Source: Thermincola carboxydiphila (GTDB lineage: Bacteria > Bacillota > Thermincolia > Thermincolales > UBA2595). Taken from it: a stretch of DNA of 64,000 nucleotides. The DNA is taken from assembly GCA_016841325.1 (NCBI GenBank), contig JAENZJ010000017.1, positions 1-64,000 of the forward strand. The letters are read 5' to 3'. Every line of letters begins with the position of its first letter. The first letter of the stretch is position 1. This document shows, in pieces, positions 1 to 64,000 of the stretch. The notes below the pieces were generated by a model, which had not been told where the DNA came from, did not search any database, and was given only the letters and a program-made list of their open reading frames with translations. Both the position numbers and the translations under genes were made by a program.

Positions 1-20
1 AAAATGCAGGGATAGGTTTT

Positions 21-44
21 AACCTGGGTTTATCCCAGGAGGTT
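21..44. other. hairpin near the left edge
   Basis: The arms AACCTGGG and CCCAGG-A-GGTT can pair around a five-base loop. No U-run follows. It may belong to the 3' end of a transcript from upstream of the window. The rest of positions 1-200 holds no gene I can support; it contains two GGTTCCGGAC segments (near 125 and 160) of unknown meaning. Confidence 0.3.
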
Positions 45-210
45 GTCTATTGCGGACTTGTGTTGTTGGACTAGTTTTGATGGATGGAGCGAAACAAAAT
101 GTGATACCGGATTAGAAGAGAAGGGTTCCGGACTGGAGTGGTGAGATAAAAATTTCCGGTTCCGGACCGAAAAAGGGTTTTAACAATAACAAATTACAGG
201 AGGGACATCA

Positions 211-1284
211 ATGGTTGTAAAACAGTTTAAGGAAGAAATGACAGGTTTGGAAAGGGCTCTGGCTGCCCTGTCCTACAAGAAGCCGGACAGAGTGCCTGTG
301 GCCTCACTGGTCTGCGGGGCATCCAGGAGAATCCTCGGGGTTACTTATGACAAATGGGCTACTGATTCCGAGCTTTGTGCAGAGTCAATGTTACAGGCTC
401 ATGCACTAATGGACTTTGATATTTTTGTAACCCTGGTAGACCTGTCTGTGGAAGCAGAATCCTTTGGGCAGCCGGTTATCTACCCAATGGAGAGTACTCC
501 CTATTCTGACCCCAATAATCCGATTCTGAAGTCCCATGAAGATTACCATAAAATTGAGCAGGTTAACCTCAGGGAAACCGGGCGGACTAAAATGGTAATT
601 GATGTGGTTAACAGGATTGCCAAGGCCAAGGGTAAGGAGTGCGGTGTCTGCGGCTTCGTTTATGCCCCGCTGGGGGTACTCGGCGCTATGAGGGGCCATG
701 AGAAAATGTTTGTTGACTGTATCAAGCACCGGGATGATCTGATAGCTGCCTGTGAGGCCATAACACCTGCACTGATTGATTACGCTGTTGCCCAGGTGGA
801 GGCAGGCGCTCATGCAATTGTAATGGATACCCTCTATGCTTCAGCAACCATTATGAGTCCCAAAATGTGGGAAGCCATTGAAGCTCCTTTTGCCAAGCGG
901 ATTGCCGATGCCGTTAAAAAGGCCGGGGGCGCTCTGGTACTGCATAACTGTGGTGGCGGTATTTACTTTGATGTTCAGCAGAAATATACGGACCCTGTGG
1001 CCATATCACATGCTTACCCGGCTGCTGACTGCAAGACCTGGGAAGAGCATGCAGCCAAATGGGGCAAGAAAATTGTTTCAATTGGTTCAATGGATCCCGC
1101 AAAAGTGGGCATGACCCTTGACCCGCAGGGTGTAATGGAATATACCCGGGAGTTCATTGAATACTTTAAGGACTGTGATGGCGGCTTTATCCTTTCAACA
1201 GGCTGCGAATTCCCGCCAAATGGTTCTCTGCTTAATGCAATAGCAATTATGGATGCTGCCAAGGCATATGGTTCATACCGTTAA
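211..1284 (+). CDS. MtaA/UroD-family corrinoid methyltransferase
   Basis: A 357-residue protein of the uroporphyrinogen decarboxylase / MtaA-MtbA family. In that family such enzymes move a methyl group between a corrinoid protein and a thiol or another C1 carrier in the cytoplasm. The zinc-thiolate ligands typical of the methyltransferase branch are visible: H245-x-C247 in LHNCGG and C332 in STGCEFP; true UroD enzymes lack this HxC...C set. The ATG follows an AGGAGGG site at about 197-203. A CobW-like GTPase and a corrinoid protein follow on the same strand, supporting a methyl-transfer role. The natural methyl donor (methanol, methylamine, methoxyaromatic, betaine) cannot be read from this gene alone; the substrate-specific partner is probably upstream of the window. 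Confidence 0.88.
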   Translation: MVVKQFKEEMTGLERALAALSYKKPDRVPVASLVCGASRRILGVTYDKWATDSELCAESMLQAHALMDFDIFVTLVDLSVEAESFGQPVIYPMESTPYSDPNNPILKSHEDYHKIEQVNLRETGRTKMVIDVVNRIAKAKGKECGVCGFVYAPLGVLGAMRGHEKMFVDCIKHRDDLIAACEAITPALIDYAVAQVEAGAHAIVMDTLYASATIMSPKMWEAIEAPFAKRIADAVKKAGGALVLHNCGGGIYFDVQQKYTDPVAISHAYPAADCKTWEEHAAKWGKKIVSIGSMDPAKVGMTLDPQGVMEYTREFIEYFKDCDGGFILSTGCEFPPNGSLLNAIAIMDAAKAYGSYR

Positions 1285-1304
1285 AGGCTTTGGAAGTGAC
1301 GCAT

Positions 1305-1410
1305 TTAACAGAAAGTAACGCAATTAACAGAAAGTAACATTTAACAGAAAGTAACGCAATTATACAACTATATAAGTTAACGCTGAGAATATATAAGTTA
1401 ACACTGAAAA
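1305..1410. repeat. two families of short tandem repeats in an intergenic gap
   Basis: TTAACAGAAAGTAAC occurs three times without mismatch (1305-1319, 1324-1338, 1341-1355), with 4 and 2 bases between copies. A second unit, TATATAAGTTAAC plus a CTGA(G/A)AA tail, follows twice (1369-1389, 1390-1410). All five copies contain TTAAC or GTTAAC. The array fills most of the gap between the methyltransferase and the CobW-like gene. It could be a regulator-binding array or replication-slippage sequence; neither is shown. Confidence 0.85.
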
Positions 1411-1457
1411 GCAAGAGGCAACCTGCAAATATGCCTTTGAAAGGCGGGGGTGGAACC

Positions 1458-2342
1458 TTGAAGATTAAAATAATCAGTGGATTTTTAGGGGCCGGAAAAA
1501 CAACCTGCATAAGAAATGTTTTGAAGAAGGCCGATGGAAACATGGCTGTCATTGTTAATGAATTTGGTGACGTCGGGATTGACGCAGAAGCCGTCAGTAA
1601 AGGTGATGTGGTCGATATGGTGGAACTCCCCAGCGGATGTATCTGCTGTACCCTGGCCAATGACCTGGTGTCAGCAGTCAAGGAGATTAAAACCAAATTT
1701 AATCCGGACCGGCTGGTCATAGAGCCGTCAGGACTGGCAGTACCCTCGGGGATACTGGAAGCTCTGGAGCCGATAAAAGAAAAATATGAACTTGAATTTG
1801 AAGCAATTATTGGTATCGTGGATGCTGACAGTTTCCTGTCCAATGTCCATTCCGGCTTGTTCGGTGATTTTTATACAGACCAGCTTGCCAATTCAGACAT
1901 TATCCTGATCAACAAAGCCGACCTGGTAAATGAAAAGACTATCAAAGCCGTTGAGGAAGAATTGCGGAAATATAATTCCCATGCCATTATGCTGACAACG
2001 GTTAACTGTGAAACCGACCTGCCTGACTTTATCAGGGAGCACGGTACCGAATACCTGCACCTGCATTTTGACCATGATTTTGATTCAGTTGCCATAACTA
2101 ATGATGAGGCTTTTGACCATGACTTGCTGGCTGAGATTATGGAAGAAATGAAGGCAGGGAAATATGGCGTTATTTACCGGGCCAAAGGAATTTATAAAAA
2201 GAGCGGCGGCGGGTTTGAAAAAATGGATTATGTCCAGGGCAATTACGATTTTGAAGAATTCCCCAGTGCAGAAGGAAGCAAGCTTATCTTTATCGGAAAA
2301 GACTTTGACCGGGAAGCACTAAGAGAAAGGCTGACAACTTAG
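1458..2342 (+). CDS. CobW/G3E-family metal-binding GTPase
   Basis: A 294-residue P-loop GTPase of the G3E (CobW/HypB/UreG) class, which load or deliver metals and cofactors. Seen: Walker A GAGKTT close to the N terminus, the CxCC metal motif in SGCICC, the guanine-specificity motif NKAD, and a His/Asp-rich LHLHFDHDFD segment that could bind metal. I place the start at the TTG at 1458, preceded by AAGGCGGGGGTGG, rather than the ATG nine codons earlier, which has no ribosome site. Its position between a corrinoid methyltransferase and a corrinoid protein suggests a job in zinc or corrinoid loading of this system; that is inference. Confidence 0.85.
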   Translation: MKIKIISGFLGAGKTTCIRNVLKKADGNMAVIVNEFGDVGIDAEAVSKGDVVDMVELPSGCICCTLANDLVSAVKEIKTKFNPDRLVIEPSGLAVPSGILEALEPIKEKYELEFEAIIGIVDADSFLSNVHSGLFGDFYTDQLANSDIILINKADLVNEKTIKAVEEELRKYNSHAIMLTTVNCETDLPDFIREHGTEYLHLHFDHDFDSVAITNDEAFDHDLLAEIMEEMKAGKYGVIYRAKGIYKKSGGGFEKMDYVQGNYDFEEFPSAEGSKLIFIGKDFDREALRERLTT

Positions 2343-2370
2343 TTTAAATTATTTGGAGGAGGTTACAAAA

Positions 2371-3033
2371 ATGGCAGACAGGAAAGCAGAATTACTGGAA
2401 GCTTTAAAGCAGGGAGTTATTGATTATGATGAGGATGCAGTAAAAGAAGCGGCTCAGGCTGTAGTTGACGAAGGTATCGATGCTTATGATGCAGTATTTG
2501 ACGGTCTTGTTGAAGGTATGAACGAAGTTGGCCGGCTGTATGAAGAGCAGGAGTATTTTGTTCCTGAAATGCTGATGTGTGCAGATGCCCTGTATGCAGG
2601 ACTGGATATCCTGAAGCCCCATATCGTGCAAAAAGAAGGCGGCGTTAAAGGTGCTGTGGTAATGGGAGTCGTCCAGGGTGACGTTCATGACATCGGCAAA
2701 AACATCGTTAAGATGATGTTCGACGTAGCCGGCTTCGATGTCCATGACCTGGGCCGTGACGTTCCCATGGACAAGTTTGTTGAAGAGCAATTGAAAACTG
2801 ATTCCGAACTGGTTCTTCTCTCAGCTATGATGACAACTACCATGGTTGGTATGAAAGACATCATCGCCAAGATCAAGGAAAAGAACCCTAAGTGCAGGAT
2901 TATGATCGGCGGGGCCCCTGTTTCTGAGGATCTGGCTGACAAGTGGGGCGCTGACGGCTTTGCCAAGGATGCTAACAATGCCCTGAAAGATGCCCTGAAC
3001 ATGGTTAAGGCTCTGAAAGACCTGCAGCAGTAG
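2371..3033 (+). CDS. corrinoid protein (MtaC/MtbC/MetH B12-binding type)
   Basis: A 220-residue methyl-carrier protein. The N-terminal half resembles the helical cap domain of MetH-type modules; the C-terminal half is a Rossmann-like B12-binding domain with the base-off/His-on signature D-x-H-x-x-G in GDVHDIGKN, followed by later elements such as IMIGGAPVS. The cobalamin histidine is in GDVHDIG. It would shuttle a methyl group on cobalt between a substrate-specific methyltransferase and the MtaA-like enzyme at 211. The ATG at 2371 is preceded by a near-perfect TTGGAGGAGG; an in-frame TTG at 2353 lies inside or before that site and is rejected. The activating ATPase (RamA-like) is not in the window. 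Confidence 0.92.
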   Translation: MADRKAELLEALKQGVIDYDEDAVKEAAQAVVDEGIDAYDAVFDGLVEGMNEVGRLYEEQEYFVPEMLMCADALYAGLDILKPHIVQKEGGVKGAVVMGVVQGDVHDIGKNIVKMMFDVAGFDVHDLGRDVPMDKFVEEQLKTDSELVLLSAMMTTTMVGMKDIIAKIKEKNPKCRIMIGGAPVSEDLADKWGADGFAKDANNALKDALNMVKALKDLQQ

Positions 3034-3087
3034 TTTCCCCGGTGCAGTCGGTGAACAAATATTGCCTGCAGAATTTATAAGCAAAAA

Positions 3088-3170
3088 TGTGACAAAGGTA
3101 AACCCGTTGAAAGACGGGGACACAAAGCCATGGGTCTAAGGTACTGTTGCTATGACTGCCAGGCTGCCGG
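3088..3170 (+). promoter_or_regulatory. c-di-GMP-I (GEMM-I) riboswitch upstream of a chemoreceptor
   Basis: The GEMM-I layout is recognisable: AAGGTAAA, a hairpin CCCGTT-GAAA-GACGGG (3103-3118) with a GAAA tetraloop, GGACACAAAGCC (consensus GACGCAAAGC, one change), a P3 helix holding the 11-nt tetraloop receptor as TCTAAG (3135-3140) opposite TATGA (3151-3155), then GCCAGGCTGCCGG. The receptor differs from CCUAAG/UAUGG by a compensating C-G to U-A swap. A 17-bp hairpin follows 5 nt later and the chemoreceptor gene starts 86 nt after the aptamer. Ligand binding is inferred from family resemblance; whether it turns expression on or off is not decided. Confidence 0.88.
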
Positions 3171-3174
3171 ATTA

Positions 3175-3212
3175 GGATAAAACCGTTTCGGTATGCCGAA
3201 ACGGTTTTATCC
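3175..3212 (+). terminator. hairpin expression platform of the riboswitch
   Basis: A perfect 17-bp stem, GGATAAAACCGTTTCGG with its complement, and a TATG loop. The 3' arm carries TTTTATCC and is followed by ATTTAATG, so the U-run is short. It sits just after the GEMM-I aptamer and is the likely transcription-termination element that the aptamer controls; it may also end the upstream corrinoid operon. Confidence 0.75.
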
Positions 3213-3255
3213 ATTTAATGGGGGTATGGGAATTCTGTTACGGGAGGGTTAAAAG

Positions 3256-4890
3256 TTGGAAAAACAGATATATAAACTCAATTTTTTGGAAAAACTCGGC
3301 CTCGAGGGTCACGTATTTACCCGCGTGAGTTTTAATCTTAAGTACATATTTCCTGCAGTATATGCTTCTCTATTGATCTTCCTGGTACCTGCGGTACTGT
3401 ACCAGGGTAAATGGAATTCCCTGAGCACAATTCTGCTGGTTATTTCCCTGGGAGGTCTGGCAATTAATGTTGTTATAGGCAGTAAAGTAAAAATCCTGAA
3501 GAATTTTTCCGGTATCCTGCACCCTATATGGGCGTATACAACAATTGTTTTATTTGGGCTGGTTTCAGGGTTAAACATGGTGGACTGGATCCTGGCGGCC
3601 GGTTTTGTTGTTTTTGGCATAATTTATTGGTGGATTCCCAGTGCCGGTATGTCAAATGCTATCCGAGCCATATTAAACGGTATTGTCCAGGCTAATTCAG
3701 GTGATACAGATGCCCGGATCTGCCTCAGGGTTAAAAGAAAAGATGAAATCGGGATGCTGGCAGAAAACTTGAACTCATTCTTTGAAGAAAGGCAGAATTT
3801 TATCAAAATGCTCCAGGAGAATGCGTCACAACTGGCCGAGACGAGTACTGAACTGGCCAAAATTTCTGACAGCAGCTCAGCTGCTTTCAGACAAATTGCG
3901 GCTGCCATTGACCAGGTGGCACAGGGTTCAACCGAGCAGTCAAAGAGTACCAGTGAGGCTGTTGAGGTTATGGGACAGGTGGCCATGTCTATAGAGCAGA
4001 TCGCGACCGGTGCCCAGGAACAGAGTAACAATGTGGTCAAAACCACTGCTCTGGTTGATGAGATGACAGCCAAAATGGACCGGATGGCTGCCGGTATGCA
4101 AACTGTCAGGGAGGTTTCGGAACAGAACGGAGTGCTGGCCCAAAATGGCGGAAAGTCAGTAAATAAAACCGTGGAGGGGATGAACAGGGTCAGGACAGCT
4201 GTCCTGGAGACTTCACAAAACCTGAACCAACTGGGGGAAAGGTCACAAAAGATCGGGGAAATCATCCAGGTAATTGACGATATTGCCGAACAGACCAACC
4301 TCCTGGCGCTGAATGCAGCCATCGAAGCGGCCCGTGCCGGTGAGCACGGTAAGGGCTTTGCTGTGGTGGCAGATGAGGTCAGGAAACTGGCCGAGCGGTC
4401 CGGAAAGGCCACCAAGGAGATTGCTGACCTGATAACAGATATTCAGCAAAGGACCAAGACTGCTGTCGACTCCATGGAAATTGGGACCCGGGAAGCCGCA
4501 GAGGGAGTCGGGCTGGCTGAAGAAGCCGGGCAGTCTTTAAGTGAAATCGTAAATGGGGTTGCTACTGCAGCTGATAATGTAGGCAAAATTACGGATATTA
4601 TTAATGAGATAATCGAGAGCAGCCGCGAGGTTTCCGATGCAGTCAGCAATGTTGCTGCCATAACTGAGGAAAACTCTGCGGCAGCAGAGCAGATATCTGC
4701 TTCCAGTGAACAGGTTAATGCCACCGTACAGAATGTCGCCTCCATATCCCAGGAGAATGCTGCCTCTGTGGAAGAGGTATCGGCATCAACAGAGGAACTG
4801 GCCGGTTCTATTGAAAATATCTCGACATCAGCCAAAGGGCTGACCACGATGGCTGCCCGGATGCAGGAACTGGTAAATCAGTACAGGTAG
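3256..4890 (+). CDS. methyl-accepting chemotaxis protein without an extracytoplasmic sensor domain
   Basis: A 544-residue chemoreceptor. About four hydrophobic helices lie in residues 28-130 with only short loops, so the usual large outside ligand domain is missing. A HAMP-like linker (about 130-185) leads to a long signalling coiled coil whose conserved tip is at about 335-385 ([18 protein letters not shown]). The tip binds CheA/CheW and methylation helices flank it. The TTG start has a GGGAGGG site 7-13 bases upstream. A c-di-GMP riboswitch precedes it, so its amount is probably tied to c-di-GMP. It may sense membrane state, energy or a cytoplasmic signal; the stimulus is unknown. Confidence 0.93.
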
Positions 4891-4979
4891 AAAATTAACC
4901 TCTTATCGCGGAAATGTTTAAAATTTTCCAGTATTGTTCATAATAATGCTGGGTATAATCCGGGAAGGAGGTTGATAGT

Positions 4980-5765
4980 TTGAAAAAAATTGCTTTAATT
5001 AGCATAATTATGGTTGCCATTGTTTTTTCAGCCTGTTTTGCATATGCAGGTGAAACTGCCGGTTATACGGTAAAACCCGGGGATACCCTTTATGGAATAG
5101 GAAAACGATTTGGCTTGCACCACAGCGCAATCATAGAAACCAATAAATTGGATTCTACTGTTATCGTGCCTGGAATGAACCTGATTATACCTTCAGGTGA
5201 AGGTGTTTTCCATACTGTCAGGGCAGGGGAAACACTCTACGGTATTTCAAGGAAGTATGGTATCCGGGTCCGGGAGATTAAAAAACAAAATAATCTTGCC
5301 ACTGACCTGATTGTCCCCGGTATGCAGCTTGTCCTGCCGGTCGGCAGCGGTGCAGCGGACCAGCAGGTCCAACCGGTACTCAGTGGTTATACATCTTTTG
5401 GCAGTGATGATATTTTGCTGCTGGCAAAAATGATTTATGCCGAATCCAGGGGTGAGCCGCTCAGCGGCCAGATAGCTGTAGGTGCGGTCATATTAAACAG
5501 GCTGAAGAGTGAGCATTTCCCTTCAACAATCAGGGAAATCATTTTTCAAAGGACTAAAGGTGTGTATCAGTTTACCCCTGTGGCAAATGGACAGATTAAT
5601 ATGGAACCCGACCGTTCTGCCTTTTATGCCGCTGAACGCGCCATAAAAGGGGAGGATCCCACAGGCGGGGCGCTCTTTTTCTATAATCCGGAGACAAGTT
5701 CGGATAAGTGGATTAAGACACTGCCTGTCACAAAAGTAATTGGCAACCATGTATTTGCCAGATAA
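4980..5765 (+). CDS. secreted LysM-SleB/CwlJ-type cell-wall hydrolase
   Basis: A 261-residue exported protein with a signal peptide (about 1-23, likely cut after AYA), two LysM peptidoglycan-binding domains (about 28-71 and 78-120, each with a PGDTLYGI/AGETLYGIS start) and a C-terminal hydrolase of the SleB/CwlJ family (about 143-261). The likely catalytic Glu is E155 in YAESRGEP. Family members open the spore cortex at germination or act on vegetative wall. The TTG start follows AAGGAGG. A possible -10 TATAAT lies at 4954-4959. It ends at a two-way terminator facing the lysR gene. Confidence 0.88.
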   Translation: MKKIALISIIMVAIVFSACFAYAGETAGYTVKPGDTLYGIGKRFGLHHSAIIETNKLDSTVIVPGMNLIIPSGEGVFHTVRAGETLYGISRKYGIRVREIKKQNNLATDLIVPGMQLVLPVGSGAADQQVQPVLSGYTSFGSDDILLLAKMIYAESRGEPLSGQIAVGAVILNRLKSEHFPSTIREIIFQRTKGVYQFTPVANGQINMEPDRSAFYAAERAIKGEDPTGGALFFYNPETSSDKWIKTLPVTKVIGNHVFAR

Positions 5766-5770
5766 GCAAA

Positions 5771-5800
5771 AAAAAAGAGAGCCTAGTAGCTCTCTTTTTT
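5771..5800. terminator. bidirectional terminator between convergent genes
   Basis: AAAAAAGAGAGC, loop CTAGTA, GCTCTCTTTTTT: a 12-bp stem with A- and U-runs on both sides, so it works in both directions. The last codons and stop of the minus-strand LysR gene lie inside it. Confidence 0.9.
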
Positions 5801-6670
5801 AATGTGTGACAAAAAGGCCAGGGCCGCCGGGGAAAGGTGAACTCCTTTGGGGAAAATACAGAGCAGCTGCCTGTTCATTTGCAGTTCAGGAAAACCGGGG
5901 GCACATAAAAGGCCGGTCTGCAGTTCCAGTCCCACGGTGAACCTGGACAGAAAAGTAATCCCCATCCCAGCCATGACGGCCCTTTTTACAGCCTCGGTGT
6001 CGCCCAGGGTGACAACCCTGCCGGGTTTGATATGGACACTTTCCAGAATTGATTCCAGGGCCTTCCTGGTGGCTGAACCCAGTTCCCTTAGAATAAAAAC
6101 CTCATCAGCAAGCAGTTCCGGTTGAAATGCGTCTGTTTTGGCTAAAGGATGGTCCGGGTATACCAAAAAAAGAATCCGGTCCTCAAGGATTGGTTCAATA
6201 CACAGTCCCGGAGGTTCGGCAATACCTGCGATAAAGGCCAGGTCAAAATCCCTGTTGGCAGCTCTGGCGGCAATTTCATCACTGCTGCCCAGTTCCAGGA
6301 AGGCCTCAATGTTGGGGTGCAGCTTTAGAAAAGTGGCCAGTGGTGTGGGCAGTAAATAGCTGCCCATTGTTGTACAGGCCCCAATACTCAGTTTCCCGGT
6401 ATGCAGGCCCTGCAGTTCCTGCAGGGTCCTGTCAGCCTCATCAGCCAGCCGCAGCATCTGTTCAACATATTCAAACAGCCTCCGGCCGGCTTCACTCAGG
6501 TAAACGCCACGGCTGTGCCTGTTAAACAGGCTTATTCCCACTGATTTTTCGAGGGATTCAATCTGGCGGGACAGGGCCGGCTGTGTAATGTGGAGTCTTT
6601 CGGCCCCTTTGCTGAAGCTGCCGGACCTGGCAATTTCATAAAATGCCCTGAGCTGGGATAATTCCATCAT
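5783..6670 (-). CDS. LysR-family transcriptional regulator
   Basis: A 295-residue regulator with an N-terminal winged helix-turn-helix (about 1-60; ITQPALSRQIESLE is the recognition region) and a periplasmic-binding-protein-like effector domain. It is transcribed away from selD, and the 143-bp gap between them holds a 34-bp sequence that recurs upstream of the membrane selenoprotein gene at 11002. This makes it the obvious candidate regulator of both units. The effector could be a sulfur or selenium metabolite by analogy with CysB/CysL-type regulators, but nothing in the sequence proves this. The start is an ATGATG pair preceded by AGGTGG; the first ATG is used here. Confidence 0.92.
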   Translation of the reverse strand: MMELSQLRAFYEIARSGSFSKGAERLHITQPALSRQIESLEKSVGISLFNRHSRGVYLSEAGRRLFEYVEQMLRLADEADRTLQELQGLHTGKLSIGACTTMGSYLLPTPLATFLKLHPNIEAFLELGSSDEIAARAANRDFDLAFIAGIAEPPGLCIEPILEDRILFLVYPDHPLAKTDAFQPELLADEVFILRELGSATRKALESILESVHIKPGRVVTLGDTEAVKRAVMAGMGITFLSRFTVGLELQTGLLCAPGFPELQMNRQLLCIFPKGVHLSPAALAFLSHIKKESY

Positions 6671-6723
6671 GCCACCACCTGAAGAAGTGTTAAGGAGTAT
6701 CAGTATGATATAATTAATATTTA

Positions 6724-6757
6724 TAACTGGTATGATGATTATGCATTTCTATTATAT
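6724..6757. promoter_or_regulatory. putative LysR operator, copy 1 (lysR-selD gap)
   Basis: A 34-bp A/T-rich sequence with the core ATTATGCATTTC flanked by TATGAT and ATTATAT. It matches 30 of 34 positions of 10881-10914. The flanks form an imperfect inverted repeat (ATNAT...ATTAT), the usual shape of LysR-type binding sites (T-N11-A). It is placed correctly for autoregulation of lysR and activation of selD. Confidence 0.7.
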
Positions 6758-6813
6758 CACTACATGTGGTAATATGTAAAATATAAGTTCAGTGAGAAAA
6801 GAGGTTATTTATA

Positions 6814-7857
6814 TTGAAAGAGAAAACTGCTGTCAGGTTGACAAGTTTTTCACCGGGCTCCGGCTGAGCCTGCAAAATAGATCCGGCGGATCTAAAACAG
6901 ATTCTGACCAGTCTCCCCAAAATCGAGGATAAACGCTTTTATACTGAGGACGCTGATGATGCGGCGGTCTTTAAGGTCAGTGAAGACCTGGCAATGGTCC
7001 AGACCGTTGATTTTATCACCCCTGTCTTAAATGACCCCTATTCCTTCGGAGCGGTAGCAGCTGCGAATGCCTTAAGTGATATATATGCCATGGGAGCTGA
7101 ACCGGTTTTTGCTTTAAATATAGTCTGTTTTCCCGTAAAAAGCCTCGCAGTCAGTATCCTTGAAGAAATCCTGCGTGGCGGGGCCGATGTTGCTGCAAAG
7201 GCAGGGGTAACCATCGCCGGGGGGCATTCTGTGGAAGACAATGCGCCCAAATATGGGATGGCTGTTACGGGTACCGTGAATCCCGAAAAATTGTTATTTA
7301 AAAAAGGGGCGCGCCCCGGAGATAAGCTGTACCTGACCAAACCTTTAGGGTCAGGGATTATAACAACAGCCATTGACCGCGATTTAGCCGGGGCAGAGTT
7401 GATAACAAAGGTCTATGACCTGATGGTGGAACTAAACCGCGGCGCCGCCAGGGCTATGCTGGAAGTTGGTGTCAATGCCTGTACCGATGTGAGCGGGTTT
7501 GGCTTCCTGGGCCACCTTTATGAGATGCTTGCTGCAGGCAGGACGGGCGCCCGGATATATACCGGCTCCGTACCGGTCATTGATGCGGTCTGGGATTTGG
7601 TCCGTTCCGGGATAGTACCTGCCGGAACTCATAATAACTACCGTTACCTGGCAGATAAAGTCAGGTCAGATAAAGTACAGTCCGAAACCCGGACAGTCTT
7701 ATGTGATTCCCAGACATCCGGAGGGCTGTTAATTGCAGTATCACCTGAAAAGGCAGCTCAGCTGGAAACATCACTGATTGAAGAAGGGTGCCTGGCAGCG
7801 GCCTGTGTGGGGGAAATCACTGACGGGCCTATGGGTATTATAGAGCTTTGGCCATAA
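6814..7857 (+). CDS. selD: selenophosphate synthase, itself a selenoprotein (Sec18)
   Basis: SelD makes selenophosphate from selenide and ATP for selenocysteine and selenouridine. The reading frame begins at a TTG (6814) behind a GAGG site and passes an in-frame TGA at 6865-6867: residues 15-21 read GSG-U-ACK. This is exactly the active-site position held by Cys17 in the E. coli enzyme (GAGCGCK, from memory), and the conserved Lys follows. The full length is 347 residues, the normal family length. Starting at the ATG at 6994 would lose the catalytic loop. A SECIS-type hairpin follows the UGA by 10 nt. Later family motifs are present (DDAAV, VQTVDF, GGHS, DVSGFG). It is the first gene of a selD-nifS-dsrE unit. 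Confidence 0.95.
6878..6894 (+). promoter_or_regulatory. bacterial SECIS hairpin of selD
   Basis: TAGATCC-GGC-GGATCTA: a 7-bp stem with a GGC loop. The loop begins 17 nt after the UGA at 6865-6867, and G's open the loop, both as expected for bacterial SECIS elements read by SelB. Confidence 0.85.
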
Positions 7858-7914
7858 CCGCATTCTTTTATTACCATAATTTTTAGCACATTTGCTGTTA
7901 TAGGAGGAATTTTG

Positions 7915-9057
7915 GTGACACCTGTATATATGGACTATAATGCAACAACACCCGTTGCTTCTGAGGTTGCCAGTGAAATGCTGCCTTATATTACCGAATA
8001 TTTTGGAAATCCCTCAAGCGGTCATATTTATGGAGCTAAAACCAAAGATGCCGTAATCAGGGGGAGGCAGCAGGTAGCTGATTTGTTAGGCTGTCTGCCT
8101 AAGGAAATTGTCTTTACCAGTGGTGGAAGTGAGGCCGACAATCTTGCCCTTAAGGGAATTGTGTATGCAAACAAAAACCCGAATGGGCACATTATTACCT
8201 CTCAAATTGAACATCCGGCCATTTTAAATACATGTAAAAGTTTAGAGCAACAAGGGTATCAGGTAACTTATCTTCCGGTTGACCATACAGGTACGATAAA
8301 TCCTGAGGATGTAAGAAAAGCGGTGACAAAGGACACTGTTCTGATAACAATAATGCACGCAAACAATGAAGTGGGTACCATTCAATCACTTTCCCAAATA
8401 GGGGAAATCGCCCGGGAGCAGAACATTTGTTTTCATACAGATGCAGCGCAGTCGGTTGGCAAAATTCCCACTAGGGTGGATGAGCTGAAGGTTGATTTGC
8501 TGACCCTGGCAGGACACAAGTTTTATGGGCCCAAAGGTATAGGGGCTCTCTACGTCCGTTCCGGAATAAATATTGAACCCCTTATTTGCGGAGCCAGCCA
8601 GGAGGGAGGATTGAGGGCGGGTACAGAAAACGTTGCCGGTATTGTGGGCTTGGGGAAGGCATGTCAACTGGCGGTTCAGGAAATGGAGCAGCGTGTAACG
8701 GAAATGACTGAGCTGGGCAGGTTGTTTTATCAGCTACTGGCAAAAGGGATTCCGGGAGTTGTTCTTAACGGGCATCCTGAAAATAAGCTGCCTAATACTT
8801 GGAATATAAGCTTTCAGGGTATAAATGCGGCAGAATTACTGGCAGTTGTTCCTGAAGTTGCTGCTTCAACAGGCTCAGCATGCCACCATGGGTCCCAAAC
8901 TCTGTCCCCTGTTTTGGCAGCTATGGGTATTGAGAAAGAAAGGGGAATGAGTTCCATCAGGTTTTCGTTGGGATGTGAAACTAATCGTGAACAGGTTCTG
9001 CACGCTGCTGAAATAATTATTGCAAGAGTCAAAAATATTTTAGGGAAGGAGGGATAA
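7915..9057 (+). CDS. NifS-like cysteine desulfurase / possible selenocysteine lyase
   Basis: A 380-residue PLP enzyme of the class-V aminotransferase fold. The PLP lysine is K202 in AGHKFYGPKG and the nucleophile C323 lies in STGSACHHGS. Such enzymes take S from cysteine or Se from selenocysteine as a bound persulfide or perselenide. The GTG at 7915 has AGGAGG 7 nt upstream; a TTG one codon earlier is too close. Lying between selD and a selenoprotein DsrE, it probably feeds Se (or S) to them rather than serving general Fe-S assembly; no iscU is nearby. Substrate choice is inference. Confidence 0.88.
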   Translation: MTPVYMDYNATTPVASEVASEMLPYITEYFGNPSSGHIYGAKTKDAVIRGRQQVADLLGCLPKEIVFTSGGSEADNLALKGIVYANKNPNGHIITSQIEHPAILNTCKSLEQQGYQVTYLPVDHTGTINPEDVRKAVTKDTVLITIMHANNEVGTIQSLSQIGEIAREQNICFHTDAAQSVGKIPTRVDELKVDLLTLAGHKFYGPKGIGALYVRSGINIEPLICGASQEGGLRAGTENVAGIVGLGKACQLAVQEMEQRVTEMTELGRLFYQLLAKGIPGVVLNGHPENKLPNTWNISFQGINAAELLAVVPEVAASTGSACHHGSQTLSPVLAAMGIEKERGMSSIRFSLGCETNREQVLHAAEIIIARVKNILGKEG

Positions 9058-9058
9058 T

Positions 9059-9409
9059 ATGAAGTATCTCTTTATAGTCAATGACGCTCCTTACGGAACA
9101 GAAAAGGCCTACAATGCCCTCAGGCTGGCCATGGTGATGCAAAAAGAAGTTGCCGCCGATATCAGGGTTTTTCTTATGGCTGATGCTGTTGCCAATGCTG
9201 TAACAGGCCAGAATACGCCACAGGGTTTTTATAATGTTGAGCGTATGCTTAAGGGAATCCTGACTAAAGGCGGAAAAGTCAAGTTATGAGGCACATGTAT
9301 GGACGCTCGGGGACTGAGCGAAGTACATATGATTGAAGGAACTGAAAGAAGCAATATGATAGAATTGGCCAACTGGATGGAAGAGGCTGACAAAGTGTTG
9401 ACATTTTAG
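9059..9409 (+). CDS. DsrE-family selenoprotein (Sec77)
   Basis: A 116-residue protein of the DsrE/YchN sulfur-relay fold. A TGA at 9287-9289 appears to stop it at 76 residues, but the frame continues for 39 codons to TAG at 9407, giving KL-U-GTCMDARGL and a C-terminal helix that ends ADKVLTF. In ordinary family members this spot is CGTCMDARG with a conserved Cys, so U77 replaces the active-site cysteine. A SECIS-type hairpin follows the UGA. It starts one base after the NifS-like gene ends, so the two are translationally close. A likely role is to carry selenium or sulfur as a perselenide; DsrE-like selenoproteins have, as I recall, been reported from sequence surveys. Confidence 0.9.
9295..9328 (+). 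promoter_or_regulatory. bacterial SECIS hairpin of the DsrE gene
   Basis: An inner stem CGCTC/GAGCG (9304-9308 with 9316-9320) carries the loop GGGGACT, and an outer stem ATGTA/TACAT (9295-9299 with 9324-9328) extends it. The loop starts 20 nt after the UGA and opens with G's. Confidence 0.82.
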
Positions 9410-9438
9410 CCATGATTATTGACCAAACATCTGTTTTT

Positions 9439-9463
9439 TACCGGAGGCTACAGGCCTCCGGTA
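9439..9463 (+). terminator. intergenic hairpin, possible attenuator
   Basis: TACCGGAGGC, loop TACAG, GCCTCCGGTA: a perfect 10-bp stem followed by AATTTTAAGG. It could be a weak terminator between the dsrE selenoprotein gene and the flavoprotein gene, or an mRNA-stability element. Confidence 0.65.
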
Positions 9464-9484
9464 AATTTTAAGGAGGCAGGAAGT

Positions 9485-10864
9485 ATGGCATACAAAACTG
9501 TCATCCTGGGTGGAGGCCCGGGAGGGTATGTGGCGGCCATCAGGGCTGCACAGCTGGGGGCAAAGGTCCTGGTGGTAGAAAAAGACCGGTTGGGAGGAAC
9601 ATGTCTTAACAGGGGCTGTATACCTACCAAGGCGCTGGTTTCCGGGACTGAACTACTCCGGGCCCTCAACAGGGGGGCGGAATTTGGAATTAATGCCGAT
9701 AACCTGGTGACAGATTTTTCGCGTTTTATGGGGCGCAAGGACGAGGTTGTGCAGAGACTCGTTACCGGTATCAACTATCTGCTTAAAAAGAACAAGGTTG
9801 GGATAGTCAAAGGCACCGGAAAGCTGTTGTCCCCAAACACTGTCCATATTGCCAAAGAGGATGGCAGCAGTGAACAGGTAAAGGCTGAAAACATAATAAT
9901 AGCGACCGGTTCCAGACCGGCTGTCAATCCCTCCTGGGGTTATGACGGGACAACTGTCTTAACCAGTGATGAAATCCTCAACCTGACGGAACAGCCAAAG
10001 AGTCTGCTCATAATCGGCGGAGGAGTCATTGGGTGTGAATTTGCCTGTATTTTTGCCCAACTCGGTACTGAAGTTACCATTGTGGAAATCATGCCTTCAA
10101 TACTGGGTACAATCGATAAGGAAGCGGCCAGGTTAATGCAGACTCTGTTTAAAAAACAGGGAATCAGTCTAAAAACCGGAACCGGAATCCGAAAAGTAAT
10201 CAAAGGTCAGGAAGGCTTAACGGTGACCCTGGAAACCGGGGAGGAAATTAGGGCTGAGAAAATGCTTGTTTCCGTTGGCAGGGCTTTTAATACCGAGGGG
10301 ATAGGTTTGGATACCATTGGTGTGGAGACCGGCCCCAGGGGCGAAATACCTGTTAATTCCCGAATGCAGACCGGTACCGGGAATATCTATGCCATTGGTG
10401 ATGTGACCAATAAAATTCAGCTTGCCCACGTAGCCTCGGCCCAGGGTATAATTGCAGCGGAAAATATTATGGGTAAGGACACTGAAATGGACTATACGGT
10501 GGTGCCCAACTGTATTTTTACTTATCCGGAAGTAGCTTTAGTAGGGATAACCGGCCAAATGGCCACAGAACAGGGAATTACCGTAAAACAAGGCAAATTT
10601 CCTTTTATGGCTTCCGGCAGGGCATTGGCCGCCGGACAGGCAGAAGGATTTGTGAAGATCATCACAGACCCGGTAACTGATAAAATACTAGGGGTTACTA
10701 TTGTCGGATCACATGCCTCAGACCTGATAGCTGAAGCAGCCCTGGCTATGAAACTGGGGGCAACTGCCCAACAACTGGCCGGCACAATCCATGCCCATCC
10801 TACTTTGGCAGAAGCGGTAATGGAAGCAGCCGAGGCTGTCCATGGAATAAGCATTCATATTTAG
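9485..10864 (+). CDS. dihydrolipoyl dehydrogenase-like flavoprotein disulfide reductase
   Basis: A 459-residue pyridine-nucleotide disulfide oxidoreductase. The N-terminal FAD motif is GGGPGGYVAA, the redox pair is C-x4-C in GGTCLNRGCIPTK, the NAD(P) motif is GGGVIGCEFA, and the C-terminal dimer domain carries the catalytic His-Glu region (HAHPTLAEAVMEA). The ATG at 9485 follows AAGGAGG. There are no pyruvate-dehydrogenase or glycine-cleavage genes beside it. Its place between a selenoprotein DsrE and a membrane selenoprotein hints that it reduces a disulfide or selenenyl-sulfide partner rather than serving a 2-oxoacid complex; this is inference. Confidence 0.9.
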   Translation: MAYKTVILGGGPGGYVAAIRAAQLGAKVLVVEKDRLGGTCLNRGCIPTKALVSGTELLRALNRGAEFGINADNLVTDFSRFMGRKDEVVQRLVTGINYLLKKNKVGIVKGTGKLLSPNTVHIAKEDGSSEQVKAENIIIATGSRPAVNPSWGYDGTTVLTSDEILNLTEQPKSLLIIGGGVIGCEFACIFAQLGTEVTIVEIMPSILGTIDKEAARLMQTLFKKQGISLKTGTGIRKVIKGQEGLTVTLETGEEIRAEKMLVSVGRAFNTEGIGLDTIGVETGPRGEIPVNSRMQTGTGNIYAIGDVTNKIQLAHVASAQGIIAAENIMGKDTEMDYTVVPNCIFTYPEVALVGITGQMATEQGITVKQGKFPFMASGRALAAGQAEGFVKIITDPVTDKILGVTIVGSHASDLIAEAALAMKLGATAQQLAGTIHAHPTLAEAVMEAAEAVHGISIHI

Positions 10865-10880
10865 GTATGCTATTTCATCA

Positions 10881-10914
10881 TAACTAATATGATAATTATG
10901 CATTTCAATTATAT
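10881..10914. promoter_or_regulatory. putative LysR operator, copy 2 (upstream of membrane selenoprotein)
   Basis: This sequence matches 6724-6757 at 30 of 34 positions, including the unbroken core ATTATGCATTTC. It lies 88 bp upstream of the ATG at 11002, a usual distance for a LysR activator site, and marks the start of a second transcription unit. Confidence 0.7.
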
Positions 10915-11001
10915 GTAGGGTTATGGTAAGATAGGACCAACTCATAAATGCAGGACTGTAACTACTACCTGCTTAAATACTACAGGAAGGAGAAAGACAC
11001 C

Positions 11002-12126
11002 ATGAAGTTTAACCCATTTAAGTTTCAGGTACCTCTGGCTGCAGGAGGGATCTCATTGATGGCCTTTAATTATCTGCAGTATGCCGTGCCACATGGGGAG
11101 GGCTTAATCAGACTGTCAGATATGCAGTGGGAGAAACTCAGTACGGTTCAAAATTTCTTATATCTTTTTTTGACGGCAATCATGTTGCTTTTTACTGTCA
11201 TCAGCCTGGTTTCCACTGTTATCCTGTTAAAAAGCCTAATAATATGGCTTATTAACAGGGAGGAATATTCCGCATTCATGAACGGGCCCCCGACAATGAG
11301 TATCGGTATTTTTGTCCCCATTGCCTCCATGTCCATGATAGCAAATGTGGTCCTGGCCCCCCTGGCGTTTTTTGTTCCTGAAATATCATCAAATATACAA
11401 TCCTTAATGCTTCCTGGATTGATTTTCTTTGGCTGCCTCTGGTTGATTCTTTTTGCCCTTGAATTCAAGTTTCTAAAAAATTGGCTTACCCGGCCTCTTG
11501 ACGGGACCAAATTAAACTTTGTGTGGCTGCTTGATGTCTTCGCCTTTGGTCTGGTTAACCTGACCGGTACAGGAATAGCATCCATGGCTGCCGGTAAAGA
11601 AGTTTCATCAATAGCTGCCTTTGCATCATTGCTGGCTTTGGGTGTTGGTCTGTTTTTACTGGTTACCAAACTTGGCTACCTGGTTTACCTACAGCTGAAA
11701 TCTGTCAGCCTGCCGCAGGACGCAGTACTTCCCAGCTATTTTATCATGATCCCCATTATCTGTTTGTTTGGTATAAGTCTTCTGAGACTGACCCAGTATT
11801 TACAGATACACTTTAGCTTTAATACAGAAGTGATTTCCTTCCTTTTAATCAATTTTTCATATGTTTGTGCTATTGGCTGGGGTATCTTCAGTGTTTATTT
11901 ACTCAGCAGTTACTTCAGGAAATACTTCTACAGGAGTGAATTTTCCGCAACCCAGTGGGCTATGGTCTGAGCTTTTGTTGGCTCCCAAGTTTTGGGGGTT
12001 TATGTCTACGCAAATTATTTTCCCAATGCAGTTCTTTCCACAGTAAATTATATCAGCGTAATCCTTGCATCTGTCATGTATGCTGTTGTTTTTGGCAAGT
12101 TTTATCAGGCTCATAAGACTAAATAA
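11002..12126 (+). CDS. ten-helix membrane selenoprotein (Sec323), TsoY-like
   Basis: The frame opens at an ATG behind AGGAAGGAG and meets TGA at 11968-11970. Without a break it continues 51 sense codons to TAA at 12124, adding two more hydrophobic helices. Read as Sec, the protein is 374 residues with about ten membrane helices; U323 sits in WAMV-U-AFVGSQ at the start of helix 9. A SECIS-type hairpin follows. The ten-helix plan recalls TehA/SLAC1-type channels, and I recall a family named 'TsoY family (seleno)protein' that fits, but cannot check either. It heads an operon with an HdrE-like and an HdrD-like gene, so a role in membrane redox chemistry or transport of a sulfur/selenium species is plausible. 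Confidence 0.88.
11982..11998 (+). promoter_or_regulatory. bacterial SECIS hairpin of the membrane selenoprotein gene
   Basis: CTCCCAA-GTT-TTGGGGG: a 7-bp stem with one U-G pair. The loop opens with G and starts 19 nt after the UGA at 11968-11970, matching the spacing of the other two SECIS hairpins in this locus. Confidence 0.8.
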
Positions 12127-12171
12127 ATAAGAGAAAAGGCTCCAATATATATAATTGAATGGGGTGGTTGC

Positions 12172-12957
12172 ATGGACTCAGGTGTAGTGCTCTACTACAA
12201 ACCATGGATAATATTCTGGGTAATTCAGACATCAGGAATACTACTATTCATAGTAGGCATGGTCAGTAAATTTTCCTTTTATTTTAGCGGAAAAGGCAGG
12301 TTATTATATAAACAGCCTGACTACAAAGCAATGTTAGCCGCTCTCTTCCGGGAAGTATTGTTCCAAAAACATATCATCCAGAGAAGCCTGTTGCGCTGGT
12401 CTGTTCATATGCTGATCTTTTGGGGGTTTATGGGGCTAATTTCCCTTTCGGCAATAGCGGTGGCTCTGGAGACCATTATCCCGGAAGGTTCCGTAGTCAG
12501 CCAGTATATGCTCCGCGGCCAGGGCCACAATTATTATAAGCTGGCCGGAGACCTTTTCGGATTCATGCTGTTGGCAGGAGTAACGGCTGCCTTCCTCAGG
12601 AGGTTTATTTTCCGGGCAGACCAACTGCATACCGACTCCTCAGATACGACAACCCTGGTTTTTCTGTTATTACTGGTTGTTACCGGCTTCCTTCTGGAAG
12701 CTGTCAGGATAGGGATGTCAGGACCGGCGCCGGGACTGCAGTATTCATTTATCGGATACCGGCTGTCTCAGCTTACGTTATTACAGGGAGAGTGGGCTCG
12801 CACTGCCGCATCTGTGCTGTGGACCCTGCATGCCTTACTTACAGCCGCCCTGCTGGCTTATTTTCCCCACAGCAAGTTTATGCATGTCTTCAGCAGTCCG
12901 GCAGAGATTATATTGAATGCTTCCGAAGAACGGGTAAGGGGTGATCTCTACGTATGA
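12172..12957 (+). CDS. HdrE/NarI-like membrane cytochrome subunit
   Basis: A 261-residue membrane protein with about six hydrophobic helices. Histidines in or near helices (RWSVHMLIFWG, WTLHALLTAAL, FPHSKFMHVF) fit haem b ligation as in the NarI/DsrM/HdrE family, which pass electrons between quinones and a cytoplasmic partner. The ATG follows GGGGTGG. Its end overlaps the start of the HdrD-like gene by four bases (ATGA), so the two subunits are translationally coupled and probably form one complex. The partner membrane selenoprotein is just upstream. Confidence 0.82.
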   Translation: MDSGVVLYYKPWIIFWVIQTSGILLFIVGMVSKFSFYFSGKGRLLYKQPDYKAMLAALFREVLFQKHIIQRSLLRWSVHMLIFWGFMGLISLSAIAVALETIIPEGSVVSQYMLRGQGHNYYKLAGDLFGFMLLAGVTAAFLRRFIFRADQLHTDSSDTTTLVFLLLLVVTGFLLEAVRIGMSGPAPGLQYSFIGYRLSQLTLLQGEWARTAASVLWTLHALLTAALLAYFPHSKFMHVFSSPAEIILNASEERVRGDLYV

Positions 12958-14204
12958 AAAAGAATAATAATCAGATCCCTTTGGAAAAATTAAGCCCCCG
13001 CAGGCTAATGTGCCTGGATGCCTGTACCAGGTGCGGGGAATGTAAGAACTGGTGCCCGGTATACAGCCTCACAGAAAATGAAAAGGTTACCCCAAGGACT
13101 AAAATCAAGAATTTCAAGTCGGTGTTAAAGGCTCAGAACGGGTTTCTGGGGATGTTCAAGTCCGGGATCGACCCGGATACCCTGGCAGACTTTCTGACAG
13201 GGCTGTATGAGTGTTCCTGCTGCAACCAGTGTCATTTTGTCTGTCCGTCAAGAATCGATACTGTTGAGTTATGGGAAGATGTCCGGGAAGCCATATACAG
13301 GTCAGGATTGGGTCCGATGCCTGAACAGAGGACCTTCTGTGAAAATCTGGTCAAATACGGCAATCCCTTCAAAAAAGACCAGTCAGCCCGGACTGACTGG
13401 ATAGAGACAGGCCTTCAGGATGGAACACTGCTGTACAGACCTGAACTGATTACCGAAAACAAGGCTTCGGTCCTGTTGTTTATCGGGTGTACGGCGACTT
13501 TTGACGAAAAGGTAAGCCGCATCGCCAAACACACAGTCAATATCCTGAGCCGGGCGGGAGTTGAGTTCGGGGTTCTGGGAACAGAAGAAAACTGCTGTTA
13601 TGGCAAACTGCGCCGCATGGGGGACCCGTCTTTTAAGCAGCTGGCCGGGCAAAATATCGAAAAACTGAACAGCTTGGGATTTGATACCCTGGTTTCTGCA
13701 TGTGCCGGGTGTTTCAAAACACTCAACGCTGATTATCCCAAAGTTGGACAGCAAAAATATAAGATTTACCACCTTTCCGAGTACCTTGATATTCTGATTC
13801 AGCAGGGAAAGATAAAATTTGAGGTGCCTGTTGAAGGGAAAATTACTTACCATGACCCCTGCTTGCTGGGCAGGCACAACAACATCTATGAAGCCCCGCG
13901 CAGGGTGATTGCAGCAATTCCCGGTCTGGAACTGATTGAAATGGAAAGGACCAGGCAGTTCTCCAGGTGCTGTGGTGTCGGCGGAGGTTTGAAGATTGCC
14001 AACCATGATCTACAGGAAGCGGCATCTGTCCGCCGTATCAGGGACGCTGAGGAAACAGGGGCTGAGTTCCTTACCACTCCATGCCCAACCTGTTTTTCCG
14101 GATTGTCAGGTGGCGCCTTGAAGGCGGAATCTCACCTCAAGGTGGTTCATATGGCTGAATTGGCGGCCAGGTCAATGGGAATTGGACCTGCTGTGAAAGG
14201 CTAA
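12954..14204 (+). CDS. HdrD/GlpC-like iron-sulfur protein with two CCG domains
   Basis: A 416-residue cytoplasmic electron-transfer protein. Two 4Fe-4S motifs of the C-xx-C-xx-C-xxx-CP form are visible: C24/C27/C30/C34 and the CSCCNQCHFVCP segment. Two cysteine-rich CCG domains follow: one with NCCYGKLRRMG and CAGC, the other with HDPCLLGR, RCCGVGGG and CPTC. In HdrB/HdrD such domains hold the noncubane clusters that reduce heterodisulfides. Coupled to the HdrE-like gene, it should form a membrane-bound thiol/disulfide oxidoreductase. The true substrate is unknown; a selenenyl-sulfide or persulfide is an attractive guess given the neighbours. Confidence 0.9.
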   Translation: MKKNNNQIPLEKLSPRRLMCLDACTRCGECKNWCPVYSLTENEKVTPRTKIKNFKSVLKAQNGFLGMFKSGIDPDTLADFLTGLYECSCCNQCHFVCPSRIDTVELWEDVREAIYRSGLGPMPEQRTFCENLVKYGNPFKKDQSARTDWIETGLQDGTLLYRPELITENKASVLLFIGCTATFDEKVSRIAKHTVNILSRAGVEFGVLGTEENCCYGKLRRMGDPSFKQLAGQNIEKLNSLGFDTLVSACAGCFKTLNADYPKVGQQKYKIYHLSEYLDILIQQGKIKFEVPVEGKITYHDPCLLGRHNNIYEAPRRVIAAIPGLELIEMERTRQFSRCCGVGGGLKIANHDLQEAASVRRIRDAEETGAEFLTTPCPTCFSGLSGGALKAESHLKVVHMAELAARSMGIGPAVKG

Positions 14205-14357
14205 AATTCGAAAAAACTTCCCACATATCTACAATCATTTCGCCCTTAAAATAGAGGGATTTCCCCTGAATATAACGAAAAAAAAGTAAGCTCCAAACTG
14301 GTTTCAGAACATTCTAAAAAATAATTGATTAATAGTAAAGGGGATTCCGGAAAAAAA

Positions 14358-15452
14358 GTGAAAAGTGATGTGTTTCCAGGGTATGATATAAGGAAGACTA
14401 TAGTTTTAGCTTTTTCTTTGATGCTCGCTTCTGTTTTGAGTATCGTAATTATAATTGGATTTAAAATATATCGAAACGGTGGTATATCAACAGCAGTTTT
14501 ACAGGAACGGTCCGGATATATCTGGGTGTCAATCCTGCCGGCGATTCTCCTGACGGGTATTGTCATCACTTCAGGGATCATTTTCAGGTACCTGTACAGT
14601 ATCCGGAAGCGCATTGGCAGGATTATTGAGAGCCTTGATGAGGCAGCAGCAGGGAAGTTCACCACTGTTATTGCTGATGAAGGGACAGACGAAATTGCCC
14701 GGCTAGCTGTTTCTATCAATGATATGGTCGGGAAAATCCGTGCATACCATGAAGATGACAAACGGATGCTGGCAAATCACTTTATGTATGAAAAACTTAC
14801 TGCCATCGGAGAAACTGCGGCAGGCGCCGCCCACGAAATCCGCAATCCGCTTACAAGCATCAAGGGATTCACATATCTTCTTCAGGACAAATTCAAACCC
14901 GGGGAACAGGAATGGGAATATGCCCAGATAATTAACAGAGAGGTCCAGCATATCGAGGAAATCATTAACCAGTTCCTGCTGATGGCGGTACCGACATTCC
15001 CGGTCATGAAACAGAGCAGCCTCCATAAACTTATCGACCGGCTGCTGCCGGATATTGCTATGGATGCAGTTGATAACGGGGTTTTAATAGAAACTGAATT
15101 TTCCGGTGACATACCTGATGTTTATATTGACCGCCAGCAGATTAGGCAGTTGGTGGGCAATTTATGCAAAAATTCAATTCAGGCCATGCCGGACGGGGGG
15201 ATATTAAAAATCCAGACTGAGTATTCAGGTGATGAAAACATGGTTACCCTGATCATAAGGGATAATGGGATCGGAATTTCCCCTGAGGTCCTCGACCGGA
15301 TTGCAGATCCATTTTTTACCACCAGAGATGAAGCAGCCGGGCTGGGACTCACTGTATGTTACCGAATAGTTCAGAATCACAACGGCATTATGCAGGTTAA
15401 CTCGACTGAAGGTGTCGGCACAACCTGTATAGTAAAATTACCTGTCCGGTAG
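14358..15452 (+). CDS. membrane sensor histidine kinase
   Basis: An approximately 364-residue kinase: two membrane helices with a short outside loop, a HAMP linker, a HisKA dimer domain with the phospho-acceptor His in GAAHEIRNPLTSIKG (about residue 159), and an HATPase domain with the N box NLCKNSIQAM, DNGIGI and GLGLTVCYRIVQ. No response regulator is next to it, so it is an orphan kinase and resembles the NtrB/KinB/sporulation-kinase type. The start is uncertain: GTG at 14358 has AAAGGGGA 13 nt upstream; a TTG 11 codons earlier (14325) has no clear ribosome site. Between 14205 and 14357 I see no gene. Confidence 0.85.
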   Translation: MKSDVFPGYDIRKTIVLAFSLMLASVLSIVIIIGFKIYRNGGISTAVLQERSGYIWVSILPAILLTGIVITSGIIFRYLYSIRKRIGRIIESLDEAAAGKFTTVIADEGTDEIARLAVSINDMVGKIRAYHEDDKRMLANHFMYEKLTAIGETAAGAAHEIRNPLTSIKGFTYLLQDKFKPGEQEWEYAQIINREVQHIEEIINQFLLMAVPTFPVMKQSSLHKLIDRLLPDIAMDAVDNGVLIETEFSGDIPDVYIDRQQIRQLVGNLCKNSIQAMPDGGILKIQTEYSGDENMVTLIIRDNGIGISPEVLDRIADPFFTTRDEAAGLGLTVCYRIVQNHNGIMQVNSTEGVGTTCIVKLPVR

Positions 15453-15590
15453 ACGAGTCCTGAAGAAAAAACTTTTTGTGGGGTGGCAGATTTATTCTAA
15501 AACGACGGCAGCCGTCGTGGAGGAATAAGTCTGTCACTCCTGTGTTTTCCGGTAAAAAAGGGCTCTGCAATTACTGACTGCCGGATTATA

Positions 15591-15598
15591 CATGATAA
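15591..15598 (+). promoter_or_regulatory. possible forespore-type -10 element upstream of ku
   Basis: CATGATAA resembles the -10 of sigma-F/sigma-G promoters (CATnnTA). The upstream match near 15567-15571 (GCAAT) is weak. I list it because ku-ligD is forespore-expressed in B. subtilis; the sequence match alone is slim. Confidence 0.25.
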
Positions 15599-15641
15599 AC
15601 AGTACCGGGGTGATAATAATAGAAAGTGAGGTGGTGCTTAT

Positions 15642-16520
15642 ATGAGAAACCTTTGGAAGGGAGCCATCAGTTTCGGCCTGGTGCATGTACCTGTAAAACT
15701 GTACGCGGCAACTGAAAGAAAGGACATTAAATTTAATTACCTCCATGAAAAATGTAAGACACCGGTGCGGTATGAAAAGGTCTGCCCGACATGTGAAACA
15801 GAAGTCCCTATGGAAGAAATAGTCAGGGGTTACGAGTATGAGAAAGGGAAATATGTAATCCTCAAAGATGAAGATTTTGAAAACATTCCCCTGGCGACAG
15901 CAAAAACAGTTGAGATTATAAACTTTGCTGAACTCAGTGAAATAGACCCGGTGTTTTTTGATAAGTCTTATTACCTGGCACCCGGAGACGGTGGCCAAAA
16001 GGCATATGAACTGCTGAAACAGGCTATGGCAGAAACCCAGAAAGTGGCAGTAGCCAAGGTGATTATCAGGTCCAAAGAGTCCCTGGCAGCTCTCAGGGTT
16101 TACCGGGATTTAATTGTTATGGAGACAATGTTTTATCCTGATGAAATCAGGAACACTGAGCTGCTGCCGGAAGTCAATTATAATGTGAAGATAAATGAAA
16201 ATGAGGCTAAAATGGCAGCAAACCTGATAGAGAGTCTTACCGAGCCATTCAATCCGCAAAAATATCATAATGAATACCGGGCTGCGCTAAGTGAACTCAT
16301 TGAATCCCGCATTAGCGGTGAAGAGGTTGAAGTGGCGCCCAGGGTTGAGACAGGCAGGGTTGTTGACCTGATGGAAGCCCTTAAGGCAAGTATCGACCTG
16401 GCCAAGGAAGAAAAGGAACGGGCGGGAATGAAAAAAGGAACAAAGGCAGAGGCAAAGACAGGCAGAAAGGCCGGGACCGGGTCCGGCAAAGGCCGGAAAA
16501 AGGCTAAGACGGTTTCCTGA
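15642..16520 (+). CDS. ku: Ku DNA-end-binding protein (non-homologous end joining)
   Basis: A 292-residue bacterial Ku. It begins MRNLWKGAISFGLVHVPVKLY, the typical N terminus, contains the Ku core with a CxxC pair in KVCPTCE, and ends in a Lys/Arg/Gly-rich tail (from about 262) as in many bacterial homologues. It forms a ring on DNA ends and recruits LigD. The ATG follows GTGAGGTGG. Its stop overlaps the start of the ligase gene by one base, so ku and ligase are co-translated. The 189-bp gap upstream holds a short hairpin ACGACG/CGTCGT (15502-15518) but no gene. Confidence 0.95.
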   Translation: MRNLWKGAISFGLVHVPVKLYAATERKDIKFNYLHEKCKTPVRYEKVCPTCETEVPMEEIVRGYEYEKGKYVILKDEDFENIPLATAKTVEIINFAELSEIDPVFFDKSYYLAPGDGGQKAYELLKQAMAETQKVAVAKVIIRSKESLAALRVYRDLIVMETMFYPDEIRNTELLPEVNYNVKINENEAKMAANLIESLTEPFNPQKYHNEYRAALSELIESRISGEEVEVAPRVETGRVVDLMEALKASIDLAKEEKERAGMKKGTKAEAKTGRKAGTGSGKGRKKAKTVS

Positions 16521-17542
16521 TGAGAAAAATGAATCGTGATCAGGCCATCAAATGGTTCAGGACATTAGACCCCATGCTGGCTGTCCCGGCAGAGCCTTTC
16601 AGTTCCCCGGAATACATTTTTGAGGTTAAATGGGACGGATTCAGGTGTCTGGCTTATCTGGATGATAACACTATACTGCAGAGCCGCAACAGGTTGGAGT
16701 TTGGCCATAAGTTTCCCGAACTGGAAGGAATAACCCGGTTGATCAGGAAACACCCTGCCATTATAGACGGTGAGATTATCATTATGGAAGGTGGCCGGCC
16801 GTCATTTTATGAGCTGCAGAAAAGGGGCTGGACAAAGGATGTCCGTTCTATCGCCAGGGAATCTGCCGTCAAACCGGCCACTTTAGTTGTGTTTGACATC
16901 TTGCTGTCCGGGGATACGGTAGTCACAGGTGTGCCCCTGGCTGAAAGAAAAGAAATTCTCAGGGAAATTGTTGAACCTGATGACCGGATATTTATTTCGG
17001 AAGGTATCCCCGGGAAGGGCCTGGAAGTATATCAGGCATGTATTGAACAGGAACTTGAAGGGGTAGTCGGCAAAAGGGCTGACAGCCTTTACTACCCGGG
17101 CCGGCGTGTTGAATTTTGGAAGAAATTTAAAAAAGCTCATGAGGGGGATTTTGTTATCTGTGGATACCGTCAGACCCATGAGAATACAGAAAGGGTTGAT
17201 TCATTGATCCTTGGGTGTCCGGTGGGAAACGAAATGGTATTTCAGGGAGCTGTGGGGGTTGGGCTGGGCGGTATAACAGGGCAAAAACTCTACCGGGAAC
17301 TCAGGTCATTAATAATTGATACACCCCTTTTTAAAGTGCCACAGAATGTATCCCGTGGACTAAAATGGGTCAGGCCTGTCATCTGCTGTTCTGTGGAATT
17401 CCTGGAACCGGCCAGGGACGGCGGGCTAAGGCATCCCGTTTTCAGAGGGCTGCGCCATGACCTGGACCCCGAAGAATGTACCGGAATTGCCGGGGCTGTT
17501 CCCTCCCATGACCGGGCAGCCGACCCGGATGACACTAACTGA
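16520..17542 (+). CDS. ligD: ATP-dependent DNA ligase domain protein (LigD-LIG)
   Basis: A 340-residue ATP-dependent DNA ligase. The AMP-binding Lys is K37 in FEVKWDGFR; further nucleotidyltransferase motifs are visible (DGEIIIM, EGVVGK, FWKKFK) and an OB-fold completes the C terminus. It seals ends held by Ku. It stops at a TGA (17540-17542). The frame then continues open straight into the polymerase gene, so the two are a split version of the LIG-POL LigD protein known in Firmicutes such as B. subtilis YkoU. Confidence 0.93.
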   Translation: MRKMNRDQAIKWFRTLDPMLAVPAEPFSSPEYIFEVKWDGFRCLAYLDDNTILQSRNRLEFGHKFPELEGITRLIRKHPAIIDGEIIIMEGGRPSFYELQKRGWTKDVRSIARESAVKPATLVVFDILLSGDTVVTGVPLAERKEILREIVEPDDRIFISEGIPGKGLEVYQACIEQELEGVVGKRADSLYYPGRRVEFWKKFKKAHEGDFVICGYRQTHENTERVDSLILGCPVGNEMVFQGAVGVGLGGITGQKLYRELRSLIIDTPLFKVPQNVSRGLKWVRPVICCSVEFLEPARDGGLRHPVFRGLRHDLDPEECTGIAGAVPSHDRAADPDDTN

Positions 17543-17557
17543 TATATTCCGGAGGTA

Positions 17558-18469
17558 ATGAATTTGGACCAAGAGGTTATAATTGAAGGCAAAAGCCTCA
17601 AGCTGACAAATCTGGAAAAACTGATGTGGCCCGGGGATGCAATTAATAAGGCCGGGCTGATAAAATACTATGCCGATATTGCAGATATCCTGCTGCCACA
17701 TTTAAAAGACAGGTTGTTTATCATGAGCCGGTATCCTGACGGGATATATGGAGAGATGTTCTATCAGAAGGACTGCCCTGGTTATGCTCCCCAATGGATC
17801 AGGACATTTCCGGTGGAGTCAGCTGATGTGGGTAAAACTATAAACTATGTTATCTGTAATGACCTGCCAACACTCTTATGGCTCGCCAACCAGGCCTGTA
17901 TTGAAATGCATATCTGGCTGGCAAAGGTGCCAAATTTAAACAACCCTGATATCATGGTCTTTGACCTTGACCCCATGCCCCCGGCCGGATTTAAGGATAC
18001 CCTGGAGGTTGCCCTCCTGGTAAAAGAGGGTCTGGAACAGTTTGGCCTCTGCGGATATCCCAAGACCTCCGGAGCTACGGGAATGCATGTTTTTGTGCCT
18101 ATCAAACCCAATTACACCTACAATGAAGTCCGTGATGCCGTTGAGTTCATCTGCCGGCAGGTCCATACGGTTTTTCCCCGGAAGACTACTATGGAAAGAC
18201 TGGTGGCTGACCGGGGAGGAAAGGTTTATTTGGATTACCTGCAGAATACCCGGGGGAAGACCATGACTTATCAGTACAGCCTGCGTCCAGTCCCCGGGGC
18301 TCCGGTATCAGCTCCGCTGACATGGGACGAAGTCAGGCAGGGAAAGGTACGCCCCGGGCATTTTCACAGTGGCAACATGGTGGACAGAATTAAGGAATAC
18401 GGCGACCTTTATGAAGATTTTCTGAAAACGGGCCAGGACCTGGACAGGCTTGTGTCAATGGTACGTTAA
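17558..18469 (+). CDS. ligD: LigD polymerase/primase domain protein (LigD-POL)
   Basis: A 303-residue archaeo-eukaryotic-primase-type polymerase that fills gaps, often with ribonucleotides, during end joining. The metal-binding acidic pair D136/D138 is in MVFDLDP; HVFVP and YLDYLQN are other family motifs. It lies 15 nt after the ligase stop and in the same frame. GGAGGT sits only 2 nt before the ATG at 17558 but 8 nt before a TTG at 17564, which may be the real start. No phosphoesterase (PE) domain is present, as is usual in Firmicutes. Confidence 0.92.
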   Translation: MNLDQEVIIEGKSLKLTNLEKLMWPGDAINKAGLIKYYADIADILLPHLKDRLFIMSRYPDGIYGEMFYQKDCPGYAPQWIRTFPVESADVGKTINYVICNDLPTLLWLANQACIEMHIWLAKVPNLNNPDIMVFDLDPMPPAGFKDTLEVALLVKEGLEQFGLCGYPKTSGATGMHVFVPIKPNYTYNEVRDAVEFICRQVHTVFPRKTTMERLVADRGGKVYLDYLQNTRGKTMTYQYSLRPVPGAPVSAPLTWDEVRQGKVRPGHFHSGNMVDRIKEYGDLYEDFLKTGQDLDRLVSMVR

Positions 18470-18478
18470 TACAATAAT

Positions 18479-19702
18479 TTGGCAGAAAAAATTCCGGCCA
18501 TGCAGGAAATTAAGCAACCACCCCGAAACACTGTAAAAGACAAAAAGGCACTGCAAAAAACTAAATCTCTCTATTTGTCAGGGGTGCAGTTTGTGGATTC
18601 CAAGGCTTTTTATGTTTTGTTAAGCATGGTGGACGGCCTGGGGCCGCGCCGGCTTGCGGCATTGACCCGGTTTATGGGCACAGCGGAAAAGGTGTGGTAT
18701 GGCAGTGAAATGGTTTTACGGTCGGTACCGGGAATTCCGCAAAAGGTTATTTCATCTCTTCTGGAGAAGCGCAGGGAACTGAAACCTGAAACAGTAATAC
18801 AGAAACTTGCTGACCGGGGAATTGACCTTGTGGCCATTGAGGAACCGGAATATCCCCAGGCGCTGAAAAGCATTTATGACCCGCCCGGGATTCTGTATGT
18901 TAAAGGTAAAAGGGATATCCTGAACAAAAGTATGTTTGCCATAGTTGGGGCCAGGAGGGCCACTCATTACGGACTGGCAGCCGCCCGGTCGATAGCGGGA
19001 GAATTATCACAGGCCGGTCTGGGTATTGTGTCAGGTATGGCCAGGGGAATTGATACTGCAGCTCACCGGGGGGCTCTGGATGCCGGTGGAACTACTGTTG
19101 CCGTTTTGGGATGTGGAGTTGATGTGGTATACCCCAGGGAGAACCGAAATATAATGGAAGAGATAAGTGAAAGAGGTGTGGTAATAAGTGAATTTCCTCC
19201 CGGTACGGCCCCGGTGGCGGGCAACTTCCCGCAGAGGAACAGGCTAATCAGCGGTTTATCCTGCGGGGTATTGGTGATTGAAGCTGCAGAAAAGAGTGGT
19301 TCCCTGATTACCGTGGATTTTGCCCTGGAACAGGGGCGTGAGGTGTTTGCAGTACCCGGGCAGGTGACCAACAGGCTGAACCGGGGCTGTCACCAGCTTA
19401 TCAGGCAGGGAGCCTGTCTGGTCGAAAACGCCGGGGATATCCTGGAAGAACTGGGCCTGAAAACAAAGGACGGCATACCCTCCGGCCCGGATTTTTTTGG
19501 TGGAGGGGATAATAATAATTTGACCGCCGCCGAAAAAAGGGTATATAATATTATTTCAGATGACCCGGTAAGCAGTGAAACAATTATATGTGAGACCGGA
19601 CTCAGGCCTTCTGAAGTAATGTCTGTGCTGCTGACTATGGAATTAAAGGGTCTTGTCAGGCAGCTGCCCGGACAAAGGTATGTGAGAAATGGTATTGTTT
19701 AA
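18479..19702 (+). CDS. dprA: DNA-processing protein DprA/Smf
   Basis: The protein loads RecA on incoming single-stranded DNA. Seen: a helix-hairpin-helix-like N region (MVDGLGPRRLAALTRF), the Rossmann-like DprA core with SGMARGIDTAAHRGAL, LGCGVDVVYPREN, FPQRNRLISGLS and PGQVTNRLNRGCHQLI, and a C-terminal winged helix. The frame is open from a TTG at 18479 (407 residues) but the first 38 residues are unlike the family; a GTG at 18593, behind AGGGG, gives a more normal length and may be the real start. It lies upstream of topA as in B. subtilis. Confidence 0.93.
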   Translation: MAEKIPAMQEIKQPPRNTVKDKKALQKTKSLYLSGVQFVDSKAFYVLLSMVDGLGPRRLAALTRFMGTAEKVWYGSEMVLRSVPGIPQKVISSLLEKRRELKPETVIQKLADRGIDLVAIEEPEYPQALKSIYDPPGILYVKGKRDILNKSMFAIVGARRATHYGLAAARSIAGELSQAGLGIVSGMARGIDTAAHRGALDAGGTTVAVLGCGVDVVYPRENRNIMEEISERGVVISEFPPGTAPVAGNFPQRNRLISGLSCGVLVIEAAEKSGSLITVDFALEQGREVFAVPGQVTNRLNRGCHQLIRQGACLVENAGDILEELGLKTKDGIPSGPDFFGGGDNNNLTAAEKRVYNIISDDPVSSETIICETGLRPSEVMSVLLTMELKGLVRQLPGQRYVRNGIV

Positions 19703-19838
19703 AACCACACATCAGTACATTTTGTTTTGTATATAAAGTGAAATGTACGGTTAAGACTACGAAATAACAGCACTGTGATAATGAGGGGACTGCCGTAATA
19801 AATATATAGGTGCAGGGGCTGTTACAGGGGTGATAATT

Positions 19839-21929
19839 TTGTCAAAGTATCTGGTGATTGTGGAATCACCTGCCAAAGCTAAGACTATAGGCAAGTTTCT
19901 TGGGAAAAAATACATGGTGAAGGCATCTATGGGCCATGTCAGGGATTTGCCCAAGAGTCAGTTTGGAGTAGATGTGGAAAACAACTTTTCCCCCAAATAC
20001 ATTACTATCAGGGGTAAAGGGGACATTTTAAAGGAACTGCGCAGCGCTGCCAAGAAATCGACCGGTATTTTACTGGCCACTGACCCGGACCGGGAAGGTG
20101 AGGCTATTGCGTGGCACCTGCAGCACCAGTTGGAGGTAAAAGAGAACGAAAAGTGCCGGGTGGAATTTAACGAAATCACTAAGGATGCCGTGCAAAAGGC
20201 AATGAAATCCCCGCGCACCATTGACGGGGCCAGGGTAGATGCCCAGCAGGCCAGGAGGGTTCTGGACCGCCTTGTCGGATACAACCTCAGCCCCCTGCTG
20301 TGGCGCAAAGTTAAAAAAGGACTTAGTGCCGGTCGCGTCCAGTCAGTGGCTGTAAGGCTGATATGTGACCGTGAAGAGGAGATCAAGGCTTTTGTCCCTG
20401 AAGAATATTGGTCTTTGACCGGTGTTTTCAGGAAACCCGGGAACAAAACAGATATTGAAGCAAAGCTGCTGAAACATAAAAACAAAAAAATCAAGATATC
20501 CCACAAATCAGAAATGGACAGGGTGATTTCAGACCTTAACGGGGCTGATTATGTTATTAGTGAAATAAAAAAAAGGGAAAAGAAGAGGAATCCTTCACCT
20601 CCCTTTACAACCAGTACGATGCAGCAGGAAGCCTACCGGAAACTGAATTTTGCAGCCAGGAAAACAATGCAGGTGGCCCAGCAGCTTTATGAGGGTCTCG
20701 ATATCGGGCCTGAAGGTACAGTGGGTCTGGTTACATATATCAGGACAGATTCAACGAGAATTTCTGAAACAGCGCAGGAGGAGACGGCACAATATATTCT
20801 GGATAACTACGGCGCCGATTATAAGCCTGACAAGGCCAGGCAGTACCAGGTCAGGGGCAGGACACAGAATGCCCACGAGGCTATACGGCCGACTACGATT
20901 AAACATGAACCTGATCAGATCAAAAAGTTCCTTACCAGGGACCAGTACAAATTGTATAAACTGATTTGGGAGCGGTTCCTGGCAAGCCAGATGAGTTCTG
21001 CAGTAATAGATACCACTACAGTGGATATTAAGGCCGGGGATTATATTTTCAGGGCCACGGGATCAGTGGTAAAGTTTCCGGGGTTCATGAAAGTTTATAC
21101 TGAAAGTCAGGACAACGGGGATAAAGATGAATCAGGAACACTGCCTGCAGATCTGGAAAAAGGTATTTCACTGGAAGCAAGAAAACTGGAACCGAAACAG
21201 CACTTCACCCAGCCGCCCCCGAGGTATACGGATGCCAGCCTGGTTAAGGCCCTTGAGGAAAATGGGATCGGGCGTCCGAGCACCTATGCGCCGATAGTGG
21301 AGACTATCCAGAAGAGGGGATATGTAATAAAAGAAGAAAAACAGTTTTATCCTACTGAACTGGGATTTGTTGTGGTTGACTTGCTTAAGGAGCACTTCCC
21401 GGAAATTATTGATATCCAGTTTACTGCTGCCCTGGAGGATAGGCTTGACAGCATAGAAGAGGGTAATACCGACTGGAAAGAGATTTTACGGGAATTTTAT
21501 ACACCATTTAAAAAGACACTGGACAAGGCCGAAAAAAATATCGGTGTAATTGAGATAGAAGACGAGGTAAGTGATGAAGTCTGCGACCAGTGCGGGCGCA
21601 ACATGGTTATCAAAATGGGCAGGTATGGGAGATTCCTGGCATGCCCCGGTTTTCCTGAGTGCAGGAATACCAAACCCCTGCTGGAGACAATCGGAGTTTC
21701 CTGTCCTGAGTGCGGGGGAGATATTGTCCTCAAGAGAAGTAAAAAGGGCAGAAAGTTTTATGGCTGCAGTAACTACCCGGATTGTGAATTTGTTTCCTGG
21801 GATCAGCCTACTGATAAGAGATGCCCGGAATGCAGTAAAGTCCTGGTGCAGAAATCCATGGGCAGCAAAGGCATGGTCTTCAAGTGCTCTGATAATAAAT
21901 GCAAGTATCAGGAAAGGGTTTTGACATAA
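19839..21929 (+). CDS. topA: DNA topoisomerase I
   Basis: A 696-residue type IA topoisomerase that relaxes negative supercoils. The TOPRIM domain is at the start (KYLVIVESPAKAKTIGKFL; DPDREGEAIAWH), the active Tyr is in VTYIRTDSTRIS, and three C4 zinc modules end the protein (CDQCGRNM..CPGFPEC; CPECGGDI..CSNYPDC; CPECSKVL..CSDNKC). I prefer the TTG at 19839, 7 nt after AGGGG, over a GTG three codons earlier that overlaps that site. The 136-bp gap before it holds an inverted repeat GTACATTT/AAATGTAC but no gene. Confidence 0.97.
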   Translation: MSKYLVIVESPAKAKTIGKFLGKKYMVKASMGHVRDLPKSQFGVDVENNFSPKYITIRGKGDILKELRSAAKKSTGILLATDPDREGEAIAWHLQHQLEVKENEKCRVEFNEITKDAVQKAMKSPRTIDGARVDAQQARRVLDRLVGYNLSPLLWRKVKKGLSAGRVQSVAVRLICDREEEIKAFVPEEYWSLTGVFRKPGNKTDIEAKLLKHKNKKIKISHKSEMDRVISDLNGADYVISEIKKREKKRNPSPPFTTSTMQQEAYRKLNFAARKTMQVAQQLYEGLDIGPEGTVGLVTYIRTDSTRISETAQEETAQYILDNYGADYKPDKARQYQVRGRTQNAHEAIRPTTIKHEPDQIKKFLTRDQYKLYKLIWERFLASQMSSAVIDTTTVDIKAGDYIFRATGSVVKFPGFMKVYTESQDNGDKDESGTLPADLEKGISLEARKLEPKQHFTQPPPRYTDASLVKALEENGIGRPSTYAPIVETIQKRGYVIKEEKQFYPTELGFVVVDLLKEHFPEIIDIQFTAALEDRLDSIEEGNTDWKEILREFYTPFKKTLDKAEKNIGVIEIEDEVSDEVCDQCGRNMVIKMGRYGRFLACPGFPECRNTKPLLETIGVSCPECGGDIVLKRSKKGRKFYGCSNYPDCEFVSWDQPTDKRCPECSKVLVQKSMGSKGMVFKCSDNKCKYQERVLT

Positions 21930-23249
21930 ATGAAACCAGTAACTGTAATTGGTGCCGGGCTGGCGGGTTCAGAGGCAGCCTGGCAGCTTGCTGCCAGGGA
22001 TGTCCGGGTCAGGTTGTTTGAGATGAGGCCGGTAAAAAAGTCCCCGGCACATCATACCGACATGTTTGCTGAGCTTGTATGCAGTAACTCCCTGAGGGGA
22101 AGTTCTCTGGAGAATGCAGTCGGTTTATTAAAGGAAGAAATGCGCCGCCTTGATTCGGTAATTATGAGGTGTGCCGACAATACTTCTGTACCGGCAGGAG
22201 GGGCTCTGGCCGTTGACAGGGAGGAATTTGCCCGGCAGGTCACAGAAGCGGTATCGGGTCACCCTAATGTAGAAATAACCAGAAAAGAGATTACCCAAAT
22301 TGATACTGATAACCCGGTGATAATTGCCACCGGGCCTTTGACATCTGATACCATGTCAAGCGCCATCATGGAAATCACCGGTTGTGAATACCTTTATTTT
22401 TATGATGCGGCAGCTCCGATAGTTACCCTGGAATCCCTGGACCACAGCAAGGTCTTCCGGGCTTCCAGATATGATAAGGGTGAGGCTGCCTATCTCAATT
22501 GTCCCATGGACAGGGAAGAGTATGAGAGGTTCTGTCAGGAACTGGTAAATGCCGAGTGTGTTCCCCTGCAGGAGTTTGAAAAAGAGATATTTTTTGAGGG
22601 TTGTATGCCTGTGGAAGAACTGGCTGCCCGGGGACCACGGACGTTACTGTTCGGACCCTTAAAGCCTGTGGGCCTGACCGATCCCCGTACCGGCAGCAGG
22701 CCCTATGCAGTGGTACAGCTTAGGCAGGACAATATCGAAGGCACTTTATATAATATGGTGGGTTTTCAGACCCATCTCAGGTGGGGTGAACAGAACCGGG
22801 TTTTCAGAATGATTCCCGGACTTGAAAATGCCGAGTTTGTCCGTTACGGTGTAATGCACCGGAACACCTTCATAAACTCCCCGGAACTCCTGAAGCCTAC
22901 CCTTCAGCTAAAAAAGGATGAGAATCTCTTTTTTGCCGGACAGATTACCGGGGTCGAAGGGTATGTGGAATCGGCGGCAATGGGGCTGGTGGCCGGAATA
23001 AATGCCGCCAGGATAACTGCCGGTGATAAGCCGGTCGTTTTTCCTGAGGAAACGGCACATGGGGCATTATGCAAATATATTACCACCCCCGGGGCCAGGA
23101 ATTTTCAGCCTATGAACATCAATTTCGGTCTTTTGCCCCAATTAGGTGAAAAAATCCGGGATAAACGCCTGAGATATGGTAAAATATCAGAAAGGGCCTT
23201 GAACAGGCTTGATGAATTCAGGTCAGCTTTTGAGCCCGGCAAAGTTTAA
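21930..23249 (+). CDS. trmFO: folate/FAD-dependent tRNA (uracil-54) methyltransferase TrmFO
   Basis: A 439-residue flavoprotein that makes m5U54 in tRNA using methylenetetrahydrofolate. The FAD motif is [16 protein letters not shown] at the N terminus; the family segments [18 protein letters not shown] and the [11 protein letters not shown]-terminal region are present. The ATG directly abuts the topA stop codon, so the pair is probably co-translated. Confidence 0.96.
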
Positions 23250-23268
23250 AAATGGTGGAGGATGAGTT

Positions 23269-23919
23269 ATGGTAAACACAGGAGAATATTCTCTTGCAGA
23301 GGAGAGGATCAATGCCCTGACTCACGGCATAGGTACGGTTCTTGCCGTTACCGGCCTCGTTTTACTGATTATATTTGCAGTAATGTATGGCAATGTCTGG
23401 CATGTTGTCAGCTTTAGCATCTATGGTTCGACTCTCGTTTTAATGTACCTGATATCAACCCTGTACCATGCCCTGCGGAACCGGAAGGCCAAAGATATCC
23501 TGAAGGTTTTGGATCATTCGGCGATATTCCTGTTGATAGCAGGTACATATACCCCGTTTGCCCTGATCACTCTTCACGGGCGGTTGGGCTGGACATTGTT
23601 CGGTGTAGTCTGGGGGCTGGCAGTGGCCGGAATCGTGTTTAAGGTCTTTTTTGTGAAGAGGTTCCGCATTCTGTCAACTGTAATGTATCTGTTAATGGGC
23701 TGGCTGGTGCTGTCAGTGGTCAGGCCGCTGATTGCAGGTATACCCGGACCGGGCCTTGCCTGGCTGGTTGCCGGAGGATTACTTTACAGTGTCGGAACAG
23801 TTTTTTATGTGCGAAAAAAGAAGGCTTTCAATCATGCGGTCTGGCATTTGTTTGTGATGGCTGGCAGTGGATGCCATTTCCTGGCTGTTCTTTTATATGT
23901 ACTGCCTTTAAGGTCCTGA
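23269..23919 (+). CDS. hemolysin III / TrhA (PAQR-like) membrane protein
   Basis: A 216-residue protein with seven predicted helices. It shows the HlyIII signature: an early INALTHGIG, then LISTLYHAL, DHSAIFLLIAGTYTPF and a late HAVWHLFVMAGSGCHF, whose histidines match the zinc-binding site of the PAQR superfamily. The name reflects an old cytolysis assay; in Firmicutes members are linked to membrane-lipid homeostasis. It is inserted between trmFO and xerC. The ATG follows GGTGGAGGAT. Confidence 0.9.
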   Translation: MVNTGEYSLAEERINALTHGIGTVLAVTGLVLLIIFAVMYGNVWHVVSFSIYGSTLVLMYLISTLYHALRNRKAKDILKVLDHSAIFLLIAGTYTPFALITLHGRLGWTLFGVVWGLAVAGIVFKVFFVKRFRILSTVMYLLMGWLVLSVVRPLIAGIPGPGLAWLVAGGLLYSVGTVFYVRKKKAFNHAVWHLFVMAGSGCHFLAVLLYVLPLRS

Positions 23920-23996
23920 TCCGGCCGGCCTCAGGTGTTTGGCAGCAGACCGCCGTCCGCTGTCCGCCATTTGCCGGGCATAAATAAGGAGATTGC

Positions 23997-24899
23997 ATGT
24001 ATACATTTATTGATGGCTTCATAGTTTATTTGAAAGTGGAGAAAAACGCATCACCCAGGACCCTGGAAAGTTACCAGAGGGACATCTGGCAGTTTGTGGA
24101 TTTCCTGGCTGATGAATTCAAGCTGCCCGGTGAGCAGGTAAGCCCGGAGCAGGTTGACCACCTGTCAGTCCGCAAATACCTGGCTGAACTTCAGAAAAAA
24201 GGGCTGCACAGGTCTACTGTTGCCAGAAAACTGGCATCCCTAAGGTCTTTTTACCGTTATCTCTCCCGGGAAGAAATCGTATCCGGCAACCCTATGTTAA
24301 GGATTTCCACTCCGAAACTGGAAAAGAGGCTCCCCGAATTCCTTTATGAGGATGAAGTCAGAAGCCTGATGGATGCTCCGGATACTACAACAGCTTCAGG
24401 GCTCAGGGATAAGGCCATACTTGAAGTATTGTATTCCAGTGGTTTACGGGTCAGTGAACTGGTGGGGCTGGACACGGGTGACCCCGACTTTGAACTGGAG
24501 TATGTCAGGGTGAAGGGCAAGGGCGCCAGGGAAAGGATTGTTCCCCTGGGCTCTTATGCCATAAAGGCACTGGCCGGGTATCTGACCGGCGGGAGGTCGC
24601 AGCTTGCCGGAACCGGGGTCACCGGAGCCCTTTTTTTAAACAGGAACGGTGGGCGGCTGACGGCACGGAGTGTCCGCAACATTGTGGACAAATATGTGAA
24701 ACAGGTAAGCATCCAGCGCCGGATCAGTCCGCATACATTAAGGCATTCCTTTGCCACACACCTGTTGGATGGGGGAGCGGACCTCAGGTCTGTTCAGGAG
24801 CTGCTGGGACATATAAAAATGTCAACAACTCAGATATATACACATGTGACCAAACAGAAACTAAAGTCTGTATATGAAAAGACCCATCCCCGTGCATAG
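23997..24899 (+). CDS. xerC: tyrosine recombinase XerC/CodV
   Basis: A 300-residue site-specific recombinase that resolves chromosome dimers at dif. It has an N-terminal SAM-like DNA-binding domain (1-90) and a C-terminal catalytic domain with R151, H246, R249, H272 and the nucleophile Y281 ([13 protein letters not shown]...LGH...YTHV). It precedes hslV as codV does in B. subtilis. The ATG follows AAGGAG. Confidence 0.95.
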
Positions 24900-24921
24900 A
24901 TGGGGTCAGGAGGGATTGATT

Positions 24922-25452
24922 ATGTTTCAGGGAACGACCATTGTTGCCGTAAAGCTGAACGGAAAAGTTGCCATAGCCGGTGACGGGCAGGTAACCTTTG
25001 GCGGGAATATGGTTCTAAAACAAAAGGCCAAAAAAGTCCGCCGCCTGCATCATAATAAGGTGATCGCAGGTTTTGCGGGTTCAGTGGCTGATGCCTTTAC
25101 CCTGTTTGAAAAATTTGAAAAAAAGCTGGAAGAGTTACGGGGCAACCTTCCCAGGGCCGCAGTGGAACTGGCCAAGGAGTGGCGTATGGATAAATTCCTG
25201 CGTAAGCTTGAAGCCCTGCTGATAGTGGCTGACCAGGAACATTTACTGATCATCTCGGGTAACGGTGAGGTCATCGAGCCTGATGACAATGTAACAGCTA
25301 TCGGCTCCGGAGGGTCATATGCCCTTGCTGCAGCCAGGGCCCTGGTAAAGCATTCACAGATGAGTGCTGCAGATATTGCCAGAGAAGCCCTGGAAATAGC
25401 TGCAGCAATCTGCATTTATACCAATTCCAATATAACAATTGAAGAATTATAG
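24922..25452 (+). CDS. hslV: ATP-dependent protease peptidase subunit HslV
   Basis: A 176-residue proteasome-beta-like peptidase that pairs with HslU (ClpQY). The sequence starts [10 protein letters not shown]; the Thr after Gly5... region (TTIVAV) is the N-terminal nucleophile exposed by processing, and GDGQVT is conserved. The ATG at 24922 follows AGGAGGG; upstream in-frame codons overlap the xerC end and are not used. Confidence 0.96.
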
Positions 25453-25464
25453 GGGGGTTATTTT

Positions 25465-26862
25465 GTGGAAAACCTGACTCCAAGGAATATAGTGGAGGAA
25501 CTGGATAAATATATTGTGGGCCAGGATAAGGCTAAAAAATCAGTTGCCGTGGCCCTGCGCAACAGGTACAGGAGGAAAAAGCTACCGGCCGGCCTCAGGG
25601 ATGAGATTGTGCCAAAAAACATTATCATGATCGGACCCACGGGTGTAGGCAAGACTGAGATCGCCCGGCGATTGGCAAAACTTGCCAATGCTCCATTTGT
25701 AAAAGTAGAGGCTACCAAATTTACTGAAGTCGGGTATGTGGGCAGGGATGTGGAATCCATGATCAGGGACCTGGTGGAAACTGCCATCAGGGTCGTGAAA
25801 AATGAGAAGATTGCTGCTGTCGAAGAAAAGGCTGCAGAACTGGCAGAACTCAGGATTATCGAACTCCTGGCGCCAATGCCGGAAAAGGATGGAGGGGTGA
25901 AAAACCCATTTGAGGTTTTTTTCGGAGGCGGTAAGCAGGAACAGACCGGTGATGATGAATACAGCCAACGCATCAAGAGGCTGCAGTTTGAGAGGGAGAC
26001 CCTCAGGGAAAAGCTGGCAGCAGGAAAACTGGAAGATGAATATGTAGAGATAGAGGTTGAAGATGCAGGTACTCCTATGGTTGAAGTCTTTACAGGTGCC
26101 GGTGTCGAAGAAATGGGTATTAATATCCAGGATATGCTGGGTGGAATTTTTCCCAAAAAAAAGAAGCGTCGTAAGCTTACTGTCAGGGAAGCACGCAAAA
26201 TATTAATTCAGCAGGAAGCACAAAAGCTTATAGATATGGATGAAGTTGTCTCTATAGCTGTAGAACGGGCTGAACAGTCAGGGATAATATTCCTTGATGA
26301 AATAGATAAAATTGCGGGACAAGACGCCGGGTCCGGACCTGATGTATCCAGGGGAGGTGTGCAGCGGGATATCCTGCCTATTGTCGAAGGTTCTACCGTG
26401 ATGACTAAATACGGGCCTGTAAAAACTGATTTTATTTTATTTATTGCTGCCGGGGCCTTCCATGTTTCCAAACCCTCAGACCTTATTCCTGAACTGCAGG
26501 GACGTTTCCCAATTCGTGTTGAACTGGAGAGCTTAACCCAGGCCGATTTCAAGCAGATTCTTACTGAACCACAGAATGCCTTGATCAAACAATATACAGC
26601 TTTGCTGGAAACAGAAGGGGTTCGTTTAAAATTTACTGAAAATTCTCTTGATGAAATTGCCAAAATAGCTTATACTGTTAATGAACAGACAGAAAACATC
26701 GGTGCTCGACGTTTACATACAATTTTAGAGAAATTGCTCGAAGATATTGCGTTTGAGGCGCCTGATATGGAGGCAAAAGATATTTCAATAGATAGTGAAT
26801 ATGTTCGCAATAAACTCCAGGATGTTGTTCAGAATCAAGATCTGAGCCGTTATATCTTATAA
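25465..26862 (+). CDS. hslU: ATP-dependent protease ATPase subunit HslU
   Basis: A 465-residue AAA+ unfoldase. Walker A is GPTGVGKT at 57-64, Walker B is [10 protein letters not shown], and the Glu/Asp-rich intermediate domain lies between. The C terminus ends RYIL, in keeping with the HslU tail that inserts into HslV. The GTG start follows AGGGGGG. It is 12 nt after hslV in one operon ending with codY. Confidence 0.96.
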
Positions 26863-26888
26863 GGCCTTTGAGCTGAGGGAGGAAAGTT

Positions 26889-27671
26889 ATGAAGGATTTG
26901 CTGGAACGGACCCGGGAGATTAACAAACTGCTCCAGAAGGCTGCCGGAAACCCTGTTGATTTTCAGGAAATGGCTGACGTTCTGACTGAAAACATTGAAT
27001 CAAACACCTACATCGTTGGCAGAAGAGGCAAAATTTTGGGATATTCTTTTGTGGACAAGTTTGCCTGCGATGTTATCAGGGATATCATTGAAAATGCGGA
27101 ACGGTTTCCTGAGAGTTATAATGAGTCACTGCTAAGGGTTATTGAAACAAAAGCTAATTTTAATCAGAAATCAAACACCTGTGTTTTTCATATTGATGAT
27201 GAGTGTGTTTTTCAGGATAAGGTGATGACAGTTGTCCCTATAGTAGGTGGTGGGGAAAGGCTGGGTACACTGGTACTGGCCAAATTTAACGAGCAGTTCA
27301 CAAATGAAGACCTGGTTTTAGCGGAATACGGGGCAACAGTAGTCGGTATGGAAGTACTCAGGATCAAAGCAGAACGTGTTGAGGAAGAGGCACGGAAAAA
27401 AGCTGCTGTGCAGATTGCCCTGGGAACCCTGTCTTATTCGGAACTTGAAGCTATTGAACATATTTTCGAGGAGCTCGAGGGTGATGAAGGCCTGCTGGTA
27501 GCCAGCAAGATTGCCGACAGGGTTGGAATTACACGGTCCGTTATCGTCAATGCCCTAAGAAAATTTGAAAGTGCCGGAGTTATTGAGTCCAAATCACTAG
27601 GGATGAAGGGGACTTATATTAGGATATTGAATGAGCGGTTACTTGATGAGCTGCATAAGCTGAAACATTAA
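26889..27671 (+). CDS. codY: GTP- and branched-chain-amino-acid-sensing repressor CodY
   Basis: A 260-residue global regulator. The N-terminal GAF domain binds isoleucine/valine (segment [14 protein letters not shown] onwards), and the C-terminal winged helix recognises DNA ([39 protein letters not shown] is the conserved region). It controls nutrient-limitation genes, often including motility. It is the last gene before the flagellar operon, as in B. subtilis. The ATG follows GAGGGAGG. Confidence 0.97.
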
Positions 27672-27672
27672 T

Positions 27673-27776
27673 AAAGGGGCTGTCCCGAAAGTAAGAAAAG
27701 TAATGGTCACTACGCAAGGTGTAGTGACCGTTTTGTTTATGTGGTGGTGAGATGTTAATTCTGGGACAGCCCCTTT
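27673..27776. mobile_element. MITE-like element with GGGGCTGTCCC ends
   Basis: Perfect 14-bp terminal inverted repeats, AAAGGGGCTGTCCC (27673-27686) and its complement (27763-27776), bound a 104-bp element with an inner perfect palindrome GGTCACTAC/GTAGTGACC (27705-27729). It has no coding capacity. Ends of this type are common on IS-derived MITEs in Firmicutes (from memory). It begins only a few bases after the codY stop and ends in a T-run, so it can also act as the codY terminator. No flanking target duplication is obvious. Confidence 0.7.
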
Positions 27777-28020
27777 TTGTGCGTGCAGGGGAAAATCGTT
27801 CATGGCGGCGTTGCGCGGCAGTACGCAATCCGCGGCGTCGGGGGTTCTCCCGTTTTGTCGGGACGGCGGCTCCGCAGGTCCGGGGTTCCGGTAACAAAAT
27901 GGGGGCTTCCAAAGAAAGTGCATTCCGGTACATGCAGGGAAAATGCCATCCGGGAAGGGATGCGAAGTTTGTCGATAAACCAAGTAATTTCAAAGAAAAA
28001 AAGATACTAAAAAAAGGATT
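27777..28020. other. GC-rich non-coding stretch after the MITE
   Basis: About 240 bp without a credible gene, more GC-rich than its surroundings up to about 27960. It can fold: CCCGTTTTGT (27849-27858) pairs with ACAAAATGGG (27894-27903), enclosing CCGGGGTTCCGG. TGCAGGGGAAAAT (27784) and TGCAGGGAAAAT (27932) are near direct repeats. It may be an element remnant or an unknown RNA. Confidence 0.4.
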
Positions 28021-28042
28021 TTGATTAATAATGGCGAAATAT

Positions 28043-28068
28043 TGTAACATTGGAAACCGCTATATAAT
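28043..28068 (+). promoter_or_regulatory. probable promoter of the flagellar operon
   Basis: A perfect -10 TATAAT (28063-28068) is preceded by TTGTAA at 28043-28048. The 14-bp spacing is short, so the -35 is doubtful. The resulting transcript would have a leader of about 350 nt containing the GEMM-I aptamer. Positions 28075-28180 hold no gene. Confidence 0.45.
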
Positions 28069-28184
28069 AGAGGTTAAAATTGTAGGTTAACATATGGGAA
28101 AAAAATATAAAAATATGTAAGAAAAGGTAGGATTTTTGCAGACAGATGACGAATACACCTCAAAAATACATACCAAACTTTGTT

Positions 28185-28358
28185 CAACGGCAAATTTACC
28201 GAAAGGTAAAGGCGCAAAGCTACGGACCTAGAGGCTTGGTTATGATACCATAATCTTTTTGAGTTATCGGACAAACGGTCATTATATATTTATGATGCTG
28301 GTAACTTCCTTTAGATTATATTACATTTATTAAGAGCTATGGTTGCCGGGCTGCCGAA
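28185..28358 (+). promoter_or_regulatory. c-di-GMP-I (GEMM-I) riboswitch upstream of flgB, with enlarged P3
   Basis: The 5' half is canonical: CGGCAAA, hairpin TTTACC-GAAA-GGTAAA (28195-28210), GGCGCAAAGC (28211-28220), then CCTAGAG (28227-28233), a one-base-expanded form of the CCUAAG tetraloop receptor. The matching 3' half is found about 105 nt later: TATGG (28338-28342) and GCCGGGCTGCCG (28345-28356), nearly identical to GCCAGGCTGCCG in the chemoreceptor riboswitch. The intervening segment would be an insertion at the P3 tip. A terminator follows before flgB. In Clostridioides difficile a GEMM-I switch likewise precedes flgB and turns it off with c-di-GMP. Confidence 0.8.
28238..28260 (+). 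terminator. terminator-like hairpin within the P3 insertion
   Basis: GGTTATG-ATAC-CATAATC, a 7-bp stem with one G-U pair, is followed directly by TTTTT. It lies inside the enlarged P3 arm of the flgB riboswitch and could end transcription before the aptamer is complete. Confidence 0.45.
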
Positions 28359-28378
28359 GGGAGGTTAGCATCATCATG

Positions 28379-28415
28379 CCAAACTGCGGTAGCCGTAGTT
28401 TGGACTTTTATATTT
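28379..28415 (+). terminator. terminator between riboswitch and flgB
   Basis: CCAAACTGCGG, loop TAG, CCGTAGTTTGG (11 bp with one G-U pair), followed by ACTTTTATATTTT. It lies 22 nt after the aptamer, the expected place for the expression platform. Confidence 0.82.
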
Positions 28416-28431
28416 TACGGGAGTGATGGTT

Positions 28432-28845
28432 TTGATCGAAAAACTGTTGTTCACCAGGACGATGAACATGCTTGAAATGGGACTTGATGCAGCTGCCCTG
28501 AGGAACAGGGTAATTGCTGACAACCTTGCCAATGTGGATACCCCGGGGTATAAACGGTCAGAGGTGCTTTTTGAGGATGTGCTGAAGCAAGCAATGGGCA
28601 GGGATACCTTGCTGGCCGGAACACTTACCCATGAAAAGCATATTCCCATTGGCAGAAAATCTGAGTTTAGCGTCACTCCAAAGGTTGTCAGGAGTGAGGA
28701 CACGTCTATGAGGGCTGATGGCAATAATGTAGATATTGACAGGGAAATGGCGGCATTGGCAAAAAATTCGATTATGTATACCGCATTGGCCCAGGAATTA
28801 AACGGTGAATTCCAGAAAATGAAGATGGCGATTACCGGGAGATAA
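28432..28845 (+). CDS. flgB: flagellar basal-body rod protein FlgB
   Basis: A 137-residue proximal rod subunit. The N-terminal rod signature is present (DNLANVDTPGYKRSEV) and the C-terminal helix ends in ALAQELNGEFQKMKMAI. I prefer the TTG at 28432, 8 nt after GGGAG, which yields MIEKLLF as in homologues; the ATG at 28426 is too close to the ribosome site. First gene of the operon, under the GEMM-I switch. Confidence 0.95.
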   Translation: MIEKLLFTRTMNMLEMGLDAAALRNRVIADNLANVDTPGYKRSEVLFEDVLKQAMGRDTLLAGTLTHEKHIPIGRKSEFSVTPKVVRSEDTSMRADGNNVDIDREMAALAKNSIMYTALAQELNGEFQKMKMAITGR

Positions 28846-28855
28846 AGGAAACTTG

Positions 28856-28970
28856 CTTCAGGGGGAGTTTTAATCTCCTCTGAAGTTTAGTTGACTTATC
28901 CAGGGGCTTAGCGCCACTTATATCCCACTTTTAGAAGAGGGAATCCTAGTGGCGGTTAGCCATCGGATAA
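28856..28970 (+). other. structured flgB-flgC intergenic RNA
   Basis: The 146-bp gap is unusually long for these two genes. A first hairpin pairs CTTCAGGGGG with the CTCCTCTGAAG region (28856-28885), followed by TTTAG. A second, larger one has an outer stem TTATCC/GGATAA (28896-28901 with 28965-28970), a middle stem CGCCACT/AGTGGCG (28912-28918 with 28948-28954) plus GGC/GCC, and an inner TCCC/GGGA. It could be an attenuator or processing site; no known class is recognised. Confidence 0.5.
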
Positions 28971-28991
28971 AACTAGGACAGGGGGGTTAAT

Positions 28992-29435
28992 ATGAATCTC
29001 TTTAAGGCTTTGGATATCAGCGCATCCGGGATGACTGCCCAGAGGCTGAGAATGGACCTTATATCTGAGAATATTGCCAACATAAATACTACCAGGACTG
29101 CTGCCGGAGGTCCTTACCGGCGGAAGATAGCAGTTTTTGAGGCCAGGGGACCGGAAAGCGTTTTTGCCGGCATATTGGGGAAGACCCTTGAACAGCAAAA
29201 GACCGGGGGCGGCGTCAGGGTATCTCGGATAACTGAAGATATGAGCCCTTTTAAAATGGTTTATGACCCCAATCACCCTGATGCCAATGCAGAGGGATAT
29301 GTAAGCATGCCCAATGTCAATATTGTAACTGAAATGGTAAATATGATTTCAGCCACGAGGTCATATGAGGCTAATGTAACGGCCAGCAAAGCTTCTAAGG
29401 ACATTGCACTGAGGGCGCTGGAAATCGGGAAATAA
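28992..29435 (+). CDS. flgC: flagellar basal-body rod protein FlgC
   Basis: A 147-residue rod subunit. It starts MNLFKALDISASGMTAQRLRMDLISENIANINTT, the rod/hook N-terminal signature, and contains the C-terminal NVNIVTEMVNMISATRSYEANV that packs in the rod. The ATG follows a G-rich site (GGGGGG) at 28981-28986. Confidence 0.97.
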   Translation: MNLFKALDISASGMTAQRLRMDLISENIANINTTRTAAGGPYRRKIAVFEARGPESVFAGILGKTLEQQKTGGGVRVSRITEDMSPFKMVYDPNHPDANAEGYVSMPNVNIVTEMVNMISATRSYEANVTASKASKDIALRALEIGK

Positions 29436-29450
29436 AGGGGGATTTGAGCA

Positions 29451-29756
29451 TTGAATATCCTGAATATACCTGTTGATGTGCTGCAGACCGGCCGCAAACT
29501 CGGAGGGTTGTCTGAGGCTCAGAACAATGACAAGGGAACTGGGTTTGCAGATATGCTGCAGAATTCCATCAATGAAATAAATTCTCTCCAGCAGCAGTCG
29601 GCAGAATTAAAAAATGCCCTGGTTACAGGTGAAATAAATGAACTGCACCAGATGATGATTGCAGCAGAAAAATCAAGTCTCGCTTTTCAGTTTACCCTTC
29701 AGATTCGCAACAAAGTTATAGAAGCATATCAGGAAATTATGAGGATGCAGGTATAA
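29451..29756 (+). CDS. fliE: flagellar hook-basal-body protein FliE
   Basis: A 101-residue protein linking the MS ring to the rod. The conserved C-terminal half is visible (SSLAFQFTLQIRNKVIEAYQEIMRMQV). It uses a TTG start after AAAGGGGG. It lies between flgC and fliF as in other Firmicutes. Confidence 0.95.
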   Translation: MNILNIPVDVLQTGRKLGGLSEAQNNDKGTGFADMLQNSINEINSLQQQSAELKNALVTGEINELHQMMIAAEKSSLAFQFTLQIRNKVIEAYQEIMRMQV

Positions 29757-29796
29757 TAGCTTTTTCTCAAAGAGTGGAATGAGGTGACTTGTCTTA

Positions 29797-31374
29797 ATGA
29801 AAGAGTATTTGTTGCAACTGAAAACGCAGTCTATTGAGTTGTGGCAAAAGATGAACAAAATACAGAAATCAGTCATTATAGGTTCGGCGGCTCTTCTGAT
29901 TGTGGTCTTGATTCTCCTTACCAGAAGCGCGACCATGCCGGATTATGGGGCCTTATTCACTCTAAAAGACGAACAGCAGGCAGGGCAGATAGTAGAAAAA
30001 CTTAATGAGAAGAAAATACCTTTCAGGTTTGCCGACAATGGGACTGATGGCACCGTTACCATTATGATTCCTAACAAGGATATTACTCAAACACGTCTGG
30101 AATTAGCCGGTGAGGGACTGCCCACAGGCGGAGTTGTCGGATTCGAAAGTTTTGATAACACTAAGTTCGGGGAGACAGATACTGACCGCCGGGCCAGATA
30201 CCTCCGTGCACTGCAGGGCGAACTTACCCGCACAATCGAGGGGATGTCCGAGGTCGACATGGCCAGAGTGCATGTTGTCCAACCCGAACCTTCTCTTTTT
30301 TCTGAAGAACAAAAAAATGCCACCGCTGCAGTAATGTTAAAACTTAAACCTAATAAGACCCTTGAGGAAAACCAGGTAGGAGGCATTGTCAAACTGGTGG
30401 CCAACAGTGTTGAGGGGTTAACGGAAGACAATATTACCATTGTCGATGTTAACGGAAATGTCCTTTCTGAAAATGTCAGCAGTTCAGAAGATGGTGCCAT
30501 TTCAGGGAAACAGGTGGAAATAAGGCAGCAATACCAAAGGCAGTACCAGAGCGAACTGCAGGACTCTGTTGAAAGTATGCTGGAAAAGATCTGGGGACCT
30601 GGGAAGGTTGTCTGCCGGGTTAGCCTGGATATTGATTTTGATAAGATTGAACAAAAGAAGCAGGAGTTTGGTGAGGTCGTACCAAGGAGCACTGAAGAGT
30701 CGGAATTAGTCAGCACAACTACCAGCAATACTGCCGGGACAGGGGTTCCAGGTACAGATGCCAATATCCCGGGCTATGAACTGCCCGGGGAAACAGGGAC
30801 GAGTGAGACTACAGAGACTCATGAGATCAGGAATAACGAGATTAATACATACGAAGAATTCAGGGAAGTCGCCCCTGGCAGTGTAAAGAGAATGTCTGTG
30901 GCAGTTGTTATTGACAGGGAGATTGATGCTAATCAGCAGGCGGTTATCGAAGACATCGTCAAGAGTGCGGCTGGTTTTGACACTGAGCGGGGTGACCAGT
31001 TATCAGTTGCCGGAATGCCGTTTAATACTGAATACCAGGATGAACTGAGCAGGCAGATAGCAGAAGCCGAGCAGCGGGAGATGTATATTTACGGCGGGGC
31101 TGCCGCCCTGGCAGCATTTGTACTTATTGGAGCAATTGTGGCCAGCATAGTTATCGTGAGACGCAGGAAGGAAGACTCAATGCCGGCTGAGGAACAGTTT
31201 GTGGTCAGCAGGCCGTTCGCGGTGGACGAATCAGGGGACAGCGAGATCCCTGAAAAAGACCTGACACCTGAAGAAAAAGAGCAGAAAAGGATTAAGGAAC
31301 GTGTGGAAAATGTTGCTAAACAGCAGCCTGACGATATTGCCCAATTGCTCCGCACCTGGTTGATTGAAGAATAG
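29797..31374 (+). CDS. fliF: flagellar MS-ring protein FliF
   Basis: A 525-residue inner-membrane ring protein, with one membrane helix near the N terminus (about 27-44), ring-building motifs (YLRALQGELTRTIEGMSEVDMARVHVV), a long variable region, a second membrane helix (about 430-450) and a C-terminal cytoplasmic tail that ends RTWLIEE and binds FliG. The ATG is behind a GAGGTG site. Confidence 0.96.
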   Translation: MKEYLLQLKTQSIELWQKMNKIQKSVIIGSAALLIVVLILLTRSATMPDYGALFTLKDEQQAGQIVEKLNEKKIPFRFADNGTDGTVTIMIPNKDITQTRLELAGEGLPTGGVVGFESFDNTKFGETDTDRRARYLRALQGELTRTIEGMSEVDMARVHVVQPEPSLFSEEQKNATAAVMLKLKPNKTLEENQVGGIVKLVANSVEGLTEDNITIVDVNGNVLSENVSSSEDGAISGKQVEIRQQYQRQYQSELQDSVESMLEKIWGPGKVVCRVSLDIDFDKIEQKKQEFGEVVPRSTEESELVSTTTSNTAGTGVPGTDANIPGYELPGETGTSETTETHEIRNNEINTYEEFREVAPGSVKRMSVAVVIDREIDANQQAVIEDIVKSAAGFDTERGDQLSVAGMPFNTEYQDELSRQIAEAEQREMYIYGGAAALAAFVLIGAIVASIVIVRRRKEDSMPAEEQFVVSRPFAVDESGDSEIPEKDLTPEEKEQKRIKERVENVAKQQPDDIAQLLRTWLIEE

Positions 31375-31385
31375 GGGTGACATTA

Positions 31386-32390
31386 ATGGCCAGAGGCTTA
31401 ACGGGAAAACAAAAAGCAGCAATATTACTGATTTCCCTGGGTCCGGAGGTTTCTGCAGAGATATTTAAACACCTCAGAGATGAGGAGATTGAAGAATTAA
31501 CCATTGAAATAGCCAATATTCGTAAAGTCAGTGCTGATGACAAGGCCGATATCCTGTCGGAATTCCATGATTTACTGGTAGCTAAAGATTTCATATCTTC
31601 AGGGGGTATCGAATATGCCAGAGAAGTCCTGGAAAAAGCGCTGGGAAACCAAAAGGCCCTGGACATCATCCAGAGACTGACAGCTACCCTGCAGGTCAAG
31701 CCATTTGATTTTGTCAGGAAGACAGACCCGGCACAGTTACTCAACTTTATCCAGTCTGAACACCCGCAGACCATAGCCCTGATTATTGCATATCTGGCTC
31801 CTGATCAGGCAGCCACCATACTATCGGCGCTGCCACCGGACCGCCAGGCTGATGTTGCCAGGAGGATTGCCATGATGGACAGCACTTCTCCCGATGTGAT
31901 CAGGGATATTGAGCGGCTGCTGGAACGAAAACTTTCGACTGTGGTTTCCACGGACTTTACCAGTGCAGGAGGAGTTCAGTCTGTTGTCGATATCCTTAAC
32001 CGGGTTGACCGTACTACAGAAAAGACCATTATGGAAAGCATGGAAATTCAGGACCCCGAAATGGCAGAAGAAATCAAGAAAAGAATGTTTGTTTTCGAGG
32101 ATATTGTGCAGCTTGATGACCGGGCTATCCAACAAATACTTCGTGATGTGGACAGCAAGGACCTTGCCCTTGCACTGAAGGGATCCAATGAAGAAGTCGG
32201 AGCCAAGGTTCAGCGCAATATGTCAAAACGTGCCTCCGATATGCTCAAGGAAGACATGGAATACATGGGTCCTGTCAGGCTGCGTGACGTTGAAGATGCT
32301 CAGCAGCGTATAGTCAATATAATCAGGAAACTGGAAGAAGCTGGGGAAATTGTCATTGCTCGCGGCGGAGGAGATGAAGTAATTGTCTAA
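31386..32390 (+). CDS. fliG: flagellar motor switch protein FliG
   Basis: A 334-residue C-ring protein that interacts with FliF, FliM and the MotA stator. It shows LTGKQKAAILLISLGPE at the start, EHPQTIALIIAYL in the middle and a C-terminal charged helix region. The ATG at 31386 is 8 nt after AGGGG, in preference to the GTG at 31377. Its last codons overlap the fliH start by 8 bases. Confidence 0.97.
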   Translation: MARGLTGKQKAAILLISLGPEVSAEIFKHLRDEEIEELTIEIANIRKVSADDKADILSEFHDLLVAKDFISSGGIEYAREVLEKALGNQKALDIIQRLTATLQVKPFDFVRKTDPAQLLNFIQSEHPQTIALIIAYLAPDQAATILSALPPDRQADVARRIAMMDSTSPDVIRDIERLLERKLSTVVSTDFTSAGGVQSVVDILNRVDRTTEKTIMESMEIQDPEMAEEIKKRMFVFEDIVQLDDRAIQQILRDVDSKDLALALKGSNEEVGAKVQRNMSKRASDMLKEDMEYMGPVRLRDVEDAQQRIVNIIRKLEEAGEIVIARGGGDEVIV

Positions 32391-33165
32391 GGTCATAAAA
32401 GGTTTGTCCGTCAAGCTGCAATCTCCTATGGTTGTAAGACACAGCAATGATGCGGCCCTGGAAAAATCACCGGAAAATTACCGTGAGCCAATTTCCGAAC
32501 AGGATGTTGGACAGCTCAAGGACCAGGCAGCTCAGATTCTTAGTGAAACAGAGCAGATGGTTAAGGAGCTCCTCGGGACTGCCAGGCAGGAAGCCGAGAA
32601 GATAATCAGGAATGCCAGGGAAGAGGCCCAGACCATAATTGAAGGGGGCCGTGCCAAGCTCCGGGAAATTGAGACAGAGGCATTCAACAAGGGATGGGAG
32701 GATGGCAGCAAGGCAGCCAGAGATGAATATGAGGAAAAGCTTAGGGATGCAAAAGCTGTATTGGATAAGGCTCATGAGGAAAAATGGCAGGTGGTGGCCG
32801 GTTCTGAAGAAGAGATCGTCAGGCTGGCTGTCGCCGTGGCCAGGAAAGTTATTGACCGTGAAATTGAGACAGGCCCTGATATTGTGGTGGATATGGTTAA
32901 ACGGGCCATTCAGAAGGCTTCTGACAGGGAAGAACTGACGGTAAGAGTCAATCCTGACAACCTGGATGTGACTATAAATGCCAGAGATGACATATCACAG
33001 GAAGTGAAGGGAATCCGCAAGCTGAAGGTACTTGCAGACCCGGCCATTGCTCCGGGAGGATGTGTGGTTGAAAGTCACAACGGTACTGTTGATGCCAGGA
33101 TTGAGAGACAGATGAATGAAATAGAACAAGCTTTGATGGAAGTGAATCCCAATGCCGAAGTTTGA
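32383..33165 (+). CDS. fliH: flagellar assembly protein FliH
   Basis: A 260-residue peripheral regulator of the FliI ATPase. The middle is a long coiled coil rich in Ala/Glu/Lys (about 40-140) and the C-terminal half is the conserved FliH/YscL domain (VRLAVAVARKVIDREIE onwards). The TTG start overlaps fliG, and its end overlaps fliI by 14 bases, so translation is coupled. Confidence 0.93.
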   Translation: MSKVIKGLSVKLQSPMVVRHSNDAALEKSPENYREPISEQDVGQLKDQAAQILSETEQMVKELLGTARQEAEKIIRNAREEAQTIIEGGRAKLREIETEAFNKGWEDGSKAARDEYEEKLRDAKAVLDKAHEEKWQVVAGSEEEIVRLAVAVARKVIDREIETGPDIVVDMVKRAIQKASDREELTVRVNPDNLDVTINARDDISQEVKGIRKLKVLADPAIAPGGCVVESHNGTVDARIERQMNEIEQALMEVNPNAEV

Positions 33166-34474
33166 AAAATATTTTCAGGCTATAGAGAAGACAGAACCAA
33201 TTAAGACAAATGGAAAAGTAACTCAGGTTATCGGCCTTATTATAGAGTCCCAGGGACCGGGGGCCAACCTGGGGGAATTATGTTACGTTTTTCCTAATAA
33301 CGGTTCTGTGAAGATAAAAGCAGAAGTAGTGGGGTTCAGGGAAAATAAGATTCTCCTGATGCCCCTCGGTGAACTAAGTGGAATCGGTCCCGGATGTGAG
33401 GTAGTGGCAACTGGGGACACCTTCAGGGTTGGTGTGGGAGACCGGATTCTGGGAAGAATTATTGACGGCCTGGGAAATCCCCTTGACCATGGCGGATGCC
33501 TGGAGATTACCGGGGATTACCCGGTAAACAATAATCCCCCGAATCCTCTGGACAGGAGACGCATTACCGAACCCCTGTCAATCGGTGTCAAGGCAATAGA
33601 CGGAGTTTTGACATGCGGTAAGGGTCAGAGGATAGGGATATTTTCCGGAAGCGGGGTTGGCAAAAGTACTCTCCTGGGGATGGTTGCCCGGAATACCTCG
33701 GCTGATGTCAATGTAATAGCCCTGATTGGTGAAAGGGGCCGTGAGGTCAGGGAGTTTATCGAAAAGGACCTGGGTGAAGAGGGACTAAGACGTTCGGTAG
33801 TGGTTGTAGCCACATCAGACCAGCCTGCACTGGTGAGGCTGAAGGGCGCCATGGTAGCCACCACGATTGCAGAATACTTCAGGGACCAGGGCCTTGATGT
33901 TATGTTTATGATGGATTCGGTTACCCGGTTTGCCATGGCCCAGAGGGAAATCGGGCTGGCAGTGGGGGAACCGCCTGCCACCAGGGGTTATACTCCTTCT
34001 GTGTTTGCTCTCCTTCCAAAACTCCTGGAACGTTCAGGGACATCGCCCAGAGGCACAATAACCGGGCTGTATACAGTGCTGGTAGATGGGGATGATCACA
34101 ACGAACCCATTGCTGATGCCGTCAGGGGTATTCTGGACGGGCATATAGTCCTCACCAGGGAGTTGGCAATGCAGACTCATTATCCGGCCATAGATGTCCT
34201 GGCAAGTGTCAGCCGGGTAATGAATGATATTGTACCTGACAGCCACAGGAAATCTGCTGATGAAATACGCAGTATTCTGGCGACTTACCGGGAAGCCAAA
34301 GACCTGATAGATATCGGTGCCTACTCTATGGGGAGCAATCCCAAAATTGATTATGCCATCTCCAAAATTGATTCTGTGCATGAGTTTCTGAAACAGGACA
34401 TAAATGATAAATATACTTTTGAAGATGCCGTGGCTATCCTTGGGTCGCTCACCGAAAAGCGCATGTCCGCGTAA
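33152..34474 (+). CDS. fliI: flagellar export ATPase FliI
   Basis: A 440-residue type III export ATPase, homologous to F1-beta. Walker A is SGSGVGKST at 165-173; GERGREVREF, the Walker B region DVMFMMDSVTRFA and GEPPATRGYTPSVFALLP follow. It forms a hexamer with FliH and FliJ at the export gate. The ATG lies within the fliH end. Confidence 0.97.
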   Translation: MPKFEKYFQAIEKTEPIKTNGKVTQVIGLIIESQGPGANLGELCYVFPNNGSVKIKAEVVGFRENKILLMPLGELSGIGPGCEVVATGDTFRVGVGDRILGRIIDGLGNPLDHGGCLEITGDYPVNNNPPNPLDRRRITEPLSIGVKAIDGVLTCGKGQRIGIFSGSGVGKSTLLGMVARNTSADVNVIALIGERGREVREFIEKDLGEEGLRRSVVVVATSDQPALVRLKGAMVATTIAEYFRDQGLDVMFMMDSVTRFAMAQREIGLAVGEPPATRGYTPSVFALLPKLLERSGTSPRGTITGLYTVLVDGDDHNEPIADAVRGILDGHIVLTRELAMQTHYPAIDVLASVSRVMNDIVPDSHRKSADEIRSILATYREAKDLIDIGAYSMGSNPKIDYAISKIDSVHEFLKQDINDKYTFEDAVAILGSLTEKRMSA

Positions 34475-34491
34475 GAAGGAGATGAAGCGAA

Positions 34492-34944
34492 ATGAAAAAG
34501 TTTGTCTTTAAGCTCCAGACGGCTCTGGACCTAAAGCTGAAGGCTGAGGAAATAAAAAAAGAAGAGCTGGTTACGGTGACCGGGATATATAAGGAAAGCT
34601 GCCGGGTCTTAGAAAGCCTGAAAACAAGACTTGCTGAAATTCAGGATATGGTCAGGGGGAAGCAGGGCGAACAGTTGGATGTTACCGAAATAAAGAGATG
34701 TCAGGAATATATACCTGTCCTCAATGAACACATTTCCCAACAGGCCCTGGTGACCGAAAACCACCGTACTGTCATGGAACAGGTCAGGGGTGAACTTATC
34801 CAAATAATGAAGGACAGAAAGGTTCTGGAAAAGCTCAAGACCAGGCACTATCAGGAATATATGCGGGAATTCCTCAGGGAAGAACAGAAACAGATTGATG
34901 AGATGGCAACAACAGGATTTATTCACAGGGATTCGGCGGTATAA
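34492..34944 (+). CDS. fliJ: flagellar export protein FliJ
   Basis: A 150-residue, almost wholly coiled-coil protein that starts MKKFVFKLQTALDLKLKAEE, typical of FliJ, the central stalk of the export ATPase. It follows fliI by 17 nt with an AAGGAGATG site. Confidence 0.9.
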   Translation: MKKFVFKLQTALDLKLKAEEIKKEELVTVTGIYKESCRVLESLKTRLAEIQDMVRGKQGEQLDVTEIKRCQEYIPVLNEHISQQALVTENHRTVMEQVRGELIQIMKDRKVLEKLKTRHYQEYMREFLREEQKQIDEMATTGFIHRDSAV

Positions 34945-34961
34945 CAGGGGGTTAATTATCA

Positions 34962-35540
34962 GTGCGGGTAAAAAGGATTTTGTCCAGAATACTATTGGTA
35001 ATACTGATTCTTGGCATAGTTGCGGGAGCTGTCTGGGTGCTGGACTGGCTGGGGGTATTTGATGTCCGGAAGACAGCAGCCAAAATACCTGTTGTCGGTA
35101 AGATGATACCCGCAGAGGAAAAAACTGAAAAGGAAAAGGAGGAGAAGAAAACTCCTGTAAACCCTTTTGAAGAAGAAAATAGAAAACTCACACAAGAAGT
35201 ACAGAAGCTTCAAAAACAGGTCGGAGAAATGGAAAAGCAGCTGGAAATTGTAAACACAGAAAAACAGGGCCTCCTGGAAGAACGGGAGACTCTCAGGAGC
35301 ACACTGGAATCGCTGGAGAGTCTTCAGGATCAGCAGGAGGCAGCCAAGGTCAGTTATCAGAAGCTGGCAGAATACTATGCCGAAATGAAACCTGAAGCTG
35401 CGGTGAACATAATCAACAGTCTTTCCGATGAAGTTACCATAGGAATACTGCAGTACCTTGATAATGAACAGGTAGCCAACATCCTCAGTGCCATGGACCC
35501 TGAAAAGGCAGCGGATATTGTGGACCAGATGAAACAATAA
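34962..35540 (+). CDS. MotE/MgtE-N-like flagellar membrane protein
   Basis: A 192-residue protein with one N-terminal membrane helix (about 6-28), a charged coiled coil (about 60-130) and a C-terminal MgtE_N-like region (PEAAVNIINSLSDEVTIGILQYLDNEQVANILSAMDPEKAADI; conserved spacing of A-x-I-L-x2-M). MotE-like proteins of this layout sit after fliJ in many bacteria and act as chaperones or stabilisers of stator or export components. The GTG start has a weak GGGGG site. Confidence 0.8.
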   Translation: MRVKRILSRILLVILILGIVAGAVWVLDWLGVFDVRKTAAKIPVVGKMIPAEEKTEKEKEEKKTPVNPFEEENRKLTQEVQKLQKQVGEMEKQLEIVNTEKQGLLEERETLRSTLESLESLQDQQEAAKVSYQKLAEYYAEMKPEAAVNIINSLSDEVTIGILQYLDNEQVANILSAMDPEKAADIVDQMKQ

Positions 35541-35547
35541 AAGCCCT

Positions 35548-35799
35548 CGGAAATGACCGGGAAATGGCTTATGGTGAGATGTTGTACCGATTTTCCGAAC
35601 TGTCGCCGGAGAAATGTAGCCTTGTTCCTGGCGAAGTCCGGGAACACCGCCAATTCGCCTTCCGTGGCTCAGTGGCGGCGCGGGCCGTCCATGGCCCGCG
35701 TCCCGGACTTCGCTTAGCGGAACAGCGGCGACATATCTCACGGCGCCAGTATAAGGAAAATCTTGTACAACACCTCATCAAATTCCACGGTCATTTCCG
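35548..35799. repeat. 252-bp imperfect palindrome between motE-like gene and fliK
   Basis: Nested inverted repeats fill the gap: outer CGGAAATGACCG (35548-35559) with CGGTCATTTCCG (35788-35799); then 35571-35596 with 35756-35779 (sharing TGTTGTAC and GATTTTCC); then GCGAAGTCCGGGA (35631-35643) with TCCCGGACTTCGC (35701-35713); and at the tip CGCGGGCC/GGCCCGCG (35679-35700). No credible gene lies in 35541-35936. It may be a long MITE-like insertion or an intra-operon RNA hairpin. Confidence 0.85.
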
Positions 35800-35936
35800 G
35801 AGCCGGTGTCGGAGAGGAAAAAGAAGTCTGGGCATAGGGCCCTTAAATTAGAGGAAGTTATATTTATTATATGAAGGGGGGTGGTTGCGGAGAGGAACAG
35901 GTTGTACAACAGAATAAGGGAAAGGAGGTGAAAACG

Positions 35937-37529
35937 TTGCAGACAATGCCATTTATGGCCTGTACAGACAGTTCTCCAGCGGTAAGACAGGGGAGCGGCC
36001 CCAAACAGGGTACAGGGCAGCGGAATGATATCGGGAGCAGCCAGGGGGCAGAGCAGACAGCCTTCTCCGAGACTCTGAAGAATGCATCCCGCAGTGCCGG
36101 TGAGACTGGTAAAAATAAGGAAACAGCCCGGGCAGCAGGAAATGAACCTGCAGATATACAGCAGGAGGAAACCTGCTCTCAGGAAGCAACAGGCGTTCAA
36201 GCTACTGAGGCTGCTGAACTGATTAGGCAGCTAATGGAACTGCTTCAGAAAATTAATCCGGAAGTCGGCTGGAATAACGCCGGGTCCGGAAATGGTGAAC
36301 AGGCGGGCTTGCAGGGCGGAGGGTCTGTCCAGGGCAGCCTGAACTCACTGAATGGTCTGCTGCAGGGTCTCAATGATCTGAACAGTATGGATGCAGGGCA
36401 GCTCATCAAAGCCCTCGGCAGTCTGCTAAAAGCGCTGGAAGCAGCCGGTGACGGTTCGCCGGGAATGAAGGACCTTAAGCTCCTGATACAGAACCAGTTA
36501 AACTCTGGCACAAGTCTGTCCCGGGATGTTTTTATGGCCCGGTTTGCGGCTATAATCAGGGAAATGGCCGGGAGCAGCGGGCAGGCTTCCCCGGGAAACC
36601 ATCAGGGACTGTCCGGCAGTTCCAATACGCAGCCTGCAGGCACCCAAATACCGGCAGATACCGGAGGGGGACAGGCACAAGCAGCTGACAGCCGTTGGGA
36701 AAATGAAGTCAGGACAGGCAGTCCCGCGGGTGCCGGTGGAAATAATTCCGGTGTGACAAGTAAGGGAAATACGGATGCGACAGCTGCAAACACCCGGGAA
36801 AATCCGTCTCCGGGGATGCCTGCCAACGGAAGCGGTTCCACAACTGCAAAATCCCCCAGGACAACAGCTCCTCAGAGTGATCCCGCAGTGAGAAATGTTT
36901 CGGAGAATCAAAAGGGCACTTTTGAGAATACCAGGCCGGCACATTTCAGTGAACCGGGTACAGCAGGGCTCCGTGTTGAACCACAGCCCCAGGCACAGGT
37001 CGGGCCACAGCATCAGTTTTCCGGAAATGCTTCCTCTGAAGGGGGCAATGTAACGGGACAGGTTTCCCAAACCACACAGACATATCAGGGAGACAGGGCT
37101 GTATTTACCCAGATTATTCAGAAGGTAAAGGTGGCTGCCTCTCCGGGAGCATCTGAAATGGAGATAGAGCTAAAACCAGAATTCCTGGGCAGGTTAAAGC
37201 TCACAGTTACTGCTGATAATGGGCTGGTAACAGCCAGATTCAATACTCACAGCCCACATGTCAAGGCTGTTATTGAGGCCAACCTGCAGGTTCTAAGGGA
37301 TACCCTGGCTGATCAGGGAATCAAAGTTGATCAGCTCACAGTAACCGTCACTCCTGAGAAAAACCATTCGGGGCAGAACGAGCGTGAGGGCTTGTTTAGG
37401 AGAAAGAATCAAACCGGTGGCAAGAGATTATCACTTAATGAAGAACAGATTGAGTCAGTCTTCTCTAACGGAGGCGGAACCCTGAGTACTGCGGGTTATT
37501 TTGGGAATACCGTTGATTTTACTGCATAG
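35937..37529 (+). CDS. fliK: flagellar hook-length control protein FliK
   Basis: A 530-residue secreted ruler protein. The middle (about 80-380) is low-complexity, rich in Gly, Ser, Asn, Gln and Pro; the conserved C-terminal domain (about 395-490) has ASEMEIELKPEFLGRLKLTVTADNGLVTARFNTHSP and ANLQVLRDTLADQGI, where FliK contacts FlhB to switch export specificity. I take the TTG at 35937, 6 nt after a perfect AAGGAGGTG, instead of the ATG 22 codons earlier, which has no site. Confidence 0.92.
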   Translation: MQTMPFMACTDSSPAVRQGSGPKQGTGQRNDIGSSQGAEQTAFSETLKNASRSAGETGKNKETARAAGNEPADIQQEETCSQEATGVQATEAAELIRQLMELLQKINPEVGWNNAGSGNGEQAGLQGGGSVQGSLNSLNGLLQGLNDLNSMDAGQLIKALGSLLKALEAAGDGSPGMKDLKLLIQNQLNSGTSLSRDVFMARFAAIIREMAGSSGQASPGNHQGLSGSSNTQPAGTQIPADTGGGQAQAADSRWENEVRTGSPAGAGGNNSGVTSKGNTDATAANTRENPSPGMPANGSGSTTAKSPRTTAPQSDPAVRNVSENQKGTFENTRPAHFSEPGTAGLRVEPQPQAQVGPQHQFSGNASSEGGNVTGQVSQTTQTYQGDRAVFTQIIQKVKVAASPGASEMEIELKPEFLGRLKLTVTADNGLVTARFNTHSPHVKAVIEANLQVLRDTLADQGIKVDQLTVTVTPEKNHSGQNEREGLFRRKNQTGGKRLSLNEEQIESVFSNGGGTLSTAGYFGNTVDFTA

Positions 37530-37541
37530 GAGGTGATGTGA

Positions 37542-38303
37542 GTGAGTTCAGTTTCCGGAATTGACAGCAGTTCACCTGAAAGCACGGCCACGACTGCCAA
37601 AAACATTCTCGGCAAAGATGATTTTCTGAAACTGATGATTACCCAGCTCCGGTACCAGGACCCTCTGGAACCGACCGATAACAAGGACTTTATAGCCCAG
37701 ATGGCTCAGTTCAGTTCTCTGGAACAGATGGCTAACATGAGTGCGGGATTTGAAAATCTGGCTCAGGTTCAGGAATCAATACTCCGGGAATCGGCTATCG
37801 CTCAGGCCATTAATCTGATTGGAAAGACTGTGAGTGCTGTCCTGCCTGTAGATACGGTTACCGGGAAAATTAATACTGAACAGACCAGGCTTTACCTGGA
37901 GGCAGACAATACCTCAATGACATTACAGACCCTGGCTAAGGATACTCCGGTTACAGTGCTGGCTTTGGAAGGCGGAATGTATGAGGTGCTCCTGGAAGAC
38001 GGTTCTAGAGGCTATGTTACCGAAGACGCCCTGACTATTGATGAGAACCCGAGGATTGTTGGGGTTGCCACAGGTATGAAACTTATTGACGGGGTACCGC
38101 ACGTTACGGTAAACGGAGAAGATGTCCCCATAACCCAGATTGAAGAAGTAAGGATGGCTGCTGCGGGTACTCCGGTTGATAATCCAACAGACGGTACTAC
38201 AGATGATACCACAGATGGTACTGCGGACGACGCCACAGATGGTGCGACAGACGTCGCCACAGACGGTGATGCCGCAGATGGTACGACAGACTCCCAGGGT
38301 TAA
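37542..38303 (+). CDS. flgD: flagellar hook-capping protein FlgD with an acidic repeat tail
   Basis: A 253-residue scaffold for hook assembly. The N-terminal FlgD signature is clear ([41 protein letters not shown]). From about residue 212 the protein ends in a degenerate Asp/Thr/Ala/Gly repeat (units like TDGTTDD and ATDGATD), coded by repeats of ACAGATGGTAC type, not usual in the family. GTG start, 6 nt after AGGAGGTG. Confidence 0.93.
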
Positions 38304-38371
38304 TTTCCCGGCAAATGGGAGAAATGAAAACGGAGACATAAAGACAGGACGGCACAGGGAGGTGCAGATTT

Positions 38372-38755
38372 ATGGTAGATAAGGTGATGTATCCCCAGCC
38401 AATTATTCCGGTTGGTCAGTCCAAGGGGGGAACTAAACCGCAAAGACCGGACCAGGCAGCACAGGTCCCGTTTAAGGACCTGCTGGAAAGCCAGCTGACA
38501 GGGGGAATCAAATTCTCATCCCATGCAAGGCAGAGGCTGGAAGTAAGAAATATTCAACTGACCCGGGATGACCTGGCGAAAATCAGCAGTGCTGTTGACA
38601 AAGCCGCTCAAAAAGGCGCCCAGGATTCCCTGATAATGATGAATAACCTGGCTTTTGTGGTCAGTGTCAAAAACAAGACAGTAATAACGGCAATGGATGA
38701 TTCCAGTATAAAGGAACATGTATTTACCAATATTGACAGCGCTGTTATCGTGTAA
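38372..38755 (+). CDS. flagellar operon protein of the TIGR02530 type
   Basis: A 127-residue protein of a small family found between flgD and flgE in many Firmicutes. The conserved part is GGIKFSSHARQRLEVRNIQLTRDDLAKISSAVDKAAQKGAQDSLIMMNNLAFVVSVKNKTVITA. It is often suggested to be a hook-assembly or anti-sigma-related regulator; I know no proven function. The ATG follows GGGAGGTG. Confidence 0.85.
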   Translation: MVDKVMYPQPIIPVGQSKGGTKPQRPDQAAQVPFKDLLESQLTGGIKFSSHARQRLEVRNIQLTRDDLAKISSAVDKAAQKGAQDSLIMMNNLAFVVSVKNKTVITAMDDSSIKEHVFTNIDSAVIV

Positions 38756-38790
38756 GGCTGTCCGGGGTTTGAGAGTTATTTTTGAAAAAA

Positions 38791-38882
38791 CCGAGATAGG
38801 ATGGGGCCGGACCTCTGAGAGGGAGCCCCGGGGCTGTGACTGACTGAATCAGCTCCGTATCTCAGCCGGATTTAGGGTCCGG
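38791..38882 (+). other. highly structured flgE leader, three-way-junction candidate
   Basis: The 159-bp gap before flgE can form a closing helix GAGATA-GGA with TCC-G-TATCTC (38793-38801 with 38854-38863), an arm GGGGC/GCCCC (38803-38807 with 38825-38829) capped by CCTCT-G-AGAGG, and a second arm GGGCTG/CAGCTC. A separate CCGGA/TCCGG hairpin (38867-38882) ends in AAAAAATTTATT. No known RNA class is recognised. Confidence 0.5.
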
Positions 38883-38914
38883 AAAAAATTTATTAATTGG
38901 AGGTCGATTTACTT

Positions 38915-40150
38915 ATGATGCGTTCCATGTTCAGCGGAGTATCAGGTTTAAGGAACCACCAGCTCCGCATGGATGTTATCGGCAATAACATCGCCAATGT
39001 TAACACAATCGGTTACAAGAGAGCAAGAGTTACCTTCCAGGATATGCTCAGCCAGACAGTCAACGGTGCTTCTTCGCCCCAGGGGGGTAAGGGGGGCACC
39101 AACCCTCAGCAGATAGGTCTGGGGATGACAGTCAACAGCATTGATATCCTCCATACCCAGGGCAGTTCTGAGACTACCGGAAAAGTTACCGATATGATGG
39201 TGGACGGTGACGGATTCTTTATAGTGGGGGATGGTGACAACAACTTTTACACCAGAGCAGGGAATTTCGACTTTGACTCGGTGGGGAACCTGATTAACCC
39301 GTCCGGCCTGATGGTCAAGGGATGGATGGCTGACAGTTCCGGGAACATTGACACAACAGGAGCCATATCCGGGATACAGATTCCCAAGGGACAGGCAATC
39401 CAGCCAATGGCCAGCACTGAGGCGGTGTTTGTGGGGAACCTTGATGCAGATGCGGCAACAGGAGACACCTGGCCCTCAAGTCTGACAGTTTACGATTCAT
39501 TGGGCCGCAGCTGGACCATGAATGTTGAATTTACCAAAGATGCGGCCGCACATACCTGGGATATAACTTTGACAAATGCCCCTGCATGGGCCAGTCTTCC
39601 GGCGGCCACAGTTACCTTTAACCCTGATGGTACGCTGAATGCAGTATCTGTTTCGCCACTCAATATTACCGGGACCCCCACTGATGGGACAAACCCTGCT
39701 GACCCGGTCACTATTGAACTTGACCTTAACGGACTGACCCAGTTTGATTCTGAGTCCAATGTGGAGATGAATAGCCAGGACGGTTATTCATCAGGTGTCT
39801 TAAATGGTTACTCCATAGACAAGACGGGTATTATCACCGGAAGGTTTTCCAACGGACTTACCAAACAGCTGGCCCAGGTAGCCCTGGCCAATTTCAATAA
39901 CCCGGGCGGCCTGCAAAAGGCCGGGGAGAACCTGTACACGTCTTCCAACAATTCCGGGCAGGCACAGGTAGGTAAGGCCGGCTCAGGGGGCAGGGGGGAC
40001 ATATCTCCCGGAAAGATAGAAATGTCCAATGTGGATCTCTCACAGGAATTTACCGATATGATTATCACCCAGAGAGGTTTCCAGGCCAATTCCCGGATTA
40101 TCACCGTGTCTGATGAGATGCTTCAGGAGCTTGTCAACCTGAAACGTTAA
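38915..40150 (+). CDS. flgE: flagellar hook protein FlgE
   Basis: A 411-residue hook subunit. It has the N-terminal rod/hook signature (MMRSMFSGVSGLRNHQLRMDVIGNNIANVNTIGYK), D1/D2 domains in the middle, and the C-terminal coil (NVDLSQEFTDMIITQRGFQANSRIITVSDEMLQELVNLKR). The ATG at 38915 lies 10 nt after GGAGGT; an in-frame TTG at 38897 overlaps that site and is rejected. Confidence 0.96.
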   Translation: MMRSMFSGVSGLRNHQLRMDVIGNNIANVNTIGYKRARVTFQDMLSQTVNGASSPQGGKGGTNPQQIGLGMTVNSIDILHTQGSSETTGKVTDMMVDGDGFFIVGDGDNNFYTRAGNFDFDSVGNLINPSGLMVKGWMADSSGNIDTTGAISGIQIPKGQAIQPMASTEAVFVGNLDADAATGDTWPSSLTVYDSLGRSWTMNVEFTKDAAAHTWDITLTNAPAWASLPAATVTFNPDGTLNAVSVSPLNITGTPTDGTNPADPVTIELDLNGLTQFDSESNVEMNSQDGYSSGVLNGYSIDKTGIITGRFSNGLTKQLAQVALANFNNPGGLQKAGENLYTSSNNSGQAQVGKAGSGGRGDISPGKIEMSNVDLSQEFTDMIITQRGFQANSRIITVSDEMLQELVNLKR

Positions 40151-40179
40151 TCCGGATTAGGGCACTAGCGGGGAGAGCA

Positions 40180-40207
40180 GGGATGGGGACAGCCATCCCC
40201 TCCTCCC
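40180..40207 (+). terminator. weak hairpin between flgE and flbD
   Basis: GGGATGG and CCATCCC (7 bp) close a six-base loop and are followed by CCTCCTCCCATTTT. It may attenuate or protect the abundant hook mRNA. Confidence 0.4.
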
Positions 40208-40228
40208 ATTTTGAAAGAAGGGGTTAAA

Positions 40229-40468
40229 ATGATCAAAGTAATCAGGATGAATGGTTCGGAGCTGGTTATTAATGCTGAACTTATTGAGTTTATTGAGGCC
40301 ACTCCGGATACGGTGCTCACCCTGTCCACCGGAAAAAAATTAGTCCTTAGGGATTCGGTCCAAGAAGTGATCGACAAGGTGATGGAGTACCGCAGGTCTA
40401 TCGGTATTAAGATCATTGACCGGGTTTCCCCTGAAACCGGTGATTTGCGTAAAACCTATGACGAATAG
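40229..40468 (+). CDS. flbD: FlbD-family flagellar protein
   Basis: A 79-residue protein starting MIKVIRMNGSELVINAELIEFIEATPDTVLTLSTGKKLVL, the typical FlbD/SwrD sequence, with a C-terminal YRRSIGIKI. In Firmicutes it promotes motor torque or flagellar gene expression. The ATG at 40229 follows AAGGGG. Confidence 0.9.
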   Translation: MIKVIRMNGSELVINAELIEFIEATPDTVLTLSTGKKLVLRDSVQEVIDKVMEYRRSIGIKIIDRVSPETGDLRKTYDE

Positions 40469-40481
40469 GGGGTAGACATTT

Positions 40482-40988
40482 ATGGCAGATGAAAACAATG
40501 AAGTACAAAAGACAGAGGAAAAGCCTTCCTCAGGTTCCGGGACGATCAAGCTGGTTATAGCAGGAGTGGCTGTCCTGATCCTGTGTGCCGGATTATCCTT
40601 TGGTGTAGCCATGTATGCTGCAAATTCTTTTTCCAAGAGTGATGCTCCCAAAGGGGATGGCTATGGCACCGTGAAAAGTGAAACTATAGGTACCATTTAT
40701 GATGCCGGGGAGTTTATCACCAATCTTGACAGTCCTGATAACAACAGGTACATCAAGGTGAAGATAGTGCTGGCCTTCCAGGAACCTACGGTTCAGGAAG
40801 AGATAGTTGCCAAGCTGCCACAAATCCAGCACACCATTAACAGTACCCTCCGCCAGCAGAGCCCGGACAGCCTTTCCCAGGCAAAGGCCATGGAAAAGCT
40901 GGCAGATTTACTCAAGAAAAACATCAATTCCCACCTGGTTAAAGGGAATGTGAACAGTGTTTATTTTACAAGTTTTGTTGTACAGTAA
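40482..40988 (+). CDS. fliL: flagellar basal-body-associated protein FliL
   Basis: A 168-residue membrane protein with one helix (about 25-45) and an outside stomatin-like domain (residues 65-168; YIKVKIVLAFQEPTVQEEIVAKLPQI and the C-terminal VNSVYFTSFVVQ). It supports the stator near the MS ring. The ATG follows AGGGGG. Confidence 0.93.
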   Translation: MADENNEVQKTEEKPSSGSGTIKLVIAGVAVLILCAGLSFGVAMYAANSFSKSDAPKGDGYGTVKSETIGTIYDAGEFITNLDSPDNNRYIKVKIVLAFQEPTVQEEIVAKLPQIQHTINSTLRQQSPDSLSQAKAMEKLADLLKKNINSHLVKGNVNSVYFTSFVVQ

Positions 40989-41015
40989 TCAGCCGGTACT
41001 GGAGGTGAGAGCAAG

Positions 41016-42017
41016 GTGAGTGAAATTCTGTCCCAGGATGAAATAGATGCTCTGTTATCGGCTTTATCCACTGATGAGGCTCAACCGGACCAGATAAAGA
41101 AGAAAGACGATTCCTCCCACAAGAAGATCAGGGTATATGATTTTAAAAGGCCCAGCAAGTTTTCCAAGGAACAGATTCACACTATCCAGGCCATCAATGA
41201 AAACTATGCCCGCCTGCTGGCCACGTATTTTTCGGCACACCTGCGGACAATTGTACAGATTACGGTTCATTCAGTTGAACAGCTGACTTATGATGAGTTT
41301 ATTCATTCATTACCAAACCCAACCATCATGAATATTTTTCGGGCTGAACCCCTTGAAGGGAATGCCATACTGGAGATTAACCCCTCAATAGTATTTACCA
41401 TCATAGACAGGCTGTTTGGCGGTCCGGGGCAGGCGCCGGAAAGCATCCGGGATCTGACGGATATTGAACGGGTAGTTATCGAAAAAGTGGTTATCCGTAC
41501 TCTGGACATTTTTCGGGAGGCCTGGGAAAATATCATTGCCCTTAAACCGAAGCTTGAGGTCATTGAATCAAATCCGCTTTTTACTCAGATTGTATCTCCT
41601 TCTGAAATGGTGGTCCTGGTATCATTTAAGACCCGCTTTGGGGAGAATGAGGGCCTGATTAACCTTTGTATACCTTACATTGTCCTGGAACCCATTATCG
41701 GTAAGTTATCTGCCCACTTCTGGTTTGCCGGTACAGCAAGGGAGACTACTCAGGAAACCATTGGCCGCATCAAGGCCCAGATTGAGAAAGCAAACCTTAA
41801 TATTACGGCAATTCTGGGTAAAGCTTCTATAAGTGTAGGAGAACTGCTGGAACTTCAGCCAGGTGACGTAATTTTGCTGGACAGTAAGGTGAATGACCCT
41901 GTGGAGATTATGGTAGGAACCCGGAACAAGTACCTGGGAAAACCAGGGACTTTGGGGAGCAAAATGGCTGTTCAGATTGCGTCAGTAATAAAGGAAGGAG
42001 ATGATAATGATGAGTGA
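41016..42017 (+). CDS. fliM: flagellar motor switch protein FliM
   Basis: A 333-residue C-ring protein. The N-terminal CheY-P-binding peptide is ILSQDEIDALLSAL; the CheC-like middle domain and the C-terminal SpoA domain (LGKASISVGELLELQPGDVILLD) follow. The GTG start is behind a GGAGGTGAG site. Its stop overlaps fliY. Confidence 0.97.
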   Translation: MSEILSQDEIDALLSALSTDEAQPDQIKKKDDSSHKKIRVYDFKRPSKFSKEQIHTIQAINENYARLLATYFSAHLRTIVQITVHSVEQLTYDEFIHSLPNPTIMNIFRAEPLEGNAILEINPSIVFTIIDRLFGGPGQAPESIRDLTDIERVVIEKVVIRTLDIFREAWENIIALKPKLEVIESNPLFTQIVSPSEMVVLVSFKTRFGENEGLINLCIPYIVLEPIIGKLSAHFWFAGTARETTQETIGRIKAQIEKANLNITAILGKASISVGELLELQPGDVILLDSKVNDPVEIMVGTRNKYLGKPGTLGSKMAVQIASVIKEGDDNDE

Positions 42018-43311
42018 TGGTGTTCTGTCCCAGGAAGAGATAGATGCTTTGTTAAGGTCAGATGCCCTGTCCCAAATAGATAGTGAAGGCCCCGGGGAAG
42101 TCCAGGCATCTCTGCAGCCGGAGACCGCTCCCGCTGAGTCCGGGGAGGGGCTTACAGATATGGAACGGGATGCTGTCGGTGAAGTCGCCAATATTGTGAT
42201 GGGGTCTGCAGCCACAGCGCTGTCTACTTTATTGGGCAGTAAAGTGGAGATTACCACTCCTGTGGTGCAGTTGACAGATCCTGACACCTTCAGGCAGGAC
42301 TACCCGCTGCCCTATGTGCTGGTCAATGTGGAATATGTTACCGGATTAAGCGGGGCCAATGTTCTGATTATCCGGAACCAGGATGCCTGTGTAATGGTAG
42401 ACCTGATGATGGGCGGTGATGGCCAGTCTCCTCCTGCCGAACTCAGTGAAATGCATATCAGCGCTATCAGTGAAGCCATGAACCAGATGATGGGGTCGGC
42501 AGCAACTGCTATGTCAACTATAATAAAGGACAGGGTAGAAATATCCCCTCCGACTGTTGAGGAAGTTAATTTTGCCACTGATGAACTCAAGGGCACCCTT
42601 GGTGAAAAGGGTCAGGTACTGGTAAAGGTCTCTTTCAGGATGACTATTGAGGGATTGTTAGACAGCGAGATAATGCAGTTGATACCTTTGGATTTTGCCC
42701 GAAACATGGTCAGAAACCTGATGGATGAAATGGCTGCTCCGGAGCCTGCGGAAAGTCCTGCTGCGGATGAAGCTGTACCGGACTTTGCTGCCAGTGCCGG
42801 TGATACCGGTCCGGACATGTCTGAACTGAATAATTTACTTAATCAGGAGATAAACGGCGCCGGGAAAGGCAGTGCAGGCATCGAATATGCTGCCGCAGCG
42901 GCGGAACCGGCCGCATTTCAACAGTCAGGAAATTACGTACCGGACAGCCAGCAGGGTATGCCTGCCGGAAAATCAGCTGTACAGTCCCCACAGGTACCTG
43001 TCCAGCCCGTGCAGTTCGCTCCTGTACAGTCCGGTTACCAGTCCAAGGAAATAGCCAACATTGACCTGATTATGGATGTACCACTGCAGATTACGGTCGA
43101 ACTGGGTAAATCCCGCAAGACTATCCGTGAAATACTGGCTTTGGGTCCGGGGTCTGTAGTGGAACTGGATAAACTGGCCGGTGAGCCTGTTGACCTGTTG
43201 GTAAACGGCAAATTACTTGCCAAGGGAGAAGTCGTTGTTATTGACGAAAATTTTGGGATCAGGGTTACAGATATAATTTCACCAATTGAGAGAGTAACGA
43301 ATTTACAATAA
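42007..43311 (+). CDS. fliY: flagellar motor switch phosphatase FliY
   Basis: A 434-residue protein joining an N-terminal CheY-binding peptide (VLSQEEIDALLRS), a CheC-type phosphatase domain with two E-x3-N-like sites (DAVGEVANIVMGSA; SEAMNQMMGSA), an Ala/Pro/Gln-rich linker (about 240-345) and a C-terminal FliN/SpoA domain. It removes phosphate from CheY at the switch. The ATG at 42007 is preferred to 42001, which abuts the AAGGAAGGAG site. Confidence 0.95.
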   Translation: MMSDGVLSQEEIDALLRSDALSQIDSEGPGEVQASLQPETAPAESGEGLTDMERDAVGEVANIVMGSAATALSTLLGSKVEITTPVVQLTDPDTFRQDYPLPYVLVNVEYVTGLSGANVLIIRNQDACVMVDLMMGGDGQSPPAELSEMHISAISEAMNQMMGSAATAMSTIIKDRVEISPPTVEEVNFATDELKGTLGEKGQVLVKVSFRMTIEGLLDSEIMQLIPLDFARNMVRNLMDEMAAPEPAESPAADEAVPDFAASAGDTGPDMSELNNLLNQEINGAGKGSAGIEYAAAAAEPAAFQQSGNYVPDSQQGMPAGKSAVQSPQVPVQPVQFAPVQSGYQSKEIANIDLIMDVPLQITVELGKSRKTIREILALGPGSVVELDKLAGEPVDLLVNGKLLAKGEVVVIDENFGIRVTDIISPIERVTNLQ

Positions 43312-43332
43312 ACAGTGATAAGGAGGACAGTT

Positions 43333-43695
43333 ATGGGAGCGCGTATTCTCATTGTCGATGACGCAGCCTTTATGCGCATGATGATCAAAGATATTCTGAC
43401 CAAAAACGGTTACCAGATTGTCGGGGAAGCGGAAAATGGCAGTGTTGCGGTTGAGAAATACAAGGAACTTAAGCCGGACCTGACTACAATGGATATTACC
43501 ATGCCTGAGATGGACGGAATCAGCGCTGTCAAGGAAATACGTGAATTTGACCCCAATGCCAATATCATCATGTGCAGCGCTATGGGTCAGCAGGCAATGG
43601 TAATTGACGCCATTCAGGCCGGGGCCAAAGACTTTATTGTAAAACCTTTTCAACCGGACCGCGTGCTGGAGGCTGTCAGAAAGGCTTTAGCCTAA
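43333..43695 (+). CDS. cheY: chemotaxis response regulator CheY
   Basis: A 120-residue single-domain receiver. The acidic pocket D9/D10, phospho-acceptor D54 (TTMDITMPEMDG) and Lys in FIVKPF are present. It links CheA to FliM/FliY, its immediate upstream neighbours. The ATG at 43333 follows AAGGAGGA. Confidence 0.97.
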   Translation: MGARILIVDDAAFMRMMIKDILTKNGYQIVGEAENGSVAVEKYKELKPDLTTMDITMPEMDGISAVKEIREFDPNANIIMCSAMGQQAMVIDAIQAGAKDFIVKPFQPDRVLEAVRKALA

Positions 43696-43721
43696 CCCTT
43701 GATGAGAGAGGGGTCAACTTA

Positions 43722-44327
43722 ATGATGCAATTATTTACCAGGCTAATCCCGGCGTTCTTTGCAGCTTTCACCTGGTATGCCGTTTTGTCGGCTGACAGGG
43801 TTTTGGCTGCTTCCGGGAAGCTGAATCTGGATAATATCGAGGATCCCAAGGTTACCCCAATGCCGAGCATGGCTGTTTTATTTATCAAACTGGTCCTTAG
43901 TCTCCTTATTATTGTGGGACTGGCATATCTCACCATGAGATTTTTACGTAAGAGCATGAAGGTGTCATCAAGGGGAGAGACAATCAGTGTCCTGGACCAG
44001 TATGCCTTTAGTATGAACAAAGGTATCTATATCACTCAAATTGCCGGGAAGGTTTATGTTCTTGGAGTTACCGACCAAAATATCAGCCTGATTTCTGAGA
44101 TTACTGATGAAGAAGTAATTGGGGAAATGATAGAAAAAGCAGAGGCCCGGGAGGCGGAGGGGATCATTCCGCCGGGCATACTTGAACAAATACTGCCTTC
44201 GCGGTTAAACATACCCGGTTCCAGGCAGAAAACATTTAATGAGCATATCAGGAAACAGATACAGAAGCTTCAATCCATTGCAGAAAAGCGGGGGGACAGT
44301 ACCCGGGGGGATGACAGTAATGAATAG
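43722..44327 (+). CDS. fliO: flagellar biosynthesis protein FliO
   Basis: A 201-residue membrane protein with an N-terminal signal-like helix (1-27), a second helix at about 46-66 and a FliO cytoplasmic domain ([46 protein letters not shown]). It helps assemble FliP in the export gate. It overlaps fliP by eight bases. Confidence 0.88.
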
Positions 44328-45099
44328 GGCAGGCAGGATCAAGCGGAATCTGATAATAGTTGCATTAATGGTCACCGCCGCTGTTGTTTTTTGGGCCGGA
44401 CCCGCCGGTGCTGCCCAGGCGGTACCTGTACCTAATATAAATATAGGTGTGGGGGATGCGGATAACCCCGCAGAAATGTCTGCCAGCCTGCAGGTACTTT
44501 TCCTGTTGACTATTCTTTCACTGGCGCCGTCGATCCTTATTATGATGACATCATTCACCCGGATAGTCATAGTACTTTCTTTTATGAGGAATGCCCTGGC
44601 CACCCAGCAGGCTCCGCCCAATCAGATCATTATAGGGATGGCCCTGTTTCTGACATTTTTTATCATGGCACCTACCTGGTCACAGATAAACCAGAATGCC
44701 CTGCAGCCCTATATGCAGGAGAAAATTAACCAGGAGCAGGCCTTAAATAATGCATTAAAACCCTTGAGGGAGTTCATGTTTAAGCAAACGAGAGAAAAGG
44801 ACCTGGCTTTATTTGTTAAACTTTCAGAAAATCCCCGTCCTCAGACATATGACGATGTGCCGACACTGGTCCTTATTCCGGCATTTGTCCTGAGTGAGAT
44901 GAAAACAGCTTTCCAGATTGGTTTTATGTTATTTATTCCTTTTATTGTCATTGACATGATTGTGGCCAGTTCCCTGATGTCAATGGGTATGATTATGCTG
45001 CCACCGATGATGATATCTCTGCCTTTTAAGATTCTCCTGTTTGTGATGGTAGACGGCTGGCACCTGTTAACGCGTTCCCTGATTCTCAGTTTCCAGTGA
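44320..45099 (+). CDS. fliP: flagellar export gate protein FliP
   Basis: A 259-residue protein with an N-terminal signal sequence ending near GPAGAAQA and four membrane helices. Family motifs: [37 protein letters not shown] and [23 protein letters not shown] (with one shift). The ATG at 44320 lies 9 nt after GGGGGG; the ATG at 44311 directly touches it. Confidence 0.96.
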
Positions 45100-45112
45100 A
45101 AGGGGATAACCA

Positions 45113-45388
45113 ATGAGCGCTGATAATATTGTATATTTGGCAAGGGAAGCGTTGTTTACGGTTTTGCTGGTATCTGCGCCAATTCTCGGCAGCAGCCTGA
45201 TAATAGGTATCCTGATCAGCTTTTTCCAGGCTACCACCCACCTCCAGGAACAAACCCTTACCTTTGTGCCCAAGATAGTTGCGGTCCTGGCTGTGGTTGT
45301 GTTTTTCGGTTCCTGGATGCTTAATGTAATGCTGGCATATATGTCAAATATTTTTGTAAACCTGAACAGTTTCATTGTTATAAAATAA
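45113..45388 (+). CDS. fliQ: flagellar export gate protein FliQ
   Basis: A 91-residue protein with two membrane helices and the conserved LLVSAPILGSSLIIGILISFFQATTHLQEQTLTFVPKI. It forms the gate with FliP and FliR. The ATG follows AAGGGG. Confidence 0.96.
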   Translation: MSADNIVYLAREALFTVLLVSAPILGSSLIIGILISFFQATTHLQEQTLTFVPKIVAVLAVVVFFGSWMLNVMLAYMSNIFVNLNSFIVIK

Positions 45389-45409
45389 CGCTGAAAGTAG
45401 GGCATATTT

Positions 45410-46198
45410 GTGGAGATTATCGGACAAATAGCCTCAAATATAGATTTGTTCCTGATGGTTTTGGCAAGGGTCAGTGGTATCTTTATTGCGGCTCCCGTAT
45501 TCAGCAACCGGGTAATGCCGTCTCAGGCCAGGGCCCTGATGACAATAATTTTGTCAGTAATAATGTTTTCCAGCCTCCGGCTGACCACACCGGATATTCC
45601 GGCTCAGATAGGACCATTTACACTATATATGGCCGGCGAAATTATAATCGGTCTGGTAATAGGTTTTGTCGCCCAGTTTGTCTTTGCAGCCGTACAGTTT
45701 GCCGGACAAAATATCGATTTTATGATGGGTTACAGTATTGTCAATGTTGTTGACCCCCTTAACATGACCCAGGCATCACTGATAGGTTCTTTTAAAAATA
45801 TAATTGCGATCCTGGTGTTCCTGGTTACCAACAGTCATCACTATATAATTGTTGCTTTATATCAAAGCTATAACAAAATACCCGTTTTTGGCCTTACGGT
45901 ACCCCCTGAGGCTACCAATTTTATGATAGATTTATTTGGCACTATGCTGGTTACCGGTTTGAAAATGGCCATGCCGGTAATTGGCGCCATATTTGTGGCT
46001 GAAGTTGCCCTGGGCATGGTGGCCAGGATGATGCCCCAGATGCCGGTTTTCTTCGTCGGGATACCTGCCAAAATATTTATGGGAGCAATAATGCTTACAA
46101 TAATTCTCCCTGTATATATCATTACACTGGAACTCCTGTTTGAGGGAAACTACCAGGATACCCTGAGGATGCTGCAAATACTGGGTAAAGAGGTTTAG
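45410..46198 (+). CDS. fliR: flagellar export gate protein FliR
   Basis: A 262-residue membrane protein with about six helices; motifs ARVSGIFIAAPVFSNR, FAGQNIDFMMGYSIVNVVDP and ILLPVY-like ILPVYIITLELLFEG. GTG start. Only two bases separate its stop from flhB, and the two are fused in some clostridia but not here. Confidence 0.95.
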   Translation: MEIIGQIASNIDLFLMVLARVSGIFIAAPVFSNRVMPSQARALMTIILSVIMFSSLRLTTPDIPAQIGPFTLYMAGEIIIGLVIGFVAQFVFAAVQFAGQNIDFMMGYSIVNVVDPLNMTQASLIGSFKNIIAILVFLVTNSHHYIIVALYQSYNKIPVFGLTVPPEATNFMIDLFGTMLVTGLKMAMPVIGAIFVAEVALGMVARMMPQMPVFFVGIPAKIFMGAIMLTIILPVYIITLELLFEGNYQDTLRMLQILGKEV

Positions 46199-46200
46199 GG

Positions 46201-47301
46201 ATGGCAGAATCGCGTATAAACGGTTTCAGGATTAACCTGCAGCTATTTGCTGAAAAGACCGAAAAACCTACCGCAAAAAGGAGACAGGAAGCGGCTAAAA
46301 AAGGCCAGATTGCCAAATCTGCTGAAGTAAACTCGGTTTTGGTCCTGCTGGTGGGATTCCTGGGGATTAAGATTCTTGCTCCCCAATTAGTAGACGGGTG
46401 GGCGGTACTAACATCAGACCTTTTCAGGCTGTTTGGACAAAAGGATTTTCTGCTTGACTACAGATCTTTACAGAGTATCCTGATAATGGTGATGATTTTT
46501 TCGGGAAAGATACTGGTTCCCATCGTAGGCGGCTGTCTGGTTGCGGGTGTGGCTGCCTCGGTCGTCCAGACCGGGTTCCGGTTTGATATAAGTTCTGTTA
46601 AGTTTGACCTGAAAAATATCGACCCGGTTCAGGGTGTTAAAAGGATATTTTCCCTGCAGTCCCTTGCTGAACTGGTGAAGTCAATTCTTAAGGTATTACT
46701 GGTAGGTTACATTGCCTATACCGAAGTTATGAAAGAATTTATGAACTTTTCGGGCCTGAGTGAAATGAGTCTCAGGGCTTCGGCAGCTTTTGTCGGTACT
46801 GTAGCTATGAGAGTGGTTTTTAAAATTATTCTCTGGCTTGTAATCATAGCCATACTGGACTACATCTTTCAGAAGTGGCGTAATGAAAAGAAAATGATGA
46901 TGGAAAAACAGGAGGTCAAGGAGGAACACAAACAGTCAGAGGGTGACCCGCAGATTAAAGGCAAGATTAAGCAGAAGCAGAGACAGATGTCAATGATGCG
47001 GATGATGCAGGCGCTGCCCAAGGCAGATGTGGTCATTACCAACCCGACACATTTTGCAGTGGCCCTGCAGTATGACCCGGAAACAATGTTTGCTCCTACG
47101 GTGATAGCCAAGGGTCAGGACAGGATGGCCTTGAAAATCAGGGAAACGGCCAGGGAACATGATATTATAATCGTGGAAAACAAACCACTGGCCCAGTCAC
47201 TTTATTATAGCGCTGAAATAGGGGATGCGGTTCCCGCTGACCTCTACCAGGCGGTGGCAGAAGTCCTGGCTTTTGTGTATAAGCTTAAGGGTAAGATTTA
47301 G
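46201..47301 (+). CDS. flhB: flagellar export switch protein FlhB
   Basis: A 366-residue protein with four membrane helices and a cytoplasmic domain with the self-cleaving NPTH motif (N281-P282-T283-H284 in ADVVITNPTHFAVAL). Cleavage and contact with FliK switch export from hook to filament subunits. The N terminus EKTEKPTAKRRQEAAKKGQ is typical. Confidence 0.97.
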   Translation: MAESRINGFRINLQLFAEKTEKPTAKRRQEAAKKGQIAKSAEVNSVLVLLVGFLGIKILAPQLVDGWAVLTSDLFRLFGQKDFLLDYRSLQSILIMVMIFSGKILVPIVGGCLVAGVAASVVQTGFRFDISSVKFDLKNIDPVQGVKRIFSLQSLAELVKSILKVLLVGYIAYTEVMKEFMNFSGLSEMSLRASAAFVGTVAMRVVFKIILWLVIIAILDYIFQKWRNEKKMMMEKQEVKEEHKQSEGDPQIKGKIKQKQRQMSMMRMMQALPKADVVITNPTHFAVALQYDPETMFAPTVIAKGQDRMALKIRETAREHDIIIVENKPLAQSLYYSAEIGDAVPADLYQAVAEVLAFVYKLKGKI

Positions 47302-47314
47302 GAGGAGGACAGAA

Positions 47315-49381
47315 ATGGCAGGACAGCAGGTTGCGCTATCCGGAGTGACTAAACACAGTGATATATTTGTAGCAGCTGCAGTTATCGGAATGGTGGTCAT
47401 GATGGTAATTCCCATCCCCACCACTCTGTTAGACCTCTTTCTGACTGTAAATATCACCCTGGCCCTGATTGTGCTGCTGGTCAGTATGTACAACAATGAA
47501 CCCCTGCAGTTTTCATCATTTCCGTCTCTCCTGCTGATTATGACTATATTCAGGCTGTCCCTTAATGTCAGTTCCACAAGACTGGTGCTGCTAAACGGAT
47601 TTGCCGGACAGATTATTGAGAGGTTCGGGCTCTTTGTTATCGGGGGTAACCCGGTAGTGGGTTTTGTCATTTTCCTGATTCTTGTGGTCATTCAGTTTAT
47701 TGTAATTACCAAAGGCGCTGAGAGGGTATCTGAGGTCGCTGCCAGGTTTACCCTTGATGCTATGCCGGGAAAACAGATGAGCATAGATGCTGACCTCAAT
47801 GCGGGTCTGATTACCGACAGGGAGGCTATTGAACGCCGGGAACGCATCCAGAGGGAAGCAGACTTCTATGGAGCAATGGATGGCGCCTCCAAGTTTATCA
47901 AAGGTGATGCCATTGCCGGGATTGTAATTGTAGTCATCAATATACTTGGTGGATTTGCCATCGGGGTTTTACAAAGGGGAATGCCCCTTACTGATGCCCT
48001 GAACACATACACCATTCTGACAGTTGGTGATGGATTGGTTTCCCAGATTCCGGCATTGCTGATATCGACAGCGACGGGTATTACGGTGACCAGGGCCGCA
48101 TCTTCTGAAGTCAGCCTTGGTCAGGAGATGTCGGTACAGCTGATCAGCCGCCCCCGGGTACTGGCTATTGCGGCAGGCGCCCTTGCGGTAATGGGACTTT
48201 TGGGGCTTCCCCCGGTGCCGTTCTTTATTCTTGCGGGAATCATGGCGGCAGGCGCCTATTCAATGAAAAAGATTCAGGATGACCAGAAGCAAAGGCAGCA
48301 GGAAATGGAACAGGAAGAAGAAGTCGAAGAAATCAAAAAACCCGAAAATGTCATGTCACTTTTGCAGGTCGATGTGTTTGAAATAGAAATGGGTTACTCC
48401 CTTATTCCACTGGTAGATGCCAACCAGGGCGGGGACCTCCTTGACAGGGTGGTAATGATCAGGCGCCAGTGCGCTCTTGAGCTGGGCATTGTCCTGCCCC
48501 CGATCCGGATGAGGGATAATATGCAGTTAAAACCCAACAGTTATGTTTTCAAGATTAAAGGAGTGGAGGCGGCAGGCGGAGAGATTATGCCTGACCATTA
48601 CCTTGCCATGAGTTCCGGACTTACCGAGAACGGAATTAAAGGCATTGACACCGTGGAACCTGCCTTTGGACTGCCGGCCAAGTGGATACCTCCTGACCTG
48701 CGGGAACAGGCAGAGCTTGCAGGATATACTGTTGTTGATCCTTCATCGGTTATCGCCACACACCTCACAGAAGTTATCAAAAGCCATGCTCATGAAGTGC
48801 TGGGCAGACAGGATGTGCAGAACCTGCTTGACCATGTAAAGAAAACCCATCCGGCTGTTGTTGAAGAACTTGTCCCCAGTCTGCTGACCCTTGGTGAGAT
48901 CCAGAAGGTACTGGCTGGACTGCTGGCGGAAAGAGTGCCTATCAGGGACCTGGTCACAATCCTGGAGACACTGGCCGACCATGCCAGGGCAACAAAAGAT
49001 ACCGATATGCTAATTGAATACGTGAGACAGGCACTGGCGCGCACTATTGTAAAACAGTACACTGATTCGGGTGATACCCTTCATGTAATTACCCTTGACC
49101 CGGGTGTTGAACAGACTATCAGGGATTCCATCCAGACTACTGATCACGGGTCATACATTGCCCTGGACCCCGATAAGGCCAGGATGATATTTAGCAGCCT
49201 TACGGCAAGTGTGGAAAGCGCCTCCCGTAACGGCTACCAGCCAATAGTATTATGTGCCCCGGTTGTCAGGATTTACTTTAAAAAACTTACTGAAAAGCTG
49301 ATTCCTGAACTGGTGGTGCTCTCATACAACGAGCTTGAGGGCAGCATAAATGTTCAGTCTCTAGGGGTGGTGAGTATTTAG
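47315..49381 (+). CDS. flhA: flagellar export gate protein FlhA
   Basis: A 688-residue protein with an N-terminal half of about eight membrane helices, the conserved FHIPEP-type loop (VSEVAARFTLDAMPGKQMSIDADLNAG) and a large cytoplasmic nonamer domain that docks chaperone-substrate pairs. The ATG at 47315 follows AGGAGGAC; earlier in-frame codons lie within flhB. Confidence 0.97.
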   Translation: MAGQQVALSGVTKHSDIFVAAAVIGMVVMMVIPIPTTLLDLFLTVNITLALIVLLVSMYNNEPLQFSSFPSLLLIMTIFRLSLNVSSTRLVLLNGFAGQIIERFGLFVIGGNPVVGFVIFLILVVIQFIVITKGAERVSEVAARFTLDAMPGKQMSIDADLNAGLITDREAIERRERIQREADFYGAMDGASKFIKGDAIAGIVIVVINILGGFAIGVLQRGMPLTDALNTYTILTVGDGLVSQIPALLISTATGITVTRAASSEVSLGQEMSVQLISRPRVLAIAAGALAVMGLLGLPPVPFFILAGIMAAGAYSMKKIQDDQKQRQQEMEQEEEVEEIKKPENVMSLLQVDVFEIEMGYSLIPLVDANQGGDLLDRVVMIRRQCALELGIVLPPIRMRDNMQLKPNSYVFKIKGVEAAGGEIMPDHYLAMSSGLTENGIKGIDTVEPAFGLPAKWIPPDLREQAELAGYTVVDPSSVIATHLTEVIKSHAHEVLGRQDVQNLLDHVKKTHPAVVEELVPSLLTLGEIQKVLAGLLAERVPIRDLVTILETLADHARATKDTDMLIEYVRQALARTIVKQYTDSGDTLHVITLDPGVEQTIRDSIQTTDHGSYIALDPDKARMIFSSLTASVESASRNGYQPIVLCAPVVRIYFKKLTEKLIPELVVLSYNELEGSINVQSLGVVSI

Positions 49382-50571
49382 TGCGGGTGAAGCGATATGT
49401 TGCCGAGACATTGCAGGATGCGATGCTCAAGGTCAAAATGGATATGGGCAAGGATGCTGTTATTCTGCATACGAGGAAATTTAAAGAGGGAGGTTTCCTG
49501 GGTTTTTTCGGAAAGGTCAGATTTGAAGTTACGGCAGCGGTGGAGGAGGCCCGGCCGGCTCCGCAGTCTCCGGTACCTCCTGCCGGTAAGGTTTCTCCTG
49601 ACAAGCCTGAGAGTCAGGAAAAAACAGAAACTGGCAGGATGACAGCCATAACCCTGGAAGAACCCGCTGAAACGGGTGTGGAGGAAGAACACGACCTGCA
49701 CGGGGAAATTCAGGAAATGAAGGATATGCTTAATGAAGTGATTTACCAGATAGATATGGCCCAGGATATCCGGAGCCTTCCCAAACCGGTGCAGAGGTTC
49801 CACCAGATATTGACCGATAATGACGTTGATGACAGACTGACTAAAAAGATGCTGCAAAATATCCTGAAACAGATACCAAGGGAGGAAATCGGCAACAGTG
49901 AGCTTATCAGGAAATCACTGGAGAAACAGGTTCTCAGGCTGTTAAGAAAACCCAGGCCGGTATCTTTCAAAAAACAGGCTCTCGGTCAGCAGTCGATTGT
50001 ACTTGTGGGACCGACAGGAGTAGGGAAAACAACTACAATCGCCAAGCTGGCAGCTACTTTTTCCATTGTCAACCAGAAAAAGGTAGCCCTGATAACCGCA
50101 GACACATACCGGGTCGCGGCTGTTGAGCAATTAAAGACTTATGGCGAGATAATAGGGATTCCTGTTGACGTGGTATATACCCCTCAGGAGCTCCAGAACG
50201 CCATTGCCAGGCATACAGATAAAGACCTGGTCCTGATTGATACAGCAGGGCGCAGTCATAAAAACAGTGAACAGATGAATGAATTAAAGACATTTCTGGA
50301 GATGGCAGAACCCTCTGATGTTTTTCTGGTCTTAAGTGCCACGACCCGTTACAGGGATATGATGGATATTGTGAACAGCTATTCAGATATTCCCGTTACC
50401 AGGCTGGTGTTCACAAAACTCGATGAGACATCAACGTATGGACCTATCCTGAATGTTGTCAGCAGTACACAGAAGCACCTGTCTTACGTAACGGTGGGGC
50501 AAAATGTTCCTGATGACATAGAAGTTGCAGACCCCAGCAAAATAGCCAATATGATTATGAGGGAGAGATAG
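49381..50571 (+). CDS. flhF: flagellar SRP-like GTPase FlhF
   Basis: A 396-residue GTPase that helps fix flagellar position and number. The N-terminal B domain begins VKRYVAETLQDAMLKVKMDMGKDAVILHTRKFKEGG; the NG domain has [37 protein letters not shown] and FTKLDE. The GTG start overlaps the flhA stop by one base. Confidence 0.96.
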   Translation: MRVKRYVAETLQDAMLKVKMDMGKDAVILHTRKFKEGGFLGFFGKVRFEVTAAVEEARPAPQSPVPPAGKVSPDKPESQEKTETGRMTAITLEEPAETGVEEEHDLHGEIQEMKDMLNEVIYQIDMAQDIRSLPKPVQRFHQILTDNDVDDRLTKKMLQNILKQIPREEIGNSELIRKSLEKQVLRLLRKPRPVSFKKQALGQQSIVLVGPTGVGKTTTIAKLAATFSIVNQKKVALITADTYRVAAVEQLKTYGEIIGIPVDVVYTPQELQNAIARHTDKDLVLIDTAGRSHKNSEQMNELKTFLEMAEPSDVFLVLSATTRYRDMMDIVNSYSDIPVTRLVFTKLDETSTYGPILNVVSSTQKHLSYVTVGQNVPDDIEVADPSKIANMIMRER

Positions 50572-50573
50572 CC

Positions 50574-51458
50574 ATGCGTGACCAAGCAGAGAAACTTCGC
50601 GTATTGGCCAGAAACCTTAAGAATCAGGTTGAGTGTGAAATTAAGGGAACTCAGAAAAAAACCCGGATTATCGCGGTGACAAGCGGTAAAGGCGGGGTTG
50701 GCAAGACTAATTTCACCATCAACTTTGCCCTGGCTCTGATGTCTTACGGGCAGAGGGTTTTAATTCTTGATGCGGATCTGGGTTTAGCTAATATAGATGT
50801 TGTGCTGGGGATAAATCCCAGGTACACTCTTTATAATGTGTTAAAAGGTGAAAAGAATATTCAGGACATCATCCTGTCAGGGCCCCAGGGGCTTCAGATT
50901 ATTGCCGGGGGCTCCGGGATGCAGGAACTGGCCAATCTGAGAAGGTGGCAGGTAGAACAGTTTATTGCCAAATTTGAGGAGCTGGAAGGTATTGCCGACA
51001 TACTGATAATTGATACCGCTGCGGGACTTTCCAGAAATGTTATGAGTTTTGTGCTTGCCGCTGATGAAGTTATTGTGATTACAACACCTGAGCCGACAGC
51101 CATCACAGACGCTTACGGCCTGGTGAAGGCAATGACTTCCAAGAGGAAAAACGGAGTTGTGCACCTGGTAGTTAATAAGGTAGAAGATGCCCAGGAGGCT
51201 GACATTACTGCCAGCAAACTAAAGATTGTGGCCGAAAAGTTCCTCAAGCTGAATATTGGTCACCTGGGGTTCATTCTGGATGACCCCAGTGTTTCCAGAG
51301 CAGTTAAGAGTCAGGAACCGTTTCTCCTGAAATATCCCAAATCCTCAGCAGCAGAATGTATTTTGCGCCTGGCGGCCCAGATGTTGGACCAGGAGTTTCA
51401 GACAGAACCAGGGGGAGTCAAATCTTTTTTTGGAAAGATTGCCAGGCTTTTTGGTTAA
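50574..51458 (+). CDS. flhG: MinD/ParA-type ATPase FlhG (YlxH)
   Basis: A 294-residue P-loop ATPase that works with FlhF. The deviant Walker A is SGKGGVGKTNF, then DADLGLANIDVVLG and DTAAGLSRNV. The C-terminal amphipathic tail (FFGKIARLFG) should bind membrane. It starts two bases after flhF ends. Confidence 0.95.
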   Translation: MRDQAEKLRVLARNLKNQVECEIKGTQKKTRIIAVTSGKGGVGKTNFTINFALALMSYGQRVLILDADLGLANIDVVLGINPRYTLYNVLKGEKNIQDIILSGPQGLQIIAGGSGMQELANLRRWQVEQFIAKFEELEGIADILIIDTAAGLSRNVMSFVLAADEVIVITTPEPTAITDAYGLVKAMTSKRKNGVVHLVVNKVEDAQEADITASKLKIVAEKFLKLNIGHLGFILDDPSVSRAVKSQEPFLLKYPKSSAAECILRLAAQMLDQEFQTEPGGVKSFFGKIARLFG

Positions 51459-51510
51459 AATCCTGGTTTGTTTGTAAAGATTCTATGAATTACGGAAGGA
51501 TGTGGAGGTT

Positions 51511-52167
51511 ATGGGCTCGTTTGACCCCATAAAAATAAACCAGCCCATTGAACTGGAATTGCCCGGTGATGCATTGACACAATACCGGAGTAAGGTACAG
51601 AGTCTCTCAGAGGACAGGATGGTAGTTGCAGTACCGGTTAAGGGCGCTTCCCGGGTAGCACTGGAACATGGACAAAAAGTGAAGGTCATTTATACCGACA
51701 GTACAGCAGTATATGTGTTTTTTACCACGGTTGTTTCCCAGGCCAGTGAAAATGCAGAAACGATAACCCTGGGCAGGCCGTATGACATAAGGAAAATCCA
51801 GAGAAGGAACTTTGTCAGGCTGGATACGCGGTTAAAGGTTTTATTATGTAATCTTGATAACAGTTTTGAGCGCAAGGGCACTCCGTTTGAGGCTCTTTCG
51901 GTGGATATCAGCGGCGGGGGAGTGATGTTTATGTGTGATGAGGTCCTGAGTCCCGGGGATATCCTGGATGCAGACATCTTTCTTTCACAAAGTGAGAGGG
52001 TCAGGGCCATCGGACGTGTAGTCAGGTTTACTGAAAACCCGCCCAAAACCAAGTTGAAGTATTCTGTCGGTTTTGAGTTTACAGTTATTGAGGAATCTGA
52101 GAGAGATAAAATTATCAGGTTCATATTTAACCAGCAAAGGGAATTAAGAAGAAAAGGACTTCTTTAG
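51511..52167 (+). CDS. YcgR-like PilZ-domain c-di-GMP receptor
   Basis: A 218-residue protein with an N-terminal YcgR/PilZN-type barrel and a C-terminal PilZ domain. The c-di-GMP residues are visible: the RRNFVR segment (RxxxR) and SVDISGGGVMF (D-x-S-x3-G). Such proteins slow or bias the motor when c-di-GMP is high. With two GEMM-I switches in the window, it completes a c-di-GMP motility circuit. The start is uncertain: ATG at 51511 or GTG at 51502, both with GGAGG/AAGGA sequences close by. Confidence 0.9.
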   Translation: MGSFDPIKINQPIELELPGDALTQYRSKVQSLSEDRMVVAVPVKGASRVALEHGQKVKVIYTDSTAVYVFFTTVVSQASENAETITLGRPYDIRKIQRRNFVRLDTRLKVLLCNLDNSFERKGTPFEALSVDISGGGVMFMCDEVLSPGDILDADIFLSQSERVRAIGRVVRFTENPPKTKLKYSVGFEFTVIEESERDKIIRFIFNQQRELRRKGLL

Positions 52168-52182
52168 GGGTGGGACAGCTTG

Positions 52183-53253
52183 ATGAGTGGACGACACCGG
52201 GTACTTGTAGTTGATGATTCTTCATTTATGCGAAAATTTATCAGTGACATTTTACATACCGATGAACGGCTTGAGGTAATAGCAACAGCAGTTGACGGAG
52301 CTGAAGCAGTAAAAAAAGTAAGGGAACTGAGGCCCGATGTTGTTACCATGGATATTGAGATGCCTGAAATGGATGGACTTACGGCCCTGACTGAAATCAT
52401 GTCGCAATGCCCTGTACCCGTGATAATGTTGAGCAATAGGACCAGGGTCGGTGCAGAGGCTACGGTAAAGGCCCTTGAATTTGGAGCTTTGGATTTTGTG
52501 GCCAAACCTTCGGGGAATATCTCCCTTGACCTGGACAAGGTCAAGGATGAATTAATCCTGAAGGTAAAGGCAGCAGCCCGGGCTGACATAAGGTTAATCC
52601 GGAGTCTGGCTGCATGCCCCACAGTTGATACCGGCAGGCACTTGCAACCGGAGCACCGGTTTACTTCCGGAAAGGCCCCGTTGAAAATTGTTGCCATTGG
52701 GGCTTCTACCGGAGGACCAAGGGCTCTGCAGACTGTTTTTTCAGAGCTGCCGGGAACACTTCCGGCCGCAATAGCTGTGGTCCAGCATATGTCAGAGGGT
52801 TTTACCCAATCATTGGCACAGCGGCTTAACAGTATTTCTGAACTGGAGGTTTCTGAAGCCAGGGATGGTGATGAACTGACTCCCGGGAAGGCCCTGATTG
52901 CACCCGGTGACAGGCATATGAAAATCAGGCGGATTGATGACCGCTTTTATATAACCCTTAGTGATGAACCACCTGTGGGAGGACTGAGACCCTCCATTGA
53001 CAAGATGATGGAATCACTGGCTCAGTGCAGTGTACCTCTCCTGGGGGTCCTGCTTACCGGCATGGGACAGGATGGAGTGGCCGGACTGAAAAAAATCCAG
53101 GCCGTAAATGGGTGCACTATTGTGGAAGATGAGTCAACCTGTGTAATTTATGGGATGCCCAGGGCGGCAATTGAAAACAGGTGTGCTGATATAGTAGTGC
53201 CGATATTCCGGGTCGCCCGGGAGATTATGAATAATGTCTTAAACATCGACTGA
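52183..53253 (+). CDS. cheB: chemotaxis methylesterase/deamidase CheB
   Basis: A 356-residue receiver-methylesterase. The phospho-acceptor is D57 (TMDIEMPEMDG); the C-terminal esterase has the catalytic Ser in IGASTGGPRAL, His in VVQHMSEGFT and Asp in LLTGMGQDGVAG. It removes methyl groups from chemoreceptors. CheR, the partner methyltransferase, is not in the window. Confidence 0.97.
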   Translation: MSGRHRVLVVDDSSFMRKFISDILHTDERLEVIATAVDGAEAVKKVRELRPDVVTMDIEMPEMDGLTALTEIMSQCPVPVIMLSNRTRVGAEATVKALEFGALDFVAKPSGNISLDLDKVKDELILKVKAAARADIRLIRSLAACPTVDTGRHLQPEHRFTSGKAPLKIVAIGASTGGPRALQTVFSELPGTLPAAIAVVQHMSEGFTQSLAQRLNSISELEVSEARDGDELTPGKALIAPGDRHMKIRRIDDRFYITLSDEPPVGGLRPSIDKMMESLAQCSVPLLGVLLTGMGQDGVAGLKKIQAVNGCTIVEDESTCVIYGMPRAAIENRCADIVVPIFRVAREIMNNVLNID

Positions 53254-53272
53254 CCTGTTGGAGGTGAAGGCA

Positions 53273-55390
53273 ATGGACATGAGTCAATACAGGGGCATGT
53301 TTCTGGAAGAGGCTCAGGAGCATCTGCAAAAACTTAATGATGCTCTTCTGGCTTTAGAAAGCTCGCCCGAAAACCGTGCCATTCTGGATGAGATTTTCAG
53401 GTCTGCACATACATTAAAGGGTATGTCTGCAACTATGGGCTTTAATCAGGTTGCTGAGTTGACCCATAATATGGAGAACGTTTTGCATAAACTCAGGAAC
53501 GGTGAACTCTGTTCGGCTTCCGGAATCGTGGACCTGCTCTTTAAGTGTGTTGATTCCCTCGACAGTATGATTAATGATATAGCCGGGGGTGGGGAAGGTA
53601 ATTTAACCGTTGGTGACCTCCTGACAGAATTAAAAAACCTTCATGAATCAGAGGGCCACGCGGGGTCAATTCCGGTGGCAGTGGGCCCGGAGGCCGGGTC
53701 TCATCCGGACACTCCTATAGACGGGGCTGCTGTTGGACAGAAAATTATAACATCAATTGAGTTTAACGAATACGAAAAAAACCTGATTAAACAGGCAATT
53801 GACCAGGGCTACCATTGCTATCATATTGTTGCTTCCATTGACCCGCGCTGTGTAATGAAATCTGCCAGGGCTTTTATGATATTCAAAAATATGGAAGCTA
53901 TTGGAGAAATCATAAAGAGTATTCCACCTGTTCAGGAAATTGAGGAAGAAAAATTCGACACGAGTTTTCAACTTATACTGATATCCATGGAACCGGAGGA
54001 AAATGTAAGAAAAGGCCTGGTGTCCATTACAGAGGTCATGGAGCCTGATATTACGGTTATTTCTCAGGTCTTTACGTCAAGTATACCGGCTGAGGGCACA
54101 GAAACCCAGTCTGCAGAGTCACAGTTGCTGCAGCAGGGTCGGGAAGCTGACAAAACAGGCAAGCAGGATTCCGGTGCGGCTGATATCTCAAACCGGGAAA
54201 AAACCAAAAACGAACCGGGGTATGTTCCGGCAAAAGCCAAAGCCAGCCAGACTGTCCGGGTGGATACGACAAAACTTGATAATCTGATCAATCTCGTAGG
54301 TGAGCTGGTAATTAACAAGACACGAATAGAGCAGATCGGCCGGGTTAACCAGGTTCCGGATCTGGCCGAAACCCTTGAACAGATGGACCGGATTACCACA
54401 GACCTGCAAAACGTGGTTATGAAGGTCAGGATGGTGCCAATTGATACTGTGTTCAGCCGTTTCCCCCGTATGGTCAGGGACCTGGCCAAAGAACTGGGGA
54501 AGGAAATTGAACTGATAATTGAGGGTAAAGAAACAGAACTTGACCGCACGGTAATAGATGAGGTTGGTGACCCCTTGGTACACTTACTGAGGAACGCTGT
54601 GGACCATGGCATCGAAGAACCTGAAGCGAGAATTGCAGCCCAAAAGCCGGAACAGGGCAAGGTGTTGCTGTCAGCCCGTCATGAAGGCAATAATGTGGTT
54701 ATTGAGGTTGAGGATGACGGAAAGGGGCTTGACCCTGAGGCGATAAGGCAAAAGGCTGTTGAAAAAGGTATCCTTGATGCTGAAAGTGCTGCTGAACTTA
54801 GTGATACTGAAGCTGTCAGACTCGTTTTAAAGCCCGGGTTCAGTACTGCCGAAAAAATAACTGACATCTCAGGGCGCGGTGTCGGCATGGATGTTGTGAA
54901 AAACAAGATTGAGGCCCTGAGTGGCAGTATCAATATTGAAAGCACACCCGGCCGGGGGACCAGGTTTAAAATTCAGCTACCCCTTACACTGGCCATAATT
55001 CAGGCACTGCTGGTGCTTATTGAAGAAGAGACCTATGCCATACCCCTGAGTTTTATCGCTGAGACAACCAGTGTAATGCCTGAACAGGTAAATAAGATAC
55101 AGGACCAGGAGGTTATCCTCCTGAGGGGTGATGTCCTGCCCCTGATCAGGCTTAATGAGGTCCTGCAGGTTCCGCCCTCTGATTTACCTAAGGATGAAGA
55201 AATAAATATCGTTGTGGTCAAAAACGGTGAGAAACGGGTAGGTCTTCTTGTTGACACCCTGATAGGGCAGCAGGAGATAGTAATTAAGCCTCTTGGCAAA
55301 CTACTGGGGAATATACCTGTTGTTGCCGGTGCGACAATCCTCGGAAATGGGCAGGTGTCCCTGATAATCGATGTGGCAGGGTTGTTTTAA
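53273..55390 (+). CDS. cheA: chemotaxis histidine kinase CheA
   Basis: A 705-residue kinase. HPt domain with H46 in FRSAHTLKGMSATMGF; a P2-like region (about 155-275) with ferredoxin-like features; dimer domain from VRVDTTKLDNLINLVGELVINKTR; HATPase with HLLRNAVDHGIEEP, DDGKGL and GRGVGMDVV; C-terminal CheW-like domain. The ATG at 53273 follows GGAGGTGAAG. Confidence 0.97.
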   Translation: MDMSQYRGMFLEEAQEHLQKLNDALLALESSPENRAILDEIFRSAHTLKGMSATMGFNQVAELTHNMENVLHKLRNGELCSASGIVDLLFKCVDSLDSMINDIAGGGEGNLTVGDLLTELKNLHESEGHAGSIPVAVGPEAGSHPDTPIDGAAVGQKIITSIEFNEYEKNLIKQAIDQGYHCYHIVASIDPRCVMKSARAFMIFKNMEAIGEIIKSIPPVQEIEEEKFDTSFQLILISMEPEENVRKGLVSITEVMEPDITVISQVFTSSIPAEGTETQSAESQLLQQGREADKTGKQDSGAADISNREKTKNEPGYVPAKAKASQTVRVDTTKLDNLINLVGELVINKTRIEQIGRVNQVPDLAETLEQMDRITTDLQNVVMKVRMVPIDTVFSRFPRMVRDLAKELGKEIELIIEGKETELDRTVIDEVGDPLVHLLRNAVDHGIEEPEARIAAQKPEQGKVLLSARHEGNNVVIEVEDDGKGLDPEAIRQKAVEKGILDAESAAELSDTEAVRLVLKPGFSTAEKITDISGRGVGMDVVKNKIEALSGSINIESTPGRGTRFKIQLPLTLAIIQALLVLIEEETYAIPLSFIAETTSVMPEQVNKIQDQEVILLRGDVLPLIRLNEVLQVPPSDLPKDEEINIVVVKNGEKRVGLLVDTLIGQQEIVIKPLGKLLGNIPVVAGATILGNGQVSLIIDVAGLF

Positions 55391-55404
55391 AGGGGGGACA
55401 GGTA

Positions 55405-55863
55405 ATGGAAACTGGAGTACAGGTAGTTGCCTGCACAGTTGAAGGTGAAGAATATGCAATTGAAATCAAGATAGTTCAGGAGATAATCAGGGTGCTGGAG
55501 ATAACAAGGGTGCCCCATGCATCCCCATTCATCTCCGGGGTAATTAACCTCAGGGGCATGGTGATTCCTGTAATGGATCTGCGGAAAAGGTTTGGTTTAC
55601 CGCCCAGGGAACCCGAAGAAACCGCCAGAATAGTTGTCATTAACTGGAACAGGGAAATGGTGGGTGTTTTGGTGGACAGTGTTTCTGAGGTAATCTGGTT
55701 GCCGGCACAGACAGTGGAGACCCCGCCTTCCGGTACAGGGGGCGCTAATACTGAGTTTTTTTCCGGAATTGGCAAACTGGGCAGCCGGCTGCTGATAATG
55801 CTGGATCTGGAAAAGATTTTTGAGATTAATGATTCGGTTTCCTCAGGAAGGGGGATAGTCTGA
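55405..55863 (+). CDS. cheW: chemotaxis coupling protein CheW
   Basis: A 152-residue CheW-domain protein linking receptors to CheA. Motifs: YAIEIKIVQEIIR, ITRVPHASPFISGVINLRGMVIPVMDLRKRFG. The stop overlaps the cheC start by one base. ATG start after AAGGGGGG. Confidence 0.96.
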   Translation: METGVQVVACTVEGEEYAIEIKIVQEIIRVLEITRVPHASPFISGVINLRGMVIPVMDLRKRFGLPPREPEETARIVVINWNREMVGVLVDSVSEVIWLPAQTVETPPSGTGGANTEFFSGIGKLGSRLLIMLDLEKIFEINDSVSSGRGIV

Positions 55864-56480
55864 TGCCTTTGTATGATAACATTAGTGAAACACAACTGGA
55901 TGCCTTCAGGGAGATTGGCACAATTGGCGCCGGTAATGGAGCCACTGCACTGTCTCAGCTTATGGGTCGCAAAATAGGGATGTCTGTCCCGGCAATCAGT
56001 GTGCTGCCCTTTTCTCAGGTACCTGATGCAGTCGGAGGGGCCGAGAAACTTGTTGCCGGAATTTTTACCACTGTAGGCGGACCGGCCCCGTGCAATATCC
56101 TGTTTATGTTCCCCGTCGAATGTGCCAAGACCCTGGCCGGTCACCTTATGGACAGAAAGTATGGTAAGGATGAGGCTCTGGATGAGGTGGGAATGTCAGC
56201 CCTTGCTGAGGTGGGAAATATTGTCTCCGGTGCCTACCTGAATTCCCTGGCAAGTTTCACCAATCTGGAGTTTGTGCCTTCTGTGCCGGCCCTGGCCATA
56301 GACATGGCAGGAGCCATATTGAACACTGTGCTGGCGCGGATTGGCATTGCCGGGGACCATGCACTCCTGATGGAAACAGTTTTCAGTGAGATTGAAGGTA
56401 ATGTCAGTGGACACTTTTTCCTGCTTCCTGAGGCTGATTCACTGGAAAAAATCATGGAGGCGATAGGGGTGAAGGGCTAG
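55863..56480 (+). CDS. cheC: CheY-P phosphatase CheC
   Basis: A 205-residue protein with two CheC active-site motifs of the D/E-x3-N kind (FREIGTIGAGNGATAL and ALAEVGNIVSGAYLNSL). It dephosphorylates CheY-P and binds CheD, the next gene, with one-base overlap. Confidence 0.95.
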   Translation: MPLYDNISETQLDAFREIGTIGAGNGATALSQLMGRKIGMSVPAISVLPFSQVPDAVGGAEKLVAGIFTTVGGPAPCNILFMFPVECAKTLAGHLMDRKYGKDEALDEVGMSALAEVGNIVSGAYLNSLASFTNLEFVPSVPALAIDMAGAILNTVLARIGIAGDHALLMETVFSEIEGNVSGHFFLLPEADSLEKIMEAIGVKG

Positions 56481-56962
56481 TGGCAAATATAATCAAAATA
56501 GGAATGGCAGACCTTAATGTTACAGTATCCCCGAATATTTTGCAGACTTGCGGCCTCGGCTCTTGTGTTGGTATTTGCCTGTGGGATCCGGTTACCAAGG
56601 TATCCGGTATGGCTCACATTATGCTGCCTTCAAGTTCTCTGGGAAAGACTGCCAATGATGCGAAATTTGCTGATACGGCTGTCCCCCTGCTGATTAATGA
56701 AATGAAAAAAACAGGTGCAGACCCTTCGCGCCTGGTTGCCAAGATTGCTGGAGGGGCTCAGATGTTTTCGTTTTATAGTTCCAATGACATCATGAAAATT
56801 GGCGAACGGAATACCGAGGCTGCTAAGGCGGCCCTGCAGTCCGCCAGGATACGCCTGCTTGCTGAGGATACAGGCGGCAGTTATGGCAGGACCATAGAAT
56901 TTTACTCTGAAAACGGTAAACTTTATGTCAGGACCATAAATCTGGGAGAGAAGTACATTTGA
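56480..56962 (+). CDS. cheD: chemoreceptor glutamine deamidase CheD
   Basis: A 160-residue deamidase. The catalytic Cys29 is in GLGSCVGICLWD and His46 in GMAHIMLPS, followed by a Thr-rich strand as in the family. It modifies receptors and stimulates CheC. GTG start. Confidence 0.95.
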   Translation: MANIIKIGMADLNVTVSPNILQTCGLGSCVGICLWDPVTKVSGMAHIMLPSSSLGKTANDAKFADTAVPLLINEMKKTGADPSRLVAKIAGGAQMFSFYSSNDIMKIGERNTEAAKAALQSARIRLLAEDTGGSYGRTIEFYSENGKLYVRTINLGEKYI

Positions 56963-56973
56963 GGAGGACATTG

Positions 56974-57354
56974 ATGTTTTCGGGAAATAGCCGGGTTTTT
57001 CTCTTGGCTTTTGCTGGGGTTTTTGTCTTGATACTGTTTGTCGGAGTCCTGTCCGGTGTTAGCCTTAAAGCCGGGCTGGGCCGGGCTTTTTTGGCAGGAT
57101 TGTTGTTTTCAGCGCTGCTGTGGATCACTTGCCGCATAATTACCGGGTATGTCGTGCCCCAGCCGGATGCCGGCGGCGATATGCCGCCACAAAAGGATGC
57201 TGTGGGCAGGCAGTTGGACCTGACAGTCTCAGATTCTCCCGGTGATTTTTCACCCATTACCCCAAAACAGATTGACCCTGATATAGAGCGAATTATTAAT
57301 AACGACCCTGAGAGAATGGCGGAAATAGTTAAGAAAATGGGTTACAGTGATTAA
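56974..57354 (+). CDS. unknown two-helix membrane protein between cheD and sigD
   Basis: A 126-residue protein with two predicted membrane helices (about 8-30 and 36-56) and a hydrophilic tail that ends in PKQIDPDIERIINNDPERMAEIVKKMGYSD, a short helical motif also seen in small proteins at this place in other Clostridia (from memory). It occupies the position of swrB (ylxL) in B. subtilis but I see no clear similarity. The ATG at 56974 follows AGGAGGAC. Function unknown. Confidence 0.75.
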   Translation: MFSGNSRVFLLAFAGVFVLILFVGVLSGVSLKAGLGRAFLAGLLFSALLWITCRIITGYVVPQPDAGGDMPPQKDAVGRQLDLTVSDSPGDFSPITPKQIDPDIERIINNDPERMAEIVKKMGYSD

Positions 57355-57374
57355 AACCCGGTAGGAGGTTTGTT

Positions 57375-58166
57375 ATGAACCCTTCTGTTGCTGCAAATGA
57401 GACCGGCCTGTTATGGGAGCGTTATAAAATTCATAATGACATTACTGCCAGGGAGCAGCTAATCCTGACTTATGTGGGACTGGTCAAGTATGTTGCCGGG
57501 CGGATGGCAATTTCCCTGCCACCCAGCGTGCAGCAGGATGACCTGATAAGTTATGGGATATTCGGGCTGATTGATGCTATCGAAAAATTTGAACCGGAAC
57601 GCAATATTAAGTTTGAGACATATGCCCTGGCCCGAATCAGAGGGTCTATATGGGATGGTTTAAGGTCTATGGACTGGGTACCTTATTCAGTCCGCCAGAA
57701 GGCCAAAGAACTTGAACACGTATATGCCCGGCTGGAAAGCAAACTCGGCAGAGCAGCAACAGATGAAGAAATTTGTGATGCCCTTAATATCTCCAGGCAG
57801 CAATTTGTCCATCTGTTGGTAGAAACCAGCTTTACATCATTTTTGTCACTTGATGAGATATGGAAATTTGACAAAGATGGAGGCAATTCTGTAAGGGTTA
57901 TCGAAACTATTGAGGATGAGAAAGCCGTTGATCCTGTTTCCATGGTGATGTTTGAAGAGAGGAAAATGGCCCTGACTGATGCCATTAACAAACTGCCGGA
58001 ACGGGAAAAGCTTGTCATTGCGTTGTATTATTATGAGGGACTGACACTGAAGGAGATTGGTAAAGTACTGGGTGTCAGCGAGTCCAGAATATCACAGTTA
58101 CATACAAAGGCTGTTCTGCGGCTTCGCGGCCGCTTAAGCAGGGTGAAAAAAAAGATTTTTGATTAA
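57375..58166 (+). CDS. sigD: flagellar RNA polymerase sigma factor SigD/FliA
   Basis: A 263-residue sigma-28. Region 2 (YVAGRMAISLPPSVQQDDLISYGIFGLIDAIEKFEPERNIKFETYALARIRGSIWDGLRSMDWVPYSVR region), region 3 and region 4 (LTLKEIGKVLGVSESRISQLHTKAVLRLR) are all present. It transcribes late flagellar and chemotaxis genes. GTAGGAGG precedes the ATG. Confidence 0.97.
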   Translation: MNPSVAANETGLLWERYKIHNDITAREQLILTYVGLVKYVAGRMAISLPPSVQQDDLISYGIFGLIDAIEKFEPERNIKFETYALARIRGSIWDGLRSMDWVPYSVRQKAKELEHVYARLESKLGRAATDEEICDALNISRQQFVHLLVETSFTSFLSLDEIWKFDKDGGNSVRVIETIEDEKAVDPVSMVMFEERKMALTDAINKLPEREKLVIALYYYEGLTLKEIGKVLGVSESRISQLHTKAVLRLRGRLSRVKKKIFD

Positions 58167-58182
58167 AACGGAGGGTAACCAT

Positions 58183-59865
58183 ATGAGTGAGGACACCTTA
58201 AAAAACCTTACCCAGCAGGACATGGAGAAAATTCTTGAAAGAGCCGAGGATGTAGCCAATGATGTGCTGGAGAGCGGAAAAATGCAGTTGCAGTTTAGAC
58301 CGGATGGCGTGTACCTTACTGTTACCCCACCCGGCGAGAATGGTTTGGCGGTATCTTTAGAACAGGTTTTCAGGGAACTGGAACTGCGCGGTGTCCAAAA
58401 CGCTGATTCCAGAAAGGTACAGCAAATAGTCAGGGAGATGAAAGGAATTCCTGAATTAATTGCACCTCCCCAGCAGGAACCTGAAGAAGACGGGCACGTG
58501 ACAGTAGAAATCAGTAAAAATAAAATGGAGGCATATTTAACCGTATATCCCCCCAGGGGCAAGGGTAAACCCGTTACCAGAGATGATATCAGAAAGGCCC
58601 TTGCAGATAACAATGTCGTGTACGGGATACAGGAAAACGTAATTAATTCAGCCCTCAAATCAGGTCAAATGGGGGAAGTACTGACAGTTGCCGCAGGTTC
58701 TGAACCGGTTGACGGGGAGAATGCCGTCATCGAGTATAAAGTCAATCCCTCAAGTGTGGGTAAACCCGAAGAGCTTATTGATGGTAGGGTGGATTTTTAT
58801 AACCTTCACCTGATTCAGAATGTTGAGCCTGGTGAGGTTCTTGCGGTTAAAACACCTGCCCAGCCCGGAACCCCGGGTTATACCGTTACCGGGGAGGAAA
58901 TTTCTGCGAAACCGGGCAAGGATGTACAACTGGCTGCCGGGAAGAATGTGGAACTGTCTGATGATAATAATGCTGCAGTAGCTGCTGCCAGGGGCCATGT
59001 AGTCATAGCAGGAAATAAGATCAGTGTATCCAATATCTATGAAATTAACGGTGATGTTGATTTTAATACCGGAAATGTTGAGTTTAGCGGTACCGTAATT
59101 GTTAAAGGCAGTGTCAGGGAAGGCTTTAAGATTGTTGCCGACGGTGATGTCGAGGTAATGGGTAACATAAGTGACGGCGTTGTTGAGTGTTCAGGCACCC
59201 TTAAAGTAAAAAACGGCATTGTCGGCAGAAACAAGTCACGGATAAAGGCCGGGGGAAGTGTTTTTACCAGGTTTATCGAAAACACAGTCCTGGAGTCAGG
59301 AATGGATGTAATGGTCGGAGAGGCCATTATGCACAGCAGGGTTCATGCCCGGAAGTCGGTTGTGGTTGCAGGTAAGGGGGTTATCGTAGGAGGAGTTATC
59401 AGGGCCGGTGAAGAAATAAACTGTAAAACCGTTGGCTCTTCCATGGCTACGGTAACTGAGCTGGAAACGGGAGTGAATCCTGACCTGAGGCGCCGATATT
59501 CATTTCTTTCTAAAGAGAAGCAGGCCAAAGAGGTAGACCTGGACAAGGCAGAAAAGGCTGTTAAATTATTAAAGTACCTGGAGCAGACCCAGGGGACCCT
59601 GCCTGAGGATAAACGTGCCATCCTGGCCAGGGTTACCAAGGTCCAGGGAGAACTCATCCGTGAACTTGAAGAACTTAAAACATGCCTCGAAGACATTGAA
59701 ACACAGATCCAGCAGTCAGAACGTGGCCGTATCAAGGTCCATGGTGTTATCCACCCGGGAGTTAAAGTGACCATCGGTTCGGCAATGATGCAGGTCTATG
59801 ATGACCTTCCCTTTGTGACCCTGACCAATGTTATGGGTGAAATAAAGATTAACCCATATAAATAG
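58183..59865 (+). CDS. FapA/DUF342-family polymer-like beta-helix protein
   Basis: A 560-residue FapA/DUF342 protein. The N-terminal half (1-270) ends with a segment rich in AQPGTPGYTVTGEEISAKPGKD; the middle (about 280-430) forms an all-beta helix with repeats such as EINGDVDFNTGNVEFSGTVIVKGSV; a coiled coil follows. Members are linked to cell envelope or motility signalling; there is no firm function. It lies just after sigD, as in many Firmicutes. The ATG at 58183 follows GGAGGG. Confidence 0.85.
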   Translation: MSEDTLKNLTQQDMEKILERAEDVANDVLESGKMQLQFRPDGVYLTVTPPGENGLAVSLEQVFRELELRGVQNADSRKVQQIVREMKGIPELIAPPQQEPEEDGHVTVEISKNKMEAYLTVYPPRGKGKPVTRDDIRKALADNNVVYGIQENVINSALKSGQMGEVLTVAAGSEPVDGENAVIEYKVNPSSVGKPEELIDGRVDFYNLHLIQNVEPGEVLAVKTPAQPGTPGYTVTGEEISAKPGKDVQLAAGKNVELSDDNNAAVAAARGHVVIAGNKISVSNIYEINGDVDFNTGNVEFSGTVIVKGSVREGFKIVADGDVEVMGNISDGVVECSGTLKVKNGIVGRNKSRIKAGGSVFTRFIENTVLESGMDVMVGEAIMHSRVHARKSVVVAGKGVIVGGVIRAGEEINCKTVGSSMATVTELETGVNPDLRRRYSFLSKEKQAKEVDLDKAEKAVKLLKYLEQTQGTLPEDKRAILARVTKVQGELIRELEELKTCLEDIETQIQQSERGRIKVHGVIHPGVKVTIGSAMMQVYDDLPFVTLTNVMGEIKINPYK

Positions 59866-59884
59866 AGACAGGTGGTGGAAGACT

Positions 59885-60205
59885 ATGACTCTGCGTCCGG
59901 TAGATATGCAGGTTCTTCTGCCTAAGGTTTCCGAAGTTAACCGCAATCAGCCGATTCAGAATCAGCAGGACCAGACTCAGCAGCAGCAATTGGCTGCACA
60001 GTTCCAGAAACAAATGGAAGTACAGAAACAAAAGGTTCACAATTCTGAGAAACCTGATGGAGAAAGAATCGAACAAAAAGCCGGGGAAGGGTCTCCCGGC
60101 CGTGACGATGAAGCCAGAAAACGCCGTAAGGGCGGGCAGAAACAGGAAAAACAGGAAGACATAAAAGACCCTGACAGGGGAAAGCTTTTTGATATCAAAG
60201 TTTGA
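59885..60205 (+). CDS. small Gln/Lys-rich protein of unknown function
   Basis: A 106-residue hydrophilic protein, with a Gln-rich stretch (about 22-52) and a basic tail ending GKLFDIKV. No catalytic motif or membrane helix is seen. Such proteins occur after the FapA-like gene in related flagellar operons, from memory. The ATG follows AGGTGGTGG. Confidence 0.65.
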   Translation: MTLRPVDMQVLLPKVSEVNRNQPIQNQQDQTQQQQLAAQFQKQMEVQKQKVHNSEKPDGERIEQKAGEGSPGRDDEARKRRKGGQKQEKQEDIKDPDRGKLFDIKV

Positions 60206-60259
60206 TTTGCGGAGCCTGACCAGGGTCTGACATGTGTTGTTTAATTTTTTATTAGGGGC

Positions 60260-60916
60260 GTGAAGGTATTGGTTTACCTGTTCATATTTCTGGGGGTAGT
60301 ATTTATCGGGCTGGCTGTATGGAGCGGCCGGGTTACGGAGATCAGGAGGCAGCAGGAGGTTCAGGAATTCAGGAGACTGCATGAAGACCTGAAACTGGCC
60401 AGAAATGATGTGGAAAAGCTCTTGGATCAGTTGGAAACTGTTTCCGAAAAGGTTGTTGCCGATATTTCTGCCAGTATCGAGGAAGCAGAAACTCTTAAAG
60501 ACCTAAAAATATATGAAGATTCTGAGGAAGATTCGGGTGAAACTGTTAAGGTAAAATCAGTACCGGAAGAAGCGCATTCCGGACCGGCTCCTGATACAGC
60601 TGAACAAGATAATAAGACCGAAAAAGCAAATAATACCGAAAAATCATCAAACAACGGTTTAAATAAAACAAAGGCAACCGGCAAAAACAATACAATATTG
60701 TTTCCACGGAGTTCGGTTCCCCAGGGCGGAGAGCAGGAAGGTACTTCCAGGTCTGATTCCAAACCAAAGGAAATACCGGCAAAACACCAGATGGTTTATG
60801 CAATGGAGCGGCTGGGTTACCCCGAAGATGAGATTGCCAGGCAGATGAATATCGGAAAAGGTGAAGTTAGCCTGATCCTGCAGATAAAAAGAAAAGGTGA
60901 AGAATTAAATGCTTAA
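60260..60916 (+). CDS. membrane-anchored coiled-coil protein with a C-terminal HTH-like end
   Basis: A 218-residue protein with one N-terminal membrane helix (1-20), a coiled coil (about 28-80), a low-complexity Asn/Lys/Glu linker and a C-terminal helix-turn-helix-like segment (YAMERLGYPEDEIARQMNIGKGEVSLILQIK). This layout matches a family seen beside flagellar genes (DUF6115-like, from memory). GTG start after TAGGGGC. Function unknown. It overlaps the next gene by eight bases. Confidence 0.7.
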   Translation: MKVLVYLFIFLGVVFIGLAVWSGRVTEIRRQQEVQEFRRLHEDLKLARNDVEKLLDQLETVSEKVVADISASIEEAETLKDLKIYEDSEEDSGETVKVKSVPEEAHSGPAPDTAEQDNKTEKANNTEKSSNNGLNKTKATGKNNTILFPRSSVPQGGEQEGTSRSDSKPKEIPAKHQMVYAMERLGYPEDEIARQMNIGKGEVSLILQIKRKGEELNA

Positions 60917-61388
60917 TATATTCAGAAAGGATTTTTTGCTGGGAATTGGCCTGGGATTTTTACTGAGTGCACTTATAGTCAATCTTTCCGGTATGGAAAA
61001 ACTGACTGACAGTGAGATTATAGAAAGAGCATCCCAGCTTGGCATGGAACACCGGGACAGTATTGAAGAATCTGGCGGTGAACGGGTGGAAAAACCTGTT
61101 GAAAATGCCGGGCTGTCTTCTGTTGAAGACACTGATAAAAATACCGGCCAAACTGTTGAGACAAGTCCGGATGATAAATTACCAATTATAAAATTTGTAA
61201 TCAGACCGGGAAGCGGTTCGGAAGAAATTGCCCGGAAGCTTGAAGAACAGGAAATTGTTGCCGACAGGAATGAATTTTATCGGCTGGTAACTGAAAAAAA
61301 CGTCCATCACCGGTTCAGGACCGGAACTTTTGAACTCCCTGCAGGCGGGGATATGGAAGAGATACTGGAAATTTTAACGGGAAAATAA
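60909..61388 (+). CDS. membrane protein with a YceG/MltG-like LysM-type domain
   Basis: A 159-residue protein with an N-terminal membrane helix (about 9-27), an acidic linker and a C-terminal segment (about 95-157; IKFVIRPGSGSEEIARKLEEQEIVADRNEFYRLV then FELPAGGDMEEILEILTG) like the N-terminal LysM-like part of YceG/MltG endolytic transglycosylases. The catalytic part of MltG is absent. It may bind peptidoglycan or a division-site partner. Last gene of the flagellar operon. Confidence 0.7.
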   Translation: MLNIFRKDFLLGIGLGFLLSALIVNLSGMEKLTDSEIIERASQLGMEHRDSIEESGGERVEKPVENAGLSSVEDTDKNTGQTVETSPDDKLPIIKFVIRPGSGSEEIARKLEEQEIVADRNEFYRLVTEKNVHHRFRTGTFELPAGGDMEEILEILTGK

Positions 61389-61429
61389 CTCTGACTGCAT
61401 AAAAATTTCCATTGATTGCAATAATATAG

Positions 61430-61458
61430 TTGCACTTGGGGAAGAATTGTGCTACAAT
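61430..61458 (+). promoter_or_regulatory. sigma-A promoter of rpsB
   Basis: TTGCAC (61430-61435), a 17-bp spacer and TACAAT (61453-61458): near-consensus for a housekeeping promoter in front of the ribosomal protein genes. Confidence 0.85.
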
Positions 61459-61461
61459 ATC

Positions 61462-61526
61462 AAACGGTGTAAAATACACACGTTTCCGGATTTTTGCAGG
61501 GGTGCCGGGTAATTTCCGGCTCTGCA
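61462..61526 (+). promoter_or_regulatory. structured rpsB leader
   Basis: Two hairpins lie between the promoter and rpsB: AAACG-GTGTA / TACAC-A-CGTTT (61462-61485), followed by CCGGATTTTT, and TGCAG...GCCGG / CCGGC..CTGCA (61495-61526). The second could be bound by S2 for autoregulation, and the first looks like an attenuator. Confidence 0.5.
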
Positions 61527-61577
61527 GGAAGATGAAAGGAACGGAGGGAAAAACCAATCAGAGAGGAGGTGACTCCA

Positions 61578-62318
61578 ATGGCTGTTATTTCCATGAAACA
61601 ACTTCTGGAAGCCGGAGTTCACTTTGGACATCAGACCCGCAGGTGGAACCCGAAGATGGCGGAGTATATTTTTACCGACCGGAATGGGATCTATATCATT
61701 GACCTGCAGCGTACTGTCAAGAAAGTTGACGAAGCATACAATTTTGTAAGGCAGCTGGCTTCAGAAGGCAAAACAATCATGTTTGTGGGAACCAAGAAAC
61801 AGGCTCAGGAAGCTGTCAGGGAAGAGGCCACCCGCTGTGGTATGTTCTATGTTAACCAGCGCTGGCTCGGTGGTACACTGACCAACTTCCAGACTATCAA
61901 AAAGCGTATTGACCGTCTTCATGAATTGGAAAAGATGGAGACTGAAGGTACTTTTGCTGTTCTTCCCAAGAAAGAAGTAGCTGCTTTACTGCATGAAAAG
62001 GAGAAACTGGAAAAGTTTCTTGGCGGTATCAAAGAAATGAGAAATCTTCCCAGCGCACTGTTTATTATTGACCCGCGCAAAGAGCGTATAGCAGTTGCAG
62101 AAGCACGTAAACTCGGGATTCCTATCATTGCAATAGTTGATACCAACTGTGACCCCGATGAGATTGACCTGGTTATACCCGGCAATGATGATGCTATCAG
62201 GGCGGTAAGGTTACTGACTTCCAAGATGGCGGATGCAGTTATCGAAGGGATTAACCTGAGTAAGGATAACGAAACAGAAGCTGAAGATGAAGCAGAAACA
62301 GAAGTAATGGAAGCATAA
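61578..62318 (+). CDS. rpsB: 30S ribosomal protein S2
   Basis: A 246-residue S2. It starts [27 protein letters not shown] and has [18 protein letters not shown] and [28 protein letters not shown]. The ATG at 61578 follows GAGGAGGTGA; an in-frame GTG at 61569 overlaps that site. Confidence 0.98.
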
Positions 62319-62325
62319 ACAAATC

Positions 62326-62367
62326 AGGGTGACCAGGGTTACAGAGGAGCCCTAGTCACCCTTATTT
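62326..62367 (+). terminator. hairpin between rpsB and tsf
   Basis: AGGGTGAC-C-AGGG pairs with CCCT-A-GTCACCCT, then TATTTTTAA. It is a strong terminator or attenuator between the two genes, which still share an operon in most bacteria. Confidence 0.8.
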
Positions 62368-62386
62368 TTAAGGAGGATAAAATAAA

Positions 62387-63274
62387 ATGGTTACTGCTGC
62401 AATGGTTAAAGAATTGCGGGAACGCACCGGGGCCGGGATGATGGACTGTAAAAAAGCCCTGGCCGAAACCGGGGGCGATATGGAAAAAGCAATCGAGTTT
62501 TTGCGCGAAAAAGGCCTTGCTGCTGCAGCCAAGAAATCAGGGCGTATCGCCGCTGAGGGACTGGTTTTGGCAAAAGTGGCTTCAGGGAACAAAAATGCCG
62601 TTCTTCTGGAAGTTAACTGTGAGACTGATTTTGTGGCCAAAACAGATGAGTTTAAGGCTTTTGTTGACGAAGTTGCTGACGTGATTTTACATAATAATCC
62701 GGCAGATGTTGACGAACTTCTTCAGGTTAATACAGGCAGCGGGACAGTAAGTGAAATGCTTACCGAAAAAGTAGCCAAAATCGGAGAAAACATTTCTATC
62801 CGCCGATTCGCGTCCTTTGCGACCACTGACGGATTTGTAGAGGCTTATGTTCATGGTGTGGGACGTATCGGTGTTTTAGTCGAGCTTACGGGCAATGCGG
62901 ACAACATTAGTGAGGTTGCCAAAGATGTGGCCATGCAGGTTGCTGCATCCAAACCCGACTATACCACCCGTGACCAGGTCCCGGCCGAGGTTATTGAAAA
63001 AGAAAAGGAAATCCTTAAAGTTCAGGCCATGAACGAAGGGAAACCTGAAAATATTGCCGAAAAAATTGTTATGGGCAGAATAGACAAATTTTACAAGGAA
63101 AACTGCCTGGTTGAACAACCGTTTATTAAGGACACTGATATAAATGTCCAGCAGATGCTTGACCAAAAGCAGGTTAAGGTATCCCGGTTTATCCGTTTTG
63201 AAATGGGTGAAGGACTGGAAAAGAGAGAAAACGACCTGGCGGCAGAGGTTGCCGCCATGCAGAAAAAGTCTTAG
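62387..63274 (+). CDS. tsf: elongation factor Ts
   Basis: A 295-residue EF-Ts, the guanine-exchange factor for EF-Tu. It begins [25 protein letters not shown], then [17 protein letters not shown] and [13 protein letters not shown]. It has the longer, two-repeat form. AAGGAGGATA precedes the ATG. Confidence 0.98.
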
Positions 63275-63298
63275 CCCAGTATGGCTTGAGATCATCTG

Positions 63299-63331
63299 AA
63301 AAAGAGAACACCCAGTGTGTTCTCTTTTTTT
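63299..63331 (+). terminator. terminator after tsf
   Basis: AAAAAGAGAACAC, loop CCAGT, GTGTTCTCTTTTTTT: a 9-bp core with extended A-U pairs and a T-run. It separates tsf from pyrH. Confidence 0.9.
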
Positions 63332-63333
63332 AA

Positions 63334-64000
<667 letters not shown>

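What the first reader, a model, noticed from the sequence alone, without database searches (positions are those of the whole stretch)
6724..10914. A 34-bp sequence shared by the two selenoprotein transcription units
Positions 6724-6757 and 10881-10914 match at 30 of 34 bases, far above chance in intergenic DNA. One copy is in the divergent lysR-selD gap, the other ahead of the membrane selenoprotein operon. It has the inverted-repeat form of a LysR site. It defines a small regulon built around selenium proteins.
Basis: partly seen in the sequence, partly recalled or inferred. Interest (0 to 1): 0.8.

Follow-up and report, generated by a model that had tools for sequence, protein, structure and literature searches.

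The report
LysR operators for two selenoprotein operons
Two near-identical DNA stretches are control sites, very likely for a LysR-type switch protein encoded next door, that tie a selenium-activating gene set and a membrane selenoprotein operon into one small regulon; the kind of switch is known, this bacterial operator appears not to have been described.

Summary
In detail: 6724-6757 and 10881-10914 match at 30 of 34 bases; 3000 shuffles of the two gaps reached at most 27. The similarity runs on to an extended -10 box at identical spacing, so each copy is an operator overlapping the -35 region of a promoter. No third copy occurs in the 3.43-Mb genome. The site lies in the gap divergent from lysR in 11 of 11 genomes with an ortholog of this LysR. 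A model built from it finds sites of 36 bits or more in those 11 of 398 phylum genomes and no others. tsoY has its own copy where it stands apart from the selD operon and none where it sits inside it. A published LysR consensus (CTATA-n9-TATAG) scores best at exactly three registers: IR1 near -65, IR3 near -34 and an overlapping weaker IR2, the layout of OccR, OxyR and CynR. Corrections: the 34-mer is not one inverted repeat but one arm of IR1 plus IR2/IR3, and the LysR falls just below the NCBIfam cut-off for LysR_Sec_metab. Binding, activation and effector are inferred. Two relatives carry the operator before a tsoY 3' remnant.

The parts
6708..6726 (+). IR1 of copy 1 (ATATA-n9-TATAA), predicted high-affinity LysR recognition site, centre about -65
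   Evidence: best register for CTATA-n9-TATAG
6724..6757 (+). 34-bp shared sequence, copy 1 (lysR-selD gap)
   Evidence: 30 of 34 identical to copy 2; conserved in 11 of 11 ortholog gaps
6730..6748 (+). IR2 of copy 1 (weakest repeat, overlaps IR3 and the -35)
   Evidence: third-best register
6739..6757 (+). IR3 of copy 1 (TTATG-n9-TATAT), covers the -35 and part of the spacer, centre about -34
   Evidence: second-best register
6746..6751 (+). -35-like hexamer TTTCTA of the selD promoter
   Evidence: TTTC invariant in all 14 aligned sites, 18 bp between hexamer and -10
6767..6775 (+). extended -10 (TGGTAATAT) of the selD promoter
   Evidence: TGnTAnnnT invariant in all 14 aligned sites at fixed spacing
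10865..10883 (+). IR1 of copy 2 (GTATG-n9-CATAA), begins right after the lpd stop codon
10881..10914 (+). 34-bp shared sequence, copy 2 (ahead of the tsoY operon)
10887..10905 (+). IR2 of copy 2
10896..10914 (+). IR3 of copy 2 (TTATG-n9-TATAT)
10903..10908 (+). -35-like hexamer TTTCAA of the tsoY promoter
10924..10932 (+). extended -10 (TGGTAAGAT) of the tsoY promoter
5783..6670 (-). lysR-type regulator, 295 aa, the proposed binder
   Evidence: PF03466 and PF00126; best NCBIfam hit NF040786 LysR_Sec_metab, 230.2 bits, under its cut-off of 250
6814..7857 (+). selD, selenophosphate synthetase, Sec (UGA at 6865)
   Evidence: TIGR00476, 368 bits; UGA and hairpin after it
7912..9057 (+). NifS-like cysteine desulfurase (possible Se donor)
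   Evidence: TIGR03402, 460 bits, under its cut-off
9059..9409 (+). DsrE-like protein with UGA at 9287
   Evidence: PF02635; UGA and hairpin after it
9485..10864 (+). dihydrolipoyl dehydrogenase (lpd)
   Evidence: TIGR01350 over cut-off
11002..12126 (+). tsoY, membrane selenoprotein, UGA at 11968
   Evidence: NF047643 seleno_TsoY, 560.6 bits, cut-off 250; UGA
12172..12957 (+). NarI/QmoC-like membrane subunit, second gene of the tsoY unit
   Evidence: PF02665
12954..14204 (+). Fe-S / CCG-domain oxidoreductase subunit, third gene of the tsoY unit
   Evidence: PF02754, PF13183

Best explanation
Each copy is the operator of a LysR-type regulator built onto a promoter with a weak -35 and an extended -10: one drives selD-nifS-dsrE, the other tsoY and its two redox partner genes. 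The regulator is the product of the divergent lysR. The operator contains IR1 (about -65), IR3 (about -34) and an overlapping weaker IR2 (about -43). By the established LysR sliding-dimer scheme, the tetramer without effector sits on IR1 and IR3 and covers the -35; with effector it moves to IR1 and IR2, frees the promoter, contacts RNA polymerase and switches both units on, so that selenophosphate supply and the selenoproteins are made together. Shown here by sequence: the two sites, the promoter frame, conservation, restriction to genomes with this LysR clade, fit to the LysR architecture. Inferred: actual binding, activation rather than repression, and a selenium or sulfur metabolite as effector.
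For: 30/34 and the shared -10. Two hits in the genome. Site in the divergent gap, facing the divergent operon, in 11 of 11 genomes with an ortholog of at least 42% identity. Model R1 gives 16 sites of 36 bits or more in 398 genomes, all in those 11; 14 of the 16 built the model. In the genus both promoters carry it in 3 of 3 genomes; in 5 genomes where tsoY lies in the operon behind the lysR gap there is no second site at tsoY; G008 is cut by a contig end. Of 13 weaker model hits (18-30 bits), 6 lie in a gap divergent from some LysR gene, against 1 of 20 still weaker hits (p 0.008). LysRs of four of those six group with the ortholog clade (89/69 support). Template CTATA-n9-TATAG: the top three of 85 registers are IR1, IR3, IR2; the second-best value was not reached in 400 column permutations. 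The two sites rank first and second in a scan of the 64-kb window with that template at the spacing seen in the sites.
Against: No binding or expression data. The sequence is not selenium-specific: G308 has a 26/30 match beside a distant LysR and a methyltransferase-like ORF. Generic palindrome test of the motif alone p 0.42. The spacing used in the scan was taken from the sites themselves. The LysR is below the curated LysR_Sec_metab cut-off. selB lies on another contig and no further site above noise was found, so the Sec decoding genes are not in the regulon. The relative with data, HrsM of Methanococcus, is described as a repressor (PMC11097638, passages). Relatedness among the 11 genomes inflates the Fisher and hypergeometric values.
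Confidence: 0.82

Rival explanations
1. Same operator and regulator, but LysR mainly represses: a change in selenium supply relieves repression, as HrsM represses Cys isogenes in Methanococcus.
For: IR3 covers the -35; HrsM is reported as a repressor (passages of PMC11097638).
Against: The -35 (TTTCnA) is poor and the IR1 -65 / IR2 layout is that of activators (PMC5002191 sections 15-16). The two modes are not exclusive in this family.
Confidence: 0.2
2. The two copies are a recent promoter duplication, kept by descent, with no shared regulator.
For: Same spacing through the -10; copies only 4.2 kb apart.
Against: Both copies persist in three genomes; the same columns are invariant in other families whose surrounding DNA has diverged; the site follows the LysR clade.
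Confidence: 0.05
3. Another transcription factor, not the neighbouring LysR, binds the site.
For: No binding data exist.
Against: 11 of 11 placement in the lysR gap, absence where selD or tsoY is beside a LysR of another clade (G131 none, G005 8.9 bits), and fit to LysR half-sites.
Confidence: 0.06
4. The element acts as RNA (leader, riboswitch or SECIS-like) in both transcripts.
For: Both units encode selenoproteins.
Against: It lies upstream of the -10 and so is not transcribed from these promoters; no Rfam family there (window 1-30000).
Confidence: 0.02

Closest known systems
[quoted passage not shown]
   Same: Divergent regulator gene; CTATA-n9-TATAG-like IR1, IR2, IR3; IR1 and IR3 best conserved, IR2 weakest and overlapping IR3; IR1 near -64/-65 and IR3 near -33/-34.
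   Different: Targets are selenium genes; a second, separate copy serves another operon; no biochemistry.
LysR_Se subfamily / NF040786 LysR_Sec_metab; HrsM of Methanococcus (PMC5322559, passages; PMC11097638, passages)
   Same: LysR protein beside selD in a selenoprotein-making organism; NF040786 is the best family hit.
   Different: Nine of the 11 orthologs were scored and all nine gave 221.5-245 bits, under the cut-off of 250. LysRs over the cut-off (G131, G013, G018, G029) lie in other clades of the tree and have no model site in their genomes at E 0.005. HrsM is archaeal and described as a repressor of Cys isogenes. The passages seen of PMC5322559 contain no operator.
TsoY selenoprotein (NF047643)
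   Same: tsoY is over the cut-off.
   Different: It is listed in a review table (PMC13188914, passages); nothing on its regulation was seen.

Membership tests
LysR-type (LTTR) operator | Divergent regulator gene with the site between it and the target | tested here: met
   window copy 1; 11 of 11 ortholog gaps
LysR-type (LTTR) operator | CTATA-n9-TATAG (extended T-n11-A) inverted repeats, IR1 near -65 and IR2/IR3 over the -35 | tested here: met
   top three of 85 registers; p 0.0025 for the best, 0 of 400 for the second. The start is assumed 7 nt after the -10.
LysR-type (LTTR) operator | Bound by the LysR protein (gel shift, footprint) | not testable with these tools
   needs purified protein
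LysR_Sec_metab (NF040786) regulator | Score at or above the curated cut-off of 250 bits | tested here: not met
   window LysR 230.2 bits; eight further orthologs 221.5-245
LysR_Sec_metab (NF040786) regulator | Gene next to Sec/selenophosphate genes in a Sec-decoding genome | tested here: met
   divergent from selD; selB found in the genome, 369 bits
Sliding-dimer LysR activation | Effector-dependent shift from IR1+IR3 to IR1+IR2 with activation | not testable with these tools
   architecture only
Selenium regulon | Expression of both units responds to selenium through this site | not testable with these tools
   no expression data

The most novel reading that the evidence does not exclude
A LysR clade separate from LysR_Se/HrsM senses selenium status in anaerobic Firmicutes through a dedicated three-repeat operator, coupling selenophosphate supply to the TsoY redox operon; in two relatives (G001, G003) the same operator now drives a short transcript of about 100 nt made of the tsoY 3' end with an invariant AGCTCCTTTC (anti-Shine-Dalgarno-like) before a terminator, that is, a selenium-controlled small RNA born from the tsoY 3' region.
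Probability: 0.15. Interest if true: 0.7.

Novelty: new member of a known kind. Interest (0 to 1): 0.48.

Why it matters
How bacteria switch selenium genes at the transcriptional level is little known; the one regulator with data in the papers seen is archaeal HrsM, and how selenium status reaches it is stated to be unknown (PMC11097638). Here is a compact, base-resolved operator with two targets, a named candidate binder and clear mutations to test. It gives a possible promoter reporter for selenium status and a first functional link for TsoY, an uncharacterised selenoprotein: predicted co-regulation with selenophosphate synthetase. The six literature searches made in the held open library listed no bacterial operator of this kind; subscription papers were not searched.

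Tried and rejected
Generic palindromy of each copy and of the motif: weak and not significant; replaced by the published LysR template, which is the hypothesis-driven test. RNA element: rejected by position. A related site at G005 tsoY was first taken as a member (21 of 30 matches); model R1 gives it only 8.9 bits and its LysR is of another clade, so it was left out of the model. It does show the three-repeat layout with another sequence (scores 8, 7, 8), so it is read as a similar operator of another LysR. The orphan loci in G001 and G003 were first read as plain small-RNA genes; the G003 one matches the 3' end of G003 tsoY at 74% over 81 bp and the G001 one that of G008 at 73% over 77 bp, so a decayed tsoY locus is the simpler reading and the small RNA stays a lead.

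The seven LysR matches of 36-38% identity served only as a negative comparison. Structure prediction was not used because the question is about DNA.
Full report
OBSERVATION. The two stretches match at 30 of 34 bases, on the same strand, without gaps. Shuffling the two gaps while keeping dinucleotides gave a best 34-mer match of 20.4 on average and 27 at most in 3000 tries. The core occurs twice in the 3,426,057-base genome with up to 3 mismatches, both in this window; the reversed control gives none.

PROMOTER FRAME. Aligned without gaps, similarity continues to TGGTAATAT (6767-6775) and TGGTAAGAT (10924-10932). In 14 aligned sites TTTC and TGnTAnnnT are invariant, with 18 bp between the TTTCnA hexamer and the -10. 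So each copy overlaps the -35 of a promoter with an extended -10. If transcription starts 7 nt after the -10, starts fall near 6782 (selD codon 1 at 6814) and 10939 (tsoY ATG at 11002).

GENES. The unit behind copy 1 is selD (Sec), a NifS-like desulfurase and a DsrE-like protein with an in-frame UGA, followed by lpd; the unit behind copy 2 is tsoY (NF047643, over cut-off), a NarI/QmoC-like membrane protein and an Fe-S/CCG protein. selB is present elsewhere in the genome, so UGA decoding is plausible.

CONSERVATION. Of 398 genomes of the phylum, 18 have a LysR match at E 1e-54 or better and 11 of these are 42% identical or more. In 11 of 11 the motif lies in the gap between lysR and the gene divergent from it, on the strand facing away from lysR. 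selD is the first divergent gene in 10; in G117 a dsrE-nifS-tsoY operon is, and selD lies behind lysR. In G008 only the first codons of selD are on the contig. The other seven genomes (36-38%) gave no model hit at E 0.005.

OPERON STRUCTURE. Nine of the 11 genomes also have TsoY; 13 of 398 have it over the family cut-off (hypergeometric p 6e-14, inflated by relatedness). In G000, G001 and G002 tsoY stands behind lpd and has its own site. In G003, G055, G087, G117 and G158 it lies in the operon behind the lysR gap and has no second site there. G008 cannot be judged: tsoY lies at a contig end, close behind the end of an lpd-like ORF by reading. TsoY genomes without a LysR ortholog (G005, G105, G215, G381) have no model site at tsoY above 8.9 bits.

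SPECIFICITY. Model R1 (59 columns, 14 sites) searched over 398 genomes at E 0.005 gave 29 matches. The 16 at 36 bits or more are the 14 training sites and two new ones, all in ortholog genomes. The other 13 score 18-30 bits; 6 of 13 lie in a gap divergent from a LysR gene (G308, G073, G130, G299, G012, G234; two of them, G299 and G012, with selD), against 1 of 20 weaker hits taken as control (all 20 non-ortholog rows listed between E 0.118 and 0.296; that one also lies just ahead of a LysR) (p 0.008). The model was not told about LysR genes, so this is an independent pointer to the family of the binder. In a tree of 46 LysRs the orthologs form one group (92/81); the LysRs of G012, G299, G073 and G130 stand with them (89/69, an open fork), G073 and G130 on long branches; G308 does not; G234 was not in the tree. 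LysRs beside selD in G131 and beside tsoY in G005 belong to another clade (100/91) and lack the site. The operator therefore follows the protein clade, not the regulated gene.

ARCHITECTURE. Oliver et al. 2016 (PMC5002191, sections 15 and 16 read) give CTATA-n9-TATAG as the LysR consensus and up to three repeats IR1, IR2, IR3, IR2 being weakest and, in group two, overlapping IR3. Slid over 85 registers along the nine least redundant sites, this template scores best at exactly IR1 (7.44 of 10), IR3 (7.0) and IR2 (5.44); permuting columns reaches the best value with p 0.0025 and the second in 0 of 400. With the assumed start, IR1 is centred at -65, IR2 at -43, IR3 at -34; the paper cites -64 and -33 for OccR. 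A scan of the window with IR1 and IR3 at this spacing plus the -10 ranks the two copies first and second; the spacing came from the sites themselves.

MECHANISM. Inference from the named family: a tetramer on IR1 plus IR3 holds the promoter; effector moves it to IR1 plus IR2 and activates. The effector is unknown; selenophosphate has been suggested for HrsM (PMC5322559 passages).

MEMBERSHIP. The best family of the LysR is NF040786 but at 230.2 of 250 bits; eight further orthologs gave 221.5-245; G002 and G008 were not scored. Proteins over the cut-off in this phylum (G131 260.8, G013 251.4, G018 263.7, G029 291.2) sit in other clades and their genomes lack the operator. I therefore do not file it as LysR_Sec_metab, though it may well work like one.

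ORPHAN OPERATORS. The two new strong sites (G001:C31, 41.9 bits; G003:C4, 36.5 bits) lie in matching places behind gerABC-like genes (named by reading), followed by about 100 nt, AGCTCCTTTC and a terminator; the 3' part matches the end of tsoY in G003 and G008. A pattern search in 20 genomes gave 11 places; in this family it found the 3' element only at these two loci and behind tsoY of G003 and G008; the other 7 places are in four genomes of other families and were not followed beyond one. Either the tsoY body was lost and the control site kept, or a small RNA arose. In G003 a methionine-gamma-lyase-like gene (440 bits to TIGR01328, under cut-off) lies behind the terminator.

LITERATURE. Six searches of the held library; passages seen of PMC5322559, PMC13188914, PMC11097638 and PMC9312934, and sections of PMC5002191. 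No operator of a bacterial selenium LysR was seen there; subscription papers (for example the HrsM papers cited) were not read.

Noticed in passing
L192 9584-9633 (-) (G001:C31) and L193 12100-12156 (-) (G003:C4): Strong copies of the operator drive no gene directly but about 100 nt with a tsoY 3' remnant, invariant AGCTCCTTTC and a terminator: decayed tsoY locus or small RNA.
   Followed up: partly
L193 10745-11920 (-): Methionine gamma-lyase-like PLP enzyme behind the orphan operator and terminator in G003; could serve selenomethionine use.
   Followed up: partly
window 3087-3171 and 28179-28358 (+): Two c-di-GMP-I riboswitches (Rfam RF01051), the first just ahead of a chemoreceptor-like ORF at 3256.
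   Followed up: no
window 7912-9057; L010, L011: The NifS-like desulfurase between selD and dsrE is present in G000 and G003 but missing there in both other genomes of the genus.
   Followed up: no
L208 (G308:C20:96341-96395): A 26-of-30 match to the operator between a distant LysR and a methyltransferase-like ORF: same operator sequence with a non-selenium neighbour.
   Followed up: partly
G215:C97:6866-7996 (L135): TsoY family member with no in-frame UGA, the best score to NF047644 in the phylum sample: a Sec-free form.
   Followed up: no
L175 and L213 (G023, G139): Weak model hit ahead of a NifS-like aminotransferase (31-32%) in two genomes, possibly a selenium or sulfur gene.
   Followed up: no
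window 15642-18469: Ku-like and LigD-like ORFs side by side (non-homologous end joining), named by reading the translations only.
   Followed up: no

What the first reader, a model, noticed from the sequence alone, without database searches (positions are those of the whole stretch)
6814..7857. SelD is a selenoprotein; UGA at 6865 encodes Sec18
Frame continuity through TGA, exact placement in the GSG-U-ACK active-site loop, normal total length (347 residues), and a GGC-looped SECIS hairpin 10 nt downstream. Standard gene calling would start at 6994 and lose the catalytic N terminus. SelD selenoproteins are known, so the novelty is mainly the correct annotation.
Basis: partly seen in the sequence, partly recalled or inferred. 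Interest (0 to 1): 0.7.

Follow-up and report, generated by a model that had tools for sequence, protein, structure and literature searches.

The report
Second selenium-containing SelD, own regulon
The gene really does read a stop codon as selenocysteine, which is common for this enzyme, but it is the genome's second such SelD and it shares a probable DNA switch and a conserved neighbourhood with another selenium protein that looks like an anion channel, so it may belong to a small dedicated selenium-handling unit.

Summary
The frame 6814-7857 is a full-length SelD interrupted only by TGA 6865-6867, followed by a 7-bp hairpin with a GGC loop; selA, selB and selC are present in the genome. In 74 Sec-SelDs the hairpin positions pair (median about 5-6 of 7), and in 44 Cys-SelDs they do not (median 1). 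As a Sec-SelD it is ordinary: most SelDs in the phylum sample carry the TGA.

That clade travels with a LysR close to the LysR_Se family and with TsoY, a SLAC1/TehA-fold selenoprotein whose Sec codon lies at 11968-11970 in this same window. A 17-bp T-N11-A box, TATGCATTTCNATTATA, lies before both selD2 (6740) and tsoY (10897). These are its only hits with 0 or 1 mismatch in 3.43 Mb, and the box is kept at selD2 in distant relatives.

Best reading: a LysR-controlled two-selenoprotein unit, SelD2 plus a membrane anion transporter. Regulator binding and the transported ion are inferred. The 2025 paper naming TsoY could not be read, so the linkage may be known already.

The parts
5783..6670 (-). 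LysR-type regulator, divergent from selD2; closest to the selenium-metabolism LysR family
   Evidence: Best NCBIfam hit NF040786 at 230 bits, just under its cut-off of 250; orthologue divergent from selD2 in L048, L049, L050, L098, L179, L051
6726..6775 (.). Probable LysR operator upstream of selD2; core T-N11-A box TATGCATTTCTATTATA at 6740-6756
   Evidence: Core invariant in the same place in related loci, with one mismatch in L051; 37 of 50 bases identical to the operator before tsoY, no third place in the window reaches 28 of 50
6751..6780 (-). Sigma-70-like promoter for the LysR gene (TTTACA, 18, TATAAT); its -10 overlaps the box
   Evidence: Consensus scan, 11 of 12 matches; not evidence of function by itself
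6814..7857 (+). selD2: selenocysteine-containing selenophosphate synthetase, second copy in this genome, 347 aa
   Evidence: TIGR00476 368 bits; frame and TGA; own clade
6865..6867 (+). Sec codon TGA, residue 18 in GSG-U-ACK
6878..6894 (+). Bacterial SECIS-like hairpin, 7 bp, loop GGC
7912..9057 (+). NifS-like cysteine desulfurase, frequent but not constant neighbour of selD2 and tsoY
   Evidence: TIGR03402 460 bits, under its cut-off of 530.75; present near selD2 or tsoY in L049, L098, L051, L052, L180, L182, L184, no hit in that stretch of G005/G006
10883..10932 (.). Second probable operator, upstream of tsoY; core box TATGCATTTCAATTATA at 10897-10913
11002..12126 (+). tsoY: second selenoprotein, SLAC1/TehA-fold membrane protein, 374 aa with Sec read through
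   Evidence: NF047643 480.8 bits, cut-off 250; PF03595 SLAC1; model resembles SLAC1/TehA structures
11968..11970 (+). Sec codon TGA of tsoY, in the motif QWAMV-U-AFVGSQVLG
   Evidence: TGA conserved in all Sec-type TsoY genes read
11980..12000 (+). SECIS-like hairpin of tsoY, 9 bp including G-U pairs, loop GTT

Best explanation
selD2 encodes a working selenophosphate synthetase with Sec18 at its active site, made by SelB/tRNA-Sec decoding of UGA 6865 with the hairpin at 6878-6894. It is not the housekeeping copy, which sits beside selA on another contig, but the enzyme of a small unit under the divergent LysR regulator. That regulator probably binds a T-N11-A operator before selD2 (and, by overlap with its own -10, represses itself) and a near-copy of it before tsoY, so the two selenoprotein genes are switched together. 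TsoY is probably a membrane anion channel or transporter. A NifS-like desulfurase, where present, would hand selenium or sulfur to SelD2. The unit would take in or put out a selenium- or sulfur-containing anion and activate selenide when selenium status demands it; because both products need Sec, their output also falls when selenium runs short. Shown by computation: the SelD and TsoY families, both UGAs and hairpins, the second canonical Sec-SelD, the synteny, the shared box and its uniqueness. Inferred: Sec insertion in the cell, binding by LysR, the effector, TsoY's substrate, the role of NifS. Separate confidences: Sec-SelD 0.98; co-regulation with tsoY by the LysR about 0.75; TsoY as an anion transporter about 0.5; selenium delivery by NifS about 0.4.
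For: SelD family and frame; selA, selB, selC; hairpin in Sec but not Cys SelDs; second Sec-SelD in the same genome, 48% identical; clade of the window type separate from the family's canonical SelDs, SH-aLRT 99; tsoY UGA and family; LysR-SelD2-TsoY neighbourhood kept at about 60% SelD/TsoY protein identity in other Clostridia; in the phylum sample 7 of 10 TsoY genomes carry two SelDs against 8 of 193 without TsoY, 3 of 5 against 8 of 191 outside the window's family; box exact at selD2 and tsoY and nowhere else within 1 mismatch in 3.43 Mb, the same two sites in both other genomes of the genus, conserved at selD2 in distant loci; absent with up to 3 mismatches around the canonical selD/selA, selB and selC; SLAC1/TehA fold.
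Against: The LysR scores just under the LysR_Se cut-off. One genome of the genus has a third exact box outside the unit. TsoY occurs without a neighbouring selD2 in three sampled genomes (G003, G099, G356), and the box was not found there. NifS has no hit between selD2 and tsoY in G005 and G006. The tree is the quick version, and relatedness inflates the co-occurrence P values. The TsoY model has mean pLDDT 71 and is least sure around the Sec residue.
Confidence: 0.75

Rival explanations
1. An ordinary Sec-SelD and nothing more: a redundant second copy that adds selenophosphate to the common pool, with unrelated neighbours.
For: Sec-SelD is the common form in the phylum, and 15 of 203 SelD-bearing genomes sampled have two or more copies.
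Against: The copy belongs to an old clade, not a recent duplicate, and keeps LysR and TsoY beside it and a shared box in distant genomes.
Confidence: 0.15
2. The unit answers sulfite or another oxyanion stress rather than selenium supply: the LysR is a sulfite-type sensor, TsoY an exporter, NifS and SelD2 detoxify or reuse the chalcogen.
For: TsoY has the SLAC1/TehA fold; the LysR also scores against YeiE and other LysR families.
Against: Two selenoproteins and a selenophosphate synthetase in one unit point to selenium; NF040786 is the best hit for all six orthologues scanned and for the window copy.
Confidence: 0.2
3. The shared box is bound by another regulator than the adjacent LysR.
For: No binding was tested; two other genes in the genome score over the LysR_Se cut-off.
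Against: The box has the T-N11-A form, overlaps the LysR gene's predicted -10, lies beside this LysR in the loci that have it, and is absent around the other two LysR_Se genes.
Confidence: 0.15
4. UGA 6865 is a true stop or a sequencing error and the gene starts at 6994.
For: Mechanical ORF calling gives 6994-7857.
Against: UGA conserved in all window-type SelDs with conserved residues on both sides; Sec machinery present.
Confidence: 0.01

Closest known systems
Selenocysteine-containing SelD (selenide, water dikinase; solved relatives 3U0O and 2YYE/2ZOD)
   Same: Whole-length match, active-site U/C followed by Lys, nucleotide-binding Asp motifs conserved in the alignment
   Different: Second copy in the genome, own clade, with its own LysR and TsoY
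Selenoprotein TsoY (NF047643)
   Same: Over the family cut-off, conserved Sec motif QWxMVUxxVGSQVLG
   Different: Here tied to a second SelD and a shared operator; whether the naming paper (Haft and Tolstoy 2025, mSystems) reports this could not be read
LysR_Se / HrsM regulators (Lin et al. 2015, PMC5322559)
   Same: Best profile hit; gene next to selD; selenophosphate was suggested as effector for HrsM
   Different: Scores under the curated cut-off; the genome has two other genes over it
SLAC1/TehA anion channels (7EN0, 3M71)
   Same: Fold of the TsoY model and Pfam SLAC1
   Different: 12-14% identity and a Sec residue towards the C-terminus

Membership tests
SelD selenoprotein | Full-length SelD homology over the curated cut-off | tested here: met
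   368 bits against 125
SelD selenoprotein | In-frame UGA aligned with the catalytic Cys/Sec | tested here: met
SelD selenoprotein | SECIS hairpin shortly after UGA, absent from Cys homologues | tested here: met
SelD selenoprotein | selA, selB, selC in the genome | tested here: met
SelD selenoprotein | Sec actually inserted; selenophosphate made | not testable with these tools
   needs protein work
TsoY selenoprotein (NF047643) | Profile score over cut-off and conserved UGA | tested here: met
   480.8 bits against 250; UGA
LysR_Se (NF040786) | Profile score over cut-off | tested here: not met
   230 bits against 250
LysR_Se (NF040786) | Gene beside Se-utilisation genes in Sec-decoding organisms | tested here: met
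LysR-type operator | T-N11-A box in the divergent intergenic region | tested here: met
LysR-type operator | Binding by the adjacent LysR | not testable with these tools
   needs a DNA-binding assay

The most novel reading that the evidence does not exclude
LysR, SelD2 and TsoY form a dedicated selenium acquisition or homeostasis unit: TsoY, itself Sec-dependent, moves a selenium anion, SelD2 activates it, and the selenophosphate formed is the signal read by the LysR. It would be a candidate for the selenium transport system that a 2022 review says is still missing (PMC9312934).
Probability: 0.2. Interest if true: 0.75.

Novelty: new variant of a known kind. Interest (0 to 1): 0.45.

Why it matters
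A 2022 review states that no high-affinity selenium transport system has been identified in prokaryotes (PMC9312934), and the effector of LysR_Se regulators is only proposed (PMC5322559). A compact unit with its own regulator, an exact operator, a selenophosphate synthetase and a Sec-containing anion-channel-like protein makes both questions testable in vitro. It also corrects two gene models in one 64-kb window: under ordinary calling selD2 loses its catalytic N-terminus, and tsoY loses its Sec and the 51 residues after it.

Tried and rejected
Rfam search of 6780-7000 gave only chance-level matches. Single-sequence folding of 61 nt was not significant (z -0.76), so the SECIS case rests on the Sec/Cys comparison and the synonymous-codon test. 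Two other TGA-plus-hairpin candidates in the window, 22358 (-) and 34483 (+), were rejected: the first lies antisense to the ORF 21930-23249, the second just before what looks like the start of the next coding sequence. A selenium-cofactor role for SelD2 was considered: yqeB is absent from this genome and its genus. A selenouridine role was considered: selU is present in all ten genomes of the class searched, including those with one SelD or none found, so it does not explain the second copy. The third exact box in G006 lies beside a GerAC-like and a histidine-kinase-like frame and is unexplained or chance. The PDB sequence search with the TsoY profile found nothing. Haft and Tolstoy 2025 is not held. 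The covariation count on eight loci alone is weak (37 of 500 shuffles reach it).

Full report
What is there. Window 6814-7857 is an open frame for SelD broken only by TGA at 6865-6867. Read through, it is 347 aa and scores 368 bits to the SelD family, cut-off 125; table-11 calling begins at 6994. The TTG start is matched by TTG or ATG at the same codon in relatives, with purine-rich sequence upstream. Ten bases after the TGA lies TAGATCC-GGC-GGATCTA (6878-6894).

Is the UGA decoded? The genome (3.43 Mb, 49 contigs, 99% complete) has one SelB over the cut-off, one SelA and tRNA-Sec with anticodon TCA. The nearest named relative, at 90% SelD identity, is a Thermincola ferriacetica MAG. In every relative read, the codon is TGA or Cys. 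At the seven stem positions, 74 Sec-SelDs pair at about 5-6 of 7 in the median, 44 Cys-SelDs at 1 of 7; fold energies differ with Mann-Whitney P = 2e-11, relatedness not corrected. With the protein fixed, 0.6% of random synonymous versions pair as well as the window's. Against related loci the stem keeps pairing through a G-C/A-U double change. I take Sec18 as near certain (0.98) by sequence; no protein was seen.

It is the second Sec-SelD. The same genome has another SelD beside selA, also with one TGA, 48% identical. In a phylum sample, nearly all listed SelDs carry one TGA, and 15 of 203 SelD genomes have two or more copies. The window type forms its own clade of eight (SH-aLRT 99, quick tree), apart from the family's canonical SelDs. 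The genomes behind the related loci L048-L052 and L098 all have two SelDs. So this is an old paralogue, not a fresh duplicate.

A second selenoprotein in the window. The ORF ending at 11970 stops at a TGA that reads on into a conserved C-terminal stretch, to TAA at 12124-12126. It is TsoY, NF047643, 480.8 bits. The TGA at 11968-11970 is conserved in the Sec-type relatives and followed by a hairpin at 11980-12000 with a GTT loop; the synonymous-codon test is weaker here (2.5%). Pfam gives SLAC1. A predicted model, mean pLDDT 71, matches SLAC1 and TehA structures at E about 1e-3, TM-score to the query mostly 0.54-0.59, 12-14% identity. The region around the Sec is among the least sure, so its place in the fold cannot be told.

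Conserved unit. A LysR gene (5783-6670) is divergent from selD2 and scores 230 bits to the selenium-metabolism LysR family, just under its cut-off of 250; six relatives score 221-246 and that family is always their best hit. LysR, SelD2 and TsoY lie together in L048, L049, L050, L098 and L179; in L180 they lie within 8 kb with the NifS-like gene. NifS is frequent but not constant. Of ten genomes of the phylum sample with a Sec-type TsoY, seven have the window-type SelD within 10 kb, and G003, G099 and G356 do not. Two-SelD genomes are enriched among TsoY carriers: 7 of 10 against 8 of 193, and 3 of 5 against 8 of 191 outside the family; these counts ignore relatedness.

Shared operator. The LysR/selD2 intergenic region keeps TATGCATTTCNATTATA, a T-N11-A box, between loci whose LysR proteins are as little as 41-46% identical to the window's, with a single mismatch in L051. 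In the window there are two exact copies, 6740-6756 before selD2 and 10897-10913 before tsoY, and no others even with 3 mismatches. In the whole genome these are the only hits with 0 or 1 mismatch; three more have 2, while the reversed control pattern has two hits. A base-composition estimate expects 0.003-0.017 exact hits per genome. Both other genomes of the genus have the same two sites; one has a third elsewhere. Around the two sites in the window 37 of 50 bases agree, and no third place reaches 28. The first box overlaps the -10 of the LysR gene's predicted promoter, as would suit self-repression. The box is absent around the canonical selD/selA, selB, selC and the other two LysR_Se genes.

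Mechanism. Most likely: the LysR senses a selenium signal (selenophosphate was suggested for the related HrsM, PMC5322559), switches selD2 and tsoY together, and UGA decoding adds a second dependence on selenium. SelD2 makes selenophosphate; TsoY moves an anion; the NifS-like protein may hand over selenium. Steps after the operator are inference. The strongest rival is an oxyanion (sulfite, tellurite) response, which the fold allows.

Known or new. Sec-SelD is one of the commonest bacterial selenoproteins (PMC13188914). TsoY is listed there, with Haft and Tolstoy 2025 as source, which I could not read. I found no account of a second Sec-SelD tied to a LysR and TsoY by a shared operator in the papers searched, but full texts outside the library were not seen. 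I rate the gene as ordinary and the unit as a new variant of known parts.

Noticed in passing
window 10948-12126 (+): tsoY ends at TGA 11970 under ordinary calling but reads on 51 residues after the Sec; a second selenoprotein not named in the finding.
   Followed up: yes
window 3087-3171 and 28179-28358 (+): Two c-di-GMP-I riboswitches (81.5 and 62.3 bits); the first lies just upstream of a chemotaxis-receptor-like gene at 3256-4890.
   Followed up: no
window 35596-35753 (-): TwoAYGGAY RNA at 43.4 bits, barely over its gathering score of 43.
   Followed up: no
window 211-3033 (+): MtaA-like methyltransferase, CobW-like GTPase and corrinoid protein in a row, a likely methyl-transfer cluster.
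   Followed up: no
L129 (G003) 4867-8061: tsoY without a neighbouring selD2, but with a LysR and two small frames in between, one ferredoxin-like membrane frame and one with CGGC cysteines.
   Followed up: partly
L199, G006:C31:126604-126620: Third exact copy of the operator box in one genome of the genus, beside GerAC-like and histidine-kinase-like frames; unexplained.
   Followed up: partly
L183, G198:C97:6866-7996: A TsoY-family protein without TGA and without LysR, SelD2 or NifS nearby.
   Followed up: no
G000:C13:150095 and G000:C28:73350: Two further LysR genes over the LysR_Se cut-off, so the genome may have three selenium-type LysR regulators.
   Followed up: partly

Follow-up and report, generated by a model that had tools for sequence, protein, structure and literature searches.

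A YchN-type DsrE selenoprotein encoded beside a second selenophosphate synthetase: a candidate selenium carrier

Within the 64,000-nucleotide stretch of Thermincola carboxydiphila DNA analysed here (the window), the gene dsrE (9059..9409, + strand) encodes a small YchN-type protein that consists of a single DsrE domain and has selenocysteine (Sec) instead of the first Cys of a CxxC motif. Comparison with homologues, rather than protein chemistry, shows the product to be a selenoprotein, and we regard this assignment as settled as far as sequence allows. The gene shares an operon with genes for a NifS-like enzyme and for a second selenophosphate synthetase, SelD2. On balance, its product is best explained as a chalcogen carrier that would feed selenium from the NifS-like enzyme to SelD2.

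The selenocysteine codon of dsrE and its hairpin

The dsrE frame starts with ATG at 9059, meets TGA at 9287-9289 (+ strand) as codon 77, and then stays open for 39 codons up to a TAG stop at 9407-9409. Gene boundaries and the open frame past TGA 9287 had been predicted from the DNA beforehand, and both proved correct on re-translation. Read with TGA as Sec (U), the frame yields a protein of 116 residues, ...KVKLUGTCMDARGLSE...KVLTF, with Sec77-G-T-Cys80 as its UxxC motif. The Pfam DsrE profile (PF02635) covers residues 1-116 of 116 (E 2.6e-26; 92.5 bits, cut-off 22.7). In a search of the NCBIfam profiles, no DsrE selenoprotein model matched the product, which makes it likely that annotation treats genes of this kind as truncated.

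The original prediction, a selenoprotein whose active-site Cys is replaced by Sec, implied that DsrE homologues should carry UGA or Cys at codon 77. Across fetched genome contigs and whole genomes, both were found: the codon is TGA in 35 distinct homologous loci and TGC or TGT in 78. About 15 further TGA genomes were listed, without a locus, among relatives of a Chloroflexota genome; overall, UGA occupies this codon in more than 50 related genes and Cys in at least 78. Homologues that naturally end at residue 76 had been named as the finding that would argue against Sec. None of the homologues compared ends there, and the Cys proteins run to about 116 residues. In comparisons of the genome with its relatives, pN/pS was equally low on the two sides of the UGA; measured against genome G003 of the same family, for example, it was 0.086/0.505 upstream and 0.048/0.404 downstream. 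By this measure, purifying selection acts alike on the codons before and past the UGA.

Directly 3' of the UGA lies a bacterial SECIS element, whose apical stem-loop (9304..9320, + strand) comprises seven pairs and a GGA loop at 9311-9313. The segment 9285-9335 folds with -15.8 kcal/mol (z -3.74), and 0 of 200 shuffles did as well. A stem of at least five contiguous pairs at a fixed place, about 17-34 nt past U, is present in 34 of the 35 UGA genes vs 2 of the 78 Cys homologues (Mann-Whitney p 1e-17); the Cys homologues in this comparison encode nearly the same peptide. UGA genes with such a stem carry GG in the apical loop of the hairpin, and the sole UGA gene without it, that of G025, has a stem mismatch. 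With the Cys homologues as control, we rejected a chance hairpin. The hairpin with a G-rich loop that had been predicted past the TGA is thus present and specific to UGA forms, and together with the UGA and Cys homologues it strongly supports Sec at the active site. The fixed-position stem count was decisive for this result, the synonymous-shuffle MFE test being weak (mean z -1.26 for UGA vs -0.81 for Cys genes, p 0.006). The stem reads GCUCG/UGAGC in Bacillota and GCCCG/CGGGC in many Chloroflexota, where the 3' arm is shifted by one base; pairing is thus retained although sequence and register differ.

The genome holds SelA, SelB, SelC and SelD. Its tRNA-Sec scored 75.3 bits with the Rfam model, which located it away from the contigs with selA or selB, on which ARAGORN had found no tRNA-Sec. 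Among the homologues' genomes, SelA was found in 12 of 12 with the UGA form vs 5 of 25 with the Cys form (p 3e-6).

We built a tree of 110 DsrE proteins with the U column omitted and the seemingly frame-disturbed G025 copy left out. The UGA forms fall into two groups amid the Cys forms, one of Bacillota (9 rows, SH-aLRT 96) and one of Chloroflexota (25 rows, SH-aLRT 98). These two clades and their differing SECIS registers suggest two separate gains of Sec as the simplest reading of an alignment with few columns; a single gain with later losses is the alternative history, which we do not favour as the simplest. One Chloroflexota relative, G686, carries both Cys and UGA copies of dsrE, on contigs C193 (locus L132) and C8.

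Fold and relation to known DsrE proteins

Fold prediction, made from 19 window and locus sequences, gave the dsrE product a mean pLDDT of 94.6 across all 116 residues. Foldseek ranked YchN first (PDB 1jx7; 45% identity, TM 0.89), with DsrEFH and TusBCD among the matches that came after it. The model places residue 77 at the end of a strand and residues 78-83 in the helix that comes next, so the 39 residues past the UGA are predicted to belong to the fold. By sequence, E. coli YchN is homologous over the whole length (E 3e-28) and colinear to the last residue. It has CKTCTDGRG where the dsrE product has UGTCMDARG, its CKTC being the U77-C80 site with Cys for Sec. Since Sec77 corresponds in the alignment to the first Cys of CKTC, a redox or perselenide-carrier motif is plausible for the UxxC of dsrE. 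With its colinearity and CxxC, YchN is the closest solved homologue; its structure entry comprises six chains of one sequence.

The DsrE-family label of the original prediction is upheld by the full-length Pfam match and narrowed to the YchN type, as distinct from DsrE/TusD proper. TusD/DsrE of TusBCD and DsrEFH have the same fold as the dsrE product, but the latter reaches 36.7 bits with TIGR03012, where the cut-off is 89.25, and no TusB or TusC was found among its neighbours. Identity with TusC was likewise rejected, the product scoring below the profile cut-off. A further relative is YedF, a SirA-DsrE fusion (TIGR03527) whose association with SelD and Sec lyase has been described (PMC5322559, PMC2432076). 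YedF resembles the dsrE product in its DsrE domain with CGxC and in its neighbours, which in E. faecalis are SelD and a class V aminotransferase, whereas the dsrE product is without the SirA/TusA domain and has Sec for Cys. At 20.3 bits with TIGR03527, against a cut-off of 110, it is not a YedF; it may work like one.

DsrE-like selenoproteins with UxxC have been listed since 2005, represented in the passages cited here by two Sargasso Sea sequences and one from Desulfovibrio vulgaris (Zhang et al.; PMC1088965, PMC1794560). These passages describe Pfam02635, UxxC and a predicted SECIS, as in dsrE, a likeness of description and not of sequence, and they report neither an operon nor a function. 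By Pfam02635 and UxxC, the dsrE product belongs to this type. Such proteins also appear in a 2026 review, whose cited passage gives no function, and an excerpt of PMC13188914 presents WP_014524487.1 as a DsrE-like selenoprotein. The selenoprotein class was hence already known; in the literature covered, neither the YchN-type clades nor the SelD2 clade nor the promoter motif described below was found.

Linkage to SelD2 and a shared promoter motif

The nifS-like gene (7912..9057, + strand), encoding a cysteine desulfurase/Sec lyase (TIGR03402, 460 bits, below the cut-off of 530.75), ends 1 nt upstream of dsrE. It is preceded by selD2 (6814..7857, + strand; TIGR00476, 313.6 bits), which starts with TTG and encodes a selenophosphate synthetase that is itself a selenoprotein (TGA 6865-6867, SPGSGUACK). 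The genome has two full SelD: one belongs to the usual selA-selD pair at another place, and the selD beside dsrE is the second. Further downstream, tsoY (11002..12126, + strand; NF047643, 560.8 bits, cut-off 250) encodes the selenoprotein TsoY, with TGA at 11968-11970. TsoY is reportedly to be credited to Haft and Tolstoy 2025. dsrE had been described beforehand as the second Se protein in an operon with selD and a NifS-like enzyme. Both neighbours are there as described; the refinement is that the adjacent selD is a second SelD and that TsoY is a third selenoprotein.

Divergent from selD2 is the gene of a LysR regulator (5783..6670, - strand), which scores 230.2 bits with the selenium-metabolism LysR model NF040786, just below the cut-off of 250. 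TsoY and a selenium-metabolism LysR (LysR_Se/HrsM) are both present at the dsrE locus. Motif conservation and a genome scan identified the promoter motif ATGCATTTCNATTATA before selD2 (6741..6756, + strand) and a second copy before tsoY (10898..10913, + strand). With up to one mismatch allowed, the 3.43 Mb genome contains no further copy. The motif is kept in the LysR-selD2 gap of G001-G003, G055, G087 and G188, and we infer that it is a candidate site bound by LysR. An additional exact copy in G003 precedes a methionine gamma-lyase-like gene (L242, 125-1300) by about 200 bp; the closest relative of that gene's product among the loci, at 68% identity, is encoded in G398 (L165, 2879-4063), downstream of SelD2-NifS-DsrE. 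Between dsrE and lpd, at 9440-9462, lies a perfect 9-bp inverted repeat, ACCGGAGGC-TACAG-GCCTCCGGT, a possible end of the selD2-nifS-dsrE transcript.

In a set of 40 genomes, chosen largely for having DsrE and thus not yielding an unbiased rate, two full SelD occur only in G000-G003, G055 and G398, with the second at the DsrE locus in 6 of 6. These six extra SelD proteins form one clade (support 100/99) with the N-terminal motif SPGSGUACK. We used this motif to search 398 genomes from the phylum, drawn without regard to DsrE, and found SelD2 in 15. In 14 of the 15, the LysR and SelD2 genes diverge from each other; in G117, LysR lies within 3 kb of SelD2, separated by a transposase-like insertion. 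A DsrE-family gene stands within about 4 kb of SelD2 in 10 of the 15 genomes, representing two DsrE subfamilies and 7 GTDB families: six are of the YchN type, and at the same place the other four have a shorter Cys-type DsrE (Pfam DsrE). NifS is found at the SelD2 locus in 6 of the 15 genomes, and TsoY is present in 9. Speaking against a selenium carrier, the SelD2 loci of G012, G188, G329 and G372 have no DsrE, and those of G001, G002 and G055 lack NifS. In G398, the order LysR / SelD2-NifS-DsrE is identical to that in the window, yet DsrE has Cys, so the linkage to SelD2 is independent of DsrE being a selenoprotein. A further point against a selenium carrier is that UGA forms are not beside selD in Chloroflexota, nor in G242, G221 and G150. 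The TsoY family scores above cut-off in 13 of the 398 genomes, and in at least 8 of these a DsrE gene lies no more than about 6 kb away; several families show tsoY in linkage with dsrE, nifS or selD2. An unbiased clustering of neighbours contained antisense artefacts in high-GC loci and was used loosely.

Several other features of the window were recorded. Upstream of the LysR gene, at 211-3033, are genes for a URO-D-type methyltransferase, a CobW GTPase and a corrinoid protein. This set is possibly selenium-linked, since in Methanococcus selenium regulates a set for methyl-selenide transfer that carries the URO-D annotation (PMC11097638). RNA elements at 3087-3171, 28179-28358 and 35596-35753 comprise two riboswitches of the c-di-GMP-I class and one TwoAYGGAY RNA, the last barely over threshold, and genes for Ku and an ATP-dependent DNA ligase, a bacterial end-joining set, lie at 15642-17542.

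Selenium or sulfur as the cargo of DsrE

SelD needs selenide, and DsrE and Tus proteins hand sulfane sulfur from Cys to Cys. Combined with the ability of NifS-like enzymes to release selenium from selenocysteine (PMC3266270), these properties are the basis for reading DsrE as a carrier. The NifS-like enzyme encoded just upstream would take selenium (or sulfur) from a seleno-amino acid, Sec77 of DsrE would accept the selenium as perselenide, and Cys80 would resolve the perselenide and free the selenium, which would then go to SelD2. LysR would control selD2-nifS-dsrE and tsoY jointly, and TsoY may also have a role. The linkage to SelD2, the regulator, the shared promoter motif and the methionine gamma-lyase-like gene point to selenium rather than sulfur. 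The earlier suggestion that DsrE may hand selenide to SelD stands as a working hypothesis, backed by the linkage to the SelD2 clade, which includes Cys forms of DsrE, and by the shared promoter motif; a purely selenium-related role is what the wider distribution of the NifS-DsrE pair speaks against. The EHPA and GSACH motifs of the nifS-like product are common to DsrE-linked NifS elsewhere, and in alphaproteobacteria without SelA (Bradyrhizobium and others), Cys-form DsrE adjoins the same NifS subtype (EHPA...AGHK...GSACH). The NifS-DsrE pair is therefore not selenium-specific, and its older role was probably sulfur transfer.

The NifS-like enzyme itself is consistent with either element. In human Sec lyase, Asp146 confers selenium specificity (PMC3266270). 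The equivalent position, placed via the EH motif around D146 (PMC3266270) and not by direct alignment, is Pro in the enzyme of the window and in most relatives, so the enzyme is probably able to use both selenium and sulfur. It thus does not qualify as a Sec-specific lyase by this residue, and no other signature of one was found in it, the His after the catalytic Cys being common to relatives without selenium.

A relay of sulfur would also fit the Cys orthologues that adjoin this NifS subtype in genomes lacking SelA. In such a relay, DsrE, though a selenoprotein, would pass sulfane sulfur from the NifS persulfide to an acceptor; Sec would then be just a more reactive Cys, and the nearness of selD2 would reflect shared selenium-dependent regulation rather than delivery of selenium. 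Known DsrE and Tus proteins carry sulfur, ArsR-rhodanese genes are found near both UGA and Cys forms of DsrE, and in G221 a UGA-form DsrE lies 2-3 kb from genes for a YedE-type sulfur transporter and TusA (L163, 7581-9108). We nevertheless consider a sulfur relay rather unlikely, as the order SelD2-NifS-DsrE persists in G398 with a Cys DsrE, leaving selenium-dependence of DsrE as no explanation for the linkage, and as a second DsrE subfamily occupies the same place beside SelD2.

Improbable, in our assessment, is a function of DsrE-Sec as a thiol/selenol reductase acting on a compound of selenium or sulfur, such as a selenosulfide, instead of an atom carrier. UxxC is a redox-type motif, the cited passage of PMC1088965 classes DsrE-like selenoproteins as redox proteins, and lpd lies downstream of dsrE in the window; the predicted fold, however, is that of DsrE/YchN and not thioredoxin-like. 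Moreover, G003 and G055 have no lpd between dsrE and tsoY, and the lpd of G001 stands with glycine-cleavage-like genes; we judged the downstream position of lpd incidental. Finally, although standard translation terminates at TGA 9287-9289, we reject as hardly credible a true stop with a functional 76-residue product, or a pseudogene, given the conservation and low pN/pS past the UGA, the SECIS confined to UGA forms and the Cys homologues that read through.

The likeliest history is that a sulfur-transfer pair was recruited to selenium in some anaerobes, and the conserved, presumably jointly controlled gene set probably supplies selenium to the second selenophosphate synthetase. More tentatively, LysR-selD2-nifS-dsrE-tsoY could represent a dedicated second selenium-assimilation unit for seleno-amino acids or other organic selenium. 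In such a unit, the selenoproteins SelD2, DsrE-Sec and TsoY would deliver selenium for selenoproteins in a self-reinforcing loop, with DsrE-Sec as a Sec-based perselenide carrier; we see this as possible, if short of probable. The DsrE-like selenoproteins, thinly documented so far, now include two clades that are well supported and number more than 50 members, and one promoter motif is shown to be common to a small set of linked genes. With a Sec-containing DsrE, a NifS-like enzyme and a distinct SelD2 encoded in one operon, the locus offers a testable candidate for the carrier that may bring reactive selenide to a bacterial selenophosphate synthetase.

Follow-up and report, generated by a model that had tools for sequence, protein, structure and literature searches.

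A TsoY membrane selenoprotein of Thermincola carboxydiphila with selenocysteine at the predicted gate position of a SLAC1/TehA fold

The gene at positions 11002 to 12126 of the 64,000-nucleotide stretch of the Thermincola carboxydiphila genome analysed here (the window) is a genuine tsoY gene that encodes a selenocysteine (Sec)-containing membrane protein, which confirms the initial annotation of this DNA as an observation and supports the interpretation given there. The family itself was already known. New here are the probable location of Sec at the gate of a channel-like fold, a separate SelD lineage linked to TsoY, and a testable hypothesis of transport.

The tsoY gene and its product

The features of tsoY are as follows.

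10984..10992, forward strand: likely ribosome-binding site AGGAAGGAG (sequence)
11002..12126, forward strand: tsoY coding sequence, 374 amino acids including Sec323, membrane protein with the predicted ten-helix SLAC1/TehA fold (translation, NCBIfam and Pfam profiles, model)
11968..11970, forward strand: UGA codon for Sec323, which pairs with gate residue Phe262 of HiTehA and F450 of AtSLAC1 (translation, alignments)
11980..12000, forward strand: SECIS hairpin with a 9-bp stem and a GUU apical loop, lying within the codons for GSQVLGV (folding, synonymous-codon test)

Under the standard code the reading ends at 11970. The frame contains a single in-frame TGA, codon 323, which is followed by 51 further codons and TAA. 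The start codon is backed by homologues that begin MKF[TN]PF.

Membership of the TsoY family, suggested in the initial annotation, was borne out by the NCBIfam equivalog NF047643 (selenoprotein TsoY), which gave 560.8 bits against a cut-off of 250 and was covered over its full length (1–366 of 366). The TsoY family model NF047644 scored 349.7 bits, and the protein gave no NCBIfam match to seleno_YedE (TIGR04112) at E values up to 0.01. A 2026 review (PMC13188914) lists TsoY (motif UxxV) without a function and gives Haft and Tolstoy 2025 as its source, in agreement with the initial annotation, which was aware of none. By the profiles and this listing, the window protein is an ordinary TsoY of an already known family; it is full-length, carries Sec at the site of the family, and differs from it in nothing essential.

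Evidence for selenocysteine at codon 323

Two further hairpins downstream of UGA codons were found in the window.

6878..6894, forward strand: SECIS hairpin of selD (folding)
9304..9320, forward strand: SECIS hairpin of the dsrE-like gene (folding, z −3.99)

The model for bacterial SECIS elements (PMC13188914) specifies a loop of 3–9 nt carrying G in its first two positions, a stem of 4–16 bp, a distance of 16–37 nt from the UGA, and an MFE of at most −7.5. The tsoY hairpin falls within this model, having the loop GUU, 9 bp, a position 18 nt 3′ of the UGA, and a centroid energy of −10.3 kcal/mol. Its claimed likeness to the other two hairpins holds, as these lie 17 nt from the selD UGA (6865) and 21 nt from the dsrE UGA (9287), and all three have G-first trinucleotide loops.

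The folding energy of the tsoY hairpin is unexceptional (z −0.67) and by itself is no proof; hence, a synonymous-codon test was used instead. Across 32 Sec-form genes, 8.7 of the 9 stem pairs are kept, as compared with 5.7 expected for random synonymous codons, and all 32 have GGC as the fourth codon past the UGA. At L037 and L064, CAA/TTG is replaced by CAG/CTG, a paired change in the stem that is synonymous on both sides. The Trichococcus gene, which has a Cys codon, keeps just 5 of 9 pairs. Constraint on synonymous sites in favour of the hairpin is confined to the Sec-form tsoY genes.

All Sec-form homologues that span the site read on in frame beyond the UGA, and none ends there. Past the UGA, differences among relatives favour third codon positions (4, 3, and 14 in L036). 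This continuation and third-position bias indicate that the downstream residues are conserved, as the initial annotation had required of a true selenoprotein. The genome also encodes tRNA-Sec (75 bits) and SelB (369 bits). Chance origin of the pattern of UGA and SECIS is excluded. Standard gene calling does end the gene at the UGA, as would be expected were this a true stop followed by a spurious frame, but comparison with relatives has already refuted such a reading: the occurrence of Cys at this position, the third-position bias, the synonymous constraint and the confidently modelled helices 9 and 10 all speak against it, and its probability is negligible.

Distribution and exchange of Sec and Cys

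When 398 genomes of the phylum were searched by HMM, 13 TsoY proteins scored above the cut-off; the genes of 12 contain a single TGA each, and the remaining gene has none. A scan of genome contigs provided 34 tsoY loci, and in all Sec-form loci that span the site the Sec codon is at the identical place. Cys at this position, which the initial annotation proposed to look for, replaces Sec323 in Trichococcus (L057, 52% identity; QWSMICALVGSQVLG) and also occupies it in two remote homologues, L069 and L015.

SelB scored above the cut-off in 11 of 14 tested genomes; among these 14 it was below the cut-off in Trichococcus and in the L069 genome, and split in L064. The Trichococcus genome retains SelD (371 bits), encoded without an in-frame TGA, and has Cys forms of both TsoY and the DsrE-like protein. 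Thus, the TsoY/DsrE pair appears to track selenium use, not Sec alone. The two Cys-form genes of Trichococcus adjoin a gene for an ArsR-rhodanese protein.

Carriers of tsoY include Desulfosporosinus, Thermincola, Geobacteraceae, Anaeromyxobacter and Anaerobacillus arseniciselenatis, and Mesobacillus selenatarsenatis SF-1 has two copies. In one genome (G236, 63% complete) TsoY is present and no good SelD was found.

In the genomes sampled from the phylum, TsoY and YedE, a predicted selenium transporter, tend not to be found together. By counts tallied by eye from tables of the phylum genomes, seleno_YedE passes its cut-off in 2 (G097 and G161) of the 11 genomes that have both SelD and a Sec-form TsoY, versus about 143 of 249 other genomes with SelD (p 0.013, ignoring kinship).

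Predicted fold and position of Sec323

The AlphaFold2 model, built from 29 sequences (the window protein and those from fetched loci), has a pLDDT of 92.3 and a pTM of 0.91. It consists of ten long helices, with Sec323 in helix 9 (316–338) followed by helix 10 (343–372), as the initial annotation had proposed. Foldseek and VIA-align 2 matched the model over its whole length to SLAC1/TehA proteins at Z 27–32.5, including HiTehA 3m71 (Z 29.8, 299 residues) and SLAC1 7en0 (Z 31.4, 302 residues), whereas unrelated folds (barrels) gave Z of 15 and below. A SLAC1/TehA channel fold is therefore predicted with confidence, and the comparison with TehA/SLAC1 suggested at the outset gave a positive result also with Pfam SLAC1 (PF03595; 35.8 bits, cut-off 27.9). 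No PDB sequence was matched by the TsoY profile in a direct HMM search (E up to 1), nor did a TehA-only HMM match TsoY significantly; hence, it is the broad Pfam model together with the predicted fold that supports homology to SLAC1. As compared with the SLAC1/TehA (TDT) anion channels, TsoY shares the ten-helix fold (Z about 30) but only about 11–16% of sequence identity.

In HiTehA the gating residue is Phe262 on TM9, equivalent to F450 of AtSLAC1, where the adjoining P451 breaks the helix (PMC11050165, PMC10645844). Helix 9 of TsoY, QW319AMVU323, pairs without gaps with LW258AFSF262 of HiTehA, the latter being numbered by means of its PDB alignment with TehA of E. coli. Position 323 paired with HiTehA 262 in hhalign and in every MAFFT run, with very low alignment scores; the overall hhalign profile-profile probability was 0.9%, yet the helix-9 pairing was unchanged. 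The remote Cys forms have LICP in the place of SFP of broader SLAC1-family proteins. The gating Phe is not kept in TsoY, all homologues that span the site having Sec or Cys there. Among 29 homologues, 12 of 16 invariant residues lie in the five pore helices, which make up 35% of the length (P 0.001). These alignments support the location of Sec323 at the position of the SLAC1/TehA gate.

The gene cluster around tsoY

The genes adjoining tsoY are, in order:

5783..6670, reverse strand: divergent LysR regulator, best match to the selenium metabolism-associated LysR family NF040786 (230 bits, cut-off 250; profile)
6814..7857, forward strand: selD paralogue with UGA at 6865–6867 and the motif SPGSG-Sec-ACK, of the TsoY-linked lineage (profile, tree)
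7912..9057, forward strand: NifS/IscS-type cysteine desulfurase (NifS 460 bits, below the cut-off of 530.75)
9059..9409, forward strand: small DsrE/TusD-like selenoprotein, Sec77 in the motif UGTC, UGA at 9287–9289
9485..10864, forward strand: dihydrolipoyl dehydrogenase, adjoining tsoY mainly in Thermincola-type loci (profile, locus comparison)
12172..12957, forward strand: NarI/QmoC-like membrane cytochrome b, found 3′ of tsoY only here and in close genomes (profiles, locus comparison)
12954..14204, forward strand: HdrD/DsrK-like iron-sulfur protein with CCG domains (profiles, locus comparison)

The LysR group associated with selenium metabolism was tied to SelD by Lin et al. 2015 (PMC5322559). 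Recurring neighbours of tsoY among the compared loci are SelD (19), LysR (19), DsrE (18) and NifS (14); ArsR or ArsR-rhodanese proteins occur in 14 loci and CGGC proteins in 9. The NarI- and HdrD-like proteins were considered as obligate partners of TsoY and rejected, being present in just 3 clustered loci. This cytochrome b and HdrD/DsrK-like pair (12172–14204), restricted to Thermincola-type loci, may represent a minimal quinone-linked thiol reductase. For TsoB of the Tso operon (TsoA-B-C), the best match in the T. carboxydiphila genome is partial and reaches 100 bits versus a cut-off of 805.

At L040, L056 and L059, genes for a molybdoenzyme of the Psr/Phs or Ttr/Srd type and its NrfD-like subunit lie within 10 kb of tsoY. 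Assignment of the reductase near TsoY of strain SF-1 as srdBCA was dropped, the L056 gene scoring as PhsA/PsrA-type. A two-component system lies between the TsoY cluster and the respiratory molybdoenzyme at L056.

Elsewhere in the window are two c-di-GMP-I riboswitches (3087–3171 and 28179–28358), one preceding a gene for a methyl-accepting chemotaxis protein and one preceding flagellar genes. A match to TwoAYGGAY RNA at 35596–35753 on the reverse strand (43.4, threshold 43), antisense to flagellar genes, is perhaps due to chance. Ku and separate ligase-like and polymerase-like frames at 15642–18469 probably constitute a bacterial NHEJ system.

A SelD lineage linked to TsoY

The T. carboxydiphila genome has a second SelD, with the motif GUAAK, at G000:C39:65585-66511. 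In a tree of 45 SelDs, 16 of 17 TsoY-linked SelDs form one group (support 100/99) characterised by the motif S[PS]GSG-U-A-C-K, the sole exception being that of L044. Neither the other SelDs that these TsoY-bearing genomes carry nor a set of 20 phylum SelDs, sampled among the top scorers, fall within this group. Judged from these sequences, the SelD linked to TsoY is a second, separate lineage that appears to be dedicated to the cluster.

Possible role of TsoY

It is proposed, at a probability of about 0.4, that selenium enters the cell by a dedicated route which begins at TsoY, a pore of SLAC1 fold with a selenol gate that relays selenium to the DsrE-like protein and SelD. With the gating Phe of helix 9 replaced by Sec, or by Cys in some relatives, selenium in a reduced or reactive form (HSe−, or selenite or a selenodithiol) would enter the pore and be held transiently by the gate selenol, possibly with Cys254 of helix 7 as a partner. 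On the cytoplasmic side, the small DsrE-like protein with its Sec77 or Cys would receive it as a carrier and deliver it to the SelD of the cluster for conversion to selenophosphate. NifS would contribute selenium taken from selenocysteine, and LysR would sense selenium status. The substrate, the direction and the relay are inferred.

This proposal draws on the family and its Sec residue, the fold, the gate pairing, the invariant residues of the pore helices, the cluster, the SelD lineage, the situation in Trichococcus and the tendency seen with YedE, as well as on two precedents. One is the proposed functional analogue YeeE/YedE with YeeD/YedF, a membrane protein with reactive Cys and a small sulfur/selenium carrier encoded beside SelD and a Sec lyase. 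It belongs to a different protein family from TsoY. The other is the yeast sulfite/selenite pump Ssu1, a member of the same Pfam family (SLAC1) as TsoY. In YeeE/YeeD, thiosulfate is relayed by pore cysteines to the cysteine of the small carrier (PMC11073785), and a Sec form of YeeE/YedE has been listed (PMC13188914). Ssu1 moves selenite (PMC10269739); unlike TsoY, it is eukaryotic and lacks Sec, and it is an exporter. This export by Ssu1 counts against entry, and the sequence does not fix the direction in TsoY. Further points also weigh against the entry route: the gate pairing comes from alignments of very low score, the YedE statistic ignores kinship and two genomes have both proteins, an ordinary second SelD in the genomes makes a dedicated selenium supply not obviously necessary, and the neighbours in Thermincola (NarI-like, HdrD-like and lipoamide dehydrogenase) suggest electron transfer. 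A stricter version is rather unlikely, namely that the reaction of selenium itself with Sec323 is what opens the pore, after which the selenium passes through the DsrE-type selenoprotein to the private SelD, a relay of three selenocysteines from outside to selenophosphate.

Export is the main rival. TsoY could be an efflux channel for selenium (or sulfite or sulfide) whose Sec gate is opened by excess selenium and which protects the cell during respiration or reduction of selenium oxyanions. This would accord with the clusters in M. selenatarsenatis SF-1, with its two copies, and A. arseniciselenatis, with the Psr/Phs- or Ttr/Srd-type reductases at L040, L056 and L059, with the ArsR(-rhodanese) regulators at 14 loci, and with export of selenite by Ssu1 (PMC10269739). 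However, a gene for detoxification has no need to be linked with SelD, with NifS and with a LysR related to selenium metabolism, selenate respiration is not known for most of the carriers, and in acute stress a pump that depends on Sec would become available only slowly. Such a role is possible, though the odds are clearly against it.

Next comes the doubtful option that TsoY, instead of being a channel, is an oxidoreductase in the membrane whose selenol takes electrons from the quinone pool, or from a reductase in the cytoplasm, and gives them to a compound of selenium or sulfur. Sec is usually catalytic, the genes for the cytochrome b and the HdrD-like protein follow immediately in Thermincola-type loci, and lipoamide dehydrogenase is a neighbour, as are thioredoxin reductase or NapH-like genes at other loci. 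Yet redox partners differ between genomes, with NarI/HdrD confined to 3 of the clustered loci, the SLAC1 fold has no known cofactor site, and the motif is UxxV, not UxxC. Conduction of sulfide, sulfite or thiosulfate, with the selenium genes as co-regulated bystanders, is improbable: sulfur proteins are encoded nearby (DsrE, NifS and the CGGC type), TsoY also occurs with Cys and Psr/Phs/Ttr-type reductases act on sulfur compounds, but the SelD lineage is specific to TsoY, the LysR is of the selenium type, and Trichococcus keeps SelD though SelB was not found.

No specific selenium transporter is known (PMC11097638; for prokaryotes, PMC13188914). TsoY is a concrete candidate for one, and its proposed function centres on a single putative gate residue at a position defined in solved structures. 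The separate SelD lineage suggests that some bacteria have two routes to selenophosphate. If the proposal of selenium entry is true, Sec would act in TsoY as a substrate-reactive gate of a pore, not as part of an enzyme active site.

Follow-up and report, generated by a model that had tools for sequence, protein, structure and literature searches.

The 64-kb window, the whole stretch of DNA analysed here, contains a flagellar-chemotaxis (fla/che) operon beginning with flgB, and the leader of this gene carries a c-di-GMP-I (GEMM-I) aptamer with an enlarged P3 arm. Upstream lie topA, trmFO, a xerC-like recombinase gene, hslV, hslU and codY, names which were read from the open reading frames and, for codY, from Pfam. 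After flgB come flgC, fliE, fliF, fliG, fliH and fliI, on to the genes for FliM, FliY, FliR, FlhA and FlhF, and further downstream those for a ParA-type ATPase, CheB, CheA, CheW, a sigma factor and FapA; rpsB and tsf are located past the flagellar-chemotaxis genes, beyond about 61.4 kb. The gene order downstream of flgB is that of the fla/che region of B. subtilis. Scans found terminator-like sites within the operon about as often as in shuffled sequences, so nothing speaks against a single long transcript, and control of the entire flagellar-chemotaxis operon by the switch is plausible. An ordinary GEMM-I aptamer (3087-3171, 81.5 bits) lies elsewhere in the window, upstream of a gene for a methyl-accepting chemotaxis protein (3256-4890). 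A TwoAYGGAY match on the minus strand (35596-35753), antisense to flagellar genes, scored 43.4 bits, just over the cut-off of 43, and is probably due to chance. The features of the leader and its first gene are as follows.

28129-28154, plus strand: possible sigma-H-like promoter, AGGATTT, 15 nt, GAAT, predicted start at about 28161; read by eye, kept in the alignment with G001 and G002
28173-28179, plus strand: CCAAACT, upstream repeat of the terminator 5' strand, predicted to pair with AGTTTGG (28397-28403) in the read-through fold; from minimum free energy (MFE) folds and pair counts
28179-28358, plus strand: GEMM-I aptamer with enlarged P3; full-length RF01051 match
28195-28210, plus strand: P2 hairpin with GAAA tetraloop at 28201-28204; from the model alignment
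28227-28233, plus strand: 5' half of the tetraloop receptor, CCTAGAG, with one extra G; RF01051 alignment, CCTA-N-AG homologous in relatives
28238-28333, plus strand: A/T-rich insert of about 96 nt at the P3 tip, present once in the genome; alignment and genome search
28293-28309, plus strand: insert segment TGATGCTGGTAACTTCC, identical in three genus members and complementary to the linker; duplex search, alignment and pair counts
28338-28342, plus strand: 3' half of the tetraloop receptor, TATGG; RF01051 alignment
28349-28356, plus strand: P1 3' strand GGCTGCCG, putative antiterminator 5' strand pairing with 28387-28394; folds and pair counts
28357-28378, plus strand: linker AAGGGAGGTTAGCATCATCATG between aptamer and terminator, candidate partner of the insert segment; duplex and pair counts
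28379-28403, plus strand: intrinsic terminator CCAAACTGCGG-TAG-CCGTAGTTTGG, then ACTTTTATATTTT; terminator scan, kept in seven of seven leaders
28432-28845, plus strand: flgB, which opens the fla/che operon and starts with TTG; reading of the open reading frame

Upstream of the leader, at 28013-28046 and 28129-28154, stand two AGGATTTT...TGRCGAA motifs that look similar to sigma-H promoters (or to 0A boxes); the start predicted from the second falls just before CCAAACT. A strong terminator-like hairpin of 14 pairs (27702-27732) right after codY would separate this gene from the flagellar leader.

A cmscan of the whole 64-kb window matched RF01051 (c-di-GMP-I, GEMM-I) to 28179-28358 on the plus strand with 62.3 bits (E 8.8e-10), the curated cut-off being 35 bits. 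The alignment covered all model positions from 1 to 87 and placed a 96-nt local end in P3, where the model has 4 positions. The first-pass annotation had placed a GEMM-I aptamer in front of flgB and noted that about 95 nt divide it in two at the P3 tip, and this full match bears it out; the borders that it gave for the two half-aptamers agree within a few bases, and the two halves of the receptor do stand opposite each other. The one extra G noticed there appears in the alignment as an inserted g, giving CUA-g-AGG with UAUGG opposite, and most relatives also have an extra receptor base (CCTA-N-AGG, where N is G, T or C). Both the GNRA tetraloop in P2 (GAAA) and the P3 receptor (CCTAGAG/TATGG) are present. 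The short P3 loop, a usual though non-defining feature of GEMM-I, is absent at 28179-28358, but a long P3 is no bar to membership, since other clan members in these genomes also carry long inserts. The expectation that covariance searches could miss such an aptamer was right only in part: plain cmscan detected it well above the threshold, whereas a windowed whole-genome GEMM-I search misplaced its 3' end at 28271, on a false 3' half, with 42.7 bits. The sequence analysis confirms a c-di-GMP-I riboswitch of the known class, with a P3 insert that disrupts neither the core nor the tetraloop-receptor contact. The 96-nt separation of the halves and the additional receptor base could also be read as a chance resemblance, or as an aptamer killed by insertion. 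We consider this very improbable, because chance is unlikely at such an E value in 64 kb, and both halves, the linker and the terminator are conserved in insert-bearing relatives, which is not expected of a dead aptamer.

By reading of the sequence, the core motifs GGCAAA and CGCAAAG are kept. They contain, at 28189 and 28216, the counterparts of G20 and A47 in Vc2 numbering, and the counterpart of C92 is at 28354. These three positions hold G, A and C and together favour c-di-GMP over cGAMP. The genome encodes 16 GGDEF domains, and the windowed genome search found 15 other GEMM-I aptamers in it. Presumably, c-di-GMP is the ligand of the flgB aptamer.

Forty-one genomes were searched for leader DNA matching that of the source genome (G000). 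Matches were found in the genus (G001, G002), in the family (G004, G006, G007 and G008, out of the family members G003-G008) and, weakly, in the order-level relative G009. An unrelated leader in relatives, which the first-pass annotation had named as speaking against its reading, is not what was found: six other family genomes have a homologous aptamer in front of flgB, five times with 159-187 nt and once with 104. By cmscan, the aptamer at flgB spans 180 nt in the window, 187 in G001 and 186 in G002 within the genus, and 174 (G004), 104 (G006), 159 (G007) and 175 nt (G008) in other family members, while it is 87 nt long in G009 and 86 nt in Carboxydocella, where the insert is absent. An enlarged arm, with aptamers of 159-187 nt, is thus found at flgB in all three species of the genus and in three other family members. 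No GEMM-I match was found at the flgB loci searched in the family members G003 and G005, so the switch at flgB is dispensable. Other clostridial flgB loci with GEMM-I have aptamers of 85-99 nt, with one of 125 nt, and most GEMM-I matches across ten genomes of the order span 76-125 nt in a search that shortens long ones. The P3 enlargement is probably old in the family and has since been shrunk or lost in some members. Since close relatives have kept the enlarged arm, it seems to be an inherited variant rather than an accident.

Within the genus the insert of G000 is 85-90% identical (ungapped) to those of its mates, while fourfold sites of flgB are 62-64% identical; for G001 versus G002 the values are 89% (ungapped) and 70%. 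Outside the genus most of the insert is not conserved. Folding of the insert compared with shuffles gave z-scores of -2.3 in G000, 0.5 and 0.1 in its genus mates and near zero in most relatives, so that a conserved independent fold is unsupported. Several other candidates were rejected. A mobile element or repeat does not fit an insert present in single copy in G000, with its best matches only at the homologous site. An internal hairpin, AGTTATC/GGTAACT, showed apparent covariation in G000-G002 and G004 but fails in G008 and is gapped in alignment A1. A promoter within the insert was represented by one 9-of-12 match (28268-28296), about the shuffle level for the region. A leader peptide from the ATG at 28376, preceded by GGGAGG, varies among relatives in frame, start-codon spacing and stop.

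The terminator at 28379-28403 has 11 bp, a 3-nt loop and a T-rich tail, and across the seven genomes 96% of cells show its strands paired, versus 21-46% when slid. In its loop region, CGGTAGCC is complementary to the P1 3' strand, forming a putative antiterminator that is mutually exclusive with the terminator. This helix is paired in 98% of cells with zero double-sided changes; since no pair changed on both sides, conservation and energy support it, not covariation. Pairing of CCAAACT with the terminator 3' strand appeared in the MFE folds of G000, G002, G004 and G008, and the repeat is lost in G006. Folds with the terminator forced and with the antiterminator forced differed by at most about 3.6 kcal/mol in all seven leaders, a small gap as expected for a switch. 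According to the proposed mechanism, an aptamer with bound c-di-GMP would hold the P1 3' strand (28349-28356), the terminator would form and RNA polymerase would stop before flgB. In the absence of ligand, the P1 3' strand would pair with CGGTAGCC in the terminator and transcription would read through, helped by pairing of the upstream CCAAACT with the terminator 3' strand; the 96-nt P3 insert would be a peripheral extension inherited in the family. It is highly probable that this is a c-di-GMP class I riboswitch which terminates transcription of the flagellar operon at high c-di-GMP. The sequence analysis itself shows the aptamer, the terminator, the alternative pairings and how they are conserved, whereas the ligand, the direction of switching (OFF) and any effect of the long arm are what we infer.

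What the long arm does may be explained in two ways. It could be functional, which we hold only as a tentative reading: the segment 28293-28309 would pair with the linker below P1, at 28360-28373 (GGAGGTTAGCATCA), in a pseudoknot, making the linker stiffer, shifting the balance towards the terminator and so tuning the switch. The segment is identical across all three genus members, and its duplex with the linker is better than dinucleotide shuffles in four genomes, at -24.3 kcal/mol in G000 (p 0.001), -19.0 in G001, -17.9 in G002 and -15.9 in G004 (p 0.027). The pairing is present in 90% of cells of alignment A1 versus 25-52% when slid, and three pairs of the helix are changed on both sides, a number equalled by 21 of 500 shuffles. 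However, the duplex was no better than shuffles in G007 (p 0.35) and G008 (p 0.54), G006 has kept the linker and lost the insert segment, and the insert has local folds of about equal stability with which the helix competes. The joint p over four lineages was 0.0015, but 0.09 without G000, for a segment and linker chosen after inspection, in few lineages and with an uncertain alignment of the insert. The data are only suggestive of a long-range helix that would couple the arm to the expression platform, and it is rather unlikely that the arm has by now become part of that platform, its pairing below P1 linking the aptamer periphery to the terminator decision. Alternatively, the arm may be a neutral expansion that is tolerated, the exposed P3 tip accepting inserts as it does heptamer-repeat hairpins at other GEMM-I sites in related genomes; we give this an about even chance. 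RF03167 matches seven further GEMM-I sites in the order, which are 151-176 nt long, with 90-91 nt at the P3 tip in both that were aligned; several of their arms are heptamer repeats with roughly 100-150 occurrences in G004 and G005, and the flgB insert itself varies in length, down to the overall 104 nt of the G006 aptamer. Nevertheless, the flgB insert is better conserved than fourfold sites in the genus, free of the heptamer repeat and single-copy.

In a well-studied aptamer, the arm furthest out on the periphery can thus accommodate some 100 additional nucleotides and still be maintained by selection, and the lengths at this one gene (87, 104 and 159-187 nt) form a natural series for studying how a long arm affects a riboswitch. 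The control of a flagellar operon by c-di-GMP, known from C. difficile, would extend to another clostridial lineage. In the literature consulted, nothing specific was found on long P3 arms in GEMM-I, nor on an arrangement with an arm-linker helix. The class, target and mechanism are already known; what is new is the family-specific long P3 arm.

Among the GEMM-I aptamers of related genomes, the c-di-GMP-I-GGC (RF03167) sites in G003, G004, G005, G006 and G009, at 151-176 nt, differ from the flgB switch in matching another model, in not being flgB leaders and in that several of their arms are hairpins of heptamer repeats. Five of these sites in G003-G005 (L161, L162, L149, L157 and L164) span 164-172 nt, the first two being those aligned. 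Several arms are palindromes built from (TAGTGGN)n or (TAGTTGC)n repeats; the pattern TAGTGG was matched 145 times in G004, 107 times in G005 and once in G000, and P3 may be a landing site for the heptamer repeat. At another site in G004 (L152), the GEMM-I 5' half is intact but a GGACAGCCAACCAATATTGGTTGGCTGTC hairpin stands in place of the 3' half; this aptamer may be degenerate. Ordinary GEMM-I aptamers without the insert are found at the same position and gene in G009 (L025) and Carboxydocella thermautotrophica (L035), and G009 has the CTTTGATAAGGGCAA leader and the terminator in common with the Thermincola leader. The closest known system is Cd1 of Clostridioides difficile, a GEMM-I riboswitch in front of flgB that acts as a transcriptional OFF switch at the flagellar operon (PMC9262584, PMC11477304). 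The Thermincola switch shares with it the aptamer class, flgB as first gene, the operon type, a downstream intrinsic terminator and, by analogy, the expected OFF response. Folding and conservation point to the arrangement of a Cd1-kind OFF switch, namely an intrinsic terminator and a mutually exclusive antiterminator using the P1 3' strand. In contrast to Cd1, the Thermincola switch has about 96 extra nucleotides in P3 and the extra receptor base, and its leader carries an upstream repeat of a terminator strand that could reinforce read-through.
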